The translations under genes and the position numbers were made by a program. The notes under the pieces are model-generated. The model searched no databases. It was not told where the DNA came from and saw only the letters and a program-made list of their open reading frames with translations. 64,000 nucleotides of DNA. Origin: Streptomyces sp. NBC_00490 (lineage in GTDB: Bacteria > Actinomycetota > Actinomycetes > Streptomycetales > Streptomycetaceae). Within the stretch, counting starts at the first letter, position 1, and every line of letters starts with the position of its first letter. Where the stretch lies: positions 6,448,001-6,512,000 of the forward strand of contig NZ_CP107869.1 of NCBI RefSeq assembly GCF_036013645.1. Direction: 5' to 3'. This document shows positions 1 to 64,000 of the stretch, one piece after another.

Positions 1-1
1 G

Positions 2-1153
2 TTCAGCAGACCGGACGGGGGCGAGCATGTGTCGTTCTCGCTGCTGCTGCCCGCGCGCCACGAACAGGCCGTGCTGGACCACACCATCCAGCGGCTGCTG
101 GAGTCCAGCCACACCGACTTCGAGATCATCGTCATCGTCGGGCACGACGACCCGGAGACCACGGCAGTGGCCGAGAAGGCGGCGGCGCGTGACCCGCGCG
201 TCCGCGTCGTCGTCGACACCCACGAGAAGAAGAACAAGCCGAAGGCCATGAACACGGCGCTGCCGCACTGCCGCGGCGACGTCGTCGGGGTCTTCGACGC
301 CGAGGACCAGGTCCACCCCGAGCTCCTCGCCCATGTCGACCACGCCTTCAGGACCACCGGGGCCGACGTCGTCCAGGGCGGTGTGCAGCTCATCAACTTC
401 CACTCCAGCTGGTACAGCCTGCGCAACTGCCTGGAGTATTTCTTCTGGTTCCGCTCCCGGCTGCACCTGCACGCGCAGAAGGGGTTCATCCCGCTCGGCG
501 GCAACACCGTCTTCGTGCGGACCGGCACCCTCAAGGAGGCCGGGGGCTGGGATCCCGACTGTCTCGCCGAGGACTGCGACCTGGGCGTACGGCTCTCCAG
601 CGTCGGCAAGAAGGTCGTCGTCGCCTACGACTCCGACATGGTGACCCGGGAGGAGACCCCCGGCTCGCTCATGTCGCTGCTCAAGCAGCGCACCCGCTGG
701 AACCAGGGCTTCCTCCAGGTCTACCGGAAGAAGGACTGGAAGCAACTCCCCGGTCTCGGACAGCGGTTGCTCGCCCGCTACACCCTCATGACGCCGTTCC
801 TCCAGGCCTTCTCCGGCGTCGTCATCCCGCTCAACGTGGCGATCGCGCTCTTCCTCGACGTGCCGGTCGGCGTCGCCTTCATCACCTTCCTGCCGGCCGT
901 CACCGCACTGGTCACGTTCGTCTTCGAGATCGTCGGACTGCACGACTTCGGCAAGCAGTACGGCCTGCGCGTGCGCTCCGTCCACTACCTCAAGCTCGTC
1001 GTGGGCGGCCCCTTCTACCAGGTGCTCCTCGCCGGGGCCGCCGTCCGCGCCGTATGGCGTGAGCAACGCGGCCGGAACGACTGGGAGTTGACCACCCATG
1101 TCGGTGCGCATCTGAACCAGGCACCGGCGCTCCGAGAGGACGTCCCCGCGTGA
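2..1153 (+). CDS. Family 2 glycosyltransferase, 5' end outside the window
   Basis: Processive-type GT2 glycosyltransferase, expected to transfer sugar from an NDP-sugar at the membrane. The frame is open to the left edge, so the first codons lie outside; an internal GTG at 29 is possible but codons before it read naturally (..RPDGGEHVSFSLLLPARHE). Visible GT2 signatures are a DAED nucleotide-sugar motif, an AEDCD acceptor-side acidic motif and a QRTRW motif of the cellulose synthase/hyaluronan synthase type. Two or three hydrophobic segments follow in the last third, so the catalytic domain is anchored in the membrane. The stop overlaps the next start (GTGA, 1150-1153), the first of three couplings in a four-gene operon. 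Sugar specificity cannot be read from the sequence. Confidence 0.88.
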   Translation, partial: FSRPDGGEHVSFSLLLPARHEQAVLDHTIQRLLESSHTDFEIIVIVGHDDPETTAVAEKAAARDPRVRVVVDTHEKKNKPKAMNTALPHCRGDVVGVFDAEDQVHPELLAHVDHAFRTTGADVVQGGVQLINFHSSWYSLRNCLEYFFWFRSRLHLHAQKGFIPLGGNTVFVRTGTLKEAGGWDPDCLAEDCDLGVRLSSVGKKVVVAYDSDMVTREETPGSLMSLLKQRTRWNQGFLQVYRKKDWKQLPGLGQRLLARYTLMTPFLQAFSGVVIPLNVAIALFLDVPVGVAFITFLPAVTALVTFVFEIVGLHDFGKQYGLRVRSVHYLKLVVGGPFYQVLLAGAAVRAVWREQRGRNDWELTTHVGAHLNQAPALREDVPA

Positions 1154-2769
1154 CCTCCACCCTTCCCGCGGTGACCGTTCCCCAGGTCCCCGCGCAGCGG
1201 CAGCCTGTGCCCGACGTGCGTCCGGCCGGCCGAACGGCCCCGTCGAAACGCCCCGACCTCCTCCTGTGCGGTGCGCTCCTCGTCGCGATCCTCACCGTCC
1301 AGGGCTGGAACATCGCCGACTACCCGACCCTCAGCGACGACGAGGGCACCTACCTCGCCCAGGCCTGGGCCGTCCAGGAGGGCAAGGGCCTGGCCCACTA
1401 CACCTACTGGTACGACCACCCGCCGCTCGGCTGGATCCAGATAGCCGTGCTCACCTGGATCCCGAAGATGCTGAGCCCCGAGTCGATGACCGTCGGCTCG
1501 ATGCGGGTGACGATGCTGCTGGTCAGCGCGGTCAGCGCGGCCCTCGTGTACGTCCTCGGGCGCCGGCTCGCCCTGCCGCGCTGGGCCGCCGGGCTCGGCA
1601 TGGCCCTCTTCGGGCTCTCCCCGCTCTCCGTGGTCCTCCAGCGGGAGATCTTCCTCGACAACCTCGCGGTGATGTGGACGCTCCTCGCGTTCACCCTCGC
1701 CGCGTCCCCGAGCCGCCACCTCTGGCACCACTTCGGTGCGGGCGTCGCCGCCGCGACGGCCGTCCTCACCAAGGAGACGATGCTCGTCGTCCTGCCGGCG
1801 CTGCTGCTCACCATGTGGCGCCACAGCCACCGGGACACCCGCAAGTTCGCCCTCACCGGCGCCATCACGGCATGCACGCTGCTCGGTCTCGCGTACCCCC
1901 TGTTCGCCCTGCTCAAGGGCGAGTTGCTGCCCGGCGGCGGACACGTGTCGCTGTGGGACGGGGTCAAGTACCAGATGACCAGGCCCGGTTCGGGCTTCAT
2001 CCTCGACCAGGGGTCCGGTTCCCACGGGGTGCTGCGGTCGTGGCTCTACTACGACCGTGTCCTGCCGCTGGGCGGTCTCGTCGGCGCCCTCCTGCTGCTG
2101 GCCACCTGGCGCTGGTCGGTCACCGCCCGGGCACTGGCCGGACCCGCGCTGACGGTCGCGATCCTCGCCGGGCTCGCCCTGCGCCCCAACGGCTATCTGC
2201 CCGCGATGTACGTCATCCAGGCGCTGCCGTTCCTCGCGCTCGTGCTGGCCGGGGGCACCGCCTCCGTCGCCCATGCCGTCCTGCGCAGAAGCCACCGGCT
2301 GCCCCGCGGCGGCCGGTACGCCCTCGCCGCCGTCCTCGCGATCGCCGCGGGCGCCTATGTCGTCCCGCGCTGGTACGACGGCGACCGCACCGCCGTCACC
2401 GCCGACGCCAACGCCCCCTACCAGGCCGCCTCCAAGTGGCTGGCGACCGAGGTGGAGCAGCCGGAGAGGACGCGGGTACTCGTGGACGACGCGCTCTGGC
2501 TGGACCTGGTGCACGCCGGGTACCGGCCCGGGCTCGGCGCCATCTGGTTCTACAAGGCCGACCTCGACCCGGCGGTGACCAAGACGATGCCGCACGGCTG
2601 GAAGGACCTCGACTACGTCGTCGCCTCCCCGACCGTGCGGCGCGACGCGGCGGACCTGCCCAATGTCAGGGCCGCCATCCAGCACTCGACGCCGGTCGCC
2701 GTCTTCGGCACCGGTGCGGACCGGATCGAGATCCGGCAGATCCAGACCGTCTCCGGAGGCGTTCGATGA
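1150..2769 (+). CDS. ArnT/PMT-like membrane glycosyltransferase (GT39/GT83 type)
   Basis: Polytopic membrane protein of 539 residues resembling dolichyl- or polyprenyl-phosphate-sugar:protein/lipid transferases. After a roughly 35-residue cytoplasmic tail the first membrane helix leads into a periplasmic-type loop with LSDDEGTY, the acidic motif that supplies the catalytic base in this superfamily, and then DHPPLGW. About ten more hydrophobic helices follow, with a soluble C-terminal part of about 130 residues. It starts with GTG overlapping the upstream stop and ends in an ATGA overlap with the next gene. The next gene encodes a likely polyprenyl-phosphate sugar synthase, so a donor-maker/donor-user pair is a reasonable inference. 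The acceptor is unknown. Confidence 0.82.
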   Translation: MTSTLPAVTVPQVPAQRQPVPDVRPAGRTAPSKRPDLLLCGALLVAILTVQGWNIADYPTLSDDEGTYLAQAWAVQEGKGLAHYTYWYDHPPLGWIQIAVLTWIPKMLSPESMTVGSMRVTMLLVSAVSAALVYVLGRRLALPRWAAGLGMALFGLSPLSVVLQREIFLDNLAVMWTLLAFTLAASPSRHLWHHFGAGVAAATAVLTKETMLVVLPALLLTMWRHSHRDTRKFALTGAITACTLLGLAYPLFALLKGELLPGGGHVSLWDGVKYQMTRPGSGFILDQGSGSHGVLRSWLYYDRVLPLGGLVGALLLLATWRWSVTARALAGPALTVAILAGLALRPNGYLPAMYVIQALPFLALVLAGGTASVAHAVLRRSHRLPRGGRYALAAVLAIAAGAYVVPRWYDGDRTAVTADANAPYQAASKWLATEVEQPERTRVLVDDALWLDLVHAGYRPGLGAIWFYKADLDPAVTKTMPHGWKDLDYVVASPTVRRDAADLPNVRAAIQHSTPVAVFGTGADRIEIRQIQTVSGGVR

Positions 2770-3929
2770 CCCACGAGTACACGACTCCCGTCCCGGCCGT
2801 ACGGGTCACCGAGATCCCCGAGCCCGGCGCCGTCACCATCGTCGTACCGACGTACAACGAGTCCGCGAACATCCGCCAACTGCTCCGCCAGATCACCGAG
2901 TCGGTGCCGGCCAGACTCCCCTGCGAGGTCGTCTTCGTGGACGACTCCACCGACGACACCCCCGAGGTGATCCACGAGGCCGCCAAGGACTGTCCGTTCC
3001 CGGTGACCGTACTGCACCGCGACGAGCCGGTCGGCGGGCTCGGCGGGGCGGTCGTGGAGGGGATGAAGGCGGCCGGGTCGGACTGGGTCGTCGTGATGGA
3101 CGGCGACTGCCAGCATCCGCCGTCCCTGGTCCCGGAGCTGGTCGCGACGGGGGAGCGGGCGAACGCCGGGCTCGTCGTCGCCTCCCGGTACATCAAGGGC
3201 GGCAGCCGCGCCGGGCTCGCGGGCAACTACCGCGTGGCCGTGTCCAGAGCGGCGACCTGGCTGACCAAGTCCCTCTTCCCGCGCCGGCTGCACGGCATCA
3301 GCGACCCGATGAGCGGCTTCTTCGCGATCCGCCGCAGCGACATCACGGCCGACGTCCTGAAGCCCCTCGGCTACAAGATCCTCCTCGAACTCGCCGTCCG
3401 CAGCCGCCCCCGCGCGGTCACCGAGGTGCCCTTCGTCTTCCAGGACCGCTACGCGGGCGAGTCCAAGTCCAGCGCCCAGGAGGGCCTGCGCTTCCTGCGT
3501 CACCTGGTCGGTCTGCGCACCGCCTCGCCGGTCGCCCGCATGGTCGGCTTCGGCCTGATCGGCGCGACCGGCTTCGTGCCCAACCTGCTCGGGCTGTACG
3601 CCCTCACCGTCCTCGGCATGCACTACGTACCGGCGGAGATCCTCGCCAACCAGCTCGGCGTCGCCTGGAACTTCCTGCTCATCGAGCACCTGCTGTTCCG
3701 CGATCGCCGCCGGCACCGGCGCTGGTGGGACCGCGCCGGCCGGTTCGCCCTGATCGCCAACGCCGACCTGGTGCTGCGCATCCCGCTGATCGCCCTGTTC
3801 GTCCACCGGTTCGGAATGGGCGCGCTGTCCGCCACCGCGCTCGCGCTGGTGACGACGTTCGTCCTGCGCTTCGCCGGGACCGAGGCGCTGGTCTACCTCC
3901 CGCGCAGAAACAGGAGCCGCACCGCATGA
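2766..3929 (+). CDS. Polyprenol-phosphate sugar synthase fused to GtrA-like membrane domain
   Basis: A 387-residue two-domain protein. Residues about 15-240 form a DPM1-type GT2 domain: VVPTYNE start, VVFVDDSTDDT, and the metal-binding MDGDCQHPP motif. Residues about 255-385 form a GtrA-like domain with four hydrophobic helices, beginning near MVGFGLIGATGF. Such fusions make polyprenyl-phosphate-linked hexose and help move it across the membrane; the sugar could be mannose or glucose. The start codon overlaps the upstream stop (ATGA) and the stop overlaps the start of the copper oxidase gene (ATGA 3926-3929). This places a secreted oxidase under the same translational coupling as three glycosyltransferases. 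Confidence 0.87.
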   Translation: MTHEYTTPVPAVRVTEIPEPGAVTIVVPTYNESANIRQLLRQITESVPARLPCEVVFVDDSTDDTPEVIHEAAKDCPFPVTVLHRDEPVGGLGGAVVEGMKAAGSDWVVVMDGDCQHPPSLVPELVATGERANAGLVVASRYIKGGSRAGLAGNYRVAVSRAATWLTKSLFPRRLHGISDPMSGFFAIRRSDITADVLKPLGYKILLELAVRSRPRAVTEVPFVFQDRYAGESKSSAQEGLRFLRHLVGLRTASPVARMVGFGLIGATGFVPNLLGLYALTVLGMHYVPAEILANQLGVAWNFLLIEHLLFRDRRRHRRWWDRAGRFALIANADLVLRIPLIALFVHRFGMGALSATALALVTTFVLRFAGTEALVYLPRRNRSRTA

Positions 3930-6325
3930 ACCGAAGACGGAGAACCGCCCTTCTCGCAGTGGGCGCTCTGACCGCCGGCCTGCTCCTGACCGCCCCGCAG
4001 CCCGCCTCGGCCGCCAACCTCATCAAGAACCCCGGCTTCGAGACCGTCGGCACCGGCGGCATGCCGTACTGCTGGGAGAAGTCCGGCTGGGGCGACAACG
4101 ACTTCACCTTCACCACCACGTCCGACGCCCACTCCGGCTCCAAGGCCATGAAGGTCGAGCTGACCCGCCGGACCGAGGGCGACCGCAAGGCGCTGATCAC
4201 CGAGTCGGCGGAGTGCGCCCCCGTCGTCAGCGTGGGCAAGCAGTACGACCTGAACCTCTGGTACAAGTCGACCACCCCGGACGCGTCGGTCACCCTGTTC
4301 CGGCACGACACGACGGCCGGCTGGCAGTACTGGACAGATCTGAAGACCCTGCCGATCGCCGGCAGCTGGACCCAGGCGAGCGTGCGGACGCCCGAGGTCC
4401 CCACCGGCACCGACCGCATCACCTGGGGTGTCTCCGTCTACGGCACCGGATCCGCCACCACCGACGACTACACCATGGAGCAGGTCGCCGACCCCGTCCC
4501 CGCACCGCAGTGCACGGGCACCGCCGAGCAGTGCGCCAACGGCCGCTGGGACGTGCTGCCCACCCAGAACCCGGTGCGCTCCATGCACTCCGTCGTCCTC
4601 AACAACGGCAAGGTGCTGCTGATCGCGGGCTCCGGCAACAGCGAGGAGCAGTTCGACGCGGGCACCTTCACCTCGGCCGTGTACGACCCGGTCAAGGGCA
4701 CGTACAAGGTGATCCCCACGCCCAAGGACATGTTCTGCTCCGGGCACGTCCAGCTCCAGGACGGCCGGGTGCTGGTGATGAGCGGGAACAAGGCGTACCC
4801 GGTCGCGGGCGGGCACGGCTACGAGGGGTTCAAGGACTCGTACATCTTCGATCCGGTCACCGAGACGTACAGCAAGACCAACGACATGAACGACGGCCAC
4901 TGGTACCCGTCGGCGACGATCCTCGGCAACGGTGACGTCATCTCCTTCGGCGGGCTGCGCGAGGACTCCACCGGTTCGGTGACCGCCGAGCTGTGGTCGG
5001 ACGCCGAGCAGAAGTGGCTGGAGCTCTGGAAGGTCAACCAGACCTGGTCGTACTGGGGTCTGTACCCGTCGATGATCCTGATGCAGGACGGCCGCCTCTT
5101 CTACTCGGGCAGCCATGTCTTCGGCAACAACATCCCGGGCACCGGCAGCGCGATCTACGACTACGACGCCAACACCGTCACCCAGGTCCCCGGGCTCCAG
5201 AACAAGGACCAGCGCGACCAGTCGGCGAGCGTGCTGCTGCCTCCCGCGCAGGACCAGAAGGTCCTCACGATCGGCGGCGGCAACATCGACTCCAACCCCG
5301 ACGCCAACCGGCTGACCGACGTCATCGACCTCAAGCAGGCCAACCCCGCCTACACCGCCGGTCCGCCGCTCCCGCAGGGCACGGTCGACCTCGGCAACGG
5401 CAAGCAGGCCGAGACCGGCAACCAGGGCAAGATGTACGTCTCCGCCGTCCTGCTGCCCGACGGCAAGGTGCTGGAGACGGGCGGCGCGCTGCACAACCGC
5501 GCCGACCCGGTGTACGAGTCGTCGCTCTACGACCCGGCCACCGGCACCTTCGACCCGGTGGCCGCCGACCCCCAGGCGCGCGGCTACCACTCCTCGGCGT
5601 TCCTGCTGCCCGACGGCCGGGTGATGACGACCGGCGACAACCCGGGCAACGGCACCTGGAACCACAACGTGTCGATCTACACGCCGCCCTATCTCCTCAA
5701 GGGCCCGCGTCCGGCGATCACTTCGGTCATCGACACCGAGTGGACCTACGGCGACACCCAGCGGATCACCGTCGACCGGCCCATCGCCAAGGCCGAGTTG
5801 ATCCGCCCGGCCGCGGTGACGCACTCCTCCGACCCGAACCAGCGGTTCGTCGATCTGCCGCTGTCGGTGGACGGCAACAACGTCGACCTCAATGTGACGA
5901 GCAATCCCGACCTGGCCCCGCCCGGCTGGTACATGCTCTTCGCGGTCGACGCCAACGGGGTGCCGTCGGTGGCCAAGTGGGTCCATCTGCAAGGGCCTTC
6001 GGCGCTCGGCGCGACGGACGCCTCGGCGCATGTGCACTCCTTCGCGGACTCACTCGAAGGCAAGGTCACCGAGCCCGGCGAGAAGCGCGCCTCGCAGAAG
6101 GTGCCGGTCACCGTCTCCGGCTGCGACCGGCACTACGGCTCGATCAACGTCTGTGTGCCGACCGACTTCCCGCCGAGCGTGAAGGCCACCACCAAGGCCC
6201 GCTGCGACTGGCTGAAGAAGAACGACTACGGCCGGCTCGAGGTCAACGGCAAGGACGACCCGCTGCGGCTCGACCGCGACGGGGACGGGATCGCCTGCGG
6301 GAAGGCCGACCTCAGGAAGCGTTAG
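3926..6325 (+). CDS. Secreted copper radical oxidase (galactose oxidase/GlxA-like) with Excalibur domain
   Basis: A 799-residue exported protein. Arg-rich n-region, hydrophobic core and an ASA|A site near residue 29 form the signal peptide. Residues about 30-200 are a CBM-like beta-sandwich (NLIKNPGFE start). Then come a Kelch-propeller galactose-oxidase core and a C-terminal early-set domain. The residues that build the Tyr-Cys radical copper site are present by alignment from memory with Fusarium galactose oxidase: Cys271 (DMFCSG), Tyr327 (GHWYPSA), Tyr554-His555 (RGYHSS) and His633 (VTHSSD). Galactose-oxidase Trp290 is not at its usual place (GGLRED), as in GlxA, where a Trp comes from elsewhere. 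The last 70 residues end in an Excalibur motif (DRDGDGIAC). The start was chosen at the ATGA overlap with the upstream gene. Coupling to glycosyltransferases resembles the cslA-glxA pair of Streptomyces, suggesting oxidation of a surface glycan. Confidence 0.88.
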   Translation: MNRRRRTALLAVGALTAGLLLTAPQPASAANLIKNPGFETVGTGGMPYCWEKSGWGDNDFTFTTTSDAHSGSKAMKVELTRRTEGDRKALITESAECAPVVSVGKQYDLNLWYKSTTPDASVTLFRHDTTAGWQYWTDLKTLPIAGSWTQASVRTPEVPTGTDRITWGVSVYGTGSATTDDYTMEQVADPVPAPQCTGTAEQCANGRWDVLPTQNPVRSMHSVVLNNGKVLLIAGSGNSEEQFDAGTFTSAVYDPVKGTYKVIPTPKDMFCSGHVQLQDGRVLVMSGNKAYPVAGGHGYEGFKDSYIFDPVTETYSKTNDMNDGHWYPSATILGNGDVISFGGLREDSTGSVTAELWSDAEQKWLELWKVNQTWSYWGLYPSMILMQDGRLFYSGSHVFGNNIPGTGSAIYDYDANTVTQVPGLQNKDQRDQSASVLLPPAQDQKVLTIGGGNIDSNPDANRLTDVIDLKQANPAYTAGPPLPQGTVDLGNGKQAETGNQGKMYVSAVLLPDGKVLETGGALHNRADPVYESSLYDPATGTFDPVAADPQARGYHSSAFLLPDGRVMTTGDNPGNGTWNHNVSIYTPPYLLKGPRPAITSVIDTEWTYGDTQRITVDRPIAKAELIRPAAVTHSSDPNQRFVDLPLSVDGNNVDLNVTSNPDLAPPGWYMLFAVDANGVPSVAKWVHLQGPSALGATDASAHVHSFADSLEGKVTEPGEKRASQKVPVTVSGCDRHYGSINVCVPTDFPPSVKATTKARCDWLKKNDYGRLEVNGKDDPLRLDRDGDGIACGKADLRKR

Positions 6326-7043
6326 GGAAGTCCGCCAGGGCGCGCGCCACGATGGCCTCCAGCTGTTCGTGGTGCGCGCCCTTCCAGTAGGCGCGCCCGC
6401 ACTGGGTGCACTGCGCGAACACGTCGTACGACCGGTGTGTGCCGCCGGCCAGCTGGTCCGCCACCTCCTCCTTGGTGGCCTCCCTGAGCAGGCCGTTGCA
6501 GGCGGTGCAGCGCGTCCAGGGCCGTAGCTCGGGGCGGAACCGGTCGAGGATGTCGCGGAGCTGCTCCTCGGGACGGGTGCTGTAGACGTAGGCGCCGGAC
6601 CACAGTTCGCGGCGGCGCAGCAGGCCCCGGTCGCGGCTGAGCATGACCCGCTGCTGGACGGCGGAGCGGGTGGCGAGCGCCGGGTCGCCGATGTCCGTCG
6701 ACTCGTACGCCGTGTCCACGCCGAGCAGGCGCATCCGGCGGGCGAGGGTGCCGAGGTGGACGTCGAGGAGGAAGCGCAGCGGGGCGCCGGGCACCTGCTG
6801 GGGGCGCTCGACGTCCCGTACGGCCACGGAGTCGCCGGCGCTGGGGACGTACGACCTGGGCACCTCGCGGCCGTCCACGAGGAGGGTGCCGACCTCGGTC
6901 AGCGGGACGCCGAGGGACTCGACGACATGGCCGAGGGTCGAGACGCCGTCGGTGGTGACCGAGGTGGAGCCGTGGCGGCGTTCGTGCGGGACGAACAGGG
7001 CCAGCCTGGGGGCGAATTCGACGTGGATCTCCGGTCCGTTCAC
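6312..7043 (-). CDS. Mut7-C RNase domain protein with ubiquitin-like N-terminus
   Basis: A 243-residue cytoplasmic protein. The first about 85 residues look like a beta-grasp (ubiquitin/ThiS-like) domain. The rest matches the Mut7-C PIN-type RNase domain: FLLDVHLGTLARRMRLLG start and LSRDRGLLRRR, then a zinc-ribbon-like pair of CxxC motifs (CTACNG and CTQCGR) near the C-terminus. The family is widespread in actinobacteria and its substrate is unknown. It begins with GTG. It converges on the copper oxidase gene and the two coding regions overlap by 14 nt, leaving no room for a terminator. Confidence 0.82.
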   Translation of the reverse strand: MNGPEIHVEFAPRLALFVPHERRHGSTSVTTDGVSTLGHVVESLGVPLTEVGTLLVDGREVPRSYVPSAGDSVAVRDVERPQQVPGAPLRFLLDVHLGTLARRMRLLGVDTAYESTDIGDPALATRSAVQQRVMLSRDRGLLRRRELWSGAYVYSTRPEEQLRDILDRFRPELRPWTRCTACNGLLREATKEEVADQLAGGTHRSYDVFAQCTQCGRAYWKGAHHEQLEAIVARALADFPNAS

Positions 7044-7098
7044 CCGGTCAGGATGCCACGGCCGGGTGCGGTGGCCTCGGGTGTTTTCCCGTGGTGCC

Positions 7099-7737
7099 TC
7101 AGGTGTTCTTCTTGGTGAGCCCGTGTTCCAGGACGTCCATCGCGCGGTCGAGGAGGTCGGCGAGGTCGTCCCGGAAGTCGTTCTCGGCCCAGTACTGGGT
7201 GATCTCCGCGAGCCCGGCGACCACGGACATCGTGTAGACCCGCACCTCCAGGCTGTCCACGTCCCGGCCGGTGCGTTCGGCGATGCCCTCGGCGAGCATG
7301 TGGGAGGCGACCGACATGCTCTCCATCATCCGGGAGCGCACCGTCGGGACCTGGGCCATCAGGTGCGCGCGGAGCCGGGTGACCTCGGGTTCCCGTTCGT
7401 GGCCGAGGCGCAGGGCCTTGTGCATGATGTGCCGCACGGAGTCCGCCCACGGCTCGTCCTTCGGCCGGGCACGCAGCTCCTCCAGGATGAGGGCGTCGTG
7501 CTCGTCGGTGAGCACGATGTCCTCCTTGGTGGGGAAGTAGCGGAAGACCGTGGACGGCGACACCTCGGCGCGGTCGGCGATCTGCTCGATCGTGGTGGCG
7601 TCGTAGCCCTGCTCCTCGATGAGCGCGTACGTCGCGTCGCGGATCGCCGTCCGGGTCTTGATCTTCTTCCGCTCACGGAGTCCCAGCTGGGGGACGTCCG
7701 TGGGCGGAGAGGTGCGTGCGGGTGTCATGGACGTCAT
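7099..7737 (-). CDS. TetR-family repressor
   Basis: A 212-residue TetR regulator. The N-terminal helix-turn-helix is clear (RDATYALIEEQGYDATTIEQ then VSPSTVFRYFPTKEDIV at about residues 30-75), followed by an all-helical ligand-binding domain with no recognisable specificity. The chosen start overlaps the stop of the upstream MFS gene (ATGA, 7737-7734), so exporter and regulator are translationally coupled with the exporter first. An ATG three codons in, at 7728, is an alternative start. The palindrome over the exporter promoter (9283-9297) is the obvious candidate operator, giving an autoregulated efflux operon. Confidence 0.93.
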   Translation of the reverse strand: MTSMTPARTSPPTDVPQLGLRERKKIKTRTAIRDATYALIEEQGYDATTIEQIADRAEVSPSTVFRYFPTKEDIVLTDEHDALILEELRARPKDEPWADSVRHIMHKALRLGHEREPEVTRLRAHLMAQVPTVRSRMMESMSVASHMLAEGIAERTGRDVDSLEVRVYTMSVVAGLAEITQYWAENDFRDDLADLLDRAMDVLEHGLTKKNT

Positions 7738-9278
7738 TGTCGGGCATCTGCCGGCTCGGGAGCCATGTCCGGGGTGGCCGCGGGCTCGCTCGGGCGGGGT
7801 GTGCCCGGCAGGAACGCCGCCGCCAGCAGGGCGGCGACGAGGGCCGCGGCCCCGCAGACCAGCAGGACGAGGCCCATGCCGTGGACGTAGGCGTGGTCGG
7901 CGGAGGCGATCAGGTCGGCGGAACCGGTCTGCTGGGCGACCACATGGGCGGCGACCACGGAGTTCTCGGCGGTGGCGGCGGCCTGCGCGGGCAGCCCGGT
8001 GACGTCGAGCCGGTCCTGGAAGGCGGCGGCGAGCAGACTGCCGAGCAGGGCGATACCGATGGCGCCGCCCACCTGACGCAGGGTCAGCAGCAGCCCGGAG
8101 CCGCTGCCGGCGCGGTCGCGGGGGAGGGTGCCCAGGGCGCTGTTCATGGCGGGGATGAGGGCGAGACCGAAGCCGAGACCGGTGACGGAGAGCCACAGCG
8201 CGGTGAAGCCGTAGCCGGAGTCGATCGTCGTACGGCTGCCGAGGAACGCGGCGAAGGCGAGCACCACCAGGCCGCCGCTCACCGTGGCGCGGGCGCCGAA
8301 GCGGGCGACGATCTGCGGGGCGAGCCGGGAGGAGACGAGCAGACCGCCCATCATCGGCAGCAGCCGTACGCCGGTGCCGAGGGCGTCGTTGCCGAGGACG
8401 GCCTGGAGGTAGGGCGGCAGCACGAACAGCAGGCCGGACAGGATGAACATCACCAGGGTCGCGGCGATGGTGTTGAAGAGGAAGCCGCGGTGGCTCAGGA
8501 GGCTCATGTCGAGCATGGGGCGCTCGACCCGCCGCTCCCGCACCACCAGCGCGGCGATCAGGACCGTGGCCGCGGCGAACACGGCCAGGACCAGCGGGTC
8601 GCCCCAGCCCCGGGCGGGTGCCTCGATGATCGCGTAGATCAGGGCGCCGAGGCCGGTCGCGGTGAGGGCGGTGGAGACGGCGTCGACCTTGGGGGAGGCG
8701 GGGTCGCGGGTCTCGGGGAGCAGGAAGAGGCACGCGGCGATGCCGATCGCGGCCATCGGGACGTTGACGAGGAAGACCGAGCCCCACCAGAAGTGGTTCA
8801 GCAGCCAGCCGCCGATGATCGGGCCGAGCGGCAGGCCGAGCGCGGAGGCGGCGGAGATGATGCCGACGGCCTTGGTGCGCTCGTCGGAGCCGAAGAGCGA
8901 GGGCAGTACGGAGAGCGCGAGCGGGGTGACGAGGGCGCCGCCGACGCCCATCAGGGCACGGGCCGCGACCACCGCGTTCACGTCGCCGGCCAGGGCGCCG
9001 AGGGCCGAGCCGGCCAGGAAGACGCCCAGTCCGACGATCAGCATCCGGCGGCGGCCGAACCGGTCGCCGAGGAGTCCGGCGGGGAGCATCAGCGCCGCGA
9101 AGACGACGACGTACGCGTCCGCCATCCACTGCTGCTGGCCCGTGCTCGCGCCGAGGTCGGCGGCCATCGTCGGGAGGGCCACGTTGAGGATCGTCATGTC
9201 GAAGCCGAGCGTGAGCATGCTCGCGACCAGGGCGCCGAGGGCCCACCAGCGTCGGGGATCAGGAGTGAAAGTTTCCAT
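7734..9278 (-). CDS. MFS drug exporter, DHA2 (14-helix) type
   Basis: A 514-residue polytopic membrane protein with the EmrB/QacA arrangement. Helix 1 is followed by LNVALPTMAADLGAS (motif D1-like) and QQQWMADAY; motif A is seen as LGDRFGRRRML; motif C appears near ALMGVGGALVTPLALSVLP. Roughly 14 hydrophobic segments can be counted. It should export hydrophobic or cationic compounds using the proton gradient. The gene is first in a two-gene operon with the TetR gene, and its start lies just downstream of a TTGACA-containing promoter overlapped by a palindrome. The substrate cannot be inferred. Confidence 0.92.
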   Translation of the reverse strand: METFTPDPRRWWALGALVASMLTLGFDMTILNVALPTMAADLGASTGQQQWMADAYVVVFAALMLPAGLLGDRFGRRRMLIVGLGVFLAGSALGALAGDVNAVVAARALMGVGGALVTPLALSVLPSLFGSDERTKAVGIISAASALGLPLGPIIGGWLLNHFWWGSVFLVNVPMAAIGIAACLFLLPETRDPASPKVDAVSTALTATGLGALIYAIIEAPARGWGDPLVLAVFAAATVLIAALVVRERRVERPMLDMSLLSHRGFLFNTIAATLVMFILSGLLFVLPPYLQAVLGNDALGTGVRLLPMMGGLLVSSRLAPQIVARFGARATVSGGLVVLAFAAFLGSRTTIDSGYGFTALWLSVTGLGFGLALIPAMNSALGTLPRDRAGSGSGLLLTLRQVGGAIGIALLGSLLAAAFQDRLDVTGLPAQAAATAENSVVAAHVVAQQTGSADLIASADHAYVHGMGLVLLVCGAAALVAALLAAAFLPGTPRPSEPAATPDMAPEPADARQ

Positions 9279-9282
9279 GAAA

Positions 9283-9315
9283 TGAGAGTAGCTCTCAAAA
9301 GATGGGTTCTGTCAA
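9283..9315 (-). promoter_or_regulatory. Promoter and palindromic operator of the MFS-tetR operon
   Basis: On the minus strand TTGACA (9315-9310) is followed after 17 nt by GCTACT (9292-9287). The sequence TGAGAG-TAG-CTCTCA (9283-9297) is a perfect 6-3-6 palindrome covering this -10 region and ending 5 nt before the exporter start. Position and symmetry fit a TetR-type operator; assignment to the coupled TetR protein is an inference. Confidence 0.6.
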
Positions 9316-9347
9316 TTGGTTAGGACGGTCAATCGGTTCGGGCACGC

Positions 9348-9377
9348 AAAAAGGCCACGGCGTGAAGCCGTGGCCTT
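9348..9377 (-). terminator. Intrinsic terminator after the hemolysin III gene
   Basis: An 11-bp perfect stem (AAGGCCACGGC paired with GCCGTGGCCTT) closes a 5-nt loop. Read on the minus strand it is followed by a run of T (plus-strand A run at 9348-9352). It lies 16 nt beyond the stop of the hemolysin III gene and insulates it from the divergent MFS promoter. Confidence 0.88.
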
Positions 9378-9393
9378 GGAGGGGTGGGGAGGG

Positions 9394-10107
9394 TTACGCG
9401 TGCTGGTACGCCACCAGTGAGATCCCGACGTAGTGGACGATGAACGCCGCCAGCGTGAGCGAGTGGAAGACCTCGTGGAAGCCGAAGAAGCGCGGGGAGG
9501 GGTCGGGGCGCTTGAGGCCGTAGATCACGCCGCCCGCGCTGTAGAGCAGGCCGCCGACGATCACCAGGACCAGGACCGCGATGCCGCCGGTGCGCATGAA
9601 GTCGGGCAGGAAGAAGACCGCGGCCCAGCCCATCGCGATGTAGCAGGGGGTGTAGAGCCAGCGCGGAGCGCCCACCCAGAAGACACGGAAGACGATTCCG
9701 GCCAGGGCGGCACCCCAGATGCCCCACAGCAGCCACTGCCCCTTCGCGCCGGGCAGGAGCAGCATGGTCAGCGGGGTGTAGGTGCCCGCGATGATCAGGA
9801 AGATGTTGGCGTGATCCAGTCTGCGCAGGACGCCGTCCATGCGCGGGCTCCAGTTGCCCCGGTGGTACAGGGCGCTGACGCCGAACAGCAGGCAGGCGGT
9901 CAGGGCGAAGATCCCGCAGGCGATACGGCCCCGCGTCGAGTCCGCGAGGGCGGTGAGCACCAGGCCCGAGATGAGCACGGCCGGGAACATGCCGAGATGC
10001 AGCCAGCCCCGGAGCTTGGGCTTGATCTCTTGCGGCAGGGAGAGCGCCACGGGGTGACGGCCGGCGGCCGGCGAGTCCAGAGGCGCGTCGGAGGCGGACG
10101 CAGTCAT
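9394..10107 (-). CDS. Hemolysin III / PAQR-family membrane protein (TrhA-like)
   Basis: A 237-residue protein with seven predicted membrane helices and the PAQR/hemolysin III pattern: SALYHRGNWSP with the conserved Ser and His, RRLDHANIFLIIAGTYTP with the Asp-His pair, and FHEVFHSLTLAAFIVHY at the end. These residues form the zinc-site motifs of the adiponectin-receptor-like superfamily. Bacterial members are linked to membrane lipid homeostasis rather than true haemolysis. An in-frame ATG at 10116 is the alternative start. A near-perfect 18-bp palindrome lies 12 nt upstream of the chosen start, indicating regulated expression. Confidence 0.9.
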   Translation of the reverse strand: MTASASDAPLDSPAAGRHPVALSLPQEIKPKLRGWLHLGMFPAVLISGLVLTALADSTRGRIACGIFALTACLLFGVSALYHRGNWSPRMDGVLRRLDHANIFLIIAGTYTPLTMLLLPGAKGQWLLWGIWGAALAGIVFRVFWVGAPRWLYTPCYIAMGWAAVFFLPDFMRTGGIAVLVLVIVGGLLYSAGGVIYGLKRPDPSPRFFGFHEVFHSLTLAAFIVHYVGISLVAYQHA

Positions 10108-10119
10108 GCACCGCATCGT

Positions 10120-10137
10120 ACCTACGGAACCGTAGGT
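10120..10137. promoter_or_regulatory. 18-bp palindrome upstream of the hemolysin III gene
   Basis: ACCTACGG-AA-CCGTAGGT: 8-bp perfect arms separated by 2 nt, immediately upstream of the hemolysin III start. The size and symmetry are those of a TetR-family operator. The cognate regulator is not identifiable in the window; the adjacent TetR faces a different palindrome. Confidence 0.6.
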
Positions 10138-10437
10138 TGCGGATGGGTGCGAGCCCCGGAAGGGCCGAGAGTGGCCATCATCTCACGGCAGTTGACGCCG
10201 TGAGGGTGTGGTCAAGGAAGCGTCAAGCGAACCCAAAGTGCACGGTTGGCAACACTCCGACACGTGGCAATCCTCACTCCGCTCAAGTGTGAGGCCTTCT
10301 GGACAGATGGGCACTCGCGACGGATGATCAGATGAGTGCGGTCGGCACCGGATGAGCGCCAGGTCACCACCGAGAAGCATCCGGGCCGCAGCCCCCACGG
10401 GGCCTCCAAACAAAAAATCCCTCATTTAGGAGCAATC
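10138..10437. other. Divergent region between hemolysin III and pckG
   Basis: About 300 nt without a credible gene. It holds an 8-bp hairpin, CTCACGGC paired with GCCGTGAG at 10182-10204 with a 7-nt loop, and the leader of pckG. A weak pair TTGGCA...AATCCT around 10243-10271 could serve as a pckG promoter, but it is far from consensus. No known riboswitch class was recognised. Confidence 0.4.
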
Positions 10438-12279
10438 GTGGCGCGCGACATCGCGGCTCCCCCCGTCATCCCCACCCAGCACAAGGAACTGGTCTCGTGG
10501 GTGAACGAGATCGCAGAACTGACGCAGCCGGACAGCGTGGTCTGGTGTGACGGATCAGAGGCCGAGTACGAGCGCCTGTGCGAGGAGCTCGTCGAGAAGG
10601 GCACCTTCAAGAAGCTCGACCCGATCAAGCGCCCGAACTCCTACTACGCGGCCTCCGACCCGACCGACGTCGCGCGCGTCGAGGACCGCACCTTCATCTG
10701 CTCCGAGAAGGAAGAGGACGCCGGCCCCACCAACCACTGGAAGGCCCCCGCCGAGATGCGGGAGATCTTCGCCGGCGAGCAGGGCGTCTTCCGCGGCTCC
10801 ATGAGGGGCCGGACGATGTACGTCGTCCCGTTCTGCATGGGCCCCCTCGGCTCGGACCTCTCCGCCATCGGCGTCGAGATCACCGACTCGGCCTACGTCG
10901 CCGTCTCCATGCGCACCATGACCCGGATGGGGCAGCCGGTCCTGGACGAGCTCGGCTCCGACGGCTTCTTCGTGAAGGCCGTCCACACCCTCGGCGCCCC
11001 CCTCGCGGAGGGCGAGGCGGACGTCCCGTGGCCGTGCAACTCCACCAAGTACATCTCGCACTTCCCCGAGAGCCGCGAGATCTGGTCCTACGGCTCCGGC
11101 TACGGCGGCAACGCCCTGCTCGGCAAGAAGTGCTACGCCCTGCGCATCGCGTCGGTGATGGCCCGCGACGAGGGCTGGCTCGCCGAGCACATGCTGATCC
11201 TCAAGCTCACACCCCCGCAGGGTGAGTCGAAGTACGTCGCCGCCGCCTTCCCGAGCGCCTGCGGCAAGACCAACCTCGCCATGCTGGAGCCCACGATCTC
11301 CGGCTGGACCGTCGAGACGATCGGCGACGACATCGCCTGGATGCGGTTCGGCGCGGACGGCCGCCTCTACGCCATCAACCCCGAGGCCGGCTTCTTCGGC
11401 GTCGCGCCCGGCACCGGTGAGCACACCAACGCCAACGCGATGAAGACCCTGTGGGGCAACTCCGTCTTCACCAACGTCGCCCTCACCGACGACAACGACA
11501 TCTGGTGGGAGGGCATGACGGAGGAGACCCCGGCCCACCTCACCGACTGGAAGGGCAACGACTGGACCCCGGAGTCCGCCCGCGAAGCAAATGGATACCG
11601 TCCGGCCGCCCACCCCAACGCCCGCTTCACCACCCCCGCCGCCCAGTGCCCGATCATCGCGCCCGAGTGGGAGGACCCCAAGGGCGTGCCGATCTCGGCG
11701 ATCCTCTTCGGCGGACGGCGCGCCACCGCCGTACCGCTGGTGACGGAGTCCTTCGACTGGAACCACGGTGTGTTCCTGGGCGCCAACGTGGCCTCCGAGA
11801 AGACCGCGGCCGCCGAGGGCAAGGTCGGCGAGCTGCGCCGCGACCCCTTCGCCATGCTGCCGTTCTGCGGCTACAACATGGGCGACTACATGGGGCACTG
11901 GATCGACGTCGCCAAGGACAAGGACCAGTCGAAGCTCCCGAAGATCTACTACGTCAACTGGTTCCGCAAGAACGACGAGGGCAAGTTCGTCTGGCCCGGC
12001 TTCGGCGAGAACAGCCGTGTCCTGAAGTGGATCGTCGAGCGTCTCGACGGCAGGGCCGAGGGCGTCGAGACCCCCATCGGCGTGCTGCCGGCCAAGGGCG
12101 CGCTGGACACCAAGGGCCTCGAACTCTCCGAGTCCGACCTGGACTTCCTCCTCACCGTCGACAAGGAGGTCTGGCGCGAGGAGGCCGCCCTGGTCCCCGA
12201 GCACCTCAACACCTTCGGCGAGCACACCCCGAAGGAACTGTGGGACGAGTACCGGGCGCTGGTGCAGCGCCTGGGCTGA
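10438..12279 (+). CDS. pckG: Phosphoenolpyruvate carboxykinase (GTP)
   Basis: Converts oxaloacetate and GTP to phosphoenolpyruvate, CO2 and GDP, the entry step of gluconeogenesis. The 613-residue length fits GTP-type PEPCK. The hallmark P-loop with the reactive cysteine is FPSACGKTN, residues 271-279, with Cys275 and Lys277. Other conserved blocks are the [12 protein letters not shown] block and the [13 protein letters not shown] block. An upstream in-frame extension to ATG 10336 exists, but the GTG at 10438 has a good ribosome-binding site (AGGAG, 10428-10432) and matches the usual family N-terminus. It is monocistronic, with a strong terminator about 110 nt downstream. Confidence 0.97.
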
Positions 12280-12390
12280 GGCCCGCACCGAAGACTCCGC
12301 GGCCGGCCCGGATGTTGCCCTGACCAGTGATCGTCACGGCCGGCCGCGGTGACAGCCGACGAGGTTCCGTACAACGGCGTGCGGGGCTTG

Positions 12391-12442
12391 AGGCCTGTCG
12401 CCGGTCTCCCGTCCGCCCCGACGGGAGACCGACGACAGGCCT
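12391..12442 (+). terminator. Strong intrinsic terminator downstream of pckG
   Basis: A 23-bp stem with one mismatch (left arm 12391-12413, right arm 12420-12442) and a 6-nt loop, followed by TCGTCTTTTTCC. It separates pckG from the downstream signalling cluster. Confidence 0.88.
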
Positions 12443-12532
12443 TCGTCTTTTTCCTCATCACCTCTGTGCGGACGGGGATTTCGCGGGACACTCGGGACAT
12501 CCTGCAACGAACCCCGAAATGAGGTGAGCGGG

Positions 12533-13519
12533 GTGCGCACACCGGTCAGCGATCCCTTGAAGGTGGGGCCCTACCGCATCGTCGGACGGCTCGGCTCCGG
12601 CGGCATGGGCTGGGTGTATCTCGGACGGTCGCCCGCCGGGCGCGAGGTGGCGGTGAAGGTGGTGCGCCCGGAGTTGGCGGCCGAGCCCGAGTTCCGGGAA
12701 CGCTTCGCGCGCGAGGTCGCCGCCGCCCGGGTCGTCAGTGGTGCCTACACCGCGGCGGTGATCGACGCCGACACCGAGGCCGAACTGCCCTGGCTGGCCA
12801 CGATGTACGTCCCCGGCCCCTCGCTCGCCGAGGCGGTCCGCACGGACGGGCCGCTGCCCGAGGACCAGGTACGCCGGCTCGGCGCGTTCCTCGTCGAGGC
12901 GCTCCAGGCCGTGCACGCGGCCGGAGTCGTGCACCGCGACCTCAAGCCGTCCAACGTGCTCCTCGCCTCCGACGGGCCGCGCGTCATCGACTTCGGGATC
13001 TCCCGCGTCGACGGGGCGCCCGGCCTCACCAAGGTCGGACTCATCGTCGGCACCCCGCCGTTCATGTCCCCCGAGCAGATGAAGGGGGCGCGGGTCGGGC
13101 CGGAGAGCGATGTGTTCTCCCTCGGCGGAGTGCTGGTGTACGCGCTGTCGGGCCGCCCGCCGCACGGGGCGGGGGAATCGGTGCGCTACCAGGTCGTCTT
13201 CGGCGACCCCGACCTCGACGGCGTACCCCCTGCCCTGCGTCCGCTGATAGCGCGCTGCCTCGCCAAGCGGCCCGAGGAGAGGCCCCGGCTCGACGACCTG
13301 CTGGCCGAACTGGTGGAGGAGGCCCAGCCGGCACCCTCGTGGCCGCCGCCCAAGGTGCGGCAGACGATCGAGGTCCGACTGGACGAGCTGGCCGCGCGCC
13401 GCGCCGCCGGTACGAGCGTGTCCGTGCCCTCCTGTCTGATGCTGCACGCCCAGGCACTGCTGGACGCGGGACTGACCGACGCGATGGTCGCCCGGGCGGT
13501 GGGCCGTGGCACCGTCTGA
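12533..13519 (+). CDS. Soluble Ser/Thr protein kinase
   Basis: Hanks-type kinase of about 328 residues with no membrane segment or extracellular sensor. Visible motifs are the glycine loop GRLGSGGMGWVY, Lys42 in EVAVKVV, VHRDLKPSN with catalytic Asp136, VIDFGIS, and the APE-equivalent MSPEQ. About 60 residues follow the kinase domain without a recognisable fold. GTG 12533 was chosen because GAGGTGA lies 5 nt upstream; GTG 12524 is the alternative. It overlaps the next gene by 14 nt and begins a cluster with a second kinase-like protein, a PP2C phosphatase and a VWA protein, so it probably acts in the same phospho-signalling module. Confidence 0.92.
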   Translation: MRTPVSDPLKVGPYRIVGRLGSGGMGWVYLGRSPAGREVAVKVVRPELAAEPEFRERFAREVAAARVVSGAYTAAVIDADTEAELPWLATMYVPGPSLAEAVRTDGPLPEDQVRRLGAFLVEALQAVHAAGVVHRDLKPSNVLLASDGPRVIDFGISRVDGAPGLTKVGLIVGTPPFMSPEQMKGARVGPESDVFSLGGVLVYALSGRPPHGAGESVRYQVVFGDPDLDGVPPALRPLIARCLAKRPEERPRLDDLLAELVEEAQPAPSWPPPKVRQTIEVRLDELAARRAAGTSVSVPSCLMLHAQALLDAGLTDAMVARAVGRGTV

Positions 13520-13961
13520 ACCCTCGGCCGGCCCGGCTCATGAAATCGGCACGCACTGGCGGCAGTTGGTGCGGAACTGGGGAGCCGGCCGGAATTTCCA
13601 CGCCGTGACCGACACCGATTCCGTGTCCCTGAAATTCGACCTCGAGGACACGGGACGCACGCTCACGGTCAGATTCATGACCACCAAGCGGCTGCTCGTC
13701 GCCTTTGTCACGGACGGGAATTTCCTGCGCCATGACCAACTGGCGGTCGCCGCGGCGGCGTCGAACGCGTGGAATACCGAACAGTTGAATCCCATGCTCT
13801 CCGTGTGGGACGTGCGGGGGCCACGGCCGTGTCTCGCAGGGGTGTGCGATCTGCCGCTGACCTGCCGGGTCACCCAAGCGGACTTCGATGCTTTGGCCAG
13901 TGATTGGGTGGAACGGGCGCGGCAGATGTTCACCCGTTGTCATGAGGTGTTCCAGTTGTAG
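13506..13961 (+). CDS. YbjN-like small cytoplasmic protein
   Basis: A 151-residue protein without signal or membrane segment. The pattern (HWRQLVRNW, then FDLEDTGRTLTVRFMTTKRLLVAFVTD, then an alpha-helical tail) resembles YbjN/type III secretion chaperone-like domains common in actinobacteria. Its GTG start lies inside the 3' end of the kinase gene, so the two are translationally linked and it may be an accessory or substrate of the kinase. The family assignment is tentative. Confidence 0.65.
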   Translation: MAPSEPSAGPAHEIGTHWRQLVRNWGAGRNFHAVTDTDSVSLKFDLEDTGRTLTVRFMTTKRLLVAFVTDGNFLRHDQLAVAAAASNAWNTEQLNPMLSVWDVRGPRPCLAGVCDLPLTCRVTQADFDALASDWVERARQMFTRCHEVFQL

Positions 13962-14053
13962 AAGAGAAACGCGTGATTGCGTAAAACCCTTTCCGGGGCA
14001 GGTCTGTTGGCTCCACTATGGGCGAGGGTCTTTTTCGGGCCACGGGGGTGTCC

Positions 14054-15004
14054 ATGGGGCGAGTGTTGCGGTTCACCATGCTTGTAGGGATTCTTGTCGC
14101 CCTGCTGCCGTCAATTCCCGCGGCGGCGATCGACGACGCGTGCAAGGGCGGCTTCTCGGCCGCGCTGGAGTGCTGGACGAAGCGGCTCGGCGACCGGCCC
14201 GTCACCCTCGTCCTCGACCGCGCGCTGCGGCTCGACGGCACTGACGACACCCGCGCGAAGATCATCGGCGAGATCGCCAAGCACCGCGACCGGCTGGCGG
14301 TCCAGGTGCCAGCCGGCGTCTCCACCGGCGAAGGCGGCACCGTGCTGCTCGTCCTGGCGGACCCGGAACGCCGGCTCGTCGACCCGGACGCCAGGATCGA
14401 CCGGCTCTCGGCGAGCACGCGCAAAGAGCTGAACGACGTCGACGTCTGCACGGCGGCCCGGAAGAAGCTCTGCGACGACCTGGCCGCCTCGGGGAAGGCG
14501 ACGGACCCCGTGGCCGGCGAGGAGCTGATCTTCAACAACCAGGTCACCGAGCACCGCGCCAACGTCGCAGGCTCCTCCGAGAACGGGCGCGACGGCCTCG
14601 ACCGGTGGCTCCTCCCCGGTACCGCCACCGTCCTCGCCCTCCTCCTCGCCGCCTTCGTCCTCCTCGTACGCCGCACCCGCACGGACCCCGCCCCCGCCTC
14701 CGGCCCGGCGCCCGCCGCCCGCGGCGCCGACGAGCCCACCCGCGCCCTGCGCGTCGGCCCGGCCCGGCCCGGTCGGCACCGTGCTCCGAGCGGGCCCACC
14801 CGGCCCGCCGTCGTCCGCACCGACCTGCACCCGCAGGGCTACGTCGAACTCGACCGCGTCCTGTACCGGGCCGTGTGGGCGGATCCCGGGCAGGCGCCGC
14901 CCGCGCCCGGCTCGCGCGTCGACGTCACCGACGGACCGGAGCCGGACTCCGACGTTCTGCATGCCTTTCCGCCCGCCGCCGGGCGCCACGCCCACGCCCG
15001 TTAG
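14054..15004 (+). CDS. Membrane-anchored protein with extracytoplasmic domain
   Basis: Not assignable to a named family. A signal sequence (MGRVLRFTMLVGILVALLPS) precedes an exported domain of about 150 residues with four Cys. One membrane helix follows (LLPGTATVLALLLAAFVLLV), then a Pro/Ala/Arg-rich cytoplasmic tail of about 120 residues. The order suggests a surface sensor or stalk signalling to cytoplasmic partners. ATG 14054 was preferred to ATG 14018 because it begins directly at the signal peptide and has a G-rich site upstream. The VWA gene follows 26 nt later, so it is likely in the same operon as the VWA/PP2C/kinase triad. Confidence 0.6.
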   Translation: MGRVLRFTMLVGILVALLPSIPAAAIDDACKGGFSAALECWTKRLGDRPVTLVLDRALRLDGTDDTRAKIIGEIAKHRDRLAVQVPAGVSTGEGGTVLLVLADPERRLVDPDARIDRLSASTRKELNDVDVCTAARKKLCDDLAASGKATDPVAGEELIFNNQVTEHRANVAGSSENGRDGLDRWLLPGTATVLALLLAAFVLLVRRTRTDPAPASGPAPAARGADEPTRALRVGPARPGRHRAPSGPTRPAVVRTDLHPQGYVELDRVLYRAVWADPGQAPPAPGSRVDVTDGPEPDSDVLHAFPPAAGRHAHAR

Positions 15005-15030
15005 TCGTACCGCTCCACCAGGAGAAGCCC

Positions 15031-15792
15031 ATGTCCAGCGAATACCCGCCCACGCTGCCGGCGGAGTACGCCGACATCGAGTTCGAGAACAACGCTCAGC
15101 GGCTACCGCTGGTGCTGTGCCTCGACACGTCCAGCTCCATGGCGGGGGCGCCGATCCAGACGCTCAACAACGCGCTCGTGGAGTGGACACGTGAACTGCA
15201 CGACGACGTGGCCCTCAGCTACAGCGTCGAGGTCGCCGTCGTCACCTTCGGCGGACAGGGCGTCGCCGCCTGGCGCGGTCCGCAACCCCTCGCCCCCGGC
15301 GCCCCCGTGAGCCCCTTCGTGCCCGCGCACATGTTCCGCCCGCCGCAGCTCGGCGCCGCGGGCGTGACGCTGATGACGGAGGCACTGGAGCTGTCGATGC
15401 ACATCGTCGCCGCCCGCAAGGCCGAACTGCGCGCCTCCGGACTCCAGTACTACCGCCCGCAGATCTGCCTGGTCACCGACGGCATCCCGACCGACGCCAC
15501 CGGCCGCCGCACCGACTCCTGGCACCGGCTGGTCCCCGTGCTCGCCGAGGAACAGCAGGCCCGCCGCTTCCGGCTGTACGCGATCGGCGTCGGCGGCATC
15601 ACCGACACCGGCGAGCAGGTCCTGCGGGCGTTCGCCCCGAAGTTCAACGCCACCATCCACGGCTTCCCGTTCCGCGAACTGCTCCAGATGATGTCCGCCA
15701 GCGCCAACGCCGAACAGAAGGGCGCCGGCGACGAGGTCTTCGAGAAGATCTTCAGCCAGTTCAAGACCCAGCGCCCCGCCTGGGAGAGCTGA
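15031..15792 (+). CDS. VWA domain protein, TerY-like
   Basis: A 253-residue cytoplasmic VWA protein. The MIDAS motif DTSSS is at residues 32-36 (LVLCLDTSSSMAG), the Thr position is in AAGVTLMTEAL and the Asp position in LVTDGIPTD. Length and lack of a signal peptide match TerY/YegL. It has a clear ribosome-binding site (AGGAGAAGCCC). The PP2C and kinase genes follow with gaps of 3 nt and minus 4 nt. VWA + PP2C + kinase is the TerY-P triad, described as a phospho-regulated partner of tellurium-resistance-type stress systems. Confidence 0.88.
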   Translation: MSSEYPPTLPAEYADIEFENNAQRLPLVLCLDTSSSMAGAPIQTLNNALVEWTRELHDDVALSYSVEVAVVTFGGQGVAAWRGPQPLAPGAPVSPFVPAHMFRPPQLGAAGVTLMTEALELSMHIVAARKAELRASGLQYYRPQICLVTDGIPTDATGRRTDSWHRLVPVLAEEQQARRFRLYAIGVGGITDTGEQVLRAFAPKFNATIHGFPFRELLQMMSASANAEQKGAGDEVFEKIFSQFKTQRPAWES

Positions 15793-15795
15793 GCG

Positions 15796-16587
15796 ATGGG
15801 CCGGGCCGACTGGCGGATCCACGGCATGAGCGTCGAGGGCTACCGGCACCGCCGGGACGGTCTGCCCTGCCAGGACGCCTGCGCCCACGTCACGGAGGGA
15901 CCGGTCGCCGTGCTCGCCGTCGCGGACGGCGCCGGCAGCCGGCCGCGCTCCGACGAGGGCTCGCGGCTCGCCGTGAAGCTGGCCGCCGAACACTTGGTAC
16001 GACGGGCCGGCGAGGCCGTCCACAGTCCGCCCGGCAAGGCCGTGCACGACCTGCTCGCGGACGCCTTCCACGAGATCACCATGGCGTTCCTGGACACCAC
16101 GGGCGCGGCGGCCGCCGACTTCGCGACCACCCTCACCGTCGTCGTGCTGGCCCCGGACTGGCTCGGCCATCTCACCGTCGGCGACGGTTTCGTCGTCCTG
16201 CGCGCCGGAGCCGAGGACGGCGAACCGCAGTTCCATGTGCTGCCGCAGGCCGCGGACGCCAGCGAGTACAGCAACGAGACGGTCTTCCTCACCTCGCCCG
16301 ACGCGGCCCGCTGGATGCGCACCGACTGCGTGTGCGACCCGGGCATCGACGGCGTCCTGCTCTCCACCGACGGGCTCGCCCAGGCCGCCCTCTCCCGCAC
16401 CGGCGGCGGCACCCCGGCTCCCAACGCCTCCTTCGCCGACGCCGTCTTCCGCTCCCTCGACGGCCCCGGCCCGGTGTCCGACTCCGCGCACGACAACCTG
16501 GCCGCACTGCTCAGGTCGGACCGGCTGACCGCGCTCAACGCCGACGACAAGACACTGCTGCGAGCCGTGCGCAAGGCGCGGCCATGA
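15796..16587 (+). CDS. PP2C-family protein phosphatase (YegK-like)
   Basis: A 263-residue soluble PP2C-type Ser/Thr phosphatase. Metal-site motifs are recognisable: VADGAGS (about residues 42-48), TTLTVVVLAPDWLGHLTVGDGFVVL (central strands with the VGDG turn), LLSTDGLAQ and SAHDNLAALL. It starts 3 nt after the VWA stop and overlaps the next kinase gene by 4 nt. The expected role is to reverse phosphorylation by the neighbouring kinase. Confidence 0.87.
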   Translation: MGRADWRIHGMSVEGYRHRRDGLPCQDACAHVTEGPVAVLAVADGAGSRPRSDEGSRLAVKLAAEHLVRRAGEAVHSPPGKAVHDLLADAFHEITMAFLDTTGAAAADFATTLTVVVLAPDWLGHLTVGDGFVVLRAGAEDGEPQFHVLPQAADASEYSNETVFLTSPDAARWMRTDCVCDPGIDGVLLSTDGLAQAALSRTGGGTPAPNASFADAVFRSLDGPGPVSDSAHDNLAALLRSDRLTALNADDKTLLRAVRKARP

Positions 16588-17762
16588 GCGGCCGCGTCGT
16601 CCACCTGGACGGGAAACCGGTCGTCCTCGCCGAGCAGCCCCTCAAGGGCGGCGGACAGGCGGCCGTCTTCCCCGTCGAGGGCGACCACGGAACCGTCGTC
16701 AAGCTCTACCGCGACCCGCCGGGCCCCGACCAGGAGCGCCGACTGGCCCGCATGCTGACCATGTCCCCCCTCGCGGCCCGCCCCACCGACCGCTCCCAGC
16801 CGCCCGAACTGGCCTGGCCCACCGCGATGGCCCGCAGCCCCGAGGGCGCGTTCCTCGGCTACGCCATGCACCGGTTCGGCGAGCCCGAACACGTCCAGCT
16901 GGTCGGGCTGTTCACCCGCGCCCAGCGCCTGAGGCTCTTCCCCCAGGCGGACTGGCGCTTCCTGGTCGGTGTCTCCTGGAACCTCGCCTTCATGACCGCG
17001 CGCATGCACCACGACCACCTCGTCATCGGCGACTTCTCCAGCAGCAACGTCGTCGTCGACGCCAACGGCTTCGTGACCTTCCTCGACTGCGACTCCATCG
17101 CCTTCACCGACCCGGTGACGGGCGAGCCGTTCCCGTGCCTGATGCACACCACGGACTACTCCGCCCCGGAACGCCAGGCGGGCGGCCCCGCCACCCGCTC
17201 CAGCGACGACTTCGCCCTCGCCGTCCTCGTCTACCAGCTCCTCACCGCCGGCAACCACCCCTTCGGGGGCGTCCCGCACGAGAGCACCTCCGAATCGACC
17301 GTCAAGGACAACATCGCCGCCAGCTGCTCCTACGTCGTCCGCCCCGAGCAGGTCGTCATCCCGCGCGGCACCATCGACCCGTCCGTCCTCCCGCCCGACC
17401 TGCTCACCCTCTCCCGCGCCGCCTTCGGCCCCGGCGTCCACGCCCCCGCCGCCCGCCCGCCGGCCGAGGCATGGCTGCGCGCCCTCGACCGGCAGCGCGC
17501 ACAGATACGGGTGTGCCAGGCGCGGCCGCTGCACGCGTACGGCGCCCATCTGCCGGACTGCCCGTGGTGCGTACGGGCGGTCCAGACCGGCCACGACGTG
17601 TTCAACGGCCCTCGGCCGCTGCCGCTGCCGCCCCCGCCACCGGTGCTGCCGCAGGAGGTGCCGGCGGGTACCGGGTCCGGTGCGCTGAAGGTGGTGTACC
17701 TGCTGATCGCCCTGGTGGTGTTCATCGTGATCGTGGCCATCGCCCTGGAGAGCGGAGGCTAG
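16584..17762 (+). CDS. Atypical protein kinase of the TerY-P triad, C-terminal membrane anchor
   Basis: A 392-residue kinase-like protein resembling YegI. A glycine-rich loop is seen in QPLKGGGQAAVFPV with a Lys in VVKLY. The catalytic loop is the divergent VIGDFSSSNVVV (GD...N in place of HRD...N). LDCDS replaces DFG. A CPWC knuckle lies near residue 325, followed by a Pro-rich linker and one terminal membrane helix, so the kinase faces the cytoplasm from a C-terminal tail anchor. The start overlaps the PP2C stop (ATGA). Its 3' end overlaps the convergent neighbour by 4 nt. Confidence 0.82.
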   Translation: MSGRVVHLDGKPVVLAEQPLKGGGQAAVFPVEGDHGTVVKLYRDPPGPDQERRLARMLTMSPLAARPTDRSQPPELAWPTAMARSPEGAFLGYAMHRFGEPEHVQLVGLFTRAQRLRLFPQADWRFLVGVSWNLAFMTARMHHDHLVIGDFSSSNVVVDANGFVTFLDCDSIAFTDPVTGEPFPCLMHTTDYSAPERQAGGPATRSSDDFALAVLVYQLLTAGNHPFGGVPHESTSESTVKDNIAASCSYVVRPEQVVIPRGTIDPSVLPPDLLTLSRAAFGPGVHAPAARPPAEAWLRALDRQRAQIRVCQARPLHAYGAHLPDCPWCVRAVQTGHDVFNGPRPLPLPPPPPVLPQEVPAGTGSGALKVVYLLIALVVFIVIVAIALESGG

Positions 17763-18352
17763 TTCGCCCGGTCCTCCAGATAGCGCGTGTGCGACTCCTG
17801 CCGCCGCGCCTCCGTCTCGCGCAGCGCCGCCGCCAGCCCCTCGGCCTCCTCCTGGAGGAGCGTGAGCTGCCGCTCCAGGTGCCGCTCCGGCGCCTCCTGG
17901 CCCGGGGCGAGACGCGTCCACCACCGGGTGCGTACGAAGGTGTCGACGGCCTCGGGAACGTCCTGCCGTACCGCCCGGGAGAGCGTGTGCACGCCCTCCG
18001 GATCGTGCGCGAGGAGCTCTGCCGACCAGCCGGGATCGAGCAACGCGCCCAGCAGCCCGGTGAGTTCGGTGAGCCGGCCGGCCGCGGCGGGCGGCAGCTC
18101 GGTCTCCGCCAGATACGCCTGGAGGGTCTCGAAGTCACCGCGCAGGGCGTCCAGCCGGGCGGAGGCGTCCGGGAAGTCCGGCAGCGGTGGCCGTTCCGGC
18201 GGGGCGATCAGCGCGCCCGCGCCGTACAGCCCCACGACGACCACGGGCCAGTACGGGCCCGCCACCCCCGCGAAGGTCAGCCCCAGTCCGGCGATCCCGC
18301 ACACGCTGCCCGTGATGTTCTTCCGGGACTCGAGGTACTCACTGATAGCCAC
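17759..18352 (-). CDS. Small membrane protein of the TelA arm
   Basis: A 197-residue protein of unknown function. Two hydrophobic segments near the N-terminus (about residues 13-50) are followed by a soluble region rich in Glu, Leu and Ala that is probably coiled-coil, ending in RRQESHTRYLEDRAN. It starts with GTG. It overlaps the upstream VWA lipoprotein gene by 14 nt, making it the last gene of a four-gene minus-strand operon with telA. Confidence 0.6.
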   Translation of the reverse strand: MAISEYLESRKNITGSVCGIAGLGLTFAGVAGPYWPVVVVGLYGAGALIAPPERPPLPDFPDASARLDALRGDFETLQAYLAETELPPAAAGRLTELTGLLGALLDPGWSAELLAHDPEGVHTLSRAVRQDVPEAVDTFVRTRWWTRLAPGQEAPERHLERQLTLLQEEAEGLAAALRETEARRQESHTRYLEDRAN

Positions 18353-19862
18353 GGATCTCCTCGAAGGCGCCGTCCAGCGAGCCCTGCCGGGCGTCGAAGA
18401 GACGGCCGCCGGTCAGCTCGGCGATGTGCTCCAGCTCCCCCCGGTCGGAGTCGCCGAAGAGGATGGGGAAGACGGGGATCTCCCGCTGCGCGGGGTCGAG
18501 CAGCGCGTGGAACCCCTCGAACTGCGCCGCGGTGCTGCCCGCCGTGTTCTCGCCGTCCGTCATCAGCACGATCGACGTGAACATGTCCCGGTCGGCCCGG
18601 AGTTCGTCGTACGCCTTCTCCAGCGAGGTGTAGATCGCGGTGTCCCCCTCGGCGGTGAGCGTGCCGATGTCCGCACGGACGTCAGCTACGCCCGACCGGG
18701 GATCCGGACCCATCGCATGCCGCCGCACCTCCTTCACCTGCGACCCGAACGGCATCAGGGTGACCTCCTCGCGGCCCCGGAACCGGCCGCTGACGCCGGT
18801 GAGCGCCTTCTTCAGCTGCGCCAGCCGATCGCCCTTCATTGAGCCGGAGGTGTCGAGGACGTACACGGTCTGCGAGGGACGGCGCAGCTCGTTGTCGTAG
18901 GAGTCGAGCAGTCCGTCGGCGACCGACCGGCTGCCCGGGAAGGGCAGTTCGCGCCGCCGGCTCTCGTCGAGGCCGGACGCGGGCGCCACCGAGGCGACGA
19001 CCGGGCGGCGATGGGTGCGCTCGGTGATCTCGCGCTGCACCTTCGGTGTGCGCAGGGCATCCGCCAGCCGGCGGACGTCGTCCCGCCGCGCGGCATCGGC
19101 CGAGGCGAGCGTGGAGAGCGGGTAGTCGGCGGTCACGACGCCGTCGCGGGGGCGGATCACGGTCAGGCCCGGGATGCCCTTCAGGACGGACTCGTAGTTG
19201 ATGAGCGCGTCGACGTTCCCGCGCCTCTTGTACGCCGATGCCAGCCAGCCCGACGACCCGGAGGTCAGCTTCTGCCCCCGGAAGAACTCCTTCAGCCGGG
19301 GCGCCGCCTTCTCGACATCCGCGTCGGTGAGGGCGGACTGGGCCCCGGAGAGCGCCGACGCCACGGAGATCAGCGCGGAGAAACCGGAGTTGGAGGAGGC
19401 CGGGTCGGTCATGCCGTACGTCAGTCCGTCGTCCCGCACGGCCTGCGCGACCCGTGCCCACGTGACGTCGTCGGGCTTCCCGCCCAGCTTCCGCAGGGCG
19501 GCCGGCCGTACGCCGAGGGCGACCGGGCTGGACATGACCGGGGTCTCCGACACCACCCTGCGGGCGGCCTCCGGACGCAGCCGCAGAGAGTCGTTGGAGG
19601 ACAGCCACACGGCCTGGTACCGCTGGTCGGCCTCGCCCTTGGCGAGCACGTCCGCGGCTTCCAGGGTGCCCATGTAGAACAGCCGGACGTCGACACCGAT
19701 GTCCGCGCCAACCCGTTCGACGATCGGTTCCATGTCGCGCAGTTCACTGGAGGCGAGGATCCAGAGGTGGCCGTCCGCCCGCTTCGTCTCCTTCTCGGCC
19801 GTACAGCCCGCCCCCGCGAGCAGGGCGGCCACGGCGAGGACGAGGGCCAGTGCCCGTCTCAT
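18339..19862 (-). CDS. Lipoprotein with substrate-binding and VWA domains
   Basis: A 507-residue exported lipoprotein. The signal peptide ends in a lipobox (LLAGAGC, Cys20). Residues about 30-310 resemble a periplasmic-binding-protein type II fold (VMSSPVALGV, TDPASSNSGF, INYESVLKG). Residues about 330-505 are a VWA domain with MIDAS DTSGS starting at Asp337 and LMTDGENTAG. The membrane-anchored pairing of ligand-binding fold and VWA suggests a surface sensor or adhesion platform rather than a transporter, because no permease or ATPase is adjacent. Its start overlaps the telA stop (ATGA). Confidence 0.82.
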   Translation of the reverse strand: MRRALALVLAVAALLAGAGCTAEKETKRADGHLWILASSELRDMEPIVERVGADIGVDVRLFYMGTLEAADVLAKGEADQRYQAVWLSSNDSLRLRPEAARRVVSETPVMSSPVALGVRPAALRKLGGKPDDVTWARVAQAVRDDGLTYGMTDPASSNSGFSALISVASALSGAQSALTDADVEKAAPRLKEFFRGQKLTSGSSGWLASAYKRRGNVDALINYESVLKGIPGLTVIRPRDGVVTADYPLSTLASADAARRDDVRRLADALRTPKVQREITERTHRRPVVASVAPASGLDESRRRELPFPGSRSVADGLLDSYDNELRRPSQTVYVLDTSGSMKGDRLAQLKKALTGVSGRFRGREEVTLMPFGSQVKEVRRHAMGPDPRSGVADVRADIGTLTAEGDTAIYTSLEKAYDELRADRDMFTSIVLMTDGENTAGSTAAQFEGFHALLDPAQREIPVFPILFGDSDRGELEHIAELTGGRLFDARQGSLDGAFEEIRGYQ

Positions 19863-21073
19863 CCGAGCCCTCCTTCCTGCGCGCCCCGCGACCGGCTGCG
19901 CTCCAGGTACGCGGAGGCGTGCTGGAGTTCGGCGGTCAGGGACTCCACGGTCGACGCCATCACCTCGGTCGCCTGCACCTTGTAGGTGTCGATGGCGTCC
20001 AGGGTCCGGTAGATCTGCTGGAACGCCGACCGCAGCGTCTCCGCGCCGACGGCCGGGTCGGCGGCGATGCGCTGGATCTCCCCGCTCTGCGTGGCGAGCA
20101 TCTCCGCGTTGCCCCGGATGAGGTCCTCGGTCGTGCCGCGCAACGCGTTGACCTGCTCGACGACCTTCTTCTGGTGGTCGAGCGCGGAGGCCAGCATCAC
20201 GGAGATCCGCAGCGCCGACACCGTGGTCGTGGCCGCCCGGTCGACGCCCTTGATCAGCTCCTCGTTGTTGCGGCGTACGACGTCCATGGCGAGGTAGCCC
20301 TGGGCGCACACCGCGAGCTGGGTGAGCAGGTCCTGGTGCTTCTGCCGGACCGGGAAGAGCACGTCGGCGCGGAGCGAGTCGGCCGCCTCGGGGTCGCCGA
20401 CCGCGGCGATGTGCCGCTCGACGGCCGTGTCCAGGGCCTCGGTGAGGACGACGTACTCCTGGAGCTTGCCCATGCTCTCCCACAGCCGGACCCGCTCGGT
20501 CTGCAACGCGGCGTTGTCCCGGCGCAGTTCGTCCTGCCCGCCGCGCAGCGAGCCCACGATCCTGTTGAGGGTCCCCTGCGCGGAGGAGTACTTGGCGATG
20601 TGGTCGCGCACCTTGTTGCCCCCGGGCAGCCGGGACAGGAACTTCCGCCCCTTGGCGGCCGGGAGGTCCCGCGGGTCCAGGTCCTCCACCACCCGTCGCA
20701 GTTCCACGAGCGAGCCCGCGACCTGCGACTGGGCATCCCCGCCGGTGTCGGGCAGGCTGCGGATGGTCCGCTCCAGCATCCGGTTGGACTGCGCGGCCGC
20801 GGTACGCATCTCGCCGGCGCCGAGCCCGGTGATCTCACCGACCTTGCCCGCGAACTCGGGCGAGCGGGCGTCGAGGGCGGCGAGCCCCGCGACATAGTCG
20901 GCCGCCTTCTGCGCCATGCCGGCGCGGACGCTCTCGTCGACGGGGACGAGCCCGCCGGCCTTCTCCCGCGGCACGGGTGCCACGGCCTCGGGCGGGGTGA
21001 GCGTGAAGACGTCGTCCCCGCTGAGGGTGTGCTGCCGACTGCTGTGCTGACTGGTGTTGCCGAAGCCGCTCAT
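19859..21073 (-). CDS. telA: Toxic anion resistance protein, TelA family
   Basis: A 404-residue, largely helical cytoplasmic protein with the TelA/KlaA pattern (QSNRMLERTIRSLPDTGG, NKVRDHIAKYSSAQ, LQTERVRLWESMGKLQEY, TTTVSALRISVMLA). The family is associated with tellurite and other stress resistance; its molecular role is unclear. ATG 21073 was chosen because a G-run lies just upstream; an in-frame GTG at 21094 would overlap the previous gene. It sits between two extracytoplasmic binding proteins and faces a TerY-P triad. Confidence 0.88.
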   Translation of the reverse strand: MSGFGNTSQHSSRQHTLSGDDVFTLTPPEAVAPVPREKAGGLVPVDESVRAGMAQKAADYVAGLAALDARSPEFAGKVGEITGLGAGEMRTAAAQSNRMLERTIRSLPDTGGDAQSQVAGSLVELRRVVEDLDPRDLPAAKGRKFLSRLPGGNKVRDHIAKYSSAQGTLNRIVGSLRGGQDELRRDNAALQTERVRLWESMGKLQEYVVLTEALDTAVERHIAAVGDPEAADSLRADVLFPVRQKHQDLLTQLAVCAQGYLAMDVVRRNNEELIKGVDRAATTTVSALRISVMLASALDHQKKVVEQVNALRGTTEDLIRGNAEMLATQSGEIQRIAADPAVGAETLRSAFQQIYRTLDAIDTYKVQATEVMASTVESLTAELQHASAYLERSRSRGAQEGGLG

Positions 21074-21086
21074 ACGATCCCCCCGT

Positions 21087-22151
21087 TCATCCACGCGCCC
21101 GTCGCGCCAGCTCGTGCAGCACCGCGGAGGTGGGCACGGGCGCCTGGCGGACGCCGGTCAGTTGCTCCTTGAGATAGGTGCCGGCCGAGGTGAACCCGGC
21201 GGCCGCGCCCTGCGGACGGAACCCGTGCCGGACCTCCAGCTCGCGCAACCCCGGCTCCGAGGAGAGGAGTTCGGCGAGCGCCCGGCCGTTCTCGGTCAGC
21301 GGTACGACGGTGTGGTCGCTGTTGACCGTGGTGTCCGGGTAGAGGACGACCAGGTCGTCCGGCCGCTGCCCGTCCGTCAGGAGCGAGGCGACCTGCGACT
21401 CGTAGACGAGGACGAGCGGGTTGCCGGCCCCGCTGACGAAGTCCCGGAACGCCGCGTCCGTGCTGGTCTGCTGGGCGCCCTGCACACTGATCAGCTTGCG
21501 CAGCAGGGGAGTCGCCCTCCCGACCTCGGCGTCGCTCGCGACGACCTTGCCGCCGTTGCCGACATAGGAGGCGGCGGCCAGATAGAGGGCGCCGGAGTTG
21601 GAGGACTCCGGGTCGGTGCTGGCGAGGTAGAGCGTGCCGCTCAACTCGCCGTACTTCGCGGCCCCCTTGAGCTGCTGCCAGGTGCGGTCCTCGCGGGCCG
21701 CGTCGAGATAGGCGGCCATCCTGAGCGTGCCGCGGTGTTCGGCGTCCAGCGTGGCGAGCCCGTTGCCCGCGAGCACCTCGGCGGCGCTCTTGTGCGCCAC
21801 GACGACGAGGGGCGAGTAGAAGGGGCGGGGGAGTGTCCCCGCCACCTTGTACTTCGCGGCGAGTTCGACGGCCGGCGCCTGACTGGAGGGTAGGGCGAAG
21901 TCGTACCCCTCGAGGTCGAGCCCTTCCATGGCCCAGGACCCGGAGGTCTCGGCCTTCACGGTGAACCCCTTGGCGGCCAGGGCCTTCACCACATCAGGAT
22001 CGGCGAAGAACTCCGCCTTCTCCGATCCGATCACTCCTCGCACGGTCTTCGTTGCCGTGCTCTTGTCCCCGCTGTCCCGGCCCGCTGCGACGGCTGCCAC
22101 CACTCCGCCGATCAGCAACACCGCGAGGACGATTCCGATGATTCGTCTCAC
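21087..22151 (-). CDS. Membrane-tethered substrate-binding-like protein
   Basis: A 354-residue protein with an N-terminal hydrophobic segment (IIGIVLAVLLIGGVVAAVAAG) that may act as signal or anchor, and no lipobox Cys. The body resembles a type II solute-binding protein: FFADPDVVKALAAKG, LYLASTDPESSNSG and VLVYESQVASLL. The TDPxSSNSG motif is shared with the VWA lipoprotein two genes downstream, so the two are probably paralogues. GTG 22151 was chosen because translation upstream of it is intergenic repeat sequence. It is the first gene of the telA operon. Confidence 0.72.
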   Translation of the reverse strand: MRRIIGIVLAVLLIGGVVAAVAAGRDSGDKSTATKTVRGVIGSEKAEFFADPDVVKALAAKGFTVKAETSGSWAMEGLDLEGYDFALPSSQAPAVELAAKYKVAGTLPRPFYSPLVVVAHKSAAEVLAGNGLATLDAEHRGTLRMAAYLDAAREDRTWQQLKGAAKYGELSGTLYLASTDPESSNSGALYLAAASYVGNGGKVVASDAEVGRATPLLRKLISVQGAQQTSTDAAFRDFVSGAGNPLVLVYESQVASLLTDGQRPDDLVVLYPDTTVNSDHTVVPLTENGRALAELLSSEPGLRELEVRHGFRPQGAAAGFTSAGTYLKEQLTGVRQAPVPTSAVLHELARRARG

Positions 22152-22225
22152 ACAGGCAGACTGCTCCCGGAACCCAACATTCCCCGGCGGAGGGCATGAA
22201 CGGGAGGTGTCATACCCACCCCAGT

Positions 22226-22275
22226 ACTGCAACGCGCCCCAAAGCGGCGCGGGGAACTGCGCGAGCAACCACGAA
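22226..22275. repeat. Copy of an intergenic GC-rich repeat
   Basis: Contains GCGCGGGGAACTGCGCGAGC (22249-22268). The same core recurs at 33908-33927 and, in the opposite orientation, three times inside the pfkB kinase gene at 29815-30129. Here it occupies the region upstream of the binding-protein gene. Confidence 0.65.
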
Positions 22276-22332
22276 CAACCCGCAGCCGCAAGACGACACG
22301 AACCCCTACGGCGAAACGCACTGTGTGTGGCA

Positions 22333-22370
22333 CCCGGTCCGCGCGTCTCTGTAGGTGCACGCGGACCGGG
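22333..22370 (-). terminator. Hairpin downstream of the 139-residue protein gene
   Basis: An 11-bp perfect stem (CCCGGTCCGCG with CGCGGACCGGG) and a 16-nt loop, 14 nt beyond the stop of the upstream minus-strand gene. No T-run follows, so it is a GC-rich terminator-like hairpin common in Streptomyces. Confidence 0.6.
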
Positions 22371-22383
22371 GCCGTTCCGGGGA

Positions 22384-22803
22384 TCAGCCGGCCGCGGTCA
22401 ACTCACGCGGCTCAGCCAGCGCAGCGGCATGCGCATCCATGCGTTCCGCGGCCAGAATCGCCGCCGCCGTGTCCGCACGCGATGCCGCCACCACCAGCGC
22501 CCGCCCCGCCAGGGCGTGCGCCCGCCGGTGCAGAGACATGAGCCGACCGTCGCCCCCGCCGGAGGCGCGGGCCGGCGCGCTGCCGCTCCGCAGCCGCGTC
22601 ACCTGCTCGGCCAGCCGCTCCGCGGCCACGTCGAGGTCGGCCGAGGGCGAAGCCGCACGCAGTTCGTCCGTCACCGCCAGCAGGGCCGCCAGATGCCCCG
22701 CGAGCTGGAACTCCAGCTCCTCCTCGCGGGTCCGGTGCGGAAAGTCGGACGGGGCGGCGGCCATCGTGCTGTGGACCGACTTGGCGCGGATCGGTTCGTA
22801 CAT
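22384..22803 (-). CDS. Small helical protein behind a Fur-like box, unknown function
   Basis: A 139-residue soluble, mostly helical, Ala/Arg/Glu-rich protein with no signal peptide; I do not recognise the family. A strong ribosome-binding site (AGGAGG, 7 nt before ATG) and a possible -10 (TAGGAT, 22838-22833 on the minus strand) precede it. The 15-bp Fur-like palindrome at 22841-22855 lies immediately upstream of that -10, suggesting metal- or peroxide-controlled expression. Confidence 0.62.
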   Translation of the reverse strand: MYEPIRAKSVHSTMAAAPSDFPHRTREEELEFQLAGHLAALLAVTDELRAASPSADLDVAAERLAEQVTRLRSGSAPARASGGGDGRLMSLHRRAHALAGRALVVAASRADTAAAILAAERMDAHAAALAEPRELTAAG

Positions 22804-22840
22804 GGGATGGCCTCCTGTGCTGTCAGGAAAACATCCTAGC

Positions 22841-22855
22841 TTAGATTCAGTCTAA
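22841..22855. promoter_or_regulatory. 7-1-7 palindrome resembling a Fur/PerR-family box
   Basis: TTAGATT-C-AGTCTAA; six of seven positions in each arm are complementary. The 7-1-7 spacing and TTA...TAA ends resemble boxes of Fur, PerR and CatR-type regulators. It sits 38 nt before the start of the adjacent small-protein gene and overlaps its likely promoter spacer. Confidence 0.5.
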
Positions 22856-22879
22856 AGTTGAGCGACGGCACGGATTCAC

Positions 22880-24091
22880 CTACGGCTGGCTGTAGCCGTC
22901 CAGGAAGTTCCCGATCCGCGTCACCGCGTCCCGCAGATCACGGGCGGTCGGCAGCGTCACGACCCGGAAGTGATCGGGCTCGCTCCAGTTGAAGCCGGTG
23001 CCCTGGACGACCATGATCTTCTCGCGCCGCAGCAGGTCGAGGACCATCTGCCGGTCGTCCTTGATCTTGAAGACCTTGGGGTCGAGCCGCGGGAACAGAT
23101 AGAGCGCGCCCTTCGGCTTCACACAGCTCACGCCCGGGATCTGGGTCAGCAGCTCGTACGCCACGTCCCGCTGCTCGCGCAGCCGCCCGCCCGGCAGCAC
23201 CAGGTCGTTGATCGTCTGGCGCCCGCTGAGCGCGGCCACGACCCCGTGCTGACCCGGCATGTTCGCGCACAGGCGCATGTTCGCGAGGATGGTGAGGCCC
23301 TCGATGTAGGAGTCCGCGTGCGCGCGCGGGCCGGAGATCGCCATCCAGCCGACCCGGTAGCCCGCGACCCGGTACGCCTTCGACATGCCGTTGAAGGTGA
23401 GGGTGAGCAGGTCCGGGGCGACGGCCGAGGTCGGGGTGTGCGTGGCGCCGTCGTAGAGGATCTTGTCGTAGATCTCGTCCGAGCAGACCAGCAGGTTGTG
23501 GCGGCGGGCGATGTCGGTCAGGCCCCGGAGCATCGCCTCGTCGTAGACCGCGCCCGTGGGGTTGTTCGGGTTGATGATCACGATCGCCTTGGTGCGGTCG
23601 GTGACCTTCCGCTCGATGTCCGCGAGGTCCGGCATCCAGTCGGACTGCTCGTCGCAGCGGTAGTGCACGGCGGTGCCGCCGGAGAGGGAGACCGCGGCGG
23701 TCCACAGCGGGTAGTCCGGGGACGGGACGAGGACCTCGTCGCCGTCGTCCAGCAGGGCCTGCATCGCCATCACGATCAGCTCGGAGACGCCGTTGCCGAC
23801 GAAGACGTGCTCGACGTCGGTCTCGATGCCGAGGGTCTGGTTGTGCATGACGACGGCGCGGCGCGCGGCGAGCAGGCCCTTCGCGTCGCCGTACCCATGG
23901 GCCGAGGACACGTTGCGGAGGATGTCCTCCAGGATCTCCGGCGGGCACTCGAAGCCGAAGGCGGCCGGGTTTCCGGTGTTCAGCTTGAGGATGCGGTGGC
24001 CCGCCGCCTCAAGCCGCATGGCCTCCTCGAGAACCGGGCCCCGGATCTCGTAACAGACGTTGGCGAGCTTGGTCGACTGGATCACCTGCAT
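22880..24091 (-). CDS. PLP-dependent aminotransferase, AlaA-like
   Basis: A 403-residue fold-type I class I/II aminotransferase close in pattern to AlaA (glutamate-pyruvate transaminase). Seen are LNTGNPAAFGFECP, the Y-loop YGDAKGLLAAR, PSPDYPLWTAAV, IINPNNPTGAVY, the Asp/Tyr pair in CSDEIYDKI, and the PLP lysine in GMSKAYRVAGYRVGW. Likely reaction: alanine plus 2-oxoglutarate to pyruvate plus glutamate, although aromatic or aspartate substrates are possible. ATG 24091 (MQVIQSTKLANVCYE) is the usual family start; an in-frame GTG at 24142 would add 17 unlikely residues. Confidence 0.9.
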   Translation of the reverse strand: MQVIQSTKLANVCYEIRGPVLEEAMRLEAAGHRILKLNTGNPAAFGFECPPEILEDILRNVSSAHGYGDAKGLLAARRAVVMHNQTLGIETDVEHVFVGNGVSELIVMAMQALLDDGDEVLVPSPDYPLWTAAVSLSGGTAVHYRCDEQSDWMPDLADIERKVTDRTKAIVIINPNNPTGAVYDEAMLRGLTDIARRHNLLVCSDEIYDKILYDGATHTPTSAVAPDLLTLTFNGMSKAYRVAGYRVGWMAISGPRAHADSYIEGLTILANMRLCANMPGQHGVVAALSGRQTINDLVLPGGRLREQRDVAYELLTQIPGVSCVKPKGALYLFPRLDPKVFKIKDDRQMVLDLLRREKIMVVQGTGFNWSEPDHFRVVTLPTARDLRDAVTRIGNFLDGYSQP

Positions 24092-24217
24092 GTCTGGGAG
24101 CTTACGGCGGGGTAACGCTCCGCGGGTCGTGTTTTCCACCACGCGAGACGGTGCGGTTTGGTCGGTTATCGCCGGTAGCTGTCCCAGGGACCCCGCCCGT
24201 CCCTACAATGCGCGGCC

Positions 24218-24883
24218 ATGTCCAGCCCAGACGAGTACGGAAACGGGAGACACCGCGCGAGCGACCCCCAGGTCCCGCCGAACGTGTACCACCCGCGGAG
24301 CGAGCCGCCTCCGCCGTACGAGGAGTACGCCGACCCGGCCGTCGCACACGGCTGGCAGAACGCGTACGACGAGACGGCCGAGCTGCCGCGGATCTCGCCC
24401 CGGCGCTCCCGTACCGGCTCCCGCCGCAAGCCGAGCCCCTGGCGCTCGCGGCGGGTCGCGCTCGCGGCCGGTGCGGTGGGTGCCGTGTCGGCGGCCGCGC
24501 TGATCGCCGGGTTCGCCTTCTCGGGAGGCGGGTCGGCGCCGGGTGACGCCGAGGGCAAGCACAGTCGTACGGGACCGTCGGCGGCCGACGGCTCCACGGA
24601 GCCCGGCGAGGCCGGCACCGCGACCGGCTCGGACGGGACCGGGGCGCCGGACGCGGGCGCGTCCTCGTCCTCGCCCTCCACCGAGGCTGCCGCCTCCGGC
24701 GCCTCCCCGTCGGCGTCGGCGGAGACGTCGAAGGGCGCGACGGAGGCGGAGGAGGCGGCGGAGCCGGGGCAGTCCTCGGGTGCCTCCACCACCCCCTCGC
24801 CGACCGCGACCGCGAGCCAGCCGGCCCCGGGCAACGCCAACGGCAAAGGGCGCGGACAGGGGAGCACGAAAGGGCCCAAGTAG
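24218..24883 (+). CDS. Single-pass membrane protein with Ser/Ala-rich low-complexity tail
   Basis: A 221-residue protein. The first about 85 residues are Pro/Tyr/Arg-rich and cytoplasmic. One helix (RVALAAGAVGAVSAAALIAGFAF) leads to a disordered tail rich in Ser, Ala, Gly, Glu and Thr that ends in basic residues. No enzyme motif is visible. The composition suggests a wall-spanning tail. It is divergent from the aminotransferase with a 126-nt shared promoter region. Confidence 0.7.
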   Translation: MSSPDEYGNGRHRASDPQVPPNVYHPRSEPPPPYEEYADPAVAHGWQNAYDETAELPRISPRRSRTGSRRKPSPWRSRRVALAAGAVGAVSAAALIAGFAFSGGGSAPGDAEGKHSRTGPSAADGSTEPGEAGTATGSDGTGAPDAGASSSSPSTEAAASGASPSASAETSKGATEAEEAAEPGQSSGASTTPSPTATASQPAPGNANGKGRGQGSTKGPK

Positions 24884-24965
24884 CCGTCGTACTGGGTAGG
24901 TTGCCCTTGCCGGACGTGGGGTGTCCGTTTCGGCCAGGTCGCGTGATCAGGCTTGACACAACTTC

Positions 24966-24994
24966 TTGCCCGATTGCCCACCCCTCTTCACAAT
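24966..24994 (+). promoter_or_regulatory. Possible promoter of the serine protease gene
   Basis: TTGCCC (24966-24971), 17 nt spacer, CACAAT (24989-24994), about 68 nt upstream of the protease start. A TTGACA at 24953 has no matching -10 at normal distance. Weak by consensus. Confidence 0.3.
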
Positions 24995-25061
24995 GCGCAT
25001 GACAAACTCACGGACGGCCGGAAGATTTCCGGTCGTCCAAGTCGCAAGAGGGGACCCCCAC

Positions 25062-25994
25062 ATGAGAAAGCCTCTCGTCGCCGCACTCAGTGTCCTGGCG
25101 CTCGCCGGGATGGGTACGGCACCCGCGGTCGCCGCCGAACCCGCTGCCGCGGGCGTCGGCAAGAGCGTGGACACGGACACGGTCACGTCGGTCGTGCACG
25201 ACCTGGTCACGTCCACCACGTCGGCCGTCAAGCAGGCCACGTCGCCGTCGCCCACGCTCCAGGCCGTCACGCTCGCCGGGACCGTCTCGCTCAGCAACTG
25301 TTCCGGTTCGGTCATCCGCTTCCCGAACTCCCTGGACACCGACCCGGCCCTGGTGCTCAGCAACGGCCACTGCCTGACCTCCGGTTTCCCGGCGCCCGGC
25401 CAGGTGATCACCAACCAGGCCTCCAGCCGGACCTTCGGTCTGCTCAACTCCTCCGGCTCCCGGGTCGCGACGCTGCGCGCGAGCAAGCTCGCCTACGCGA
25501 CGATGACCGACACGGACGTCTCGATCTACCAGCTCACCAGCACGTACGCGACGATCAAGAGCTCGTACAACATCTCCCCGCTGACCGTCCAGGACACCCA
25601 CCCGACCGCCGGCACCGCCATCACCGTGGCCTCCGGCTACTGGAAGACGCTCTACAACTGCAACATCGACGGGTTCGCCTACCGTCTGAAGGAGGGTGAC
25701 TGGACCTGGAAGGACTCGGTCCGTTACACCTCCGCCTGCAACACCATCGGCGGCACCTCCGGTTCGCCGGTGATCGACCAGGCCACCGGCAAGGTCGTCG
25801 CCGTCAACAACACCGGCAACGAGGACGGCGAGTCCTGCACGGTCAACAACCCGTGCGAGGTCAGCGAGAGCGGCACCGTCACCGTCCGCCAGGGCATCAA
25901 CTACGCCCAGGAGATCTACAACATCCCGGCCTGCTTCACGACCCGCAACCAGCTCAACCTGAGCGCGAGCACCTGCACGCTGCCCAAGCCGTAG
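25062..25994 (+). CDS. Secreted trypsin-like serine protease
   Basis: A 310-residue exported endopeptidase. The signal peptide ends near AVAAE (about residue 26). The chymotrypsin-fold catalytic triad is readable: His103 in SNGHCL, Asp152 in TDTDVSIY and Ser235 in GGTSGSPVID. Several Cys suggest disulfides. There is no long pro-region, only about 60 residues before the catalytic domain, and no C-terminal binding module. ATG 25062 was chosen because the signal peptide begins there; translation upstream is intergenic. A hairpin separates it from the convergent D-aminoacylase gene. Confidence 0.9.
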   Translation: MRKPLVAALSVLALAGMGTAPAVAAEPAAAGVGKSVDTDTVTSVVHDLVTSTTSAVKQATSPSPTLQAVTLAGTVSLSNCSGSVIRFPNSLDTDPALVLSNGHCLTSGFPAPGQVITNQASSRTFGLLNSSGSRVATLRASKLAYATMTDTDVSIYQLTSTYATIKSSYNISPLTVQDTHPTAGTAITVASGYWKTLYNCNIDGFAYRLKEGDWTWKDSVRYTSACNTIGGTSGSPVIDQATGKVVAVNNTGNEDGESCTVNNPCEVSESGTVTVRQGINYAQEIYNIPACFTTRNQLNLSASTCTLPKP

Positions 25995-26020
25995 CGCTCT
26001 GGGGAGTTGAGGTGGGCGTT

Positions 26021-26042
26021 CCGTCACACGGGACTGTGACGG
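26021..26042. terminator. Hairpin between convergent protease and D-aminoacylase genes
   Basis: CCGTCACA paired with TGTGACGG around a 6-nt loop, 27 nt past the protease stop and overlapping the last codons of the D-aminoacylase gene. No T-run, so activity as a terminator is inferred from position. Confidence 0.5.
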
Positions 26043-27649
26043 ACCGCCTTGCCCGCCAGCGCGTCCGTTCGTCGGCCGTCCTCGATCACGAACCGGCCGT
26101 CGATCAGGACGTGCGGGATGCCTGTCGGGAGTGTGCGCGGGTTTTCGTAGGTTGCGCCCGCCGCTACCGTCCGCGGGTCGAACAGGACCAGGTCGGCCCG
26201 GTACCCCTCGCGCACCAGCCCGCGGTCCGGCAGGCGCAGTCGTGCCGCCGGGCGGCCGGTCAGATGGGCCACGCACTCCTCCAGGGGCAGCACCCCCAAC
26301 TCCCTGACGTAGCGGCCGAGATAGTGCGGGAAGGTGCCGTAGGCGCGGGGGTGCGGCTTCGTTCCTTGCAGGATGCCGTCCGAGCCGCCGGTGTGGGCCG
26401 GGTGGCGCATGATCTGCCGGACGTTCTCCTCGTGGCCCACGTGCTGGAGGATCGTCGTCCCGAGCCGGTCCCGCAGGAGCAGGCCGCGCGCGGTCGTCCA
26501 GGGGGTCTCGCCGCGCGACTCGGCGGACCGCTGGACCGTACGGCCGACGAAGTCGCCCAGTGCCGGGTCGCCGACCCCCGAGATCTCGATCGTGTCCCAC
26601 TCGATGGGCACCCCGTGGCAGCCGTCCGCGCCGATGACCTCCAGGTGGTGCCGGATGCGCTCGGCCGTCCCGTCGTCCGCGAGCCGCTCCAGGATCCGCT
26701 CAGGCCCGCCCTCGCTCGCCCAACTCGGCAGCATCGCCACGAGGGTGGTGCAGCCGGGGGTGTAGGGGTACGTGTCGAGGCTGATGTCGGCGCCGTGGGC
26801 GAGCGCGTCGTCGAGAAGAGCCAGCAGTTCGGGCGCCCGGCCCTTGTTCACGCCGAAGTTCATGGTGGCGTGGGCGAGATGGAGCGGGCAGCCCGCCTCC
26901 CGGGTCAGGGCGACCATCTCCGCGTACGCCTCAAGGGCCCCGGCCCCGTACGAGCGGTGGTGCGGGCAGTAGTAGCCGCCGTACGACGCCACCACCCGGC
27001 ACAGTTCGGTGAGTTCGGCGTCCTTGGCGTACATGCCGGGCGTGTAGGTGAGCCCCGACGACATGCCGACCGCGCCCTGCTCCATGCCCTCGGCGACCAA
27101 CTGTCGCATCCGGTCCAGCTCTTCAGGGGTCGCCTCCCGGTCCTCCCAGCCGACGGCCAGCATGCGGACGGTGCCCTGGGGGATCAGATAGGCCGCGTTG
27201 ACGGCGATGCCCCGGCCTTCGAAACCGGAGTCCAGGCGGTCGAGGTACTCGCCCACCGAACGCCAGTCGAAGTCGATGTCGTCGCCGTACCCGTTCCAGC
27301 CGGTGATGGCCCGGCGGACCTCCGCGAGGGTGCGGTCGTCGACGGGGGCGTACGACAGCCCGTCCTGGCCCAGGACTTCGAGCGTGACCCCCTGCGCGGC
27401 CTTGGCGCTGTGGTCGGGGTCGCGCAGGAGAGCGAGGTCGCTGTGGGCGTGCATGTCGATGAAGCCGGGGGAGAGGACGAGGCCCTCCGCGTCCAGCTCG
27501 CGCCGGGCCATGGGACGTTGACAGCCCGCGTCGGCCGCCTCCTTGACGATCGAGACGATCCGGCCGCCGTCGATCACGACGTCCGCGCGGTACGACGGCG
27601 CACCGCTGCCGTCCACGACGTCCGCGTCCCGGATGACGAGCTCTTCCAT
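26024..27649 (-). CDS. N-acyl-D-amino-acid deacylase (D-aminoacylase)
   Basis: A 541-residue amidohydrolase-superfamily enzyme releasing free D-amino acids from N-acyl-D-amino acids. Zinc-site motifs: GFIDMHAHSD with His67 and His69, GMSSGLTYTPG, a CPHHRSY histidine block, LAHATMN, and the C-terminal Asp in HTGGSDGILQG. Length and the family end pattern (GIPHVLIDGRFVIEDGRRT) fit D-aminoacylase. It lies 38 nt downstream of the PLP amino-acid deaminase gene on the same strand, and the pair is divergent from the kinase-IclR-RidA-GntP genes, suggesting one catabolic regulon. An alternative is a related dihydropyrimidinase-like amidohydrolase. Confidence 0.88.
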   Translation of the reverse strand: MEELVIRDADVVDGSGAPSYRADVVIDGGRIVSIVKEAADAGCQRPMARRELDAEGLVLSPGFIDMHAHSDLALLRDPDHSAKAAQGVTLEVLGQDGLSYAPVDDRTLAEVRRAITGWNGYGDDIDFDWRSVGEYLDRLDSGFEGRGIAVNAAYLIPQGTVRMLAVGWEDREATPEELDRMRQLVAEGMEQGAVGMSSGLTYTPGMYAKDAELTELCRVVASYGGYYCPHHRSYGAGALEAYAEMVALTREAGCPLHLAHATMNFGVNKGRAPELLALLDDALAHGADISLDTYPYTPGCTTLVAMLPSWASEGGPERILERLADDGTAERIRHHLEVIGADGCHGVPIEWDTIEISGVGDPALGDFVGRTVQRSAESRGETPWTTARGLLLRDRLGTTILQHVGHEENVRQIMRHPAHTGGSDGILQGTKPHPRAYGTFPHYLGRYVRELGVLPLEECVAHLTGRPAARLRLPDRGLVREGYRADLVLFDPRTVAAGATYENPRTLPTGIPHVLIDGRFVIEDGRRTDALAGKAVRHSPV

Positions 27650-27687
27650 CGGCCACAGCCCCCTCAGAAACAGGTTCGCAAGCAGGT

Positions 27688-28965
27688 TCAGAAGTAGGTA
27701 CGGATGTAGTCGACGACCGTGCCGTCCGCCTCGACGACCGGAATCAGCTGCCACTTGTCGAAGGACGTGCACGGATGGGACAGCCCCAGGCCGAGCCAGT
27801 CACCGACCTCCAGATCGGCCTCGGGCCCGGTGCGCAGCCAGGCGTGCTGGTCGGACAGGCCGGTCACCTCGATGCCGTCCGCGGGACGCTCGGCCCCGTC
27901 CCGCCGTACGACCTGGGCGAACGGCAGATGGAGGTCGTAGGCCGCGTCCCGCTTGCCCGCGTTGGCGAAGGCCTGCTCGGGGGAGGGCCGGGAGACGACC
28001 TGCGTCCACAGCCGGAACGCCGGTTCCAGGGCGCCCTCCTCCGGGACCCGGTTGAAGGGGGTGATCTTCCGGTAGTGGCCGTCGTCGTGCGAGACGTACG
28101 CGCCGGAGCGCAGCAACTTCAGGACGGGAAGGGAGAGTTCGGGGATCTCCGCGAACACGTCGGCGACGGCGTCGAACCAGGCGCTGCCGCCCGCGCTGAC
28201 GACGACCTCGTCCGTCCCGTCGAACCGCCCGTCCTTGTCGAACGCGACCGCGAGGGAGACGAGCCGCCGCAGCCAGGCGCGCACCCGCTCGGGGTCGGCG
28301 CCCGGGACCTCGCCCTCGTATCCGGCGACACCGACGAGCCGCAGGGTCGGTACGGCGGCCACGGCGTCGGCGACGGCGGCGCACTCGGCCTCCGTGCGGA
28401 CCCCGGTTCGGGCGCCGTCGCCGGCGGCGAGCTCGACGACCACGTCGAGGGGGCGGCCGGCTCCGCGCAGGGCGGCGTCCATGAGTTCGACGCCGCGTAC
28501 GGAGTCGACGTAGCAGATGAGACGGAAGCCGGGGTCGGAGTCGAGCTCGGCGGAGATCCACCGGAGCGCGGCCGGGTCGACGAGTTCGTTGGCGAGGAAG
28601 ACGCGTCGCGTGCCGAAGGCCCGGGCGACGCGGACCTGGTGCGGCACGGCGAGGGTGATACCCCACGCCCCGTGCTCGATCTGCCGCTGGAACAGCTGGG
28701 GTGCCATGGAGGTCTTGCCGTGCGGGGCGAACGCGAGTCCGTGCCGTTCGGAGTACGTCTCCATGAGCCGCAGGTTGTGCTCCAGGCGCTCGGCGGAGAG
28801 GGCCAGGACGGGGGTCGTGAAGCCGTCGGTGAAGAGGTTGCGGCGCTGGGCGGCGAGTTCGGCGACGGTCAGGCCGTCGGCGTCCGGGGGGAGGCCCTTG
28901 AAGCGGTGGTCGACGCGGTCCTCTGCGAGGCGGGCGAGCGCTTCGGAGGGGCTGTCGGCTGTCAT
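27688..28965 (-). CDS. PLP-dependent amino-acid deaminase/aldolase (D-threonine aldolase-like)
   Basis: A 425-residue fold-type III PLP enzyme of the alanine-racemase N-terminal/D-serine dehydratase-like group. The PLP lysine is Lys84 in FAPHGKTSMAP. The C-terminal half carries the metal-binding HPCTSFDKW motif of D-serine dehydratase and D-threonine aldolase. The family acts on D-amino acids, giving 2-oxo acid plus ammonia through an enamine/imine, or an aldol cleavage. Location directly upstream of a D-aminoacylase supports D-amino-acid catabolism, and the RidA gene in the divergent operon fits hydrolysis of a released enamine. Confidence 0.86.
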   Translation of the reverse strand: MTADSPSEALARLAEDRVDHRFKGLPPDADGLTVAELAAQRRNLFTDGFTTPVLALSAERLEHNLRLMETYSERHGLAFAPHGKTSMAPQLFQRQIEHGAWGITLAVPHQVRVARAFGTRRVFLANELVDPAALRWISAELDSDPGFRLICYVDSVRGVELMDAALRGAGRPLDVVVELAAGDGARTGVRTEAECAAVADAVAAVPTLRLVGVAGYEGEVPGADPERVRAWLRRLVSLAVAFDKDGRFDGTDEVVVSAGGSAWFDAVADVFAEIPELSLPVLKLLRSGAYVSHDDGHYRKITPFNRVPEEGALEPAFRLWTQVVSRPSPEQAFANAGKRDAAYDLHLPFAQVVRRDGAERPADGIEVTGLSDQHAWLRTGPEADLEVGDWLGLGLSHPCTSFDKWQLIPVVEADGTVVDYIRTYF

Positions 28966-28985
28966 GGAGCCTCCCTGATCTGGTG

Positions 28986-29028
28986 CGTTGCGCTTACTGC
29001 AACGTCCATTGCGTATATCGCTTACTGC
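28986..29028. promoter_or_regulatory. Divergent promoter with inverted and direct repeats, probable IclR operator
   Basis: CGTTGC-GCTTACT-GCAACG (28986-29004) is a 6-bp inverted repeat with a 7-nt spacer. The 10-mer CGCTTACTGC occurs at 28991-29000 and again at 29019-29028. Both lie in the roughly 100-nt region between the divergent deaminase and kinase genes. The IclR gene of this cluster is the likely regulator (inference). Confidence 0.5.
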
Positions 29029-29067
29029 TGTCTAACATCTCGGCCAACGCAGGGTCAATGGACCCTC

Positions 29068-30426
29068 ATGACCGAGACCCGAGGAGCTACGACCATCGTG
29101 ACCAACGCCCCCGGCATCGTGGATGTCGTCGCGCTCGGCGAGTCCATGGTCACGTTCCTGCCCAGCCGGCCCGGCCGTCTCGCCGATGTGCCGTCGTTCG
29201 AGCGGGGGATCGGCGGGGCGGAGTCGAACCTGGCCTGCGGGCTGGCCGCCGCGGGGCACTCCGTGCGGTGGGTGAGCCGGGTGGGCGCGGACGGCTTCGG
29301 CGACCATCTGGTGGCGACGGTCGGTTCGTACGGCGTGGACGTGTCCGCTGTACGCCGTGATCCGGTGCGACCGACGGGCGTGTACTTCCGTACGGCGGGG
29401 GAGCGGGGTACGGACGCGCACGAGGTCGCCTACTACCGGGCGGGGTCGGCGGCGTCGGCGATGTCCGCGGAGAACGTGGACCTGGAGGCGGTACGGGCGG
29501 GGCGGGTGCTGCATCTGACGGGGATCACCGCGGCGTTGTCCGAGGGCTGCCGGGGGTTGCTGCACGAGCTGACGGCTCCCGGCGCGGGGCGCCCCCTGAT
29601 CTCCTTCGACGTGAACCACCGGCCCGATCTGTGGCGGGACGCCGAGGGGGCGGAGGTGGTGCGGGAACTGGCACGCCGGGCGGATGTGGTGTTCGTGGGG
29701 GAGGACGAGGCGTGGGGGGTGACGGGCGGTCCCTCGGCGGTCCGGGAGCTCCTGCCCGAGCCGGGCGTGCTGGTGGTGAAGCAAGGGGCCGAGGGGGCTA
29801 CGGCATTCGTCTCGGCTGCGGGCCGGCGGGGGCTGGTCGCGCAGTTCCCCGCGCCCCTGGGGTCGGGTGGCGACCCGGTGTCTCAAGGTGAGGCTTCCTC
29901 GCCTGCGGAGCCTGCGGGCAGTCGTGACGCTGCGGGCCGGCGGGGGCTGGTCGCGCAGTTCCCCGCGCCCCTGAGGTCGGATACCGACCCGGAGTCACAA
30001 GGCGAGGCATCCTTGCCTGCGCCGGCTGCGGGCAGTCGTGACGCTGCGGGTGAGTGGAGGCTGGTCGCGCAGTTCCCCGCGCCCCTGGGGTCGGGGGGCG
30101 ACCCGGTGTCTCAAGGTGAGGCTTCCTCGGCCACCTTTGTTCCTGCCCTCGACGTCGATGTCGTGGCCACCACCGGTGCTGGGGACGCCTTTGCTGCCGG
30201 GTTTCTTTCCGGGATGTTGCGAGGTCTCTCCGTGAAGGCATGTCTTCGGGCCGCGCATCTCCATGCTGCCGCCACGCTCACCACCCCCGGTGACCTCGCC
30301 GTGCCCCCCGCCCGCGACACCGTCGACCGGCTGGCGGCCGTGGACGACGGGACCTGGGGGACACTTCGACTCGGCCCCGGCTGGACGCAAGCCGTGCAGG
30401 CCCCGGAGGAGGTACGCATTCCATGA
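29068..30426 (+). CDS. PfkB-family sugar kinase with in-frame repeat insertion (KDG kinase-like)
   Basis: Ribokinase/PfkB kinase, possibly 2-keto-3-deoxygluconate kinase. N-terminal part: VVALGESMVTFLPS, the GGAESNLACGLAAAGH substrate motif, ISFDVNHRPDLW and VFVGEDEA. C-terminal part: TTGAGDAFAAGFLSG, the ATP/anion-hole signature with catalytic Asp. It has 452 residues against a usual 310-350. The excess is about 105 residues after VVKQGAEGATAFVS, encoded by nearly three copies of a 114-bp repeat (29815-30129) that does not break the frame. Whether the enzyme tolerates this loop is unknown. ATG 29068 is used; GTG 29098 is an alternative with GAGGAG 11 nt upstream. The stop overlaps the IclR start (ATGA). 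Confidence 0.85.
   Translation: MTETRGATTIVTNAPGIVDVVALGESMVTFLPSRPGRLADVPSFERGIGGAESNLACGLAAAGHSVRWVSRVGADGFGDHLVATVGSYGVDVSAVRRDPVRPTGVYFRTAGERGTDAHEVAYYRAGSAASAMSAENVDLEAVRAGRVLHLTGITAALSEGCRGLLHELTAPGAGRPLISFDVNHRPDLWRDAEGAEVVRELARRADVVFVGEDEAWGVTGGPSAVRELLPEPGVLVVKQGAEGATAFVSAAGRRGLVAQFPAPLGSGGDPVSQGEASSPAEPAGSRDAAGRRGLVAQFPAPLRSDTDPESQGEASLPAPAAGSRDAAGEWRLVAQFPAPLGSGGDPVSQGEASSATFVPALDVDVVATTGAGDAFAAGFLSGMLRGLSVKACLRAAHLHAAATLTTPGDLAVPPARDTVDRLAAVDDGTWGTLRLGPGWTQAVQAPEEVRIP
29815..30129 (+). repeat. Nearly three tandem copies of a 114-bp repeat inside the kinase gene
   Basis: Copies start at 29815, 29929 and 30043, exactly 114 bp (38 codons) apart; the third stops after about 87 bp. 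Each encodes LVAQFPAPL followed by a Gly/Asp/Pro/Ser/Glu-rich stretch. The first about 30 bp of each is the reverse complement of the intergenic repeat core at 22249 and 33908. Copies 1 and 3 are more alike than copy 2. Confidence 0.92.
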
Positions 30427-31187
30427 GCCAGACCGTCGACCGCGCGCTCAGCATCCTGCCGCTGCTCGCAGAGGGTCCCGCAGACCTGGGGCAGGTCGCC
30501 GACCGCCTCGGCGTCCACAAGTCCACGGCACTGCGGCTCCTGCGCACGCTCCACGAACACGGCATGGTCTACCGCCAGTCCGACCAGCGCTACCGCCTCG
30601 GCGCCCGCCTCATCGCGCTGGCCCAGGAGGCGATGGAGAACCTGGACATCCGCGAGATCGCCCACCCTCACCTCGTACGCCTCAACGAGCAGTGCGGCCA
30701 CACCGTCCACCTCGCCGTGTACGAGGAGCCCGAGGTCCTCTACATCGACAAGGTCGAGAGCCGCTACCCGGTCCGGATGTACTCCCGGATCGGCAAACCC
30801 GTCGCCATCACCGTCGCGGCCGTGGCCAAGCTGCTCCTCGCCGACCTCCACGAGACCGAGCGCCGCACCCTCGCGGACAAGCTCGAGTACCCCATGTACA
30901 CGTCCCGTTCGACCCCCAACGCACCCGCTTTCCTAAAGGAGTTGGAGCGCGTGCGCGAACAGGGCTGGGCCACCGACCTCGGTGGCCACGAGGAGTCCAT
31001 CAACTGCGTCGCCGCACCGATCCGCGGCGCCGACGGCAGGGTCGTGGCCGCGATGTCGGTCTCCGCCCCGAACGTCGTCGTCACCGCCGACGAACTCCTC
31101 ACCCTGCTCCCGCTGGTCCGCCGTACCGCGGACACCGTCAGCGGCGAGTACTCCGGCAGAACCCCCGTCAAGGAAGCCACCTCATGA
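30423..31187 (+). CDS. IclR-family transcriptional regulator
   Basis: A 254-residue regulator. Winged helix at residues about 2-60 (TVDRALSILPLLAEG, ADRLGVHKSTALRLLRTLHEHGMV), and an IclR effector domain with HTVHLAVYEEPEVLYIDKVES, the Gly/Ala-rich VAAVAKLLLA stretch and INCVAAPIRGADGRVVAAMSVS. It overlaps the kinase upstream and RidA downstream by 4 nt each. It probably controls this operon and the divergent D-amino-acid genes through the repeats at 28986-29028, in response to a keto acid or sugar acid. Confidence 0.93.
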   Translation: MSQTVDRALSILPLLAEGPADLGQVADRLGVHKSTALRLLRTLHEHGMVYRQSDQRYRLGARLIALAQEAMENLDIREIAHPHLVRLNEQCGHTVHLAVYEEPEVLYIDKVESRYPVRMYSRIGKPVAITVAAVAKLLLADLHETERRTLADKLEYPMYTSRSTPNAPAFLKELERVREQGWATDLGGHEESINCVAAPIRGADGRVVAAMSVSAPNVVVTADELLTLLPLVRRTADTVSGEYSGRTPVKEATS

Positions 31188-31603
31188 CCGAGAAGACCGA
31201 GAAGGTCGCGCTCACCCCCAGCACCCACACCACCCCGCCCGCGAAGTTCTCGCACGGCGTGCGCAAGGGCAACATCCTCCAGGTCGCCGGCCAGGTCGGC
31301 TTCCTCCCCGCCGAGGAGGGCAAGGCACCGACGCCCGCCGGCCCCACCCTGCGCGAGCAGACCCTGCAGACCCTCGCCAACGTCAAGGCGATCCTGGAGG
31401 AGGGCGGCGCGAGCTGGGACGACGTGATGATGATCCGCGTCTACCTCACGGACGTCGACCACTTCGCCGAGATGAACGGCATCTACAACACCTACTTCGA
31501 GGAGCAGGGCCTCACCGCGCCCCCGGCCGCCCGCACGACGGTCTACGTCGGCCTCCCCGCCGGACTCCTCATCGAGATCGACGCGCTCGCCGTACTCGGC
31601 TGA
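31184..31603 (+). CDS. RidA/YjgF/UK114-family protein
   Basis: A 139-residue Rid-family protein, expected to form trimers and hydrolyse reactive enamines/imines made by PLP enzymes. Visible are LQVAGQVGFLP, TLANVKAILEEGGASWDD, the MIRVYLTDVDHFAEMN block with the conserved Arg, and the PPAARTTVYVGLPAGLLIEIDALAV C-terminal block whose Arg contacts the substrate carboxylate. It starts at an ATGA overlap with iclR. Being next to a PLP amino-acid deaminase, a dedicated 2-aminoacrylate/2-aminocrotonate deaminase role is likely. Confidence 0.92.
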   Translation: MTEKTEKVALTPSTHTTPPAKFSHGVRKGNILQVAGQVGFLPAEEGKAPTPAGPTLREQTLQTLANVKAILEEGGASWDDVMMIRVYLTDVDHFAEMNGIYNTYFEEQGLTAPPAARTTVYVGLPAGLLIEIDALAVLG

Positions 31604-31641
31604 GCCCGCACCCCCTCAACTCCCGCACGCCGTAAGCAGAC

Positions 31642-31668
31642 GGCATGGCCCCCACGGGTGGCCATGCC
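31642..31668 (+). terminator. Hairpin between ridA-like gene and gntP-like gene
   Basis: GGCATGGCC paired with GGCCATGCC, 9 bp, 9-nt loop, no T-run. It may attenuate transcription into the permease gene, which has its own ribosome-binding site 40 nt later. Confidence 0.45.
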
Positions 31669-31716
31669 GCGATACCCCCTGCCCGAAAGCTTTATGTACT
31701 TAAGCAGAGGACCCCC

Positions 31717-33189
31717 ATGTCCCAACCGCTCGCCGCAGCCACCGAAGCTCCCCCGCACACCGGTGGACTGCTCCTCCTCATCGACGGCACCGCCGGTCTC
31801 CTGACCGTCGCCGCCATCGGTATCGCCCTCCTCCTCTTCCTGATCATCAAGGTCAGAATCCAGCCGTTCGTCGCCCTCCTCGCCGTCTCCATAGCCGTCG
31901 GCCTCCTCGCGGGCCTCTCGGTCACCGAACTCTTCGGCACGGTCCAGCGCTCCGACGCCGTCTCCACCATCGAGTCCGGCATGGGCGGCATCCTCGGCCA
32001 TGTCGCGATCATCATCGGCCTGGGCACGATGCTCGGCGCGATCCTCGAAGTCAGCGGCGGCGCAGAGGTGTTGGCGTCCCGCCTCCTCAACCTCTTCGGT
32101 GAGAAGCGGGCACCCCTCGCCATGGGCCTCACCGGCCTCATCTTCGGCATCCCGGTCTTCTTCGACGTGGGCATCTTCGTCCTCGCCCCGATCGTGTACG
32201 CGGCGGCGAAGCGCAGCGGCAGGTCGATCCTGCTCTACTGCCTCCCCCTCCTCGCCGGTCTGTCGATGACCCACGCCTTCCTGCCCCCGCACCCCGGCCC
32301 GGTGGCCGCGGCCGGACTGCTCCACGTGGACCTCGGCTGGGTCATCCTGATGGGCGTGGTCTGCGGCATCCCGGCGGTACTGGCCGCCTGGGTGTACTCC
32401 GCGTGGATCGGCCGGCGCGTCTTCGTGGCCGTACCGCAGGACATGGTGGAAGCGGCCGCGGAGGCCAGGCTCGCGGTCGTCAACGAGCAGCGCGAGCAGG
32501 GCGTGGAGCCCCGCGAGGACCCGGTCCCGCTGGGCACGGTCCTCGGCATCATCGGCACCCCGCTGGTCCTGATCCTCGCCGCCACCTTCTCCTCGATCGC
32601 CCTGGACCCGTCCACGGGCCGCTCGGTGATCGAGTTCTTCGGCAGCCCCTTCGTCGCCCTGACGATCGCGCTGCTCCTCGCCTACTACCTCCTGGGTCTG
32701 AGGCGGGGCTGGTCCCGCAAGTCCCTGGAGACCGTCTCGACGGCCTCGCTCAAGCCGGTCGGCAACATCCTGCTCGTCGTGGGCGCGGGCGGGGTCTTCG
32801 GCGCGATCCTCAAGGCGAGCGGTGTGGCCCAGGCGCTCTCGGACACCTTCAACGACGTCGGCCTTCCGGTGATCGTCCTGTCGTACCTGATCTCGGTGGT
32901 CCTGCGGGTGGCCCAGGGCTCGGCGACGGTGGCGATCGTGACGACGGCGGGCATCGTGGCGCCCCTGCTCTCGGAGGGCGACCACTCCCAGGCCTTCGTG
33001 GCCCTGGTCATCATGGCGATCTCGGCAGGCTCGATCTTCGCCTCGCACGTGAACGACGGCGGCTTTTGGATGGTGGCCAAGTACTTCGGCATCAGCGAGC
33101 GGGACACGCTGAGGACCTGGACGGTCCTGGAGACGGTCCTGTCGGTGGTCGGCTTCGTGATGGCGGCGGTGCTGAGCCTGTTCGTGTAG
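31717..33189 (+). CDS. GntP-family permease (gluconate/sugar-acid:proton symporter)
   Basis: A 490-residue polytopic permease of the gluconate/GntP type. Typical segments: GLLAGLSVTELFGTVQ, GGILGHVAIIIGLGTMLGAILE, GIPVFFDVGIFVLAPIV, THAFLPPHPGPVAAA, and AISAGSIFASHVNDGGFWMV near the C-terminus. About 12 to 14 membrane segments. ATG 31717 has AGAGGA 9 nt upstream; the in-frame extension to 31645 is rejected because it lies in the hairpin. Together with the KDG-kinase-like gene it suggests uptake of a sugar acid, or of the D-amino acid such as D-serine that some GntP relatives transport. Confidence 0.92.
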   Translation: MSQPLAAATEAPPHTGGLLLLIDGTAGLLTVAAIGIALLLFLIIKVRIQPFVALLAVSIAVGLLAGLSVTELFGTVQRSDAVSTIESGMGGILGHVAIIIGLGTMLGAILEVSGGAEVLASRLLNLFGEKRAPLAMGLTGLIFGIPVFFDVGIFVLAPIVYAAAKRSGRSILLYCLPLLAGLSMTHAFLPPHPGPVAAAGLLHVDLGWVILMGVVCGIPAVLAAWVYSAWIGRRVFVAVPQDMVEAAAEARLAVVNEQREQGVEPREDPVPLGTVLGIIGTPLVLILAATFSSIALDPSTGRSVIEFFGSPFVALTIALLLAYYLLGLRRGWSRKSLETVSTASLKPVGNILLVVGAGGVFGAILKASGVAQALSDTFNDVGLPVIVLSYLISVVLRVAQGSATVAIVTTAGIVAPLLSEGDHSQAFVALVIMAISAGSIFASHVNDGGFWMVAKYFGISERDTLRTWTVLETVLSVVGFVMAAVLSLFV

Positions 33190-33207
33190 GCGGGCGGCGG
33201 TGATTGA

Positions 33208-33273
33208 CGGATCTGTCCCCACACCGGCGGTGAACGCGTACGTGGCCGGTGCGTCGGCGGGGGGACAGATCCG
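33208..33273. repeat. 66-bp nested palindrome after the gntP-like gene
   Basis: Outer arms of 13 bp are perfect (CGGATCTGTCCCC, 33208-33220, and its complement 33261-33273). Inside, CACCGGC (33222-33228) pairs with GCCGGTG (33245-33251). It begins 18 nt after the permease stop. It could be a large terminator hairpin or a small palindromic element. Confidence 0.75.
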
Positions 33274-33349
33274 CCGATTCGTCATACCCGGCAGGCGACC
33301 TCGGCCCCCGGCGCCCCACGGCACAGCTTCGTCCGCCATACTTCCCGCT

Positions 33350-33895
33350 GTGGAGCAGCGCATAGGTTCGAGCAGCAAGCCCCTGGAAGGTGCCGGGTTC
33401 GATCCGGCCTTCATCCCCGGGCTGACCTCACCCGTGTCCGGCGAGCCCGAGGACGTCGAGCCGGAGGACGCCGAGGAGCCCCTCGCGGAGGAGGTGTCCC
33501 TCACGAAGAAGGAGGCCGCCGACACCGAGGAGGAACCCACTCCCGACGAGCCGGAGGCGGACGCGGCGGACGGCCCTGTCTTCGAGGCGTCCGACCGCCG
33601 CGCGAAGATCGTCGCCGACGCGAAGGGCGTACGCCTGAGCCTCGACGAGGAGCGGTGCGAGTTCCGCTGGGACGAGATCGGCGCGGTCGAGACCGAGACG
33701 CCGCGCTTCGGCAAGCGGTACACGATCACCGTGCACACCCCGGACCGGCGCTGGTACCCGATCGAGATCGAGGCCACGTCGCGGGCGCGTTTCCAGGAGT
33801 GGGACGAGCAGTTGGACGCCGTCCTCGACGCCTACTTCGAAGACGACGCCACCACCACCGCCGACGACGTCGCCGACAAGACCGAGGACGACTAG
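33350..33895 (+). CDS. Acidic protein with PH-like C-terminal domain, unknown function
   Basis: A 181-residue soluble protein. The N-terminal half is highly acidic and probably disordered (repeated Glu/Asp/Pro). Residues about 95-170 form a compact domain (SDRRAKIVADAKGVRLSL, FRWDEIGAVETE, YTITVHTPDRRWYPIEIEA, FQEWDEQLDAVLDAYF). The 115-residue protein at 39457 has the same domain pattern, so the two are probably paralogues. GTG 33350 was chosen because upstream in-frame codons run into the palindrome. CATACT lies only about 6 nt upstream, so the message might be leaderless. Confidence 0.6.
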   Translation: MEQRIGSSSKPLEGAGFDPAFIPGLTSPVSGEPEDVEPEDAEEPLAEEVSLTKKEAADTEEEPTPDEPEADAADGPVFEASDRRAKIVADAKGVRLSLDEERCEFRWDEIGAVETETPRFGKRYTITVHTPDRRWYPIEIEATSRARFQEWDEQLDAVLDAYFEDDATTTADDVADKTEDD

Positions 33896-33907
33896 TCCCA
33901 CCCAGGG

Positions 33908-33954
33908 GCGCGGGGAACTGCGCGACCGGCCGTCACCGGTCCGCAGCTCCCCGC
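33908..33954. repeat. Intergenic repeat forming a hairpin between convergent genes
   Basis: Contains the repeat core GCGCGGGGAACTGCGCGACC, and its left arm (33910-33922) pairs with 33942-33954 in 12 of 13 positions. It lies between the acidic-protein gene and the convergent carboxypeptidase gene, so it may act as a two-way terminator. Confidence 0.65.
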
Positions 33955-33968
33955 CGACCTGTCCGCCT

Positions 33969-35318
33969 CTAACTGCAGTACTGCGTCTCCTTGCCGATGG
34001 ACCGGTACATACAGTCGGAGTTCTCCAGCAGCTGGAGCACGGCGTCCCGGTTGCGCGCGGTCTCCGCCGCGATCACCTCGTCGGGCGGGTAGAAGCCGCC
34101 TCCGGAGCTCGACGACGGGTACATCTCGAAGGTGTAGGCGAAGATCTTCTGGTTGCCCCACAGCCAGTCGTCGATCGACCCGTCGGTGATGTACAGGTCG
34201 CTGGACTGCTCGGGCGTGTAGCCGTTGCTCGCGGCCATCTTCCCGCCGACCGTCGCGAAGGCGTTGCGGTCGTCGGTCGTCATGCCGGTGGCGGTGTTCG
34301 CCGTCGTGTACCCGTAGGGCCACAGGACCAGTTCGCTGTACGTGTGGAAGTCGATGCCGGTCTTGATCTGCTGCACGCCGCCGACGACCCGGCTGCGGAC
34401 GAAGTTGGCGACGACCTTGACCTCGGGCGCCGACTCGGCCGCCGTACCGCGATAGGTCTCCGAGGAGGTCGACCCGGACGAGCCGCCGCAGCAGCCCCAC
34501 CGGTAGCCCCAGTTGCGGTTGAGGTCGGTGCCGACGTACGAGGAACCGGAGTTGGGCTGGCGGTTCTTGCGCCAGGAGCGGTAGGAGCCGGTCGCGACGT
34601 CGTACTCGCCGCCGTCGGGGTTGAGGTCCGGGACGATCCAGATCTCGCGGTTGTTGACCATGTTGGTCACGCGGGAGTCGGTGCCGTAGTCCGAGGTCAG
34701 CTCGTTGAGCAGGTAGAGCGCCATCTCGACGGTGAGGTGCTCACGGGCGTGCTGGTGGTGGGTGAACAGCACCTCGGGCTCGGACTCGTCGGTCGCCACG
34801 TTGTCGCTGATCTTGATGGCGACGATGTTCCGGCCCTGGTACGAGGTGCCGATCACGCGGGTGCTCGCGATGGACGAGTGGGCGGAGACGACCGAGTTGA
34901 TCTCGCTCGTCATCTCCGCGTAGTTGTGGTACCTCGAGTCGGCCGAGGGGAAGTCGAGGATTCCGACCCCGTCGTCCGCGGCGGAGGACCGGTCGGGGAC
35001 CGCGCCGAGCGCCGTGATGTCGTAGCCCTGAGCCCGCAGTGTCCTGATCTGGTCGGCGCGGCCGGAGATCACGACACCGTGGTCGTCCACCTCGTCGATG
35101 GCCACGCCGGCCTGCTGGAGGGCCGTGCGTTCCTTGACCGTGGCGTGCGTGTGGACCTCGTACTGGCGGATGGTGTCCGCCGAGGGAGCCGCCTTGGCGG
35201 TGCTGTCGGCACTGGCGCCCGGGGAGAGGGGTGCCGCGAGCGCTAGGGCGAGGAGGGCGGCGAACACGGCGGTACGTCTTGTGCCGCGGGCGCCTGAGCC
35301 TCGTATGCGAAGTCGCAT
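33969..35318 (-). CDS. Secreted zinc carboxypeptidase (M14)
   Basis: A 449-residue exported metallocarboxypeptidase. Signal peptide with [12 protein letters not shown] near residue 37, a pro-region of about 85 residues ([20 protein letters not shown]), then the M14 catalytic domain. Motifs: zinc ligands in [11 protein letters not shown] and in GIDFHTYSE, substrate-binding [11 protein letters not shown], and catalytic Glu in YTFEMYP. The end ([14 protein letters not shown]) contributes two Cys. It should trim C-terminal residues from extracellular peptides, complementing the secreted protease 8 kb away. It is divergent from the ATPase gene across 244 nt. Confidence 0.93.
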
Positions 35319-35562
35319 GAAGTCTCCTAGTTTCTCCAGGGGGTCCGGGGTCTCCGGGCCTGGAGCAAGTGGGGATACAGGTGACTCACAGGTGCGGGTG
35401 CGGCGCTCATCGTGCGCCTATGGCATGAGCAGGTCAAGAGTCAATAAAGGCGCGGTGGCCGGAACCCGGCGGCCGTGGCCCGATCCCGAACTGATGTCCG
35501 TAGGCAGTGAATCGGGTATTCCTCCCCGTGTGCGTCACGGCCGCGGCGGACATCCTGCTCCC

Positions 35563-36048
35563 ATGCTGCAACTCTCCGGGGGCCGCGCCCCGGACCGCGA
35601 TCCTCGGTACGCCGCTTACCCCCAACCCCCCTTGGGGGCAGGCCATCTGAGCGTCAAGTACACCCCCCGTCCCGCCGCCGTCCGCGAGGCCCGCGCCACG
35701 GTCCGCCGACAGCTGGAGAGGTGGGGGCTCGCGGACCAGGAGGACCTGGTGGACAACGCCGAGCTGCTTGTCAGCGAACTCGCCACCAACGCCCTCCTCC
35801 ACTCCGCGAGCAGCTTCCGCCTCACCCTGTTCGCCTCGCACGGCGTGCTGCGCTGCGAGGTCGCCGACGTCGGCCGCCGCACTCCCCAGGTGCTCCGGGC
35901 GGGCACCGCGGAGAGCGGCCGGGGGATGTTCCTGGTGGACGCGCTCGCCCGGCGCTGGGGCTGCCATCAGGACGGGCCGGGCAAGACCGTATGGTTCGAG
36001 CTCGGCACGTGCGGGTCCGACGACTGTGGTCGGCCGGAGTCGTTCTGA
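35563..36048 (+). CDS. RsbW-like ATP-binding regulatory protein
   Basis: A 161-residue GHKL-fold ATPase of the anti-sigma/serine-kinase kind abundant in Streptomyces. Seen are the N-box helix DNAELLVSELATNALLHS, the G1-like CEVADVGRRTP and the G2-like GRGMFLVDALARRWG. There is no sigma, anti-anti-sigma or phosphatase gene alongside, so its partner is unknown. ATG 35563 is taken as start; an in-frame ATG at 35494 would add 23 residues. Confidence 0.82.
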   Translation: MLQLSGGRAPDRDPRYAAYPQPPLGAGHLSVKYTPRPAAVREARATVRRQLERWGLADQEDLVDNAELLVSELATNALLHSASSFRLTLFASHGVLRCEVADVGRRTPQVLRAGTAESGRGMFLVDALARRWGCHQDGPGKTVWFELGTCGSDDCGRPESF

Positions 36049-36125
36049 CGTCGAGTACGGGCATCGGGTGAAGATCCACGCAGGCCCTCTTGCCGGGCAG
36101 GCCGCTTTGGGCTTTCTTGACCTGC

Positions 36126-37451
36126 ATGGCGGACACCACGGGCAACCCCACGGACACCCAGGCATCATCCGACGACTCCCGACCTCGTAAGTCCAGTTGG
36201 AAGTACATCGGCCCCGGCATCGTCGTCGCGGCCACCGGCGTCGGTGCCGGCGACCTGGTCGCGACCCTCATCGCGGGCAGCAACTTCGGCTACACGCTCC
36301 TGTGGGCCGCCGTCATCGGCTGCCTCGTCAAGATCTCCCTCGCCGAAGCCGCCGGCCGCTGGCATCTGTCCACCGGCCGCACCCTCTTCGACGGCTGGGC
36401 GAGCCTGGGCCGCTGGACCTCGTGGTTCTTCGTCGCCTACGTGGTGATCTGGGGCTTCGTCTACGGCGCCGCCGCGATGTCGTCCAGCGCGCTGCCGCTC
36501 CAGGCGCTGTTCCCGGACGTGATGGACCTCAAGTGGTGGGCCGTCGCCTGCGGTCTGACCGGCCTCGTCTTCGTCTGGTTCAACAAGTACGAGGTCTTCG
36601 AGAAGGTCATGACGGTCCTGGTGGGCGTCATGTTCGTGGTCACGGTCTACCTGGCCATCCGCGTCACCCCGAACCTGGGGGACGCCTTCGCGGGCCTGCT
36701 GCCGGTCCTCCCCGACGAGAAGGACTCGATCCTCAACACCCTCGGCCTCATCGGCGGCGTCGGCGGCACCATCACCCTCGCCGCCTACGGCTACTGGGTC
36801 AACGCCAAGGGCTGGACCAACACCGGCTGGATGAAGGTCATGCGGCTCGACAACCGCGTCGCCTACGCCACCACCGGCATCTTCGTCATCTCCATGCTGT
36901 TCGTCGGCGCCGAGATGCTGCACTCGGCGAACATCGCCATCGCCAGTGGCGACAAGGGGCTCATCCAGCTCAGCGACATCCTGGAGGACAAGTACGGCTC
37001 GGCGACCGCCAAGTTCTTCCTCATCGGCTTCTTCGCCACCTCGTACACCTCCCTGATCGGCGTCTGGCACGGCGTGAGCCTGATGTTCGCCGACTTCGTC
37101 GCCCGCTTCCGCGACAAGGGCGAGGGCAAGGGGACGGGCGAGGAGGTCGCCTCCGGTGCGCGCGAACGCTCCTGGCCCTTCCGCGCGTACCTGCTGTGGC
37201 TGACCTTCCCGCCCATCGTCCTGCTCTTCCAGGGCCAGCCCTTCCGCCTGATCATCCTCTACGGCGTCCTGGGCGCGGCCTTCCTTCCCTTCCTGGCCGG
37301 CACGCTGATCTGGCTGCTCAACTCCTCGCGCACCCCGGCCGAATGGCGCAACGGCCTGATCAGCAACGGGATGCTGGTGATCGCCGGGCTGCTGTTCCTG
37401 GTGCTGTGCGTGAAGCAGATCTGGGATCAGCCCTGGTCGGAGTTCTTCTGA
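36126..37451 (+). CDS. Nramp-like divalent-metal transporter family membrane protein
   Basis: A 441-residue protein with about 11 membrane helices and the overall Nramp/LeuT-fold layout (YIGPGIVVAATGVGAGDL start, GIWHGVSLMFADF late loop). The helix-1 DPGN signature of true Nramp manganese/iron carriers reads GAGD here, and the helix-6 MPH motif is absent (LGLIGGVGGTITLAAYGYW). Transport of Mn or Fe should therefore not be assumed. ATG 36126 is preferred over 36090. No clear ribosome-binding site was seen. The last 25 nt overlap the convergent anti-sigma-like gene. Confidence 0.8.
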   Translation: MADTTGNPTDTQASSDDSRPRKSSWKYIGPGIVVAATGVGAGDLVATLIAGSNFGYTLLWAAVIGCLVKISLAEAAGRWHLSTGRTLFDGWASLGRWTSWFFVAYVVIWGFVYGAAAMSSSALPLQALFPDVMDLKWWAVACGLTGLVFVWFNKYEVFEKVMTVLVGVMFVVTVYLAIRVTPNLGDAFAGLLPVLPDEKDSILNTLGLIGGVGGTITLAAYGYWVNAKGWTNTGWMKVMRLDNRVAYATTGIFVISMLFVGAEMLHSANIAIASGDKGLIQLSDILEDKYGSATAKFFLIGFFATSYTSLIGVWHGVSLMFADFVARFRDKGEGKGTGEEVASGARERSWPFRAYLLWLTFPPIVLLFQGQPFRLIILYGVLGAAFLPFLAGTLIWLLNSSRTPAEWRNGLISNGMLVIAGLLFLVLCVKQIWDQPWSEFF

Positions 37452-38698
37452 CCGGTCAGCAACTCCTCCCGGCTCAGACCCCACTTCGAGCTGAGCGCGA
37501 TCTTCTTGAGCTGCTCCATCGTCAGGGCGGGCTTGTCACGGCTCGGCTCGTCGTGCGGCCCGCCCGCGTTGAGGGCGCTGATCACGACGCGCGTACCGTT
37601 GATCCGCACCGTGTCGACGGTCCACCTGACGGTGCCCGGGACGTCCTTGTCGCCGGCGTCCTCGCGGGTGACGAGCATCGTGCCGTCGGAGAGGGACTCG
37701 GCGCCCTCGAAGATGCTCTCGCCGAGCAGGTCCTCCATGTTCGGCTGGACGTTGATCTCGACGAGGCTCTTGCCCTTGCCGTCGTCGACGACGACATAGC
37801 CCCACCCGGACGCGTCACCGCCCCTCGAGACCACCTCGACGTCGTCGGGCATGAGATAGGCGAGATCCTTGCGGATGTCGCCGCTGCCGGGGGACGTCTC
37901 CTCCGGCTTCGCCAGCGGGGGCTTGTCCTTCTTGGGGATGGCGTCGACCGCCGTCAGCCACGCCGGCGCGGTCACCAGCTTCTTCAACTCGGCGGCGTCC
38001 AGCGGCGGGTTCTCGCGGGTGACCGGTGAACCCTTCTCGGCCTCGGCGTTCCACTCGTACACCGCGACGTGCTGGCCCTTCGGCGTGATCAGGTCGGCGG
38101 TCCAGTGCTTGGTGGGCTCCCGCTTGTCGGGATACTCGTACCCCTGGAGGATCCGCAGCACGGAGCCGTTGTCCAGCCGGCTCGTGCGGCAACTGTCGTA
38201 CGGCGTGAACGTCTTGTCCGGGCACTCGGTCCACTGCCGGGTCTGCTCGGTGCCGGGCTCGACCCGGTCCATGCTCACGGAGACGACGGAACCCCCGTCC
38301 CCGTCGTCCCACACGAGCCACGCGTACGGCGCGTCCTCGGTACCGCGACCGGTCTCCTGGCTGAACTTGCCGTACCCGAGCTGCTCCTTGAGCGTGCTGA
38401 TCAGCTGCCGGCCGGAGACGGGCGGCACGGTCGCCGTGGCGCTCGGCTTCGAGGCCACCGAGGACGGGTCAGGGTCCGAACCGCCGCCGGGCAGGAGCAG
38501 CGCCCCGCCCACCCCGACGAGCGCGAGGGAGGCCGCGCCGCCCACGACGGCGGCCCGGCGCCGCAACCGCAGCCGGCGGCCACGGGCGAGGCCCGCGGTG
38601 GTGAGCGCGTGCGCGTCGGCGTCGAACTGGCCGCCGGCCTCACGCAGTTCGGCGACGACACGGTCCTCGAAGGGATCACTTTGCTGTTGAGCGGGCAT
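37427..38698 (-). CDS. CU044_5270-type membrane protein, likely sigma-factor partner
   Basis: A 423-residue single-pass protein. A cytoplasmic N-terminus of about 50 residues (DPFEDRVVAELREAGGQFDADAHALTTAGLARGRR) precedes one helix (AAVVGGAASLALVGVGGALLL) and a large exported domain. This arrangement and its position directly after a SigE-family sigma gene match the actinobacterial CU044_5270 family. Anti-sigma or signal-sensing function is inferred from context; no zinc-binding anti-sigma motif is present. It lies 82 nt downstream of the sigma gene. Confidence 0.75.
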   Translation of the reverse strand: MPAQQQSDPFEDRVVAELREAGGQFDADAHALTTAGLARGRRLRLRRRAAVVGGAASLALVGVGGALLLPGGGSDPDPSSVASKPSATATVPPVSGRQLISTLKEQLGYGKFSQETGRGTEDAPYAWLVWDDGDGGSVVSVSMDRVEPGTEQTRQWTECPDKTFTPYDSCRTSRLDNGSVLRILQGYEYPDKREPTKHWTADLITPKGQHVAVYEWNAEAEKGSPVTRENPPLDAAELKKLVTAPAWLTAVDAIPKKDKPPLAKPEETSPGSGDIRKDLAYLMPDDVEVVSRGGDASGWGYVVVDDGKGKSLVEINVQPNMEDLLGESIFEGAESLSDGTMLVTREDAGDKDVPGTVRWTVDTVRINGTRVVISALNAGGPHDEPSRDKPALTMEQLKKIALSSKWGLSREELLTGQKNSDQG

Positions 38699-38780
38699 GG
38701 CTAACCACCGTTTCCCCGAGGTGTGAAGGATGAGAAGTCAGAGGTGTGGATGAGGCGAGGCACAGGGACGGGTGGGGCCG

Positions 38781-39290
38781 TCAGAAGCGGGCGTACTCTC
38801 CGAGGTCCTCGCCCAGCAGCTCCCGCAGCCGGCCGAGGGCGCGGGTACAGCGGGTGCGGACCGCGGAGGAACTGGCGTTCATGGCGTCGGCGGTCTCCTC
38901 GATCGAACGGTCCTCCCAGTAGCGCAGTACGACCACCGCCCGGTCCTTCGCGGGCAGCCGGGCCAGGGCCTGGAGCAGCGTGAGGCGCAGCGGGACGTCG
39001 CCGTGGTCGGCGTAGACCTGCTCCGGGAACTCGGCGGTGGCGCGCTCCTTGCTGCTGCGGCGCCGCTGGTGGGCGAGGAACGCCCGGGTGAGGACGGTCT
39101 GCGCGTACCCGGCGGGGTTGCCGACCCGGGCCACCCGGTGCCAGCTGATGTACAGCCGGCCCAGGGTCTCCTGCACCAGGTCCTCGGCGAGATACGTGTC
39201 CCCGGCGGTGAGCAGGCACGCGGAGCGGTACAGATGCCCCGCGCGTGCCGCCGCGAACTCCGCGTACTGGTCCGCAAGGACCTGTCTCAT
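38781..39290 (-). CDS. SigE-family ECF RNA polymerase sigma factor
   Basis: A 169-residue sigma-70 group 4 protein. Region 2: LYRSACLLTAGDTYLAEDLVQETLGRLY; region 4: RLTLLQALARLPAKDRAVVVLRYWEDRSIEETADAMNASSSAVRTRCTRALGRLRELL. The length and pattern fit the SigE family of Streptomyces (SACE_1711-like). The start has a G-rich ribosome-binding site (GGGGGAACAC). It is transcribed with the membrane-protein gene behind it and is divergent from the PH-like gene. Confidence 0.92.
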   Translation of the reverse strand: MRQVLADQYAEFAAARAGHLYRSACLLTAGDTYLAEDLVQETLGRLYISWHRVARVGNPAGYAQTVLTRAFLAHQRRRSSKERATAEFPEQVYADHGDVPLRLTLLQALARLPAKDRAVVVLRYWEDRSIEETADAMNASSSAVRTRCTRALGRLRELLGEDLGEYARF

Positions 39291-39456
39291 GTGTTCCCCC
39301 TGCTCGTGGATGCGCCGACTGCGCGCTCTCACTTCACTGATGCGGTGGCACCCCGGAAATGTTTCACATGAGATGCGGGGAATCTTGAGACCGGGTACGA
39401 CGAGTAGGTTGCCGTACGTACACACCCACGCACGCACACCGCCCCGGGGGCTCACC

Positions 39457-39804
39457 ATGACCCACCCGCCCTACCCGCCCCAAGGCTTCGGCCCGCCCCC
39501 GCCGATGCCCCGACCGACACCCGTCGGCCCCGAGTTCCTCGCCGTCGACCGCCGCAGCTCGGTGTCCGTCGACGCCTCCGGAGTCACCCTGGAACTCAAC
39601 GGCGTCGAGGCCGACTTCGACTGGCCGGAGATCCGCAGCGTCCACTACAAGGCGAGCCCGAACGGAAAGTCGCTGATGCTGGCCGTGGTCCATCTCGACG
39701 GCCAGTTCTACGAGTGCGTGGTGGACGCGAAGTCGAGGGACCGGCTGGGGGAGTGGTTCGCGGGGCTGGCGGCGGTGTTGGGGTACTACAGGCCGATGGG
39801 GTGA
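39457..39804 (+). CDS. Small PH-like protein, paralogue of the protein at 33350
   Basis: A 115-residue soluble protein. A Pro-rich N-terminus of about 25 residues is followed by a domain (VDRRSSVSVDASGVTLEL, FDWPEIRSVHYK, LAVVHLDGQFYECVVDA, LGEWFAGLAAVLGYY) whose strand pattern and key Trp/Arg positions match the C-terminal half of the acidic protein 6 kb away. Function unknown. ATG 39457 has a GGGGG site 6 nt upstream. It is divergent from the sigma gene. Confidence 0.65.
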   Translation: MTHPPYPPQGFGPPPPMPRPTPVGPEFLAVDRRSSVSVDASGVTLELNGVEADFDWPEIRSVHYKASPNGKSLMLAVVHLDGQFYECVVDAKSRDRLGEWFAGLAAVLGYYRPMG

Positions 39805-39879
39805 GCTGTGGTCCCAAGCGAGCCTGGGTCAGCTGAGCGTGGGGGCGACCGCGATCACCCCCACGCTCTGCTTCCGTCG

Positions 39880-41568
39880 CTACGGCAGCGCGTGCACGTG
39901 CGGGCCCACCGCGTTCGACCACGCGTTGCCCGCCGACGCGTCCCAGTTGGTCGACCAGGTCATCGCGCCACGCAGGTCGGGATAGGTCCTGGACGGCTTG
40001 AAGGAGCCGCAGGACGTGCCCTTCGTCAGGCAGTCCAGGGCGTTGTTCACCACGGACGGTGAGACGTACCCGCTGCCCGCGCCGCTCGTCGAGGCCGGCA
40101 GGCCCAGGCCCACCTGGGACGGGGAGAGGCCGCCCTCCAGCTGGATGCAGGCCAGGGCCGTCAGGAAGTCCACCGAACCCTGCGAGTACACCTTGCCGTC
40201 GCAGCCGAGCATCGAACCGCTGTTGTAGTACTGCATGTTGACGACGGTGAGGATGTCCTTGATGTTCAGGGCCGTCTGGAAGTAGGCGTTGGACGTCGAC
40301 TGCATGTCGATGGTCTGCGGGGCCATCGTGATGACGAGGGACGAGCCCGCCTTCGACGCGAGCGACCGCAGCGCCTGGGTCATGTACGTCGCGTTGAGGC
40401 CGTTCTCGAGGTCGATGTCCACGCCGTCGAAGCCGTACGTCTGCATCAGCGAGTACACCGAGTTCGCGAAGTTCGCCGCCGAGGTGGCGTCGTTGACCGC
40501 GACCGTCCCCCGCTCACCGCCGACCGAGACGATGACCTTCTTCCCGGCCGCCTTCTTCGCCGCGATGTCCGCCTTGAACTGGTCGACGGTGTAACCGCCC
40601 AGCCCCGCCGAGTCGAGGTTGAACGTCACCGCGCCCGGAGTGGTCGTGGCGTCCGCGAAGGCCACCGCGATGATGTCGTACGAGGACTGGACGTCGGAGA
40701 TCTTCTGGACCTTGGCCCCGTTGTTGAAGTTCTGCCAGTAGCCGGTGACGGCGTGCCTGGGCAGCGCCGGTCCGGTCGGCGTGGCCGTCGTCGTCCCCGT
40801 CACCGCCGCCGACTTCCCAGACTCGCCCGCCGAGTTGGTCGCGGTGACCTGGAAGGAGTACGACGTCGACGCCGCGAGCCCGGTCACCGTCGCCGACGTG
40901 CCGGTCACCGCCGTCACCTTCGTACCGCCGCGGTAGACGTTGTACCCCGTGGCCCCGGACACCGCGCTCCAGGCCAGGGACACCGACGACGAGGACGTAC
41001 CGGAGACCCCGAGGCCGCTCGGCGCGCCCGGAATGGTCGGGGCCGGGTCGGTGCCACCGCCGCCGTCGGGGCCGTACACCGAGACGTCGTCCGCGAAGTA
41101 CGCCGACTGCCCGTACCAGCCGTGGGTGTAGACCGTCACCGAGGTCGTCGAGGCGCCGGTGGTGAAGGTTGTCGACAGCTGCTTCCAGGAGGTGGAGTCG
41201 GGCGTCCATGTCGACACGTCCGTCGTACCGGTGCCGGTCACACCGAGGTAGGAGTACCCGCCCTGCACCCACGCGCTGAGCGTGTACGTCGATCCGGGCT
41301 TCACCGCCACCGTCTGTGTGCACTTCGCGTGGTCCTGCCCGGCCGGCGTCGCCTTCAGCGCGGCCGTGCCGCCGTGCACCGGCGAGGAGACGGTGGCCCC
41401 GCTCCCGGCCGTACAGGTCCAGTTCGTCAGGCCGGACTCGAAGCCGGCGTTCTTGGCGTTGTTGACATCCGCGGCGGAGGCCTGGCCTGTGCCGGACACA
41501 CCGAGGGCGAGGGCTGCGAGAACCGCTGCCGACCAGAAGCGAGCAGAGCGTCGTCTGAGTATGGCCAT
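39880..41568 (-). CDS. Secreted GH18 chitinase with carbohydrate-binding and FnIII domains
   Basis: A 562-residue exported enzyme hydrolysing beta-1,4 bonds of chitin. Order: signal peptide (cleavage near ASA, about residue 33), a CBM4_9-like module (about 35-170), a fibronectin type III domain (about 180-270), and the GH18 barrel (about 285-560). The catalytic DxxDxDxE motif is Asp381-Asp384-Asp386-Glu388 in FDGVDIDLEN. Compared with related proteins the FnIII linker is short. The promoter region carries two DasR-type boxes. No ribosome-binding site is visible at ATG 41568 and the start is close to the predicted transcription start, so translation could be leaderless. Confidence 0.95.
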   Translation of the reverse strand: MAILRRRSARFWSAAVLAALALGVSGTGQASAADVNNAKNAGFESGLTNWTCTAGSGATVSSPVHGGTAALKATPAGQDHAKCTQTVAVKPGSTYTLSAWVQGGYSYLGVTGTGTTDVSTWTPDSTSWKQLSTTFTTGASTTSVTVYTHGWYGQSAYFADDVSVYGPDGGGGTDPAPTIPGAPSGLGVSGTSSSSVSLAWSAVSGATGYNVYRGGTKVTAVTGTSATVTGLAASTSYSFQVTATNSAGESGKSAAVTGTTTATPTGPALPRHAVTGYWQNFNNGAKVQKISDVQSSYDIIAVAFADATTTPGAVTFNLDSAGLGGYTVDQFKADIAAKKAAGKKVIVSVGGERGTVAVNDATSAANFANSVYSLMQTYGFDGVDIDLENGLNATYMTQALRSLASKAGSSLVITMAPQTIDMQSTSNAYFQTALNIKDILTVVNMQYYNSGSMLGCDGKVYSQGSVDFLTALACIQLEGGLSPSQVGLGLPASTSGAGSGYVSPSVVNNALDCLTKGTSCGSFKPSRTYPDLRGAMTWSTNWDASAGNAWSNAVGPHVHALP

Positions 41569-41577
41569 GACAAGCAG

Positions 41578-41620
41578 ACTGGTCCAGACCAATCGTGTCC
41601 GTCAATAGGTCCAGACCATC
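41578..41620 (-). promoter_or_regulatory. Two DasR-type boxes (dre) in the chitinase promoter
   Basis: ACTGGTCCAGACCAAT (41578-41593) and ATAGGTCCAGACCATC (41605-41620) share an 11-bp core 27 bp apart. The first matches the known dre consensus ACTGGTCTAGACCAGT at 14 of 16 positions. They are also the pair of 12-bp direct repeats known from Streptomyces chitinase promoters. A TTGACG -35 (minus strand, 41605-41600) lies between them. Repression by DasR relieved by GlcN-6-P is the expected control. Confidence 0.85.
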
Positions 41621-41859
41621 TTTGCGGGCCTGCGAGGCCCGCGGGGGTCCCCCGGGTCCTCCCGTAGGGGCATCGGCATATGCAATCCGCCCTGATTTGG
41701 GGAGCCTTGCGCAAAAACAGTTGCCATCAGCTGAAGAAACGCTGTTCTCCGGTCACATGGGCGTGGCTAGAGTGCTGACGTAGTCACGCAGTGAAGTCGA
41801 CTGGGTGTGCCGGAGTAACGCCGGTCGGGCCGGCGGGGCATGGGAACGGGGAGCTGCGC

Positions 41860-42711
41860 GTGCCAACTGCCATTGCCGTGACCGGTGCCGACATGGCGCT
41901 GCCGCCGCAGGACGAGCGAACCGTGCCCGCCGTCGTGCTCAAGGGACTGGGCAAGGAACCGCTGGAGCGCACGCTGCTGGCCCTCCAGGCGCTCATCGAC
42001 CAGCACGGCCATGTGATCGTCGTGTGCTCCCAGGCGGTGCCGAAGGCGGTCGAGCGACGCCTGCACACCGTACGGTCCCTCCTGGAGAGCGACCGTATCG
42101 CCCTGTTCCGCCCCGATCTGCCGCCCCTCGGGCTGGCCGTCCTGGCCCGCCAGTTGAGACAGCTCGCCTCCTGCGACCTCGGCCCCGGCGTGCTCGCCTC
42201 CGCGGGCCGGCTGCTCACCCACTACATCCACGCCGGGGCGGTCCTCGGCTCCGTCACCAAGCTCGACCGCGTTCCCGTCGACCTCAAGGCGCATGCCAAG
42301 TCATGGATGCCGGGAAGTCAGTTCGGTGTGATCGCCCACCCCGAACCGCAACTGGTCCGCATCGGCCCCGAAGCCGCTCTGAAGGGACCCGAGTTCGCCA
42401 CCGCCCTCCTGGTCGCCAAGGGACAGTTCCCGGCCGACTGGGTCACCACCACCCTCGCCCCGTCCTGGAACGTACAGGGCCTGCGCGAAGTCCCGCTCCC
42501 CGCCGAGTCGGCGTCGTGGTGGGGCACCCCGAAAGTGGTCGAGTTCTGTTCGTTCCTGCCCGACCTCTCGGTCCTCTACCAACTGGTCACCTCGGTCCGC
42601 CAGAGCGCCTGCCACTGGTGCGGCATCGATGTGATCGGCGACCGCTGTGTGTTCTGTTCCGCCATGTCACCGCTCACCGAGAACCAGCAGAACCAACTCA
42701 CCGCCGGGTGA
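41860..42711 (+). CDS. Unknown protein with C-terminal zinc ribbon, first gene of the Tad locus
   Basis: A 283-residue soluble protein. Most of it shows no recognisable enzyme motif. It ends in CHWCGIDVIGDRCVFC, a CxxC...CxxC zinc ribbon. GTG 41860 has GGGGAG 6 nt upstream; the in-frame extension to 41791 is less likely. Its stop is 40 nt before the cpaB-like gene, so it is likely co-transcribed with the pilus genes. I do not recognise its function. Confidence 0.6.
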   Translation: MPTAIAVTGADMALPPQDERTVPAVVLKGLGKEPLERTLLALQALIDQHGHVIVVCSQAVPKAVERRLHTVRSLLESDRIALFRPDLPPLGLAVLARQLRQLASCDLGPGVLASAGRLLTHYIHAGAVLGSVTKLDRVPVDLKAHAKSWMPGSQFGVIAHPEPQLVRIGPEAALKGPEFATALLVAKGQFPADWVTTTLAPSWNVQGLREVPLPAESASWWGTPKVVEFCSFLPDLSVLYQLVTSVRQSACHWCGIDVIGDRCVFCSAMSPLTENQQNQLTAG

Positions 42712-42751
42712 GCCCTGTCGACCGATATCCCCCAATGAGGTTGTCCGGTTC

Positions 42752-43459
42752 ATGAACTCCCGTCAGCGCCGCGGCGTCATACTCCTGATCCTGTCGGCCG
42801 TCTGCGCCCTCGCGGCCTTCGCCGGCGTCCTGTCCGTCATCAACGACGCCGAGTCCAAGGTCGGACCCGAAGTCACCGCCTACCGGCTCAAGGCGAACGT
42901 GGAGCCCTACAAACCGCTGAGCACGGCCCAGTTCGAGAAGATCGAGATGCCCGAGCGGTGGCTGTCCGACAACGCGGTCCGCAATCTCCGGGAGATCGAC
43001 GGCAAGATCGCGGTCACCGCCCTGAAGAAGGGCTCCCTGCTGCAGAGCGACATGATCGTGGCACAGCCGGCTCTGCAGCCCGGGCAGCAAGAGGTCGCCA
43101 TCATGATCGACGCGGCGACCGGTGTGGCCGGCAAGATCACGCCGAACTCCACGGTCAACGTGTACGCCACCTTCGAGGGTGAGCGGGAGGGTGCTCCCGA
43201 CCAGTCCAAGATCATCGTAACCAACGCCAAGGTCCTCGACGTGGGCGACCTCACCCCGCTCCAGCCCGACGCCGACGACCGCACCCGCGAGGCCACCGAG
43301 GCCGTCCCCATCACCTTCGCGCTCTCCGCCATCGACGCCCAGCGCATCACGTACGCCGAGTCCTTCGCCAAGCGCGTCCGGCTCGCACTGGTCGCACCGG
43401 GGGAGACCGGCACCGTCCCCGACCAGGACCGCACGTACGAACTCGCGAAGGACAAGTGA
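42752..43459 (+). CDS. CpaB/RcpC-like pilus assembly protein (SAF domain)
   Basis: A 235-residue membrane-anchored protein. One N-terminal helix (GVILLILSAVCALAAFAGVLSVI) precedes an SAF-type domain (LKANVEPYKPLSTAQFEKIEMP, IAVTALKKGSLLQSDMI) and a CpaB-type beta domain with VAIMIDAATGVAGKITPNSTVNVYATFEG. In Tad systems this protein stabilises the assembly machinery outside the membrane. It precedes the TadZ-like gene by 7 nt. Confidence 0.8.
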   Translation: MNSRQRRGVILLILSAVCALAAFAGVLSVINDAESKVGPEVTAYRLKANVEPYKPLSTAQFEKIEMPERWLSDNAVRNLREIDGKIAVTALKKGSLLQSDMIVAQPALQPGQQEVAIMIDAATGVAGKITPNSTVNVYATFEGEREGAPDQSKIIVTNAKVLDVGDLTPLQPDADDRTREATEAVPITFALSAIDAQRITYAESFAKRVRLALVAPGETGTVPDQDRTYELAKDK

Positions 43460-43466
43460 GAGCCGT

Positions 43467-44720
43467 ATGCCCACGAGGATCCTGCCGGCCGTAGGCGACG
43501 CGGACGCGGTCCGCTCCATCACCACCCTGCTCAGCCAGCTCCCGGACGCCGAACCGGTGGCCCCGGTCGTCGACTCCACCCAGCTCGTCGACACCCTCGC
43601 GCGGCTGGCCGCCGAGTCCTTCGACGAACTGCCCGAGGTCGTGATCGTCCACGAACGCATCGGCCCGGTCCCGGCGTTGGAGCTGATCCGCGAGGTCGCC
43701 CTGCGCTTCCCCGCGGTCGGCGTCATCCTCGTCTCCTCCGACGCGAGCCCCGGCCTCTTCCAGGCCGCCATGGACTACGGGGCACGGGGGCTGGTGGCAC
43801 TGCCGCTGAGCTACGAGGAACTGGCCGTCCGGGTCCAGGCGGTCGCCCAGTGGTCGGTGGGCGTACGGCGCCATCTGGGCGGCACCGTCGACGTGTTCAC
43901 CGGGGTCGGCGGCACGGTCGTCACGGTCAGCGGCGCGAAAGGCGGAGTGGGGACGAGCCTCACCGCCATCCAGCTCGCCCTCGCCGCCCAGGCGTCCGGC
44001 CGCAGCACGGCCCTGGTCGACCTCGACCTCCAGACCGGGGACATCGCCTCCTTCCTGGACGTCCAGTTCCGCCGCTCCGTGGCCGACCTCGCCACCATCA
44101 CCGACATCTCGCCGCGCGTGCTGGCCGACGCCGTCTTCCGCCACGACACCGGGCTCGCCCTGCTGCTCGCCCCCGGCGAGGGCGAACGCGGCGAGGAGGT
44201 CACCGACCGGGCCGTCCGCCAGATCGTCAGCGCCCTGCGCTCCCGCTACGAGGTCGTCGTCATCGACTGCGGCGCCCAGATCGGCGGCGCCGGCGCGGCG
44301 GCCGTCGAGATGGCGGACACGGCCCTGCTCGTCACCACGCCCGACGTGATCGCGGTACGCGGCGCCAAACGGACCGTCCGCATGTGGGACCGGCTCCAGA
44401 TCCGCAAGGCCGAGGAGACGACGGTGGTCGTCAACCGGCACACCCGCGGAACCGAGATCCAGCCCTCCCTGGTCCGGAAGATCACCGGCACACCGGTCGC
44501 GGGCGTGGCGATCCCCGCCAACTTCAAGGAACTGCAGTCGGTCGTGGACGCCGGACGCGTCCACGAGCTCGACAACAAGAGCGTCGTGAAGCAGGCGATG
44601 TGGGGGCTCGCGGGAGAACTGGGACTGGTCAAGCCGGCCGAGGGAGCGCACAAGGGCGGACGGTCCAGGGGCGACCGGGCCGCGGTGGGCTTCCGCCGAC
44701 GCAAGGAGCTGGGGCCATGA
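43467..44720 (+). CDS. CpaE/TadZ-like P-loop ATPase
   Basis: A 417-residue protein. The first about 130 residues resemble a receiver-like (atypical CheY) domain (EVVIVHERIGPVPALELI, VGVILVSSDASPGLFQAAMDYGARGLVALPLS). Then comes a MinD/ParA-type ATPase with the deviant Walker A VSGAKGGVGTS, VDLDLQTGDIASFLD and a Walker B-like VVVIDCGAQ. TadZ localises the Tad machine to the pole. The last residues are basic. Its stop overlaps the TadE-like start (ATGA). Confidence 0.87.
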   Translation: MPTRILPAVGDADAVRSITTLLSQLPDAEPVAPVVDSTQLVDTLARLAAESFDELPEVVIVHERIGPVPALELIREVALRFPAVGVILVSSDASPGLFQAAMDYGARGLVALPLSYEELAVRVQAVAQWSVGVRRHLGGTVDVFTGVGGTVVTVSGAKGGVGTSLTAIQLALAAQASGRSTALVDLDLQTGDIASFLDVQFRRSVADLATITDISPRVLADAVFRHDTGLALLLAPGEGERGEEVTDRAVRQIVSALRSRYEVVVIDCGAQIGGAGAAAVEMADTALLVTTPDVIAVRGAKRTVRMWDRLQIRKAEETTVVVNRHTRGTEIQPSLVRKITGTPVAGVAIPANFKELQSVVDAGRVHELDNKSVVKQAMWGLAGELGLVKPAEGAHKGGRSRGDRAAVGFRRRKELGP

Positions 44721-45124
44721 GGCGGCCCGGGGTCATACGCCGGCTCGGGGTCATGGGGCGCCGGGACTCCGGCCAGGTCACCATCGAGTTCCTCGGCATG
44801 ACCCCGCTGATCATCATCACCTTGGTGCTGCTGTGGCAGTTCGTGCTGGTGGGGTACACCTTCACGCTGGCGGGGAATGCTGCGGACGAGGCGGTACGGG
44901 CGGGAACGGCGGCGAGCCCGGGGGAGCGGCAGGGCGCGTGCGAGGCGGCAGGCCTGGAGAAGCTGCCGGACGCGTGGAGCGGCACCGTGGAGTGCGGCAC
45001 CGGCGGCGGCTATGTCACGGCCGACGTCAAGCTCCAGGTCCCCGTCCTCTTCCCGGGCGCGATCGGCTTCCCGTTCGAGGTGAAGGGCCATGCCGGTGCC
45101 GTGGAGGAGGAGAAGGGGGACTGA
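44717..45124 (+). CDS. TadE-like pseudopilin 1
   Basis: A 135-residue minor pilin-like protein. A basic leader of 19 residues ends at DSG|QVTIEF: Gly19 at the cleavage site, Glu24 at +5 and Phe25 at +6, as in type IVb Flp prepilins. A hydrophobic helix (LGMTPLIIITLVLLWQFVLVGY) and an extracytoplasmic tail with two Cys follow. Start overlaps the TadZ stop. Confidence 0.82.
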   Translation: MRRPGVIRRLGVMGRRDSGQVTIEFLGMTPLIIITLVLLWQFVLVGYTFTLAGNAADEAVRAGTAASPGERQGACEAAGLEKLPDAWSGTVECGTGGGYVTADVKLQVPVLFPGAIGFPFEVKGHAGAVEEEKGD

Positions 45125-45125
45125 G

Positions 45126-45476
45126 ATGTCGTACGACAGGAAAGTCCGCGACCGCGGCCAAGTGGCCATCGAGTACCTCGGGTTCATCCCGATCCTGATC
45201 CTCGTCGCCATGGCGGGCGTACAGATCGGCCTGATCGCCTACACGGCACAGCAGGCGGGTACGGCGGCGCGGGCCGGCGCGCGGGCGGCCTCGCTGGAGA
45301 ACAGCGCGCAGGAGGGCTGTACGACCGCGGTCAGCGACTGGCTGTCCGTCACGTGCTCCTCCGCGCAGGGCGGCGACGAGGTCACCGTCACCGCCACCGT
45401 CGCCATCCCCTCCATCGTCCCCGGCTGGGACTTCGGCGACGCGAACAAGACGGCGACGATGCCGCTCGACCACTGA
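45126..45476 (+). CDS. TadE-like pseudopilin 2
   Basis: A 116-residue minor pilin-like protein. The leader ends at DRG|QVAIEY (Gly11, Glu16, Tyr17), followed by the hydrophobic stretch LGFIPILILVAMAGVQIGLIAY and a small extracytoplasmic domain with two Cys. It begins 1 nt after the previous stop with a good ribosome-binding site in the end of that gene. Confidence 0.82.
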   Translation: MSYDRKVRDRGQVAIEYLGFIPILILVAMAGVQIGLIAYTAQQAGTAARAGARAASLENSAQEGCTTAVSDWLSVTCSSAQGGDEVTVTATVAIPSIVPGWDFGDANKTATMPLDH

Positions 45477-45505
45477 ACCCGGCTGGACCCGGGCGGACTT
45501 GGATC

Positions 45506-45535
45506 AAATCGGCTGAAATCGGCTGAAGTCGGCTG
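45506..45535 (+). repeat. Three tandem 10-bp repeats before tadA
   Basis: AAATCGGCTG, AAATCGGCTG, AAGTCGGCTG in direct succession, followed by AACGAGGAGCACC, the tadA ribosome-binding site. The exact 10-bp period lies in the only sizeable gap of the pilus operon. Confidence 0.75.
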
Positions 45536-45548
45536 AACGAGGAGCACC

Positions 45549-46886
45549 ATGAGCTTGCGGGCACGCATCAGCACCCCCGAGGAGAACGGCAGCCGGGGCG
45601 AGGACGGCCACCTGGTCGCCTCGTACCGCGCCAAGCTCCTGGAGGAGATCGACCTCGCGGAGATGAGCTCGCTGGCGGCCGCCGAGCGCAGGGCCCGCCT
45701 GGAGCGGGTGCTCGGGCACATCATCAGCCGCGAGGGCCCGGTGCTGTCGACGGTCGAGCGCTCGCAGCTCATCCGCAGGGTCGTGGACGAGGCACTGGGC
45801 CTCGGCATCCTGGAGCCGCTCCTCGAAGACGCGTCCATCACCGAGATCATGGTCAACGGCCCCGACGCGATCTTCGTCGAACGCGGCGGCCGGGTGGAGC
45901 AGTTGCCGCTCCGCTTTCCCTCCCACGACCAGCTGATGCAGACGATCGAGCGGATCGTCTCGACGGTCAACCGGCGCGTGGACGAGTCGAATCCCATGGT
46001 GGACGCCCGGCTCCCGTCCGGCGAGCGTGTGAACGTCATCATCCCGCCCCTGTCGCTGACCGGCGCGACCCTGACGATCCGCCGATTCCCGCGCTCCTTC
46101 ACCCTCCAGGAGATGATCGGCCTCGGCTCGCTGGACGAGCACATGCTGTACCTGCTCGCGGGCCTGGTGCAGGCCAAGTTCAACATCATCGTGTCGGGCG
46201 CGACGGGCACGGGGAAGACGACCCTGCTCAACGCCCTGTCGGGACTGATCCCGGAGCGCGAACGCATCATCACCATCGAGGACTCCGCGGAACTCCAGCT
46301 CCAGCAGGCGCATGTGATCCGTCTGGAGTCCCGCCCGCCGAACGTCGAGGGCAAGGGCCAGGTGACCATCCGCGACCTGGTCCGCAACTCCCTGCGGATG
46401 CGCCCGGACCGCATCGTCGTCGGTGAGGTCCGCGGCGGCGAGTCCCTGGACATGCTCCAGGCGATGTCGACCGGCCACGACGGCTCACTGGCCACGGTCC
46501 ACGCCAACAGCACGGAGGACGCCCTGATGCGGCTGAAGACCCTGGCGTCGATGTCCGAGGTCGGTGTCCCCTTCGAAGCGCTGCACGACCAGATCAACAG
46601 CGCGCTCGACGTGATCATCCAGCTGACCCGGTTCCCCGACGGAGCCCGCCGCATCACGGAGATCGCCCTCCTCGACAGCCACGGCGCCGAGCCCTACCGG
46701 CTGACCACGGCGGCCCGCTTCCACGCCCAGCCCATGTCGGCGGACGGCCGCGTCCACGGCGCCTTCGAGTACTTCCCGCTCCCACGCCGTACGGCGGACC
46801 GCCTCTACATGGCGAGCCAGCCGATCCCCCAGGCCTTCGGCGTGGCCCAGTCCGCGCTCGAACTGACGACCCGAGAAGCCAGGTAG
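45549..46886 (+). CDS. tadA: TadA/CpaF-family secretion ATPase
   Basis: A 445-residue hexameric type II/IV secretion ATPase that powers Flp pilus assembly. N-terminal helical domain, then ITEIMVNGPDAIFVERGG, RRVDESNPMVDARLPSGERVN, Walker A SGATGTGKTT with Lys223, the Asp box TIEDSAELQL, and the His box STGHDGSLATVHANS. The length fits CpaF. It is 72 nt after the second TadE-like gene, the gap containing 10-bp tandem repeats. Confidence 0.95.
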   Translation: MSLRARISTPEENGSRGEDGHLVASYRAKLLEEIDLAEMSSLAAAERRARLERVLGHIISREGPVLSTVERSQLIRRVVDEALGLGILEPLLEDASITEIMVNGPDAIFVERGGRVEQLPLRFPSHDQLMQTIERIVSTVNRRVDESNPMVDARLPSGERVNVIIPPLSLTGATLTIRRFPRSFTLQEMIGLGSLDEHMLYLLAGLVQAKFNIIVSGATGTGKTTLLNALSGLIPERERIITIEDSAELQLQQAHVIRLESRPPNVEGKGQVTIRDLVRNSLRMRPDRIVVGEVRGGESLDMLQAMSTGHDGSLATVHANSTEDALMRLKTLASMSEVGVPFEALHDQINSALDVIIQLTRFPDGARRITEIALLDSHGAEPYRLTTAARFHAQPMSADGRVHGAFEYFPLPRRTADRLYMASQPIPQAFGVAQSALELTTREAR

Positions 46887-46896
46887 GTACCGCCCG

Positions 46897-47841
46897 ATGG
46901 AACTCCACTCGCTGATCACGCTCACCACGGGTATCGCCCTGCTGACCTGCGTCCTCGCCGTGGCGGGCCTGCACGCGTACGCCATGGGCAAGGCCCAGCG
47001 CCAGGCCCTGGTCGACCGTCTCTCGGCGACGGGCCAGATACAGGCGGGCGGCCGGCGGCGCCGCTTCCCGACCCTGGACCGCCGGCTGCGCCGCACCAAG
47101 CTCGGCAGGAAACTGGAACTGAGGCTGGCGGCGACGGGCCTGGACATCACCCCGGGCGAGTTCTTCGTCTACATGCTGGCCACGGCGGCCGGCCTGTGGT
47201 TGGTCAGCCAGGCGGCCCTGGCCCCCTTCTTCGGCCCCCTCGCCGGTCTGCTGGGCATCTGGGTGGCCGTGCAGTTCCTGAACTGGCAGCGCCAGAAACG
47301 TATCGAGAAGTTCATCAACCAACTGCCGGAAATGTCCCGGATCCTGGCCAACGCCACCCAGGCGGGCCTCGCCCTGCGCACGGCGATCGGCATGGCGGCG
47401 GAGGAACTGGAGGCACCGGCCGGGGAGGAACTGGGCAAGGTGGCCAACCAGCTGGCCCTGGGCGCCTCCCTGGACGACGCGCTGGGGGAGATGGCGGAGC
47501 GCCTGCCCTCGCGCGAACTGGTGGTCCTGGTGACGACGTTGGTGCTCTCCAACCGGGCGGGCGGCCAAGTGGTGGGTGCGCTGCGCAACTTGACGGAGAC
47601 GCTGGAGGAGCGCAAGGAGACGCGTCGGGAGGTCCGCACCCAACTGGCGCAGGTCAACATGACGTCGTACGCCGTCCCGGTCCTCGGAGTGGGTTCCCTC
47701 TTCCTGATGAACGGCGTGAAGGACGGCGCCCTGGACCGTATGACCGGCTCCCCGGCCGGCCAGGCGGCGGTGATCGTCGCCTTCGCGCTCTACGCGGTGG
47801 GGTTCGTCCTGATCCGCCGCCTGTCCCGTATCGACGTCTGA
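46897..47841 (+). CDS. tadB: TadB-like inner-membrane platform protein (T2SF domain)
   Basis: A 314-residue membrane protein: N-terminal helix, basic cytoplasmic segment (GRRRRFPTLDRRLRRTKLGRK), two helices, a T2SF domain (QLPEMSRILANATQAGLALRTAIG, LGASLDDALGEMAERLPSRELVVLVTTLVLSNRAGG) and a C-terminal helix pair. With TadC it forms the platform on which TadA acts. It follows tadA by 10 nt. Confidence 0.9.
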   Translation: MELHSLITLTTGIALLTCVLAVAGLHAYAMGKAQRQALVDRLSATGQIQAGGRRRRFPTLDRRLRRTKLGRKLELRLAATGLDITPGEFFVYMLATAAGLWLVSQAALAPFFGPLAGLLGIWVAVQFLNWQRQKRIEKFINQLPEMSRILANATQAGLALRTAIGMAAEELEAPAGEELGKVANQLALGASLDDALGEMAERLPSRELVVLVTTLVLSNRAGGQVVGALRNLTETLEERKETRREVRTQLAQVNMTSYAVPVLGVGSLFLMNGVKDGALDRMTGSPAGQAAVIVAFALYAVGFVLIRRLSRIDV

Positions 47842-47855
47842 GGGGGCGTACGCAG

Positions 47856-48743
47856 ATGGCACTTCTTCTCGCCCTGCTGATGGGCCTCGGGGTCTGGGGC
47901 GTCTTCGCCGGGATCCGCATGTACCGGGCGGACGCGAAACTCCCCGGCGACCTGGTCCTCGCCCTGGAGGTCGGCGCCACGCGCACCGGCGCGGTGGACT
48001 CGCTGATCGACCGTCTCGGCATGCGCTACGCACCCGCCGTCCTGCGCCTGATGGGCCCCAAGCAGGTCGCGAAGTACCGCCGCAGGATCGACCTGGCCGG
48101 CAACCCCGGCGGTCTGACCATCGACCGCTACGCGGCCCGCCGCGCGGTCTACGGCTTCTTGGGCGGTTTCGGCGGCTTGGTCTTCCTGATGCGGGGCCAG
48201 TTCCTCGTGGCCCTGCTCCTGCTCGCCTTCGGGGCGTTCTGGACGGAGGTCGGCATCTGGTCGGCGATCCGGATCCGCAAGGACGTGATCGAGCGGACCC
48301 TGCCGGACTTCCTCGACGTCCTGGCGGTCGTGGTGAGCGCGGGCCTGGGCTTCCGGCAGGCACTGGACCGGGTGGCGATGAAGTACGAGGGGCCCTGGGC
48401 GGACGAACTCCGCATCACACTCCGCCAGATGGACCTCGGCATGGGCCGCCGCCAGGCCTTCCAGGAACTGCGCCGCCGCAACGACTCCGAACAGGTGGCC
48501 ATGTTCGTCACGGCGCTCCAGCAGGGCGAGGAACTGGGCGCCCCGATCGTCGACACCCTGGTCGCCCTCGCCAAGGACATGCGCCGCACGGACGCCCAGA
48601 ACGCCCGCCGCAAGGCCGCCCGCGCGGTGCCCAAGGCCACGATGATGATCACCACGTTCATGGTCCCGGCCACGATGATCCTCCTGGGCGCGGGCCTGCT
48701 GCTGGGCTCGGGGACCGACTTCGGCTCGATCACGGGCGACTAG
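47856..48743 (+). CDS. tadC: TadC-like inner-membrane platform protein (T2SF domain)
   Basis: A 295-residue membrane protein homologous in layout to TadB: N-terminal helix, two central helices (AVYGFLGGFGGLVFLMRGQFLVALLLLAFGAF), a T2SF domain (IERTLPDFLDVLAVVVSAGLGFRQALDRVA, LRQMDLGMGRRQAFQELRRR, VAMFVTALQQGEELGAPIVDTLVALA) and a C-terminal helix. ATG 47856 follows tadB by 14 nt. Confidence 0.9.
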   Translation: MALLLALLMGLGVWGVFAGIRMYRADAKLPGDLVLALEVGATRTGAVDSLIDRLGMRYAPAVLRLMGPKQVAKYRRRIDLAGNPGGLTIDRYAARRAVYGFLGGFGGLVFLMRGQFLVALLLLAFGAFWTEVGIWSAIRIRKDVIERTLPDFLDVLAVVVSAGLGFRQALDRVAMKYEGPWADELRITLRQMDLGMGRRQAFQELRRRNDSEQVAMFVTALQQGEELGAPIVDTLVALAKDMRRTDAQNARRKAARAVPKATMMITTFMVPATMILLGAGLLLGSGTDFGSITGD

Positions 48744-48749
48744 GGGCGG

Positions 48750-50192
48750 GTGACGAGGATGTCGATGACCGGGGAACGCCGGGGGGCGTGGCGGCGACGG
48801 GCAGTGGAGCGGCTGGAGGAGCCGCTGCCGGGTGTGCCGAGGCAGCCGCGGACGGCGGCGGAGGGCGGAGGCGCCGCACAGGGGCCACCCGCGCGGGCTG
48901 ACGCTCCCGCACGGCCTGAAGCACCCGCGGGGGTTGCCGCTGCCGCACAGGCCGATGCACCCGCACAGGCCGCCGCACCGGCAATCCCCATCCAGGTCAA
49001 CGCCCTACAGGCCCTGGCCCGCCAAGTCTTCGGCTTCCGGCTGGCCATGATCGCCCTGGCCGCCCCCGCCGCCCTCCTCAACGCCAACCCGGGCCTGGGC
49101 GCCCGCCTGGTGGGCGCCGCGGTGGTCGCCACCTTCATGGGCTCGTACGTCCTCTTCAGGGACTGGGAACGCTTCGGCCCCCTCCTCCTCCGTCACCCCA
49201 CCCTCCTCGCCGCGGACACCCTCTTCGGCTCCCTGCTCCTCATCTCCGCGGGCCCCGACACCACGCTCGCCTACGTCAGCGTCTGCACCCCCCTCCTCGC
49301 CGGCATCGTCTACGGCTGGCGAGGCGCCGCGGTCTTCGCGAGCCTTCAGTCCCTGATCTTCCTGCTGGTCTACGCGACGACACAGAACCCGGCCACCACC
49401 GTCGCCGAGCGACTTCTCCTTCCCGGCCTCTGTGTCATCGCCGGAGCGGTCGGCTCGGCCCTGCGCAACCTGATGTTCCGCTTCGGCGCGGCCACCCAGG
49501 CCCTGACCGAGGTCCAGGCCCGCCTGGCCGTCACGGAGGCGATCGCCGAGGAACGGGCCCGCCTGGCAAGGGAGATGCACGACTCGGTCGCCAAGACCCT
49601 GTACGGCGTGGCCCTGGCTGCGGACGGCCTGGCAGGCACGGCCGACCGCATGGACCCCGTGCTGGTCAAGGAACAGGCGGAGCTGGTGGCCCGCTCGGCC
49701 CGCCGGGCTGCCGCCGAGTCCCGCGAACTCCTGACGGACCTGCGCCGGGAGGCGACCGCCACCGACGTCCTGAGGGAACTGGCAGCCCGCACAAGGGACT
49801 TCGGCACCCGCACGAACCTCGCGGCCACCTACCACCCCACCGGCGAGGAGGAGACGCCCCTCATCCCGCCGGCCGTCGCCCGCCAACTCCTCACCATCGC
49901 CACGGAAGCGATGGACAACGCGCACCGCCACGCGGCACCGACCCGGGTGGACGTGAGCGCGGGGGTCCACGGCGACCTGCTCTGCATGACCGTCTACGAC
50001 GACGGCCGGGGTCTGCCGCAGGGCACCACCCTCGAACAACTCCGCAGCACAGGCCACTTCGGCCTGGTGGGCATGGTCGAACGAGCCGCCTCGCTCGGCG
50101 CCCGCATCCGTATCGGCCGCGGCACCCACACCCAGGGCACGGAGGTCCGCCTGGAACTCCCGCTGACGACACCGGCCCCAGGCAGCGCTTGA
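48750..50192 (+). CDS. Sensor histidine kinase, NarL-class (HisKA_3)
   Basis: An about 480-residue kinase. An Ala/Pro-rich N-terminal linker (about 75 residues) precedes five or six membrane helices and a dimerisation domain with the phospho-acceptor His in RARLAREMHDSVAKTLYG. An HATPase_c domain ends the protein (IATEAMDNAHRHAAPTRVDV as N-box, VYDDGRGLPQG as G1, GHFGLVGMVERAASLGARI as G2). The start is uncertain: GTG 48750, ATG 48759 and ATG 48765 are in frame, and 48765 has the best spacing to GAGG. Placement between tadC and the pilin gene suggests control of the pilus locus. Confidence 0.88.
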   Translation: MTRMSMTGERRGAWRRRAVERLEEPLPGVPRQPRTAAEGGGAAQGPPARADAPARPEAPAGVAAAAQADAPAQAAAPAIPIQVNALQALARQVFGFRLAMIALAAPAALLNANPGLGARLVGAAVVATFMGSYVLFRDWERFGPLLLRHPTLLAADTLFGSLLLISAGPDTTLAYVSVCTPLLAGIVYGWRGAAVFASLQSLIFLLVYATTQNPATTVAERLLLPGLCVIAGAVGSALRNLMFRFGAATQALTEVQARLAVTEAIAEERARLAREMHDSVAKTLYGVALAADGLAGTADRMDPVLVKEQAELVARSARRAAAESRELLTDLRREATATDVLRELAARTRDFGTRTNLAATYHPTGEEETPLIPPAVARQLLTIATEAMDNAHRHAAPTRVDVSAGVHGDLLCMTVYDDGRGLPQGTTLEQLRSTGHFGLVGMVERAASLGARIRIGRGTHTQGTEVRLELPLTTPAPGSA

Positions 50193-50256
50193 CGATCCGC
50201 ACGACGCCGTCGCACAGTCCCCCACGCCACGCGAGACGACGAGAGGAGGCCGCAGA

Positions 50257-51063
50257 ATGCCGGACCAGACGACTCCCCACCCCGGCGCCAAGCAGCCGCC
50301 GCCCCACGACCCGTTCGAGGACTTCCCGCCCCCCGCGCCGTCGACCGCCCTGCGCGTCGTGGTGGCGGACGACAATCCGGTGGTCCGCGCGGGCCTCACC
50401 GCCCTCCTCTCCGGCCGCGAGGACATCACGGTCGCCGCGGAAGCCGCGGACGGCCGCCAGGCCTACGAGGCGGCACTGGCCCACCACCCCGACGTGATCC
50501 TCCTGGACGTCCGCATGCCGGGCGTCGACGGCCTCTCGGCCCTCCCGCACCTGGTCCAGATCGCCCCGGTGGTGATGCTCACCTACAGCAGGGAGTCGGA
50601 GATCGTCCACGATGCCCTGCGCCTGGGCGCCGGCGGCTACCTCGTCCACGGCGAGTTCACGGCGGACCAACTCGTCGACGCCGTACGGAACATCAAGAAC
50701 GGCCGGGCCCACTTCACACCGACGGCGGCGGACGCCCTGGTCGCCCGGCTACGGCAGACAAAGGAAGGCAGTGCGACTGCACACAATTACACCCCCCGCC
50801 AACCCAAGTCCCCATTGATTTCCGCGAAAAGCCTTTCGCAACTGCAACCAGTTATGGCACAGTCTGACAAGTCGCGGTTCCATCTGAGCGCAAGGGAGGC
50901 GGAGATCATGGACCTCATCGCATCCGGCATGAACAACCAACAGATCGCCGCCACCTGCTTCATCAGCGAGAAGACCGTCAAGAACCACATCAACCGCATC
51001 TTCGCCAAACTCCACAGCACCAGCCGCGCCGAAGCCGCCGCGAAGTGGCTAGGGGTGACCTGA
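50257..51063 (+). CDS. Response regulator, NarL/LuxR type
   Basis: A 268-residue regulator. Receiver domain at about 32-150 (VVVADDNPVVRAGL, phospho-Asp84 in ILLDVRMPG, a Lys-type switch region degenerate at VVMLTYSRE). A linker of about 45 residues with Gln/Ser follows, then a LuxR helix-turn-helix at about 205-268 (LSAREAEIMDLIASGMNNQQIAATCFISEKTVKNHI). It has an AGGAGG ribosome-binding site and lies 65 nt after the kinase. The receiver lacks the usual Thr-Ala before the switch Lys region, so phosphorylation-dependence deserves testing. Confidence 0.9.
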   Translation: MPDQTTPHPGAKQPPPHDPFEDFPPPAPSTALRVVVADDNPVVRAGLTALLSGREDITVAAEAADGRQAYEAALAHHPDVILLDVRMPGVDGLSALPHLVQIAPVVMLTYSRESEIVHDALRLGAGGYLVHGEFTADQLVDAVRNIKNGRAHFTPTAADALVARLRQTKEGSATAHNYTPRQPKSPLISAKSLSQLQPVMAQSDKSRFHLSAREAEIMDLIASGMNNQQIAATCFISEKTVKNHINRIFAKLHSTSRAEAAAKWLGVT

Positions 51064-51182
51064 GATGAGGGCTGGGGGGAAGAGGAAGGCGAATTGGGCC
51101 CGGAGTTGGGCCCAGGGACCCTCCGCGAAGGCATGCGCCACCTCATACGTTGCCCACACCACGGACAACGGAGGGCAACGCC

Positions 51183-51335
51183 ATGCGGAACTGGAACGAC
51201 GAGGGACAGACCGCGGTCGAGTACCTGGGGATCATCGCGGTGGTTGTGGCGATCGTGTTGGCGATTACGGGGACGGACATTGGCGCGCAGATCTTCGACG
51301 CGATCACCGCGAAGATTCAAGAGGTCATTGGTTGA
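51183..51335 (+). CDS. flp: Flp-type major pilin
   Basis: A 50-residue pilin precursor. Leader of 8 residues ending in Gly, then QTAVEY (cleavage Gly8|Gln9, Glu13 at +5, Tyr14 at +6), the Flp signature. The hydrophobic helix LGIIAVVVAIVLAITG and a short polar end follow. ATG 51183 has GGAGGG about 7 nt upstream. It should be the structural subunit of the Tad pilus. Its stop overlaps a TTG start of the next gene (TTGA). Confidence 0.9.
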   Translation: MRNWNDEGQTAVEYLGIIAVVVAIVLAITGTDIGAQIFDAITAKIQEVIG

Positions 51336-51928
51336 TCAGGCGCCGCAAGTGCGGCGACGCAGGGCAGGCCTTCCCCATCTACATCATGGTGGTGGCGGGC
51401 CTGCTCTTTCTTGCGTTCGCTTATCTTGCGGTCGGCCAGGCCGCGGCAAACCGTAACGGTGCCCAGACGGCAGCCGACGCGGCGGCGCTCGCGGCTGCAC
51501 AGGACCTCCGGGACCAGCTCGCGGACGAGTGGGTGAAGGCCGTACTCGATCCGGCGGAGTGGCAGGACATCTTCGACGGCCATGCGCCGGGTGTGACGCT
51601 TTCTTGCGGGAGGGCCGACCAACTGGCGGCGCAGAACGCAGCACACGTAGTGGGCTGTGCTCCGGATGCTCTGAGCTACACGATCGAGGTCGAGAGCGAT
51701 GAAGCCGTGGGCGATTCCATAGTCCCCGGCACGGAGGGCATGAAGGCGAAGGCGTCTGCCAAGGCGGTTGTCGAACCCCTGTGTACGTTCGAGCCGCCCG
51801 GTGCGGATGCCGGAGACGACGTGCTGCCGCAACTCATCTGTGAGGACAGGAACTGGGACTTGGATCCGGAGGACCTCGCCGTTCTGCCGGAACCCGAGGA
51901 TCTGTTCGACGTCCATCTGGCCGACTGA
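51332..51928 (+). CDS. TadG-like pilus-associated protein
   Basis: A 198-residue protein beginning at TTG 51332, overlapping the pilin stop by 4 nt (TTGA). The N-terminus RRRKCGDAGQAFPIYIMVVAGLLFLAFAYLAVGQAAANRNGAQTAADAAALAAAQ is split here by a helix and matches the TadG/Flp-assembly N-terminal domain, although the +5 Glu of true pilins is missing (QAFPI). The rest is an exported domain with several Cys. Confidence 0.72.
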   Translation: MIRRRKCGDAGQAFPIYIMVVAGLLFLAFAYLAVGQAAANRNGAQTAADAAALAAAQDLRDQLADEWVKAVLDPAEWQDIFDGHAPGVTLSCGRADQLAAQNAAHVVGCAPDALSYTIEVESDEAVGDSIVPGTEGMKAKASAKAVVEPLCTFEPPGADAGDDVLPQLICEDRNWDLDPEDLAVLPEPEDLFDVHLAD

Positions 51929-51962
51929 CAAGCGAACGACGAGGGACGAAGGAAGCGGAGTC

Positions 51963-52544
51963 ATGAGCATTCGGTTCACTACGAAGGCCCGCAGGGGGAT
52001 GGTCGCGCTGACTGTTGCGGCCGGGTTGGCTCTCGGCGTGGCCGGCTGCGGCGGTGGAGGCGACGACGACAAGAAGCCGGAGGCGTCGGCTTCAGCTTCC
52101 AAGGGAAGCGGCTCCGACCCGAGTGCTCAGGAAGGTCAAGCAGACACGCCCCTGGCCGAGTTGAAGGGGCCGGATGGACTGCTGCTTCAGGTCACCTCTG
52201 CCGAGCGGGATGCGGGCGGCTTCGTCACTGTCAACGGAAACTTGAAGAACGACGGTTCCGAGACCGTTGTCGTTCCTGCCGGGCTCAGGGGAGACGAAAC
52301 CGAGATCATCAGGCACGGCAGGTCACTGGGTGGAGCCACGCTCGTGGATTCCGCAAGCAAGAAGCGCTACTACGTACTCCGCGACACTGATGGTCGTCCG
52401 CTTACGACCACGGACCTCAACTCGCTGAAGGCTGGTGAGTCTGCGCCCGTCTTCATGCAGTTCCCGGCTCCCCCCGCCGAAACGACCGAGGTCACCTTCC
52501 AGCTGCCCAGCTTCGCCGCCGCCACGATCACCATCTCCGGGTGA
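51963..52544 (+). CDS. Lipoprotein of unknown function in the Tad locus
   Basis: A 193-residue lipoprotein. The signal peptide ends in the lipobox LGVAGC (Cys at about residue 29), followed by a Gly/Asp/Ser linker. The exported domain has a beta-sandwich feel (LLLQVTSAERDAGGFVTVNGNLKNDG, ETVVVPAGLRGDE), similar to DUF4352-type domains, and no catalytic motif. It has a GGAG ribosome-binding site and lies 34 nt after the TadG-like gene and 7 nt before the OmpA-domain gene. Confidence 0.7.
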   Translation: MSIRFTTKARRGMVALTVAAGLALGVAGCGGGGDDDKKPEASASASKGSGSDPSAQEGQADTPLAELKGPDGLLLQVTSAERDAGGFVTVNGNLKNDGSETVVVPAGLRGDETEIIRHGRSLGGATLVDSASKKRYYVLRDTDGRPLTTTDLNSLKAGESAPVFMQFPAPPAETTEVTFQLPSFAAATITISG

Positions 52545-52551
52545 GGCCCCG

Positions 52552-53184
52552 ATGACCCTCACCCCACCCCGCCTCGCCCTGACCCTCACCGCCGCGTCGG
52601 TCATGCTCGCCACGAACCTCTTCGTCGCGACGACGGCGGAGGCCGACGAAACCCCCAGCGTCCCCCCGGGCACCGAGGCCACCGCCGCGGCCCCCGTGAA
52701 GGTGGACGCCAACGACCCCGACCTCAAGCTCCCCGAGGGCGCCACTCTCGCCGAACCCAAGGTCCTGGACATCAAGCAGGTCGTGGAGGACCAGTCCGGC
52801 GAGGAACGCCGTGAAGACACGAACGCGGACGTCAAGTTCGCCCTCCAGGCGGAGGTCCTCTTCGGCAAGGACAGCGCGAAACTCAGCGGCCAGTCGAAGG
52901 CCCGTATCGCGGCGATCGCGGACGAGATCAAGAAGCAGAACGCGACGAAGATCCGCGTCTTCGGCTTCACGGACAACCTGGGCACCTCCGCCCACGGCGA
53001 CGTCCTGTCGAAGCAGCGGGCCAACGCCGTGCAGGACGTCCTGGAAGCCGAACTGAACGACGCGAACGTCACGTACGAGGTACGCGGATACGGCGAGCAG
53101 TACCCGATCTCCGACAATTCGACGGAGGCCGGCCGCAAGAAGAACCGACGGGTCGAGGTCTCTTTCCCGCGCACGGAGAGCTGA
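52552..53184 (+). CDS. Secreted OmpA-domain protein
   Basis: A 210-residue exported protein. Signal peptide (SVMLATNLFVATTAEA), an acidic linker, and an OmpA C-terminal peptidoglycan-binding domain at about 95-205: VLFGKDSAKLSGQSKARIAAIADEI, RVFGFTDNLGTSAHGDVLSKQRANAV with the Asp that binds diaminopimelate, and NRRVEVSFP with its Arg. In this monoderm organism it should grip the peptidoglycan. It is the last gene of the pilus run and is followed by a strong hairpin, so it may be the wall anchor of the Tad machine. Confidence 0.88.
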   Translation: MTLTPPRLALTLTAASVMLATNLFVATTAEADETPSVPPGTEATAAAPVKVDANDPDLKLPEGATLAEPKVLDIKQVVEDQSGEERREDTNADVKFALQAEVLFGKDSAKLSGQSKARIAAIADEIKKQNATKIRVFGFTDNLGTSAHGDVLSKQRANAVQDVLEAELNDANVTYEVRGYGEQYPISDNSTEAGRKKNRRVEVSFPRTES

Positions 53185-53191
53185 ACGACGA

Positions 53192-53220
53192 GGCGCCGGG
53201 GAGGAGAACTCCCCGGCGCC
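53192..53220. terminator. Hairpin terminator ending the Tad locus
   Basis: A perfect 12-bp stem (GGCGCCGGGGAG with CTCCCCGGCGCC) with GAGAA loop, between convergent genes. No T-run; it likely works in both directions. Confidence 0.75.
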
Positions 53221-53245
53221 GTTGGAACGGTCGATCGTTGTTCGG

Positions 53246-53719
53246 TCAGCCGAACATGCCGGGCTGGTAGTCACCGGCGGGCTGCTGGATGATGACGTTG
53301 AAGCGGTTGTAGAGGTTGATGAGGGCGATGGTGGCGACCAGCGCGGCCAGCTGCTCCTCGTCGTAGTGCTTCTGGGCGTTGGCCCAGACCTCGTCGCTGA
53401 CCCCGCCGGCCCCGTCGGCGATGCGGGTGCCTTCCTCGGCGAGTTCCAGCGCGGCACGCTCGGCCTCGGTGAACACCTTGGCCTCACGCCAGGCGGCGAC
53501 GAGGTGGAGTCGTTCGTGGGTCTCGCCGGCGGCGACCGCGTCCTTGGTGTGCATGTCGGTGCAGAACCCGCAGCCGTTGATCTGGCTGGCGCGAAGCTTG
53601 ACGAGCTCCGCCGTCGAGTGCGGCAGGGCCGAGTCCGCGACCGCCTTGCCCGCCGAGTTGACGTACCGGATGATCTTGCCGGCGAGCGGGTTTCCGAAGA
53701 GGTCGAGGCGGGCTTCCAT
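53246..53719 (-). CDS. AhpD/carboxymuconolactone decarboxylase-family protein
   Basis: A 157-residue protein with the AhpD active-site core NGCGFCTDMHTKDA: Cys50 and Cys53 form the CxxC and His57 completes it. Such proteins act as alkylhydroperoxidases or thiol-disulfide reductants. There is no ahpC gene adjacent. A good ribosome-binding site (AGGAG) precedes ATG 53719. Confidence 0.9.
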   Translation of the reverse strand: MEARLDLFGNPLAGKIIRYVNSAGKAVADSALPHSTAELVKLRASQINGCGFCTDMHTKDAVAAGETHERLHLVAAWREAKVFTEAERAALELAEEGTRIADGAGGVSDEVWANAQKHYDEEQLAALVATIALINLYNRFNVIIQQPAGDYQPGMFG

Positions 53720-53853
53720 GGTGAGCTCCTGTGGCGTTGGTGTCGATGCCTACACCCCCTAGACGGAACGACCCCACCGAGATGTGACACCCCTGAATGT
53801 GACGCGCGTCTCACGGTGCCCATCACTGGCGTGACAGCTCGGCCTGCGGTCCG

Positions 53854-54219
53854 TCACACATCCGTGGTCACGGCCACCCGTACCCCGGCCCGCAGCCCCC
53901 ACCCGGCCATGGCTCCGGCCTCCGCCTCCAGCACATGCCGCGAACGGAGCCGGGGCAGCCCCAGTCGGCCTGGCTTCATGGTGCGTACGGCGGTGACGAC
54001 GAGGTGGCGATCGAGGTAGGCGACATCGATGGGCATGCGCATGCGAAAGGTGTGCACACCGCCGGCGGGCGACAGCAGGATCGCCCCGTCCACGGAATCC
54101 CGCCCCAGCAGCCCTTTGGTACGGGCCCGATAGGACGCGGCGATCTCCAACGGAACGGAGGCCCCGGCAGGCTCCCCATGGACGACCAACGTCCCCCGCC
54201 CGTCCCGCAACCGCCCCAT
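53854..54219 (-). CDS. DUF192-family protein
   Basis: A 121-residue protein of the DUF192 family (SYRARTKGLLGRDSVDGAILLSP, VHTFRMRMPIDVAYLDRHLVVTAVRTMKPGRL, ADSVLEA-like C-terminus as RHVLEAEAGAMAGWGL). Its function is unknown. ATG 54219 (GRLRDGRGT) was chosen over an upstream in-frame start at 54288 because the extra residues are low-complexity. Confidence 0.8.
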   Translation of the reverse strand: MGRLRDGRGTLVVHGEPAGASVPLEIAASYRARTKGLLGRDSVDGAILLSPAGGVHTFRMRMPIDVAYLDRHLVVTAVRTMKPGRLGLPRLRSRHVLEAEAGAMAGWGLRAGVRVAVTTDV

Positions 54220-54494
54220 ACCCGAACCGCCCCCTTCACCCACCACAACCTGCCCCTCCACCCCACCTGCGAACCGAACGAGGCCCAACCGACCACCCGT
54301 CAGCTTTGCGAGTTCATAACTGGAACCACCCGCTCACCACGCGTTATCCAACCGTTACGGCCCAAGTGGGGTCACGCAAGGCCGATTTGGCCGCATTTAC
54401 CCCGCCCTCCGGCAACGGCAACCCTGGTGTCACCGCTGCCCCCTGGATAGCGTTGCTTCGCTCAAGAGAAGCCTCGCCTCACCGGGAGCCGACC

Positions 54495-55151
54495 GTGAAC
54501 CGCCGCCCCACGCTGCTCGCAGCGCTAGCCCTGACCGCCACCGCGGCCCTGACGCTGTCCGCGTGCGGAAGCGACGACAGCTCCAAGGGCAAGGACAACG
54601 ACAAGATCGCGGGAGCCGACACCGGCAAGACGTCGGCGTCGCCGAGCCCGTCCGCCTCGACGGCGGCCGACCGACCGAAGATCGACCTGCCCTCGGATCT
54701 GACCTACACCTTCGACTGGCCTAAGACGGGCGACAAGGACAAGGACGCGGTCCTGGCCGACGGGGAGCAGTCCATCAAGGCAGTGGATCTCGGGATCGTC
54801 AACCAGGACGCGCTCGACAAGGCATACCTCTACTACTACGAGGGTGAGGCTGCCGCCAGCACACAGGAGTTCATCCAGGCATACGTCAAGGCCAAGGCTC
54901 GGGTCACGGGCGCCTACCGCTATTACGACGCGTCCGCCAACGTGAGCGGGAAGGACACCGCCTCGCTGGTGTACTGCGAGGACCAGAGCAAGGCTTATGA
55001 CATGTACCTGGAGGGCAAGAAGGTCAACAAGACGCCCGCCACGAAGAACAGCTACGTGCTCTACATCACCGAACTGCACAAGAACGCCAAGGGTGTGTGG
55101 GCCGTCGAGAAGATCGAGTCCCAGAGGGGAAGCGACAAGTGCCAGCCCTGA
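54495..55151 (+). CDS. Lipoprotein of unknown function
   Basis: A 218-residue lipoprotein. GTG 54495 has GGGAG 6 nt upstream. The signal peptide ends at LTLSAC (Cys20), followed by a Ser/Asp/Lys linker and a domain with SIKAVDLGIVNQDALDKAYLYYYEGEAAASTQEF and ASLVYCEDQSKAYD, and a Cys near the end (SDKCQP). The next gene starts inside its 3' end, so the two proteins are probably made in fixed ratio. Confidence 0.7.
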   Translation: MNRRPTLLAALALTATAALTLSACGSDDSSKGKDNDKIAGADTGKTSASPSPSASTAADRPKIDLPSDLTYTFDWPKTGDKDKDAVLADGEQSIKAVDLGIVNQDALDKAYLYYYEGEAAASTQEFIQAYVKAKARVTGAYRYYDASANVSGKDTASLVYCEDQSKAYDMYLEGKKVNKTPATKNSYVLYITELHKNAKGVWAVEKIESQRGSDKCQP

Positions 55152-56167
55152 GCGCCACATCGCGCGCCCTGATCGCGCCGGTCGTCATCGGCGCGATACT
55201 GCTCAACGGTGCCACCGCCTTCGCGGACAACGAGATCGGCAGCGGCGCCCAGGCGCCGAGCGACCCCGCCAAGATCGACGACAAGGGGAACCTCTCCGTC
55301 ACTGTCGGCGGCGTCGTCTTCGACCGCTCGAAGAACGGCAGCGGTGGTTCGACGGGCGCGCTGGCGTCGACCACCTCCTGGACACCCCCCGCCTGCTGGT
55401 ACGCCCCGAAGTACACCCCGGAGCAGCTCCAGAAGTACATGGAGCCGATCTGGGAGGCCGGATCGACGGGCGCCGAATGGGACAACGAGCAGCGGAAGAA
55501 GTACAACGCCAACGACGAAGAGAAGGCCTTCAACAAGGACAAGACGGGCAAGGGCTACTGGTGGGACTCGTACGTCGACAAGAGCTACCGGCCGGGCTGG
55601 GACGCCTGTGACGACGGCCCCTTCTGGGTCGACACGGGCGACGCCCCGCCGGCCGACATGGAGAACGCCGTCACGCCGGAGATCCTCGCCGAACTCGCCT
55701 ACAACGAGATCCGCGTCCCCGGCACCAAGGTGACCCTGGCCCCCGCCCAGGCGACCAAGGTCAACCTCCCGACCTGGGCCTGGCTCGACGGTGCCGAGTT
55801 CAAGCCGGTCTCCGTCACGGCCTCCGTCCCGGTGCTTGAGATGCAGGCAACTGCCACCGCGGTACCGGTCTCCCTCAAGATCGAGCCCGGTACGGCCGAC
55901 GCCGTGACCTACCCGGCTTCCGGCGTCTGTGAGATCAACAACGGCCGCATCGGCGAGCCCTACGCCAAGGGCAAGGCGGATGAGACCCCACCCTGCGGAG
56001 TGAAATACCTCCGCTCCTCCGGTGACGGCACTTACCCGCTCCGGGCCACGGTCACCTGGAACATCACCTGGACCGGCACCGGGGTCCCCGGCGGCAGGCT
56101 GCCCGACGGCAGCTTCGGTGCCACGCAGGACGTCGTCGTACAGGAGATCCAGGCCATCAACCGCTGA
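55139..56167 (+). CDS. Secreted protein of unknown function paired with the lipoprotein
   Basis: A 342-residue exported protein. GTG 55139 has GAGGGGA 8 nt upstream and overlaps the lipoprotein gene by 13 nt. Signal peptide (ALIAPVVIGAILLNGATAFA), a Gly/Ser linker, a Trp/Tyr-rich region with two Cys (ACWYAPKYTPEQLQKYME, GYWWDSYVDKSYRPGWDACDDGPFW), then beta-rich repeats. No catalytic motif is visible. A 13-bp hairpin follows. Confidence 0.72.
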   Translation: MPALSATSRALIAPVVIGAILLNGATAFADNEIGSGAQAPSDPAKIDDKGNLSVTVGGVVFDRSKNGSGGSTGALASTTSWTPPACWYAPKYTPEQLQKYMEPIWEAGSTGAEWDNEQRKKYNANDEEKAFNKDKTGKGYWWDSYVDKSYRPGWDACDDGPFWVDTGDAPPADMENAVTPEILAELAYNEIRVPGTKVTLAPAQATKVNLPTWAWLDGAEFKPVSVTASVPVLEMQATATAVPVSLKIEPGTADAVTYPASGVCEINNGRIGEPYAKGKADETPPCGVKYLRSSGDGTYPLRATVTWNITWTGTGVPGGRLPDGSFGATQDVVVQEIQAINR

Positions 56168-56187
56168 CGACCGCGAGATCCCGCGCT

Positions 56188-56222
56188 CGGGCGATCACTC
56201 CCCTCGGGAGAGTGATCGCCCG
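56188..56222. terminator. Hairpin between the secreted-protein gene and the convergent operon
   Basis: A perfect 13-bp stem, CGGGCGATCACTC with GAGTGATCGCCCG, and 9-nt loop, 20 nt after one stop and 25 nt before the other. Likely two-way terminator. Confidence 0.75.
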
Positions 56223-56247
56223 ACGTGCTGTGGCGACCTGCCCGGGA

Positions 56248-56913
56248 TCATGAGGACGTCCAGGTGTCCGCTTCCTCATCCGGGCTGATCCGGACGGTGC
56301 GGGCGAACTCGTCGACATGGTCGAGCGCCTTGAGGATCCGGCCGGCGTCGGGATCGGCCAGGATGATCAGAACGTCCGCGGCTTCCGTGCCCTTCTCGTA
56401 GCGCCAGGCGTAACGGAGGCCGACGTGCACCTCGTTGCTGTCCTCGTCCTGGTAGTAGCGCAGCACCCGCAACCCGGCTCCCAGATGCGGGGAGTGGAAG
56501 TCCTCGACAATGGGGGGCTCAATGGCGTAACCCGCATCGGCGTGGGTCAGGTCCCGCAGTGCCGCCTCCCGGTCTTCGTCCTCCTCGATCTCCACCAGGT
56601 CGACATACGCGGGAAGCGGGATCTCCCGCGGGTGGGGGAGATGGAGGAAGACCTCGAAGTCCGGGTAGGCCGCGGGTGCCCTGATGGCATACATCAACAG
56701 GATGTCGGCCAGCAGATCGACCTCGCCCGGTTCCGGCTTCTCCGGCGCGAAATCCTCCCAGAGACCCTCGGCGAAGTAACGTGCCCACGCCTCGGGCGTC
56801 TGGGCCTCCTCGACGTCCTCAAGACCCGGCTCCGGCCACATGAGCGGGATGCGGATCCAGGGGGACAGATCCATGGCGTGCTTGACGTTGAGCCAGCTCA
56901 CTCGTAACTCCAC
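56248..56913 (-). CDS. Last gene of the type VII-like operon, unknown
   Basis: A 221-residue soluble, acidic protein; I do not recognise a family. It has a Trp-rich N-terminus (WARYFAEGLWEDF) and a C-terminal half with VLRYYQDEDSNEVHVGLRYAWRYEKGTEAADVLIILADPD. The GTG start overlaps the previous gene by 16 nt. Position at the end of a secreted-effector-like operon suggests an immunity or chaperone role (inference). Confidence 0.6.
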   Translation of the reverse strand: MELRVSWLNVKHAMDLSPWIRIPLMWPEPGLEDVEEAQTPEAWARYFAEGLWEDFAPEKPEPGEVDLLADILLMYAIRAPAAYPDFEVFLHLPHPREIPLPAYVDLVEIEEDEDREAALRDLTHADAGYAIEPPIVEDFHSPHLGAGLRVLRYYQDEDSNEVHVGLRYAWRYEKGTEAADVLIILADPDAGRILKALDHVDEFARTVRISPDEEADTWTSS

Positions 56914-57515
56914 TTGAACGTGCCGACCACCGCGTCGAACAACTCGACCAGCACGTCGGTGAATTCACTGTCGATATCGCCGTCACCCGGGGTGGAGAAG
57001 TCGATGCTGATCCACCGACCGGGGTCGTCCGCCACGGGGATCACATAGTCGACCCGCCGTGTCGGCAGCTCCTCCTCATCAGGGGCGGAGCGGTAGGCAC
57101 GGCGGAGTGCGGGTGCCCCTGCCACGTCGACCGTTGTCGCCGTTCCGCCGGGCACCTCCTCGGCGGCCAGCTGTGCGAGTACCGCCTGTGGGGGAACCGT
57201 ACGGTCCCGGCCGATCGGCAGCTCGGCGACGATGAACGAAGCCATGAGGAAGATGCCGCCGCGCGGGAGGATGGGAAGGTAGAGGTCGAGGCCGCCGTTC
57301 CTTCTGGCCGCGCGGGCCTGCTTCTCCAACTGGCGGCGCATCTCCAGCCGGAAACGCATCGCGTCGTCCCGGGGGATGCCCTCCGGGACTTGCTCCATGT
57401 GGGAGAAGAGGATCCTCTCGAGTGCTTCCTTCATGCCCTCGCGCAGGGGGATGCGGACCCAGCCGGGTGGCAGGACGAGTTCGTAACGGCGGGGAGTCAG
57501 ATCGGAGACGCTCAC
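56898..57515 (-). CDS. Unknown protein typical of actinobacterial type VII-associated operons
   Basis: A 205-residue soluble protein. The pattern RYELVLPPGWVRIPLREG, then YVIPVADDPGRWISIDFSTPGDGD, then LVELFDAVVGTFKW recurs, from memory, in proteins next to WXG100 or T7SS-signal genes. GTG start in a GTGA overlap (57515-57512) with the membrane-protein stop. Role unknown; chaperone or immunity is possible. Confidence 0.62.
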   Translation of the reverse strand: MSVSDLTPRRYELVLPPGWVRIPLREGMKEALERILFSHMEQVPEGIPRDDAMRFRLEMRRQLEKQARAARRNGGLDLYLPILPRGGIFLMASFIVAELPIGRDRTVPPQAVLAQLAAEEVPGGTATTVDVAGAPALRRAYRSAPDEEELPTRRVDYVIPVADDPGRWISIDFSTPGDGDIDSEFTDVLVELFDAVVGTFKWSYE

Positions 57516-58000
57516 ACGCGGGCCTGCTTCTTGAGCTGGCGGTCGGCCACGAGGATCGTCAGGCAGCAGAGCACTGAAATGATGCCCAGCCAGTTGTAGC
57601 CGATGGTCCCGATGATGTTCCAGACCAGGTACATGATGGCAACCATCTTGATCGTCTGGGAGAAGTTGGCGCCGATATGCGGGTTACGGATGAGCTCTCG
57701 GTTCCTGAAAAACAGGGCCAGCATCAGGGCGGGCGAGATCATCAACGGCCATGCCACGTAGCCGTAGGTGAGCCAGTCCATTCCGCCGTATTTGCTGCCG
57801 AGGTCTTGGAAGGCGAAGCAGAAAAACGGTACCAGTGTGCACGCGGCGAGGAACTTCATGGCCCGGGATTCCTGCGGGCTTTTCGCCGGGATTGTCGCCA
57901 CTATCTCCACTCCCTCGAACTTTGCTCTGAATTTGGTCGTGCCCGGTTGTTGCGGGTAAGTGCGCGCTCCGGTGTGTTCACCAACGGCTCCCGACTTCAC
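57512..58000 (-). CDS. Small polytopic membrane protein in the type VII-like operon
   Basis: A 162-residue protein with about four membrane helices (FLAACTLVPFFCFAFQDLG, VAWPLMISPALMLALFF, IKMVAIMYLVWNIIGTIGYNWLGIISVLCCLTILVA). GTG 58000 lies inside the previous gene (23-nt overlap); a later ATG at about 57859 would remove the first 47 residues. Function unknown; a membrane partner or immunity protein for the large secreted protein is plausible. Confidence 0.58.
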   Translation of the reverse strand: MKSGAVGEHTGARTYPQQPGTTKFRAKFEGVEIVATIPAKSPQESRAMKFLAACTLVPFFCFAFQDLGSKYGGMDWLTYGYVAWPLMISPALMLALFFRNRELIRNPHIGANFSQTIKMVAIMYLVWNIIGTIGYNWLGIISVLCCLTILVADRQLKKQARV

Positions 58001-59273
58001 GCGTCAGGACATCCTTGGCGTCGCCGTACTGGTCCTTGTATGGGCCTTTTTCTCCCAGTTTGTCGCCCACGTCCACCAGGGTGGCAGCCCCGTAGTTCAG
58101 CCGGAACTTCAGTACGGCCGTGTTCACCGTGTCGGCCGCCGCCCGCACGCTGGCATTCCCACCGAACTCAGCCCGCATAGCCTTCGCGAACTTACTCGCG
58201 CTGATGACCTCCCCATCGCCCCCCAGCAGGCGCTCCACCCGAGTCGCCATGGGACGTGTTTCTCGCGCCCCGATCCCCCGCAGGGATTGCAGCGCGCGCG
58301 CCGCTTTCGAGCCACGGACCGAGTTTTCACCGTATCGCATGACATTCTTGTGGAGCAGTTTCCGCAGATTCGCGTACCGCTGGAACCGTTCCGCCCTACT
58401 GGCGGTCTTGAGCGCTGTTGTCGCGGCCTTCACGCCCTTCATCGCGACACTGCCGAACCCCAGCGTCGCCAGCGCGAAGACGTCCATGGCGACATCCGCC
58501 CAGTTCCCGTCACCGGAGAGAGCCAGCAGCGTGTGCCCGACTCCGACGAGCGCTGTGAGGCTGATGGCGGTCACCGTGATGAGGGTCGCCAGCCATCCGA
58601 CCGGGGTGAAGAGGAGGGCGATGATCCCGATGGCGGTCGCGGCCCAACTCAGGACTTCGACGACGGATTTGATGGTGTCCGCGTGCTCGTGCACCCCGTC
58701 CTTGAAGTTCTCCCAGGCGCTGTCCTTGATGATGTCCGAGATGTCATCGCCGATATTGTCGGCGTAGTGCTGGGCGCGGGAGTCGCGCTCGGAGACGATC
58801 TGGTTGAGCTGCTTGTGGTAAGGCGCCAAGTGGCTGTCGGGGTCGGATGACTCCGACGCGTTCTTTTCGCCGCTTTTCTTGGCCTCGGCTTCCTTCTTCT
58901 TCGCCTCGGCAACGTGTTCCTCATCCGCCCGCTTCGCGGCTCGGAGGACACCATCGGCCCGTTCCTGGAAGCCCTCCAGCTCATTGGCCCAATGGCCGAG
59001 GTCGCCGACAACACGTTCGTAGCGGGCCGCAGTCTCGCGGAAGTGCTTTTCGAGGTCGCCGGACTTGTCGCGGATCTTGTCGGCGTACTTGCCCGTCAGG
59101 GCGTCACCGTCGGCGGCCTTGCGCAGGATGCGGGCCTGGTCGCGGAGGGTTGAGGCGAGGTTCTTCATTCTGCCGACCTCGTCGCGGATGTCCTCCGGAT
59201 CGCCGGGGACCGGGTCCTTCTCCGCCAGCGGATGCCAGTCGACCGGCCGGCGCCTGCCCTTGCCCGTACCCAT
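57978..59273 (-). CDS. Large T7SS-signal protein with membrane-inserting middle
   Basis: A 431-residue protein. The N-terminus DWHPLAEKDPVPGDPEDI then a helical region (about 35-190, many Lys/Glu/Ala, coiled-coil-like) matches the putative T7SS secretion-signal module. Two long hydrophobic helices (about 200-255: SWAATAIGIIALLFTPVGWLATLITV and ISLTALVGVGHTLLALSG) and a basic, helical C-terminal domain of about 170 residues of unknown fold follow. The arrangement resembles polymorphic effectors of type VII systems. No nuclease or other toxin motif was recognised. It starts 3 nt after the small helical gene. Confidence 0.72.
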   Translation of the reverse strand: MGTGKGRRRPVDWHPLAEKDPVPGDPEDIRDEVGRMKNLASTLRDQARILRKAADGDALTGKYADKIRDKSGDLEKHFRETAARYERVVGDLGHWANELEGFQERADGVLRAAKRADEEHVAEAKKKEAEAKKSGEKNASESSDPDSHLAPYHKQLNQIVSERDSRAQHYADNIGDDISDIIKDSAWENFKDGVHEHADTIKSVVEVLSWAATAIGIIALLFTPVGWLATLITVTAISLTALVGVGHTLLALSGDGNWADVAMDVFALATLGFGSVAMKGVKAATTALKTASRAERFQRYANLRKLLHKNVMRYGENSVRGSKAARALQSLRGIGARETRPMATRVERLLGGDGEVISASKFAKAMRAEFGGNASVRAAADTVNTAVLKFRLNYGAATLVDVGDKLGEKGPYKDQYGDAKDVLTREVGSRW

Positions 59274-59276
59274 CGG

Positions 59277-59591
59277 TCAATTGCCCCCGTTTTTCCCGTG
59301 CTTCTTCTCGTTCGCCTTCGCGAGATCGAGGTCCAGCTTCTGGAAGCTCTTGAGTGAGGTGTCTACTTGCTTGCCCAAGTTCTCGACGTTCTCAAGGAGT
59401 TCACGTCGATAGTTGTCCCAGTTGGTGACGAAGTCGTCCATCTTGCCGGCGATACTGCTATGGCCCCAGATGTCATGGATGTCGGCGCGGTGTCTGTCGA
59501 TGCCGTCGAGGGCTTTCTTGATGTCCCTCAGATTCGTCCTCGAAGACGTCAGGAGTGTGTAGTCGACTACCAGGCGGTCGTGTTCCCCCAT
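59277..59591 (-). CDS. WXG100-like small helical protein
   Basis: A 104-residue, two-helix protein with a central turn (DIHDIWGHSSIAGKM) standing where WXG100 proteins carry Trp-x-Gly; here it is W-G-H. Two long amphipathic helices and a Lys/Gly-rich tail fit a small T7SS partner. The ATG at 59591 has GGAGAGG upstream; an upstream in-frame start at 59609 would add six residues. It is the first gene of the five-gene operon. Confidence 0.66.
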   Translation of the reverse strand: MGEHDRLVVDYTLLTSSRTNLRDIKKALDGIDRHRADIHDIWGHSSIAGKMDDFVTNWDNYRRELLENVENLGKQVDTSLKSFQKLDLDLAKANEKKHGKNGGN

Positions 59592-59779
59592 GGGCCTCTC
59601 CGTTTGCACTTACGTGGTCAGCACACTCCCGTTGGGCTCGACCCGCCGGCACAGTCACCGCACACGCCTCCCCGCTCCCGATCGATGATCGTGAGGCGGC
59701 CATGTTTGCTGCTGCATCTTCTCCCATCTCTGCCGGGCCGGCGCAACCGGGTCGCCAGGATCGGTGTGCTCACCGACCC

Positions 59780-59998
59780 GCGCTGGGGGGTTCTCGACTT
59801 CGCCCTTGGGCGAGGCCGAGAGGCACCGAACTGGCGAAAGATCGCCTGCGTGCTCCAGCCCGGCGGGACGTACTTCGCCCAACACGTCGGTAGCCGGGGC
59901 CTCTTCGAGCTCGTCAAGTGGGTGTCCCCGACGTCACCGTCGAGGACTACGAGACCCAACTGCGGTTCGTGCAAGAGCGGGTCAGGTCGGGTGGCCCT
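59780..59998 (+). pseudogene. Relic of a SAM-dependent methyltransferase gene
   Basis: Three pieces of the intact methyltransferase at 61088-61894 can be read: VLDFALGRGREA (equivalent to VLNFALGR), PNWRKIACVLQPGGTYFAQHVG then FELV (equivalent to PDWPEIARVLQPGGTYFAQHVG), and, in the +1 frame, VTVEDYETQLRFVQERV (equivalent to FTVEAYQPQLRALHERI). Two internal deletions and a frameshift separate them. This is a decayed paralogous copy. Confidence 0.72.
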
Positions 59999-60000
59999 CA

Positions 60001-60068
60001 CGTCGCTGCAGCGCCCGCCACATCCCCGAAGTACGGCAGCAGCCGCAGCCCCCTGGTCCAGGTGACCT
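60001..60068 (-). pseudogene. Relic of an AlkZ-like winged-helix gene
   Basis: On the minus strand TRGLRLLPYFGD matches VRGVRLLPYFDA of the intact gene at 61885-63051. The underlying 21 nt at 60027-60047 are identical to 62184-62204. It lies directly behind the methyltransferase relic, in the same convergent order as the intact pair. Confidence 0.6.
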
Positions 60069-60114
60069 CGTAAACAGGTTGTCCGCCCCTGCACGCTTGG
60101 GTAGTAAGGCCCCC

Positions 60115-60987
60115 ATGACCCAACTCGGCGCCGTCTTCCGCCCCCAACTTCCCCCCGAGCGTCTCCGCGACATCGCCCGCCTCGCCGACGACTCCGGCCT
60201 CGAACAGCTCTGGCTCTGGGAGGACTGTTTCCGAGAGGGAGGTGTCTCGACGGCCGCTGCCGCGCTGGCGTGGAGCGAGCGGGTGCGGATCGGGGTCGGA
60301 CTGTTGCCCGTGCCGTTGCGGAACGTCGCCATCACCGCGATGGAGGTCGCCTCGCTGCACCGGATGTTCCCGGGCCGGGCGATCGTCGGGGTTGGGCACG
60401 GTGTGCAGGACTGGATGGGGCAGGTCGGGGCGCGGGTCGAGTCGCCGGTGACCCTGCTGCGGGAGTACCTCGACGCGCTGCGGGCGCTGCTGCGGGGGGA
60501 GAGGGTGAGCGTCGAGGGGCGGTACGTCCGTCTCGACGACGTAGCGCTCGACTGGCCGCCGGCCGAGGCGGTGCCCGTGTTCGCGGGGGCGACCGGGCCG
60601 CGTTCGCTGCGGCTGGCGGGGGAGGCGGCGGACGGGACCATCCTCACCGCGGGCACCCCGGCCGACGGCGTACGACGGGCTCGGCGGCTCGTCGACGAGG
60701 GGCGGGAGTCGGCCGGCCGTAACGATCCGCACCAGGTCGTCGTCTACCTCCTCGCCGCCACCGGAGCCGACGCCGCCGCCCGTCTCCGGGCCGAGCTGGC
60801 CGACGAGGGACTCGCCGACGTTCCGGACCTCGGCGTCGCCGGAGACGCGGGTGCCGTCGCCAAGGCCGTGGAGCGGCTCGCGGAGGCCGGAGCGGACACG
60901 GTGATCCTGCAACCGACGGGGGACGAGCCGGACCCGGAGGGCTTCGTGCGGTTCGTTGCGGAGGAAGTCCGGCCGTTGGTGTCCTGA
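60115..60987 (+). CDS. LLM-class flavin-dependent oxidoreductase
   Basis: A 290-residue luciferase-like monooxygenase-family enzyme, using FMN or coenzyme F420. Seen are FRPQLPPERLRDIARLADDSGLEQLWLWEDCF, VGLLPVPLRNVAITAMEVASLHRMFPGR, GVGHGVQDWMGQVGAR, and ATGPRSLRLAGEAADGTILTAG. ATG 60115 was chosen because upstream in-frame sequence is relic DNA. Substrate and cofactor cannot be assigned; actinobacterial members often use F420. Confidence 0.88.
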   Translation: MTQLGAVFRPQLPPERLRDIARLADDSGLEQLWLWEDCFREGGVSTAAAALAWSERVRIGVGLLPVPLRNVAITAMEVASLHRMFPGRAIVGVGHGVQDWMGQVGARVESPVTLLREYLDALRALLRGERVSVEGRYVRLDDVALDWPPAEAVPVFAGATGPRSLRLAGEAADGTILTAGTPADGVRRARRLVDEGRESAGRNDPHQVVVYLLAATGADAAARLRAELADEGLADVPDLGVAGDAGAVAKAVERLAEAGADTVILQPTGDEPDPEGFVRFVAEEVRPLVS

Positions 60988-61087
60988 CAGTCCGGGCGGG
61001 AGCGGGAACGCGAGAGGGGGCCGTCCGGCAGTCCGCCCGTGAAAAAATCAGCGGCGGTCCCCGGCCCCACCCTGCGACGATCACCCC

Positions 61088-61894
61088 ATGCCGATCGACC
61101 ACGCCCACCGCAGCTACGAAGCCCTCGTCGCCGAAGGCTCCTCCGTGCCCACCGAAGGCTGGGACTTCTCCTGGTTCGAGGGGCGGGCCAGCGAGGAGCG
61201 GCCCTCCTGGGGGTACGCCGTGGCCAAGGCCGGGCGCCTCTCCCGGGCCACCGCCGCGCTGGACGTCCAGACCGGGGGAGGGGAGGTCCTGAACTTCGCA
61301 CTCGGCAGGGCGGCGGAGAGCTCGAAGGTGCCGGCCCTCGTCGTCGCCACCGAGGGCTGGCCGCCCAACGTGGCCAAGGCCACCGCGCTGCTCCGCCCCC
61401 ACGGCGTCGCCGTCGTCGCCTCGCCCGAGGACGCCCCGCTGCCCTTCGCGGACGCGGCCTTCGACCTCGTCACCAGCCGCCATCCCGTCGCCCCCGACTG
61501 GCCGGAGATCGCACGCGTGCTCCAGCCGGGCGGCACCTACTTCGCCCAGCACGTGGGCCCGCACAGCGTCTTCGAGCTCGTCGAGCACTTCCTCGGGCCG
61601 CTCCCCGCCGAACAGAGCGCGAACCGCCACCCCGACCGCGAACGCGCCGGCGCCGAGGCCGCGGGGCTGGAGGTCGTCGATCTGCGTGCGGAGCGGCTGC
61701 GGGTCGAGTTCCACGACATCGGGGCCGTGGTCCACTTCCTGCGCAAGGTGGTGTGGATGGTGCCGGGCTTCACCGTCGAGGCGTACCAGCCCCAACTCCG
61801 CGCCCTGCACGAGCGGATCGAGTCCGAGGGGCCGTTCGTCGCCCACAGCACCCGCCATCTCTTCGACGTCCGGAAACCCGCGTCTCACGCGTGA
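61088..61894 (+). CDS. SAM-dependent methyltransferase
   Basis: A 268-residue class I methyltransferase of the Methyltransf_11/UbiE-like kind. The glycine motif is degenerate (LDVQTGGGEVLNFAL), followed by APLPFADAAFDLVTSRH and the post-motif IARVLQPGGTYFAQHVG. The substrate is unknown. It has no obvious ribosome-binding site close to ATG 61088. Its last 10 nt overlap the convergent glycosylase-like gene. A decayed copy of its middle and end lies 1.5 kb upstream. Confidence 0.86.
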   Translation: MPIDHAHRSYEALVAEGSSVPTEGWDFSWFEGRASEERPSWGYAVAKAGRLSRATAALDVQTGGGEVLNFALGRAAESSKVPALVVATEGWPPNVAKATALLRPHGVAVVASPEDAPLPFADAAFDLVTSRHPVAPDWPEIARVLQPGGTYFAQHVGPHSVFELVEHFLGPLPAEQSANRHPDRERAGAEAAGLEVVDLRAERLRVEFHDIGAVVHFLRKVVWMVPGFTVEAYQPQLRALHERIESEGPFVAHSTRHLFDVRKPASHA

Positions 61895-63051
61895 GGCCCG
61901 ACCGTCACCTCCCCGACCACCAACTCCGCCTCCGCCTCCAGCACTTCGCCCACCCGCTGCACCCGCTCTCCCAACTCCCGCTCCTGCCCCGCCGTGAGCC
62001 GCCGTAGCGGCTCCACCGTGACGGTCGTACGACGGCCCCGGCGCCGCTGATGCCAGACCCCGGCCACCACACCGTCGACCAGCAGCAGCGGAAAGTTGCC
62101 GGCCTGGCCGCCCGCCAGCGCCCGCCGGTACGCGGCACCGGGGAACAGCAGCTCACGCGACTGGGCGGCGATCCCGTACGCGTCGAAGTACGGCAGCAGC
62201 CGCACACCCCGTACCCCGTCCCGATCCCGGCCCCCGTCCCCGGGGAACTCCGTGTCGCCCGCCACCACCCAGGCCGCCGTCCCCTCGAAGTCGACCTCCT
62301 CGATCTCCCCGGCCTCCGCCATCCGCCCGAACAGCGCGCTCGACCAACCGCCGGGCGCCGCCAGCCACTTGGCGAACCACGCCGGGGTCCCGGGTCCGTA
62401 GGCGTGCAGATACCGTCGTACGAGAGTCCGTACGGCGTCGTCCGCCGGCAGCGGGTCGAAGTGCGGTGGGCGGGTGTACGTCACCTTGCGGCCACGGTTG
62501 GGGCCGAAGCACAGCGCGCCGGACCAGCCCGCCCGGTGCAGCACCTGCCGCCAGCGCGGCCACAGGGTCTGGAAGGCGGGCATCACCAGGTCACCGGCCC
62601 AGGCGCCGGTGCACGCCACGACCTCCTCGCCCAGCTCGTCCACGGTCAGGCACACCCCGTCCAGGGCGTCCCCGATCGCCGCCACGATCTGCCCGGCCTG
62701 CTCCTCGGTGACCCGTACGTCCGGCGCGAACACCGTCCCGGCCGGGACGGCCGGCAACGCGGCGCACCACAGTGGGAGTTCGGCCGTGGGCAGCAGATGG
62801 ACGGTTCCGCGCGGGCCGTGCGTCTTCACCAGTGACCGGTCCTCCCAGAGCACCTCGCGCACGTGCGACCGTGTCGTCCCCTCGGTCCGCAACCCGATCG
62901 ACAGCTCGGCCGCGGACAGCACCTGCGCATGCGCTCCGAGCATCGTGGCGACCACGTCGGCGACCGGGACGCCCGGCTTCGCGGGAGTGGCCAGGAACTG
63001 CCGTTCGAGTCGGCGTGCGCTCGCCTCGGCCCATGTGATCCTCAACGTCAT
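61885..63051 (-). CDS. AlkZ/YcaQ-like winged-helix DNA glycosylase candidate
   Basis: A 388-residue HTH_42-family protein. Typical elements: an N-terminal winged-helix start (ADVVATMLGAHAQVLSAAELSIGLR), TRSHVREVLWEDRSLVKTHGPRGTVHLLP, and a C-terminal LLPYFDAYGIAAQSRELLFPG and LLVDGVVAGVWHQRRRGR. In AlkZ the catalytic motif is Gln-x-Gln and in YcaQ Gln-x-Asp; here the aligned triplet reads His41-Ala42-Gln43. The family excises bulky N-alkyl or cross-linked bases, often for self-resistance, but no biosynthetic genes are adjacent. Activity needs testing. Confidence 0.8.
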   Translation of the reverse strand: MTLRITWAEASARRLERQFLATPAKPGVPVADVVATMLGAHAQVLSAAELSIGLRTEGTTRSHVREVLWEDRSLVKTHGPRGTVHLLPTAELPLWCAALPAVPAGTVFAPDVRVTEEQAGQIVAAIGDALDGVCLTVDELGEEVVACTGAWAGDLVMPAFQTLWPRWRQVLHRAGWSGALCFGPNRGRKVTYTRPPHFDPLPADDAVRTLVRRYLHAYGPGTPAWFAKWLAAPGGWSSALFGRMAEAGEIEEVDFEGTAAWVVAGDTEFPGDGGRDRDGVRGVRLLPYFDAYGIAAQSRELLFPGAAYRRALAGGQAGNFPLLLVDGVVAGVWHQRRRGRRTTVTVEPLRRLTAGQERELGERVQRVGEVLEAEAELVVGEVTVGPHA

Positions 63052-63579
63052 GCTGCGACGCTAGGCCGGAACGAGGTCAGTTCCTGTCCTCTATGGAGAC
63101 GCGTGGAGAGCGGCAGTCATCTTATTTGGGCAAATCGGGCAATCGTCGCATCAATGCCTCATCCCCCCTTCGTATCCATGGGATTCACGAGGTTTCCACA
63201 TCGTTATCACCGTCAACTCGCTTCTTACCTTGATCTCACGTAAGTTCGGACCAAGGTAATTCGCGTGAGCAAAGTTGCGCGGGCGGCACCGCGCGGCGGA
63301 GGGGGCTGCGCGGTGCGCTGCCTTCGCAGCTCACCGGCCTCCTCGTGGAATCGGCGCCCGGCGTCAAGCGGAGGTTCGCGGCCGGGTCACCCACCTGGGG
63401 GATGCGAGCACAAGTCGTCGTGCATCCGGCAAGCCGCCCCAAAGCCTCCGGATCCCTGTGGAATCCACCCGATTGCCTTGGGAATCCGCTGTGATTCGGC
63501 CATGAATCCTCCGTGAGCGGGGCCTTTCCAGGCCATCGGCCCGTCGCCGTCCGACTCCGGAGAGTAGTTGTGGCACGCC
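63052..63579. other. Gene-poor structured region upstream of uppS
   Basis: No credible coding sequence. It holds a pseudoknot-capable set of arms (63225-63269), two successive hairpins (63286-63316, 9-bp stem; 63317-63330, 5-bp stem with CTTC loop), a 6-bp stem-loop near 63400-63427, and three GAATCC hexamers spaced 21-22 bp (63461, 63482, 63504). Confidence 0.55.
63225..63269 (+). other. Interleaved inverted repeats able to form an H-type pseudoknot
   Basis: TTACCTTG (63225-63232) pairs with CAAGGTAA (63252-63259), and CTCACG (63235-63240) inside the first loop pairs with CGTGAG (63264-63269). The 8-bp and 6-bp perfect arms cross each other. It could be an RNA pseudoknot or two overlapping operators. 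Confidence 0.5.
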
Positions 63580-63669
63580 GATGCACGCAGCATCACTTAC
63601 GAAGGGTTATGGTGGAAACCCCCCCTCGGGCCGGTCCGTCTCCCCCCCCACGGACCGGCCCGTTTTTTT
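63580..63669 (+). ncRNA. Candidate small RNA with C-rich loops (6C-like)
   Basis: Runs from a small hairpin GATGC-ACGCA-GCATC (63580-63594) through a linker with a run of seven C (63619-63625) to an intrinsic terminator whose loop carries eight C. Two runs of at least six C recall the actinobacterial 6C RNA, but I could pair only the second as a clean C-loop hairpin. Start not determined. Confidence 0.38.
63627..63669 (+). terminator. Strong intrinsic terminator with C-rich loop
   Basis: Perfect 13-bp stem (CGGGCCGGTCCGT with ACGGACCGGCCCG), loop of ten nt with eight C, then seven T. It ends a transcript with no visible coding gene, implying a small RNA. Confidence 0.92.
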
Positions 63670-63793
63670 ATGGGTCGACGTGCGGCTCCGCCCTGTTGGG
63701 TGACCGGCAACTCGACCCGGACTCAAGTCTTCCTCCACCACAGCGGTAGGCTTCCGCCCGCGGGGACCGCCGTACGGAGGGGCTGACAAGAAC

Positions 63794-64000
63794 GTGAACC
63801 TGCGCGACAAGCTGCGCGGCCTGCTGGTCAGGCTGTACGCGCGCCGGGTGGAAGGCCACCTGGACCACGCTCAGGTGCCCAAGCACATCGGCGTCATCAT
63901 GGATGGCAACCGCCGCTGGGCGAAGGCCGCCGGCTCCACCACCGTGCACGGTCACCGCGCTGGAGCCGAGAAGATCGAGGAGTTCCTCGGCTGGTGCTCC
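63794..64000 (+). CDS. uppS: Isoprenyl transferase (undecaprenyl diphosphate synthase), 3' end outside the window
   Basis: The first 69 codons are visible, beginning at GTG 63794 and open to the window edge. After VNLRDKLRGLLVRLYARRVEG comes the cis-prenyltransferase signature HIGVIMDGNRRWAKAAG with the catalytic Asp of MDGN, followed by the HxxG-like HGHRAGAEKIEEF. It makes the polyprenyl diphosphate carrier for cell-wall and glycan assembly. Expression is separated from the upstream small RNA by a strong terminator. Confidence 0.9.
   Translation, partial: MNLRDKLRGLLVRLYARRVEGHLDHAQVPKHIGVIMDGNRRWAKAAGSTTVHGHRAGAEKIEEFLGWCS

Follow-up and report, generated by a model that had tools for sequence, protein, structure and literature searches.

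In-frame copies of dispersed repeats in a variable loop of a Streptomyces sugar kinase

A PfkB-family sugar kinase gene of Streptomyces sp. NBC_00490 carries an in-frame tandem array whose units begin with the reverse complement of a dispersed, mostly intergenic repeat. This locus raises the question of how a noncoding repeat comes to be read as part of a conserved enzyme, and what becomes of it there. We followed the repeat and its host loop through the window (the whole 64-kb stretch of DNA that was analysed), the 10.8-Mb genome and 150 genomes drawn from the genus.

A dispersed repeat in frame in a kinase gene

The features of the locus, in window positions, are as follows.

29068..30426, plus strand: PfkB-family sugar kinase gene, predicted KDG-kinase-like fold, 452 aa, ATG at 29068
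29815..29928, plus strand: array unit 1, 114 bp, 38 codons, found by TRF and repeat search
29929..30042, plus strand: array unit 2, differing from unit 1 at 12 of 114 positions
30043..30129, plus strand: array unit 3, partial, 87 nt, 29 codons, differing from unit 1 at 6 of 87 positions
29837..29857 (C1:6477837-6477857), minus strand: repeat-A core GGGGCGCGGGGAACTGCGCGA in unit 1; the plus strand reads LVAQFPAPL
29951..29971, minus strand: repeat-A core in unit 2
30065..30085, minus strand: repeat-A core in unit 3
29848..30114, plus strand: predicted disordered stretch, codons 261-349, pLDDT about 30 (below 50)
30175..30192, plus strand: GAGDAF motif, residues 370-375, intact downstream of the insert
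30423..31187, plus strand: IclR-family regulator gene, its start overlapping the kinase stop
22243..22288, plus strand: diverged repeat-A copy, between genes as judged by eye
33901..33947, plus strand: repeat-A copy between convergent genes, with a strong predicted hairpin

TRF described the array at 29815-30129 as 2.8 copies of a 114-nt period with 86% matches and 0% indels, and a separate repeat search placed the copies at 29815, 29929 and 30043. The unit start is a codon boundary, and the array is in phase with the kinase open reading frame. Together with the kinase match, these results confirmed the sequence-only reading of nearly three tandem 38-codon copies within a PfkB gene whose frame is intact; the kinase part indeed scored 144.5 bits against the Pfam PfkB model PF00294, above the gathering cut-off of 25.8. 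The loop holding the array measures 124 residues, as against 21 in the ground state described below, so that the insert amounts to about 103 residues, close to the 105 or so first estimated. Because the ATG of the IclR-family regulator overlaps the kinase stop (ATGA), the two genes are probably co-transcribed.

Every unit begins with 45-47 bp whose complementarity to the intergenic copy at 33901-33947 is 85-89%; for unit 1 and the copy at 22243-22288 the figure is 80%. Only about 45 bp of the 114-bp unit belong to the dispersed repeat, which we call repeat A, and the remainder is unit-specific. The core had 153 matches in the genome at up to 2 mismatches, and the reversed pattern none. We aligned 94 copies from 72 stretches, mostly those listed first among the 153 matches; their conserved part is about 45 bp long, with the ungapped consensus AGGGGCGCGGGGAACTGCGCGACCAGCC. 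A home-made codon-usage gene caller assigned 38 of these copies to convergent gaps, 46 to co-directional gaps, 5 to divergent gaps and 5 to the inside of genes, having missed the kinase itself and wrongly counted its three copies among the gaps. Repeat A therefore lies outside genes in 86 of the 94 copies, the remaining eight being the kinase's own three and the five in other genes. The start of each unit is thus the reverse complement of a dispersed repeat, as had been read from the sequence, whereas the description of that repeat as otherwise intergenic holds for these 86 copies and fails for the five in other genes. The idea of a repeat being turned into protein is supported as well, the insert DNA being a dispersed repeat of the same genome.

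The excess of convergent gaps (38) over divergent ones (5) implies that repeat A sits at 3' ends, in a terminator-like position. The predicted hairpin at 33895-33955, around one intergenic copy, is far more stable than its shuffles (z -5.59); kinase unit 1, evaluated in the same manner as a structured RNA, is no more stable than shuffled sequence (z -0.20). There were 0 Rfam matches within the 64-kb window, and terminal inverted repeats are not evident in the ungapped consensus. REP elements have a conserved GTAG head adjoining a palindrome; such a head is absent from the consensus of the 94 copies, and repeat A is therefore not classed with them. Across the genus, repeat A was present at up to 1 mismatch in 86 of 150 genomes, the present one included, with a maximum of 845 copies in one genome (G059), and the reversed control gave 1 match in all 150 (in G014). 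In another genome (G093), the perfect copies listed lie on the plus strand from 0.8 to 3.8 Mb and on the minus strand at 6.0-6.1 Mb, an orientation possibly reflecting a replication-strand bias. Tandem copies also occur outside the kinase: repeat A recurs at 114-bp spacing between genes at one locus (L006) and in 84-bp steps in G095 (contig C21).

An AlphaFold2 model built from a diverse alignment of 33 sequences reached a mean pLDDT of 77.2 and a pTM of 0.77, an earlier model from 40 close homologs having been poor (mean pLDDT 50.1). In the better model the kinase core is confident, and the disordered residues 261-349 are flanked by predicted strands at 243-248 and 354-359. Its best structural matches are KDG-kinase-like PfkB proteins (1v19, 2v78, 4du5 and 1v1b; TM-score 0.89-0.92 on the target length). 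Compared with the KDG kinases 1v19, 2v78 and 4du5, the fold and the GAGDAF motif are common to all, whereas the roughly 103 extra residues between two strands are found here. The sequence, too, is KDG-kinase-like, although its score against NCBIfam NF040938 (2-keto-3-deoxygluconate kinase), 167.4, lies below the cut-off of 400, the insert splitting the match. G370-F375, a motif with a presumed active-site role, are invariant in the alignment (A2), and the other conserved kinase residues are likewise intact. Differences among the array units fall at the three codon positions in the ratios 4/5/3, 3/1/2 and 5/5/5; this roughly equal spread, over few differences, gives no sign of constraint on the insert peptide.

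Loop length and repeat families among orthologs

A kinase match at E<=1e-60 was found in 113 of the 150 genomes, and 110 of these loci were examined at the DNA level. The loop is one open frame in 106 of the 110. Of the other four, two end at contig ends (L022, L036), one has lost the frame before the loop (L115), and in one, on a contig with masked sequence, the kinase likeness ends at the loop (L114). By a wide measure, which starts at the conserved Lys and ends at the glycine preceding AGD, 30 residues is the most frequent length (in 18 of the 101 genus loci that could be parsed), and this corresponds to 21 by the narrower measure; the wide length is at most 35 in 40 of the 106 loci and at least 44 in 48. 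The ground state is thus about 21 residues, and the 48 loci are expanded, up to 177 residues. In other genera, where 19 loci were found as best matches of presumed orthology and 9 could be parsed (10 could not), eight have 30-31 residues and one has 58 (L228). With 44 as the limit between short and long, a tree of the kinase core built without the loop requires at least 23 changes of state. Among the 120 homologs listed from a search with the insert-containing kinase, the loop ranges from 21 to 210 residues by the narrower measure, and some relatives have one unit (P0009, P0010) or two (P0002-P0004) in place of three. Orthologs without the insertion hence exist within the genus and, presumably, beyond it. 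Among all these loci, no empty and filled pair was close enough to reveal insertion boundaries or a target duplication.

Repeat A is one of several repeats in this loop. A variant, B, is repeat A with its AACT exchanged for a longer, hairpin-like module, and two further patterns, C (TGCGGGCAGTCGTGCCGCTGGGGCGGCAC) and D (GGACCCCGCTCCTCAAACGCCGGAGGGGCTG), were found in the linkers. At loose limits (3, 7, 6 and 6 mismatches for A, B, C and D), the 106 linkers contain A in 2, B in 2, C in 4 and D in 7, the reversed patterns being found in 0. The B, C and D patterns are also dispersed in the genus, occurring in 55, 40 and 82 of the 150 genomes, respectively, with 0 matches to the reversed controls. 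Since A and B are the same repeat with either of two cores, we count them as one, and at least three unrelated dispersed families (A/B, C and D) are present in one kinase loop in different lineages. A weaker fifth pattern, E (GGGGGGTGTCCGCCCGCAGCGGATG), was noticed on visual inspection in four of the linkers; the reversed control for E gave 15 single matches in the 150 genomes. On the core tree, the minimum numbers of changes, in which gains and losses are indistinguishable, are 2 for A, 1 for B, 4 for C, 5 for D and 2 for E. The rarity that had been ascribed to the insert does not hold, since the loop has been filled repeatedly by several families and the genome has in-frame copies in other genes as well.

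Many other expansions consist of short tandem peptides or lack a match to these families. The same loop grows by DADMTP, GFEDRGAD and ATSRPD, for example, in three linkers (L019, L095 and L014, respectively). In another linker (L017), the reading frame runs through a type-D element that resembles an inverted repeat and is well over 100 bp long. Family C is entered in three different frames upstream, all of which return to a single frame downstream, a pattern that also fits internal indels and is used qualitatively, the regex having returned false positives of the APRRRGQ type. In the kinase array itself, the unit-specific stretch at window positions 29912-29936 (CTGCGGGCAGTCGTGACGCTGCGGG) resembles the start of family C, and from this likeness the 114-bp unit may be repeat A plus a piece of family C; the family C pattern had 0 matches in the genome itself at up to 3 mismatches.

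Alternative modules in two unrelated proteins

Five other genes of the genome carry repeat A, three of them internally and in frame and two as a C-terminal tail, with protein names assigned by eye.

L002 1476-1521, minus strand: repeat A in frame as KGRGELRDQPPPARR, apparent NRPS adenylation domain
L160 2064-2109, minus strand: repeat A in frame as RGAGNCATSHHAPAP, AfsR/LuxR-like regulator (P0122)
L139:1464-2885 (C1:3399263-3400684), minus strand: gene of membrane protein P0121, with the repeat in frame as GRGELRDKP
L126 2021-2066, minus strand: repeat A as C-terminal tail, phosphatase-like protein
L170 1979-2024, minus strand: repeat A as C-terminal tail, TetR-like protein

A search for orthologs of the regulator P0122 in 61 genomes (E<=1e-100) returned itself alone. 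The membrane protein and the kinase are unrelated, and the repeat is translated from opposite strands in the two.

Among the 120 kinase homologs listed, 63 are of the A type (GLVA-QF-PAPL or alike), 32 of the B type (GLVA-PRGGAAHRHS-PAPL or alike) and 7 of a B2 type (GLVA-PTRRSRTCHS-PAPL), while 18 were left untyped by the regex, some of them resembling an eroded B. These counts are skewed towards A and B because the query contained the insert; in the evenly drawn set, A or B is found in only 4 of 106 loci. At least 17 switches between A, B and B2 are required on the core tree of the homologs (102 of 120 typed), which is weakly supported, with 17 of 117 branches starred; the trees of both proteins are quick ones with SH-aLRT support only. 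One kinase of the B type (P0013) differs from its A-type relatives (P0005, P0007) in the module and has a similar downstream insert (PES...AASSP). The membrane protein behaves alike: together with P0121 itself, its 120 homologs comprise 30 of the A type (GRGELRD), 58 of the B type (GRGAVLNLRLPPRGRD and alike) and 33 with neither, and at least 21 A/B switches are required on its tree (88 of 121 typed). Six sister pairs with SH-aLRT of at least 95 differ in type (P0176/P0179, P0178/P0190, P0184/P0186, P0143/P0154, P0152/P0155 and P0194/P0228).

Module lengths bear on how such differences pass through a reading frame. The B cores of the genome itself, in 16 copies (L239, unparsed, left out), are 29 nt long in 10, 28 nt in 5 and 23 nt in 1. 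A CTACC/CTGCC sub-variant, in 11 copies from eleven genomes (L263, unparsed, left out; L261 being the membrane-protein gene itself), is 31 nt long in 9 and 30 nt in 2. Relative to A, with 4 nt, only 28 and 31 nt among these lengths keep the frame. In the membrane protein, the modules of the 89 of 121 loops that fit the regex have 2 residues in 31, 10 in 2 and 11 in 56, equivalent to 4, 28 and 31 nt, so that the 31-nt module makes up 56 of the 58 B types; the rare 28-nt module appears at two separate places of the tree (P0161, P0174). In the kinase, the B module is equivalent to 28 nt as derived from the peptides (10 residues versus 2), the regex for module length there being noisy. Read in the kinase frame, four of the genome's five 28-nt modules are open and give ortholog-type peptides (such as LVAPRGGAAHRYSPAP), and one contains a stop. 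The 31-nt modules are open in the membrane-protein frame in 9 of 9, with its peptide type, and bring a TAG stop in the kinase frame in 7 of 9; no 31-nt type was recognised in the kinase homolog set. The module lengths agree with a filter for open frames, an agreement that is partly circular because the modules were found within open proteins, and a module that broke the frame would not have come up there as a module. Independent evidence for the filter comes from the 106 of 110 loci that read through the loop at the DNA level.

Possible origins of the inserts

We consider it likely that a tolerant loop has sampled noncoding repeats, of which those in frame were kept and afterwards amplified and exchanged in their cores. 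The loop, between two beta strands and just ahead of GAGDAF, would accept almost any extra peptide. GC-rich repeats that are dispersed in Streptomyces and normally intergenic would be copied or inserted into it, selection would purge every insertion that caused a frameshift or introduced a stop, and those in frame would persist as a disordered, nearly neutral spacer in a kinase that presumably still works. Tandem amplification of an insert could follow, reaching 2.8 units of 38 codons here, as could its replacement. The central module (4 nt in A, 28 or 31 nt in the B types) could also give way to that of another version of the repeat, for which gene conversion with dispersed copies over short tracts would be the simplest route. 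A bolder form of this proposal is that loops of two unrelated proteins, which translate the repeat from opposite strands and each in a frame of its own, undergo lasting template-directed exchange with a stock of noncoding repeats through gene conversion, selection passing only open-frame modules; we put this forward tentatively and with considerable doubt, in part because module lengths known from database proteins are partly circular as evidence. If it is true, the noncoding repeat pool would be an accidental generator of variety in protein loops.

That the array is an artefact of assembly or annotation, or that the gene is a decaying pseudogene, is scarcely credible. Tandem repeats are prone to misassembly and the array is known here from the assembly alone; however, its three units differ from one another, and one or two homologous units occur in the assemblies of other strains. 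Two of the 110 ortholog loci are indeed broken (L115, L114), but the frame is kept in 106, with GAGDAF and other conserved residues intact. It is also very improbable that the insert belongs to the kinase as an ordinary domain or as a selected functional linker, with the intergenic copies unrelated to it or derived from it. Many relatives do have inserts with the frame kept; nevertheless, the loop is about 21 residues long in many members of the genus and in most parsed loci of other genera, unrelated families occupy the same site, the insert is predicted to be disordered, and repeat A reaches up to 845 copies in one genome. The dispersed repeat and the relatives with one or two units hence argue against both readings, and the short loops show that the insert is not a domain of all orthologs.

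A more serious rival, to which we give somewhat less than even credence, holds that captures were few and that strains later passed the different modules among themselves by allelic homologous recombination, with no intergenic input. Streptomyces do recombine, and if each gene were lastingly polymorphic for A and B, the core tree would show what looks like switching. In the membrane protein one 31-nt module dominates (56 of 58), while the B cores of the genome are mostly 29 nt (10 of 16), and this leans towards the rival and away from short-tract exchange. On the other hand, the kinase P0013 differs in its module while its downstream insert is similar, so that allelic tracts would need to be short; the rare 28-nt module turns up in two separate parts of the membrane-protein tree; and 28- and 31-nt modules are also dispersed in genomes. 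P0013 and the two separate 28-nt modules lean towards short-tract exchange.

Capture of dispersed repeats by a tolerant loop would have parallels among known small repeats. Rickettsia palindromic elements (RPE) are small repeats that are dispersed, mostly intergenic and found in frame in conserved proteins, apparently nearly neutrally (Ogata 2000, as cited in the review PMC2229807). The review counts 19 reading frames of Rickettsia with such an element and describes a guanylate kinase that carries one and remains active, its substrate affinity being changed. The Streptomyces repeats likewise are scattered through the genome, lie mainly between genes and are read in frame in several genes unrelated to one another (the kinase, three internal and two C-terminal). 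They are unlike RPE in that several families share one loop, cores switch and tandem amplification takes place inside the protein. Their way of working may be called RPE-like, by description rather than by sequence, and we do not file them in the RPE sequence family. According to the same review, open frames of small repeats are fused to ORFs in ERIC/RU-1, Correia and other bacterial MITEs. Of the two Correia versions, the 107-bp one, which has open frames, often lies inside genes, whereas the 155-bp one, which carries stops, does not, a single case excepted; the frame filter proposed here would be of the same kind. MITEs are marked by terminal inverted repeats and target duplications; in the Streptomyces repeats the former are not evident in the ungapped consensus, and no empty site close enough to show the latter was found. 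None of the open-access titles and abstract starts listed by the literature search names these repeats; the whole 21-letter core was found in none of the open-access papers searched, and of five 12-13-letter pieces one occurs once, in a clam paper. Passages of PMC1590033, PMC4681348 and PMC1525189 are silent on these repeats; the reference list of PMC4681348 contains a review title raising gene conversion for REP evolution.

One enzyme loop in over a hundred genomes, whose ground state is known and which several repeat families have entered, amounts to a natural, replicated experiment on the passage of noncoding DNA into protein. Whether noncoding repeats and coding copies exchange thereby becomes testable, as does the question of how much disordered insert a conserved enzyme tolerates.
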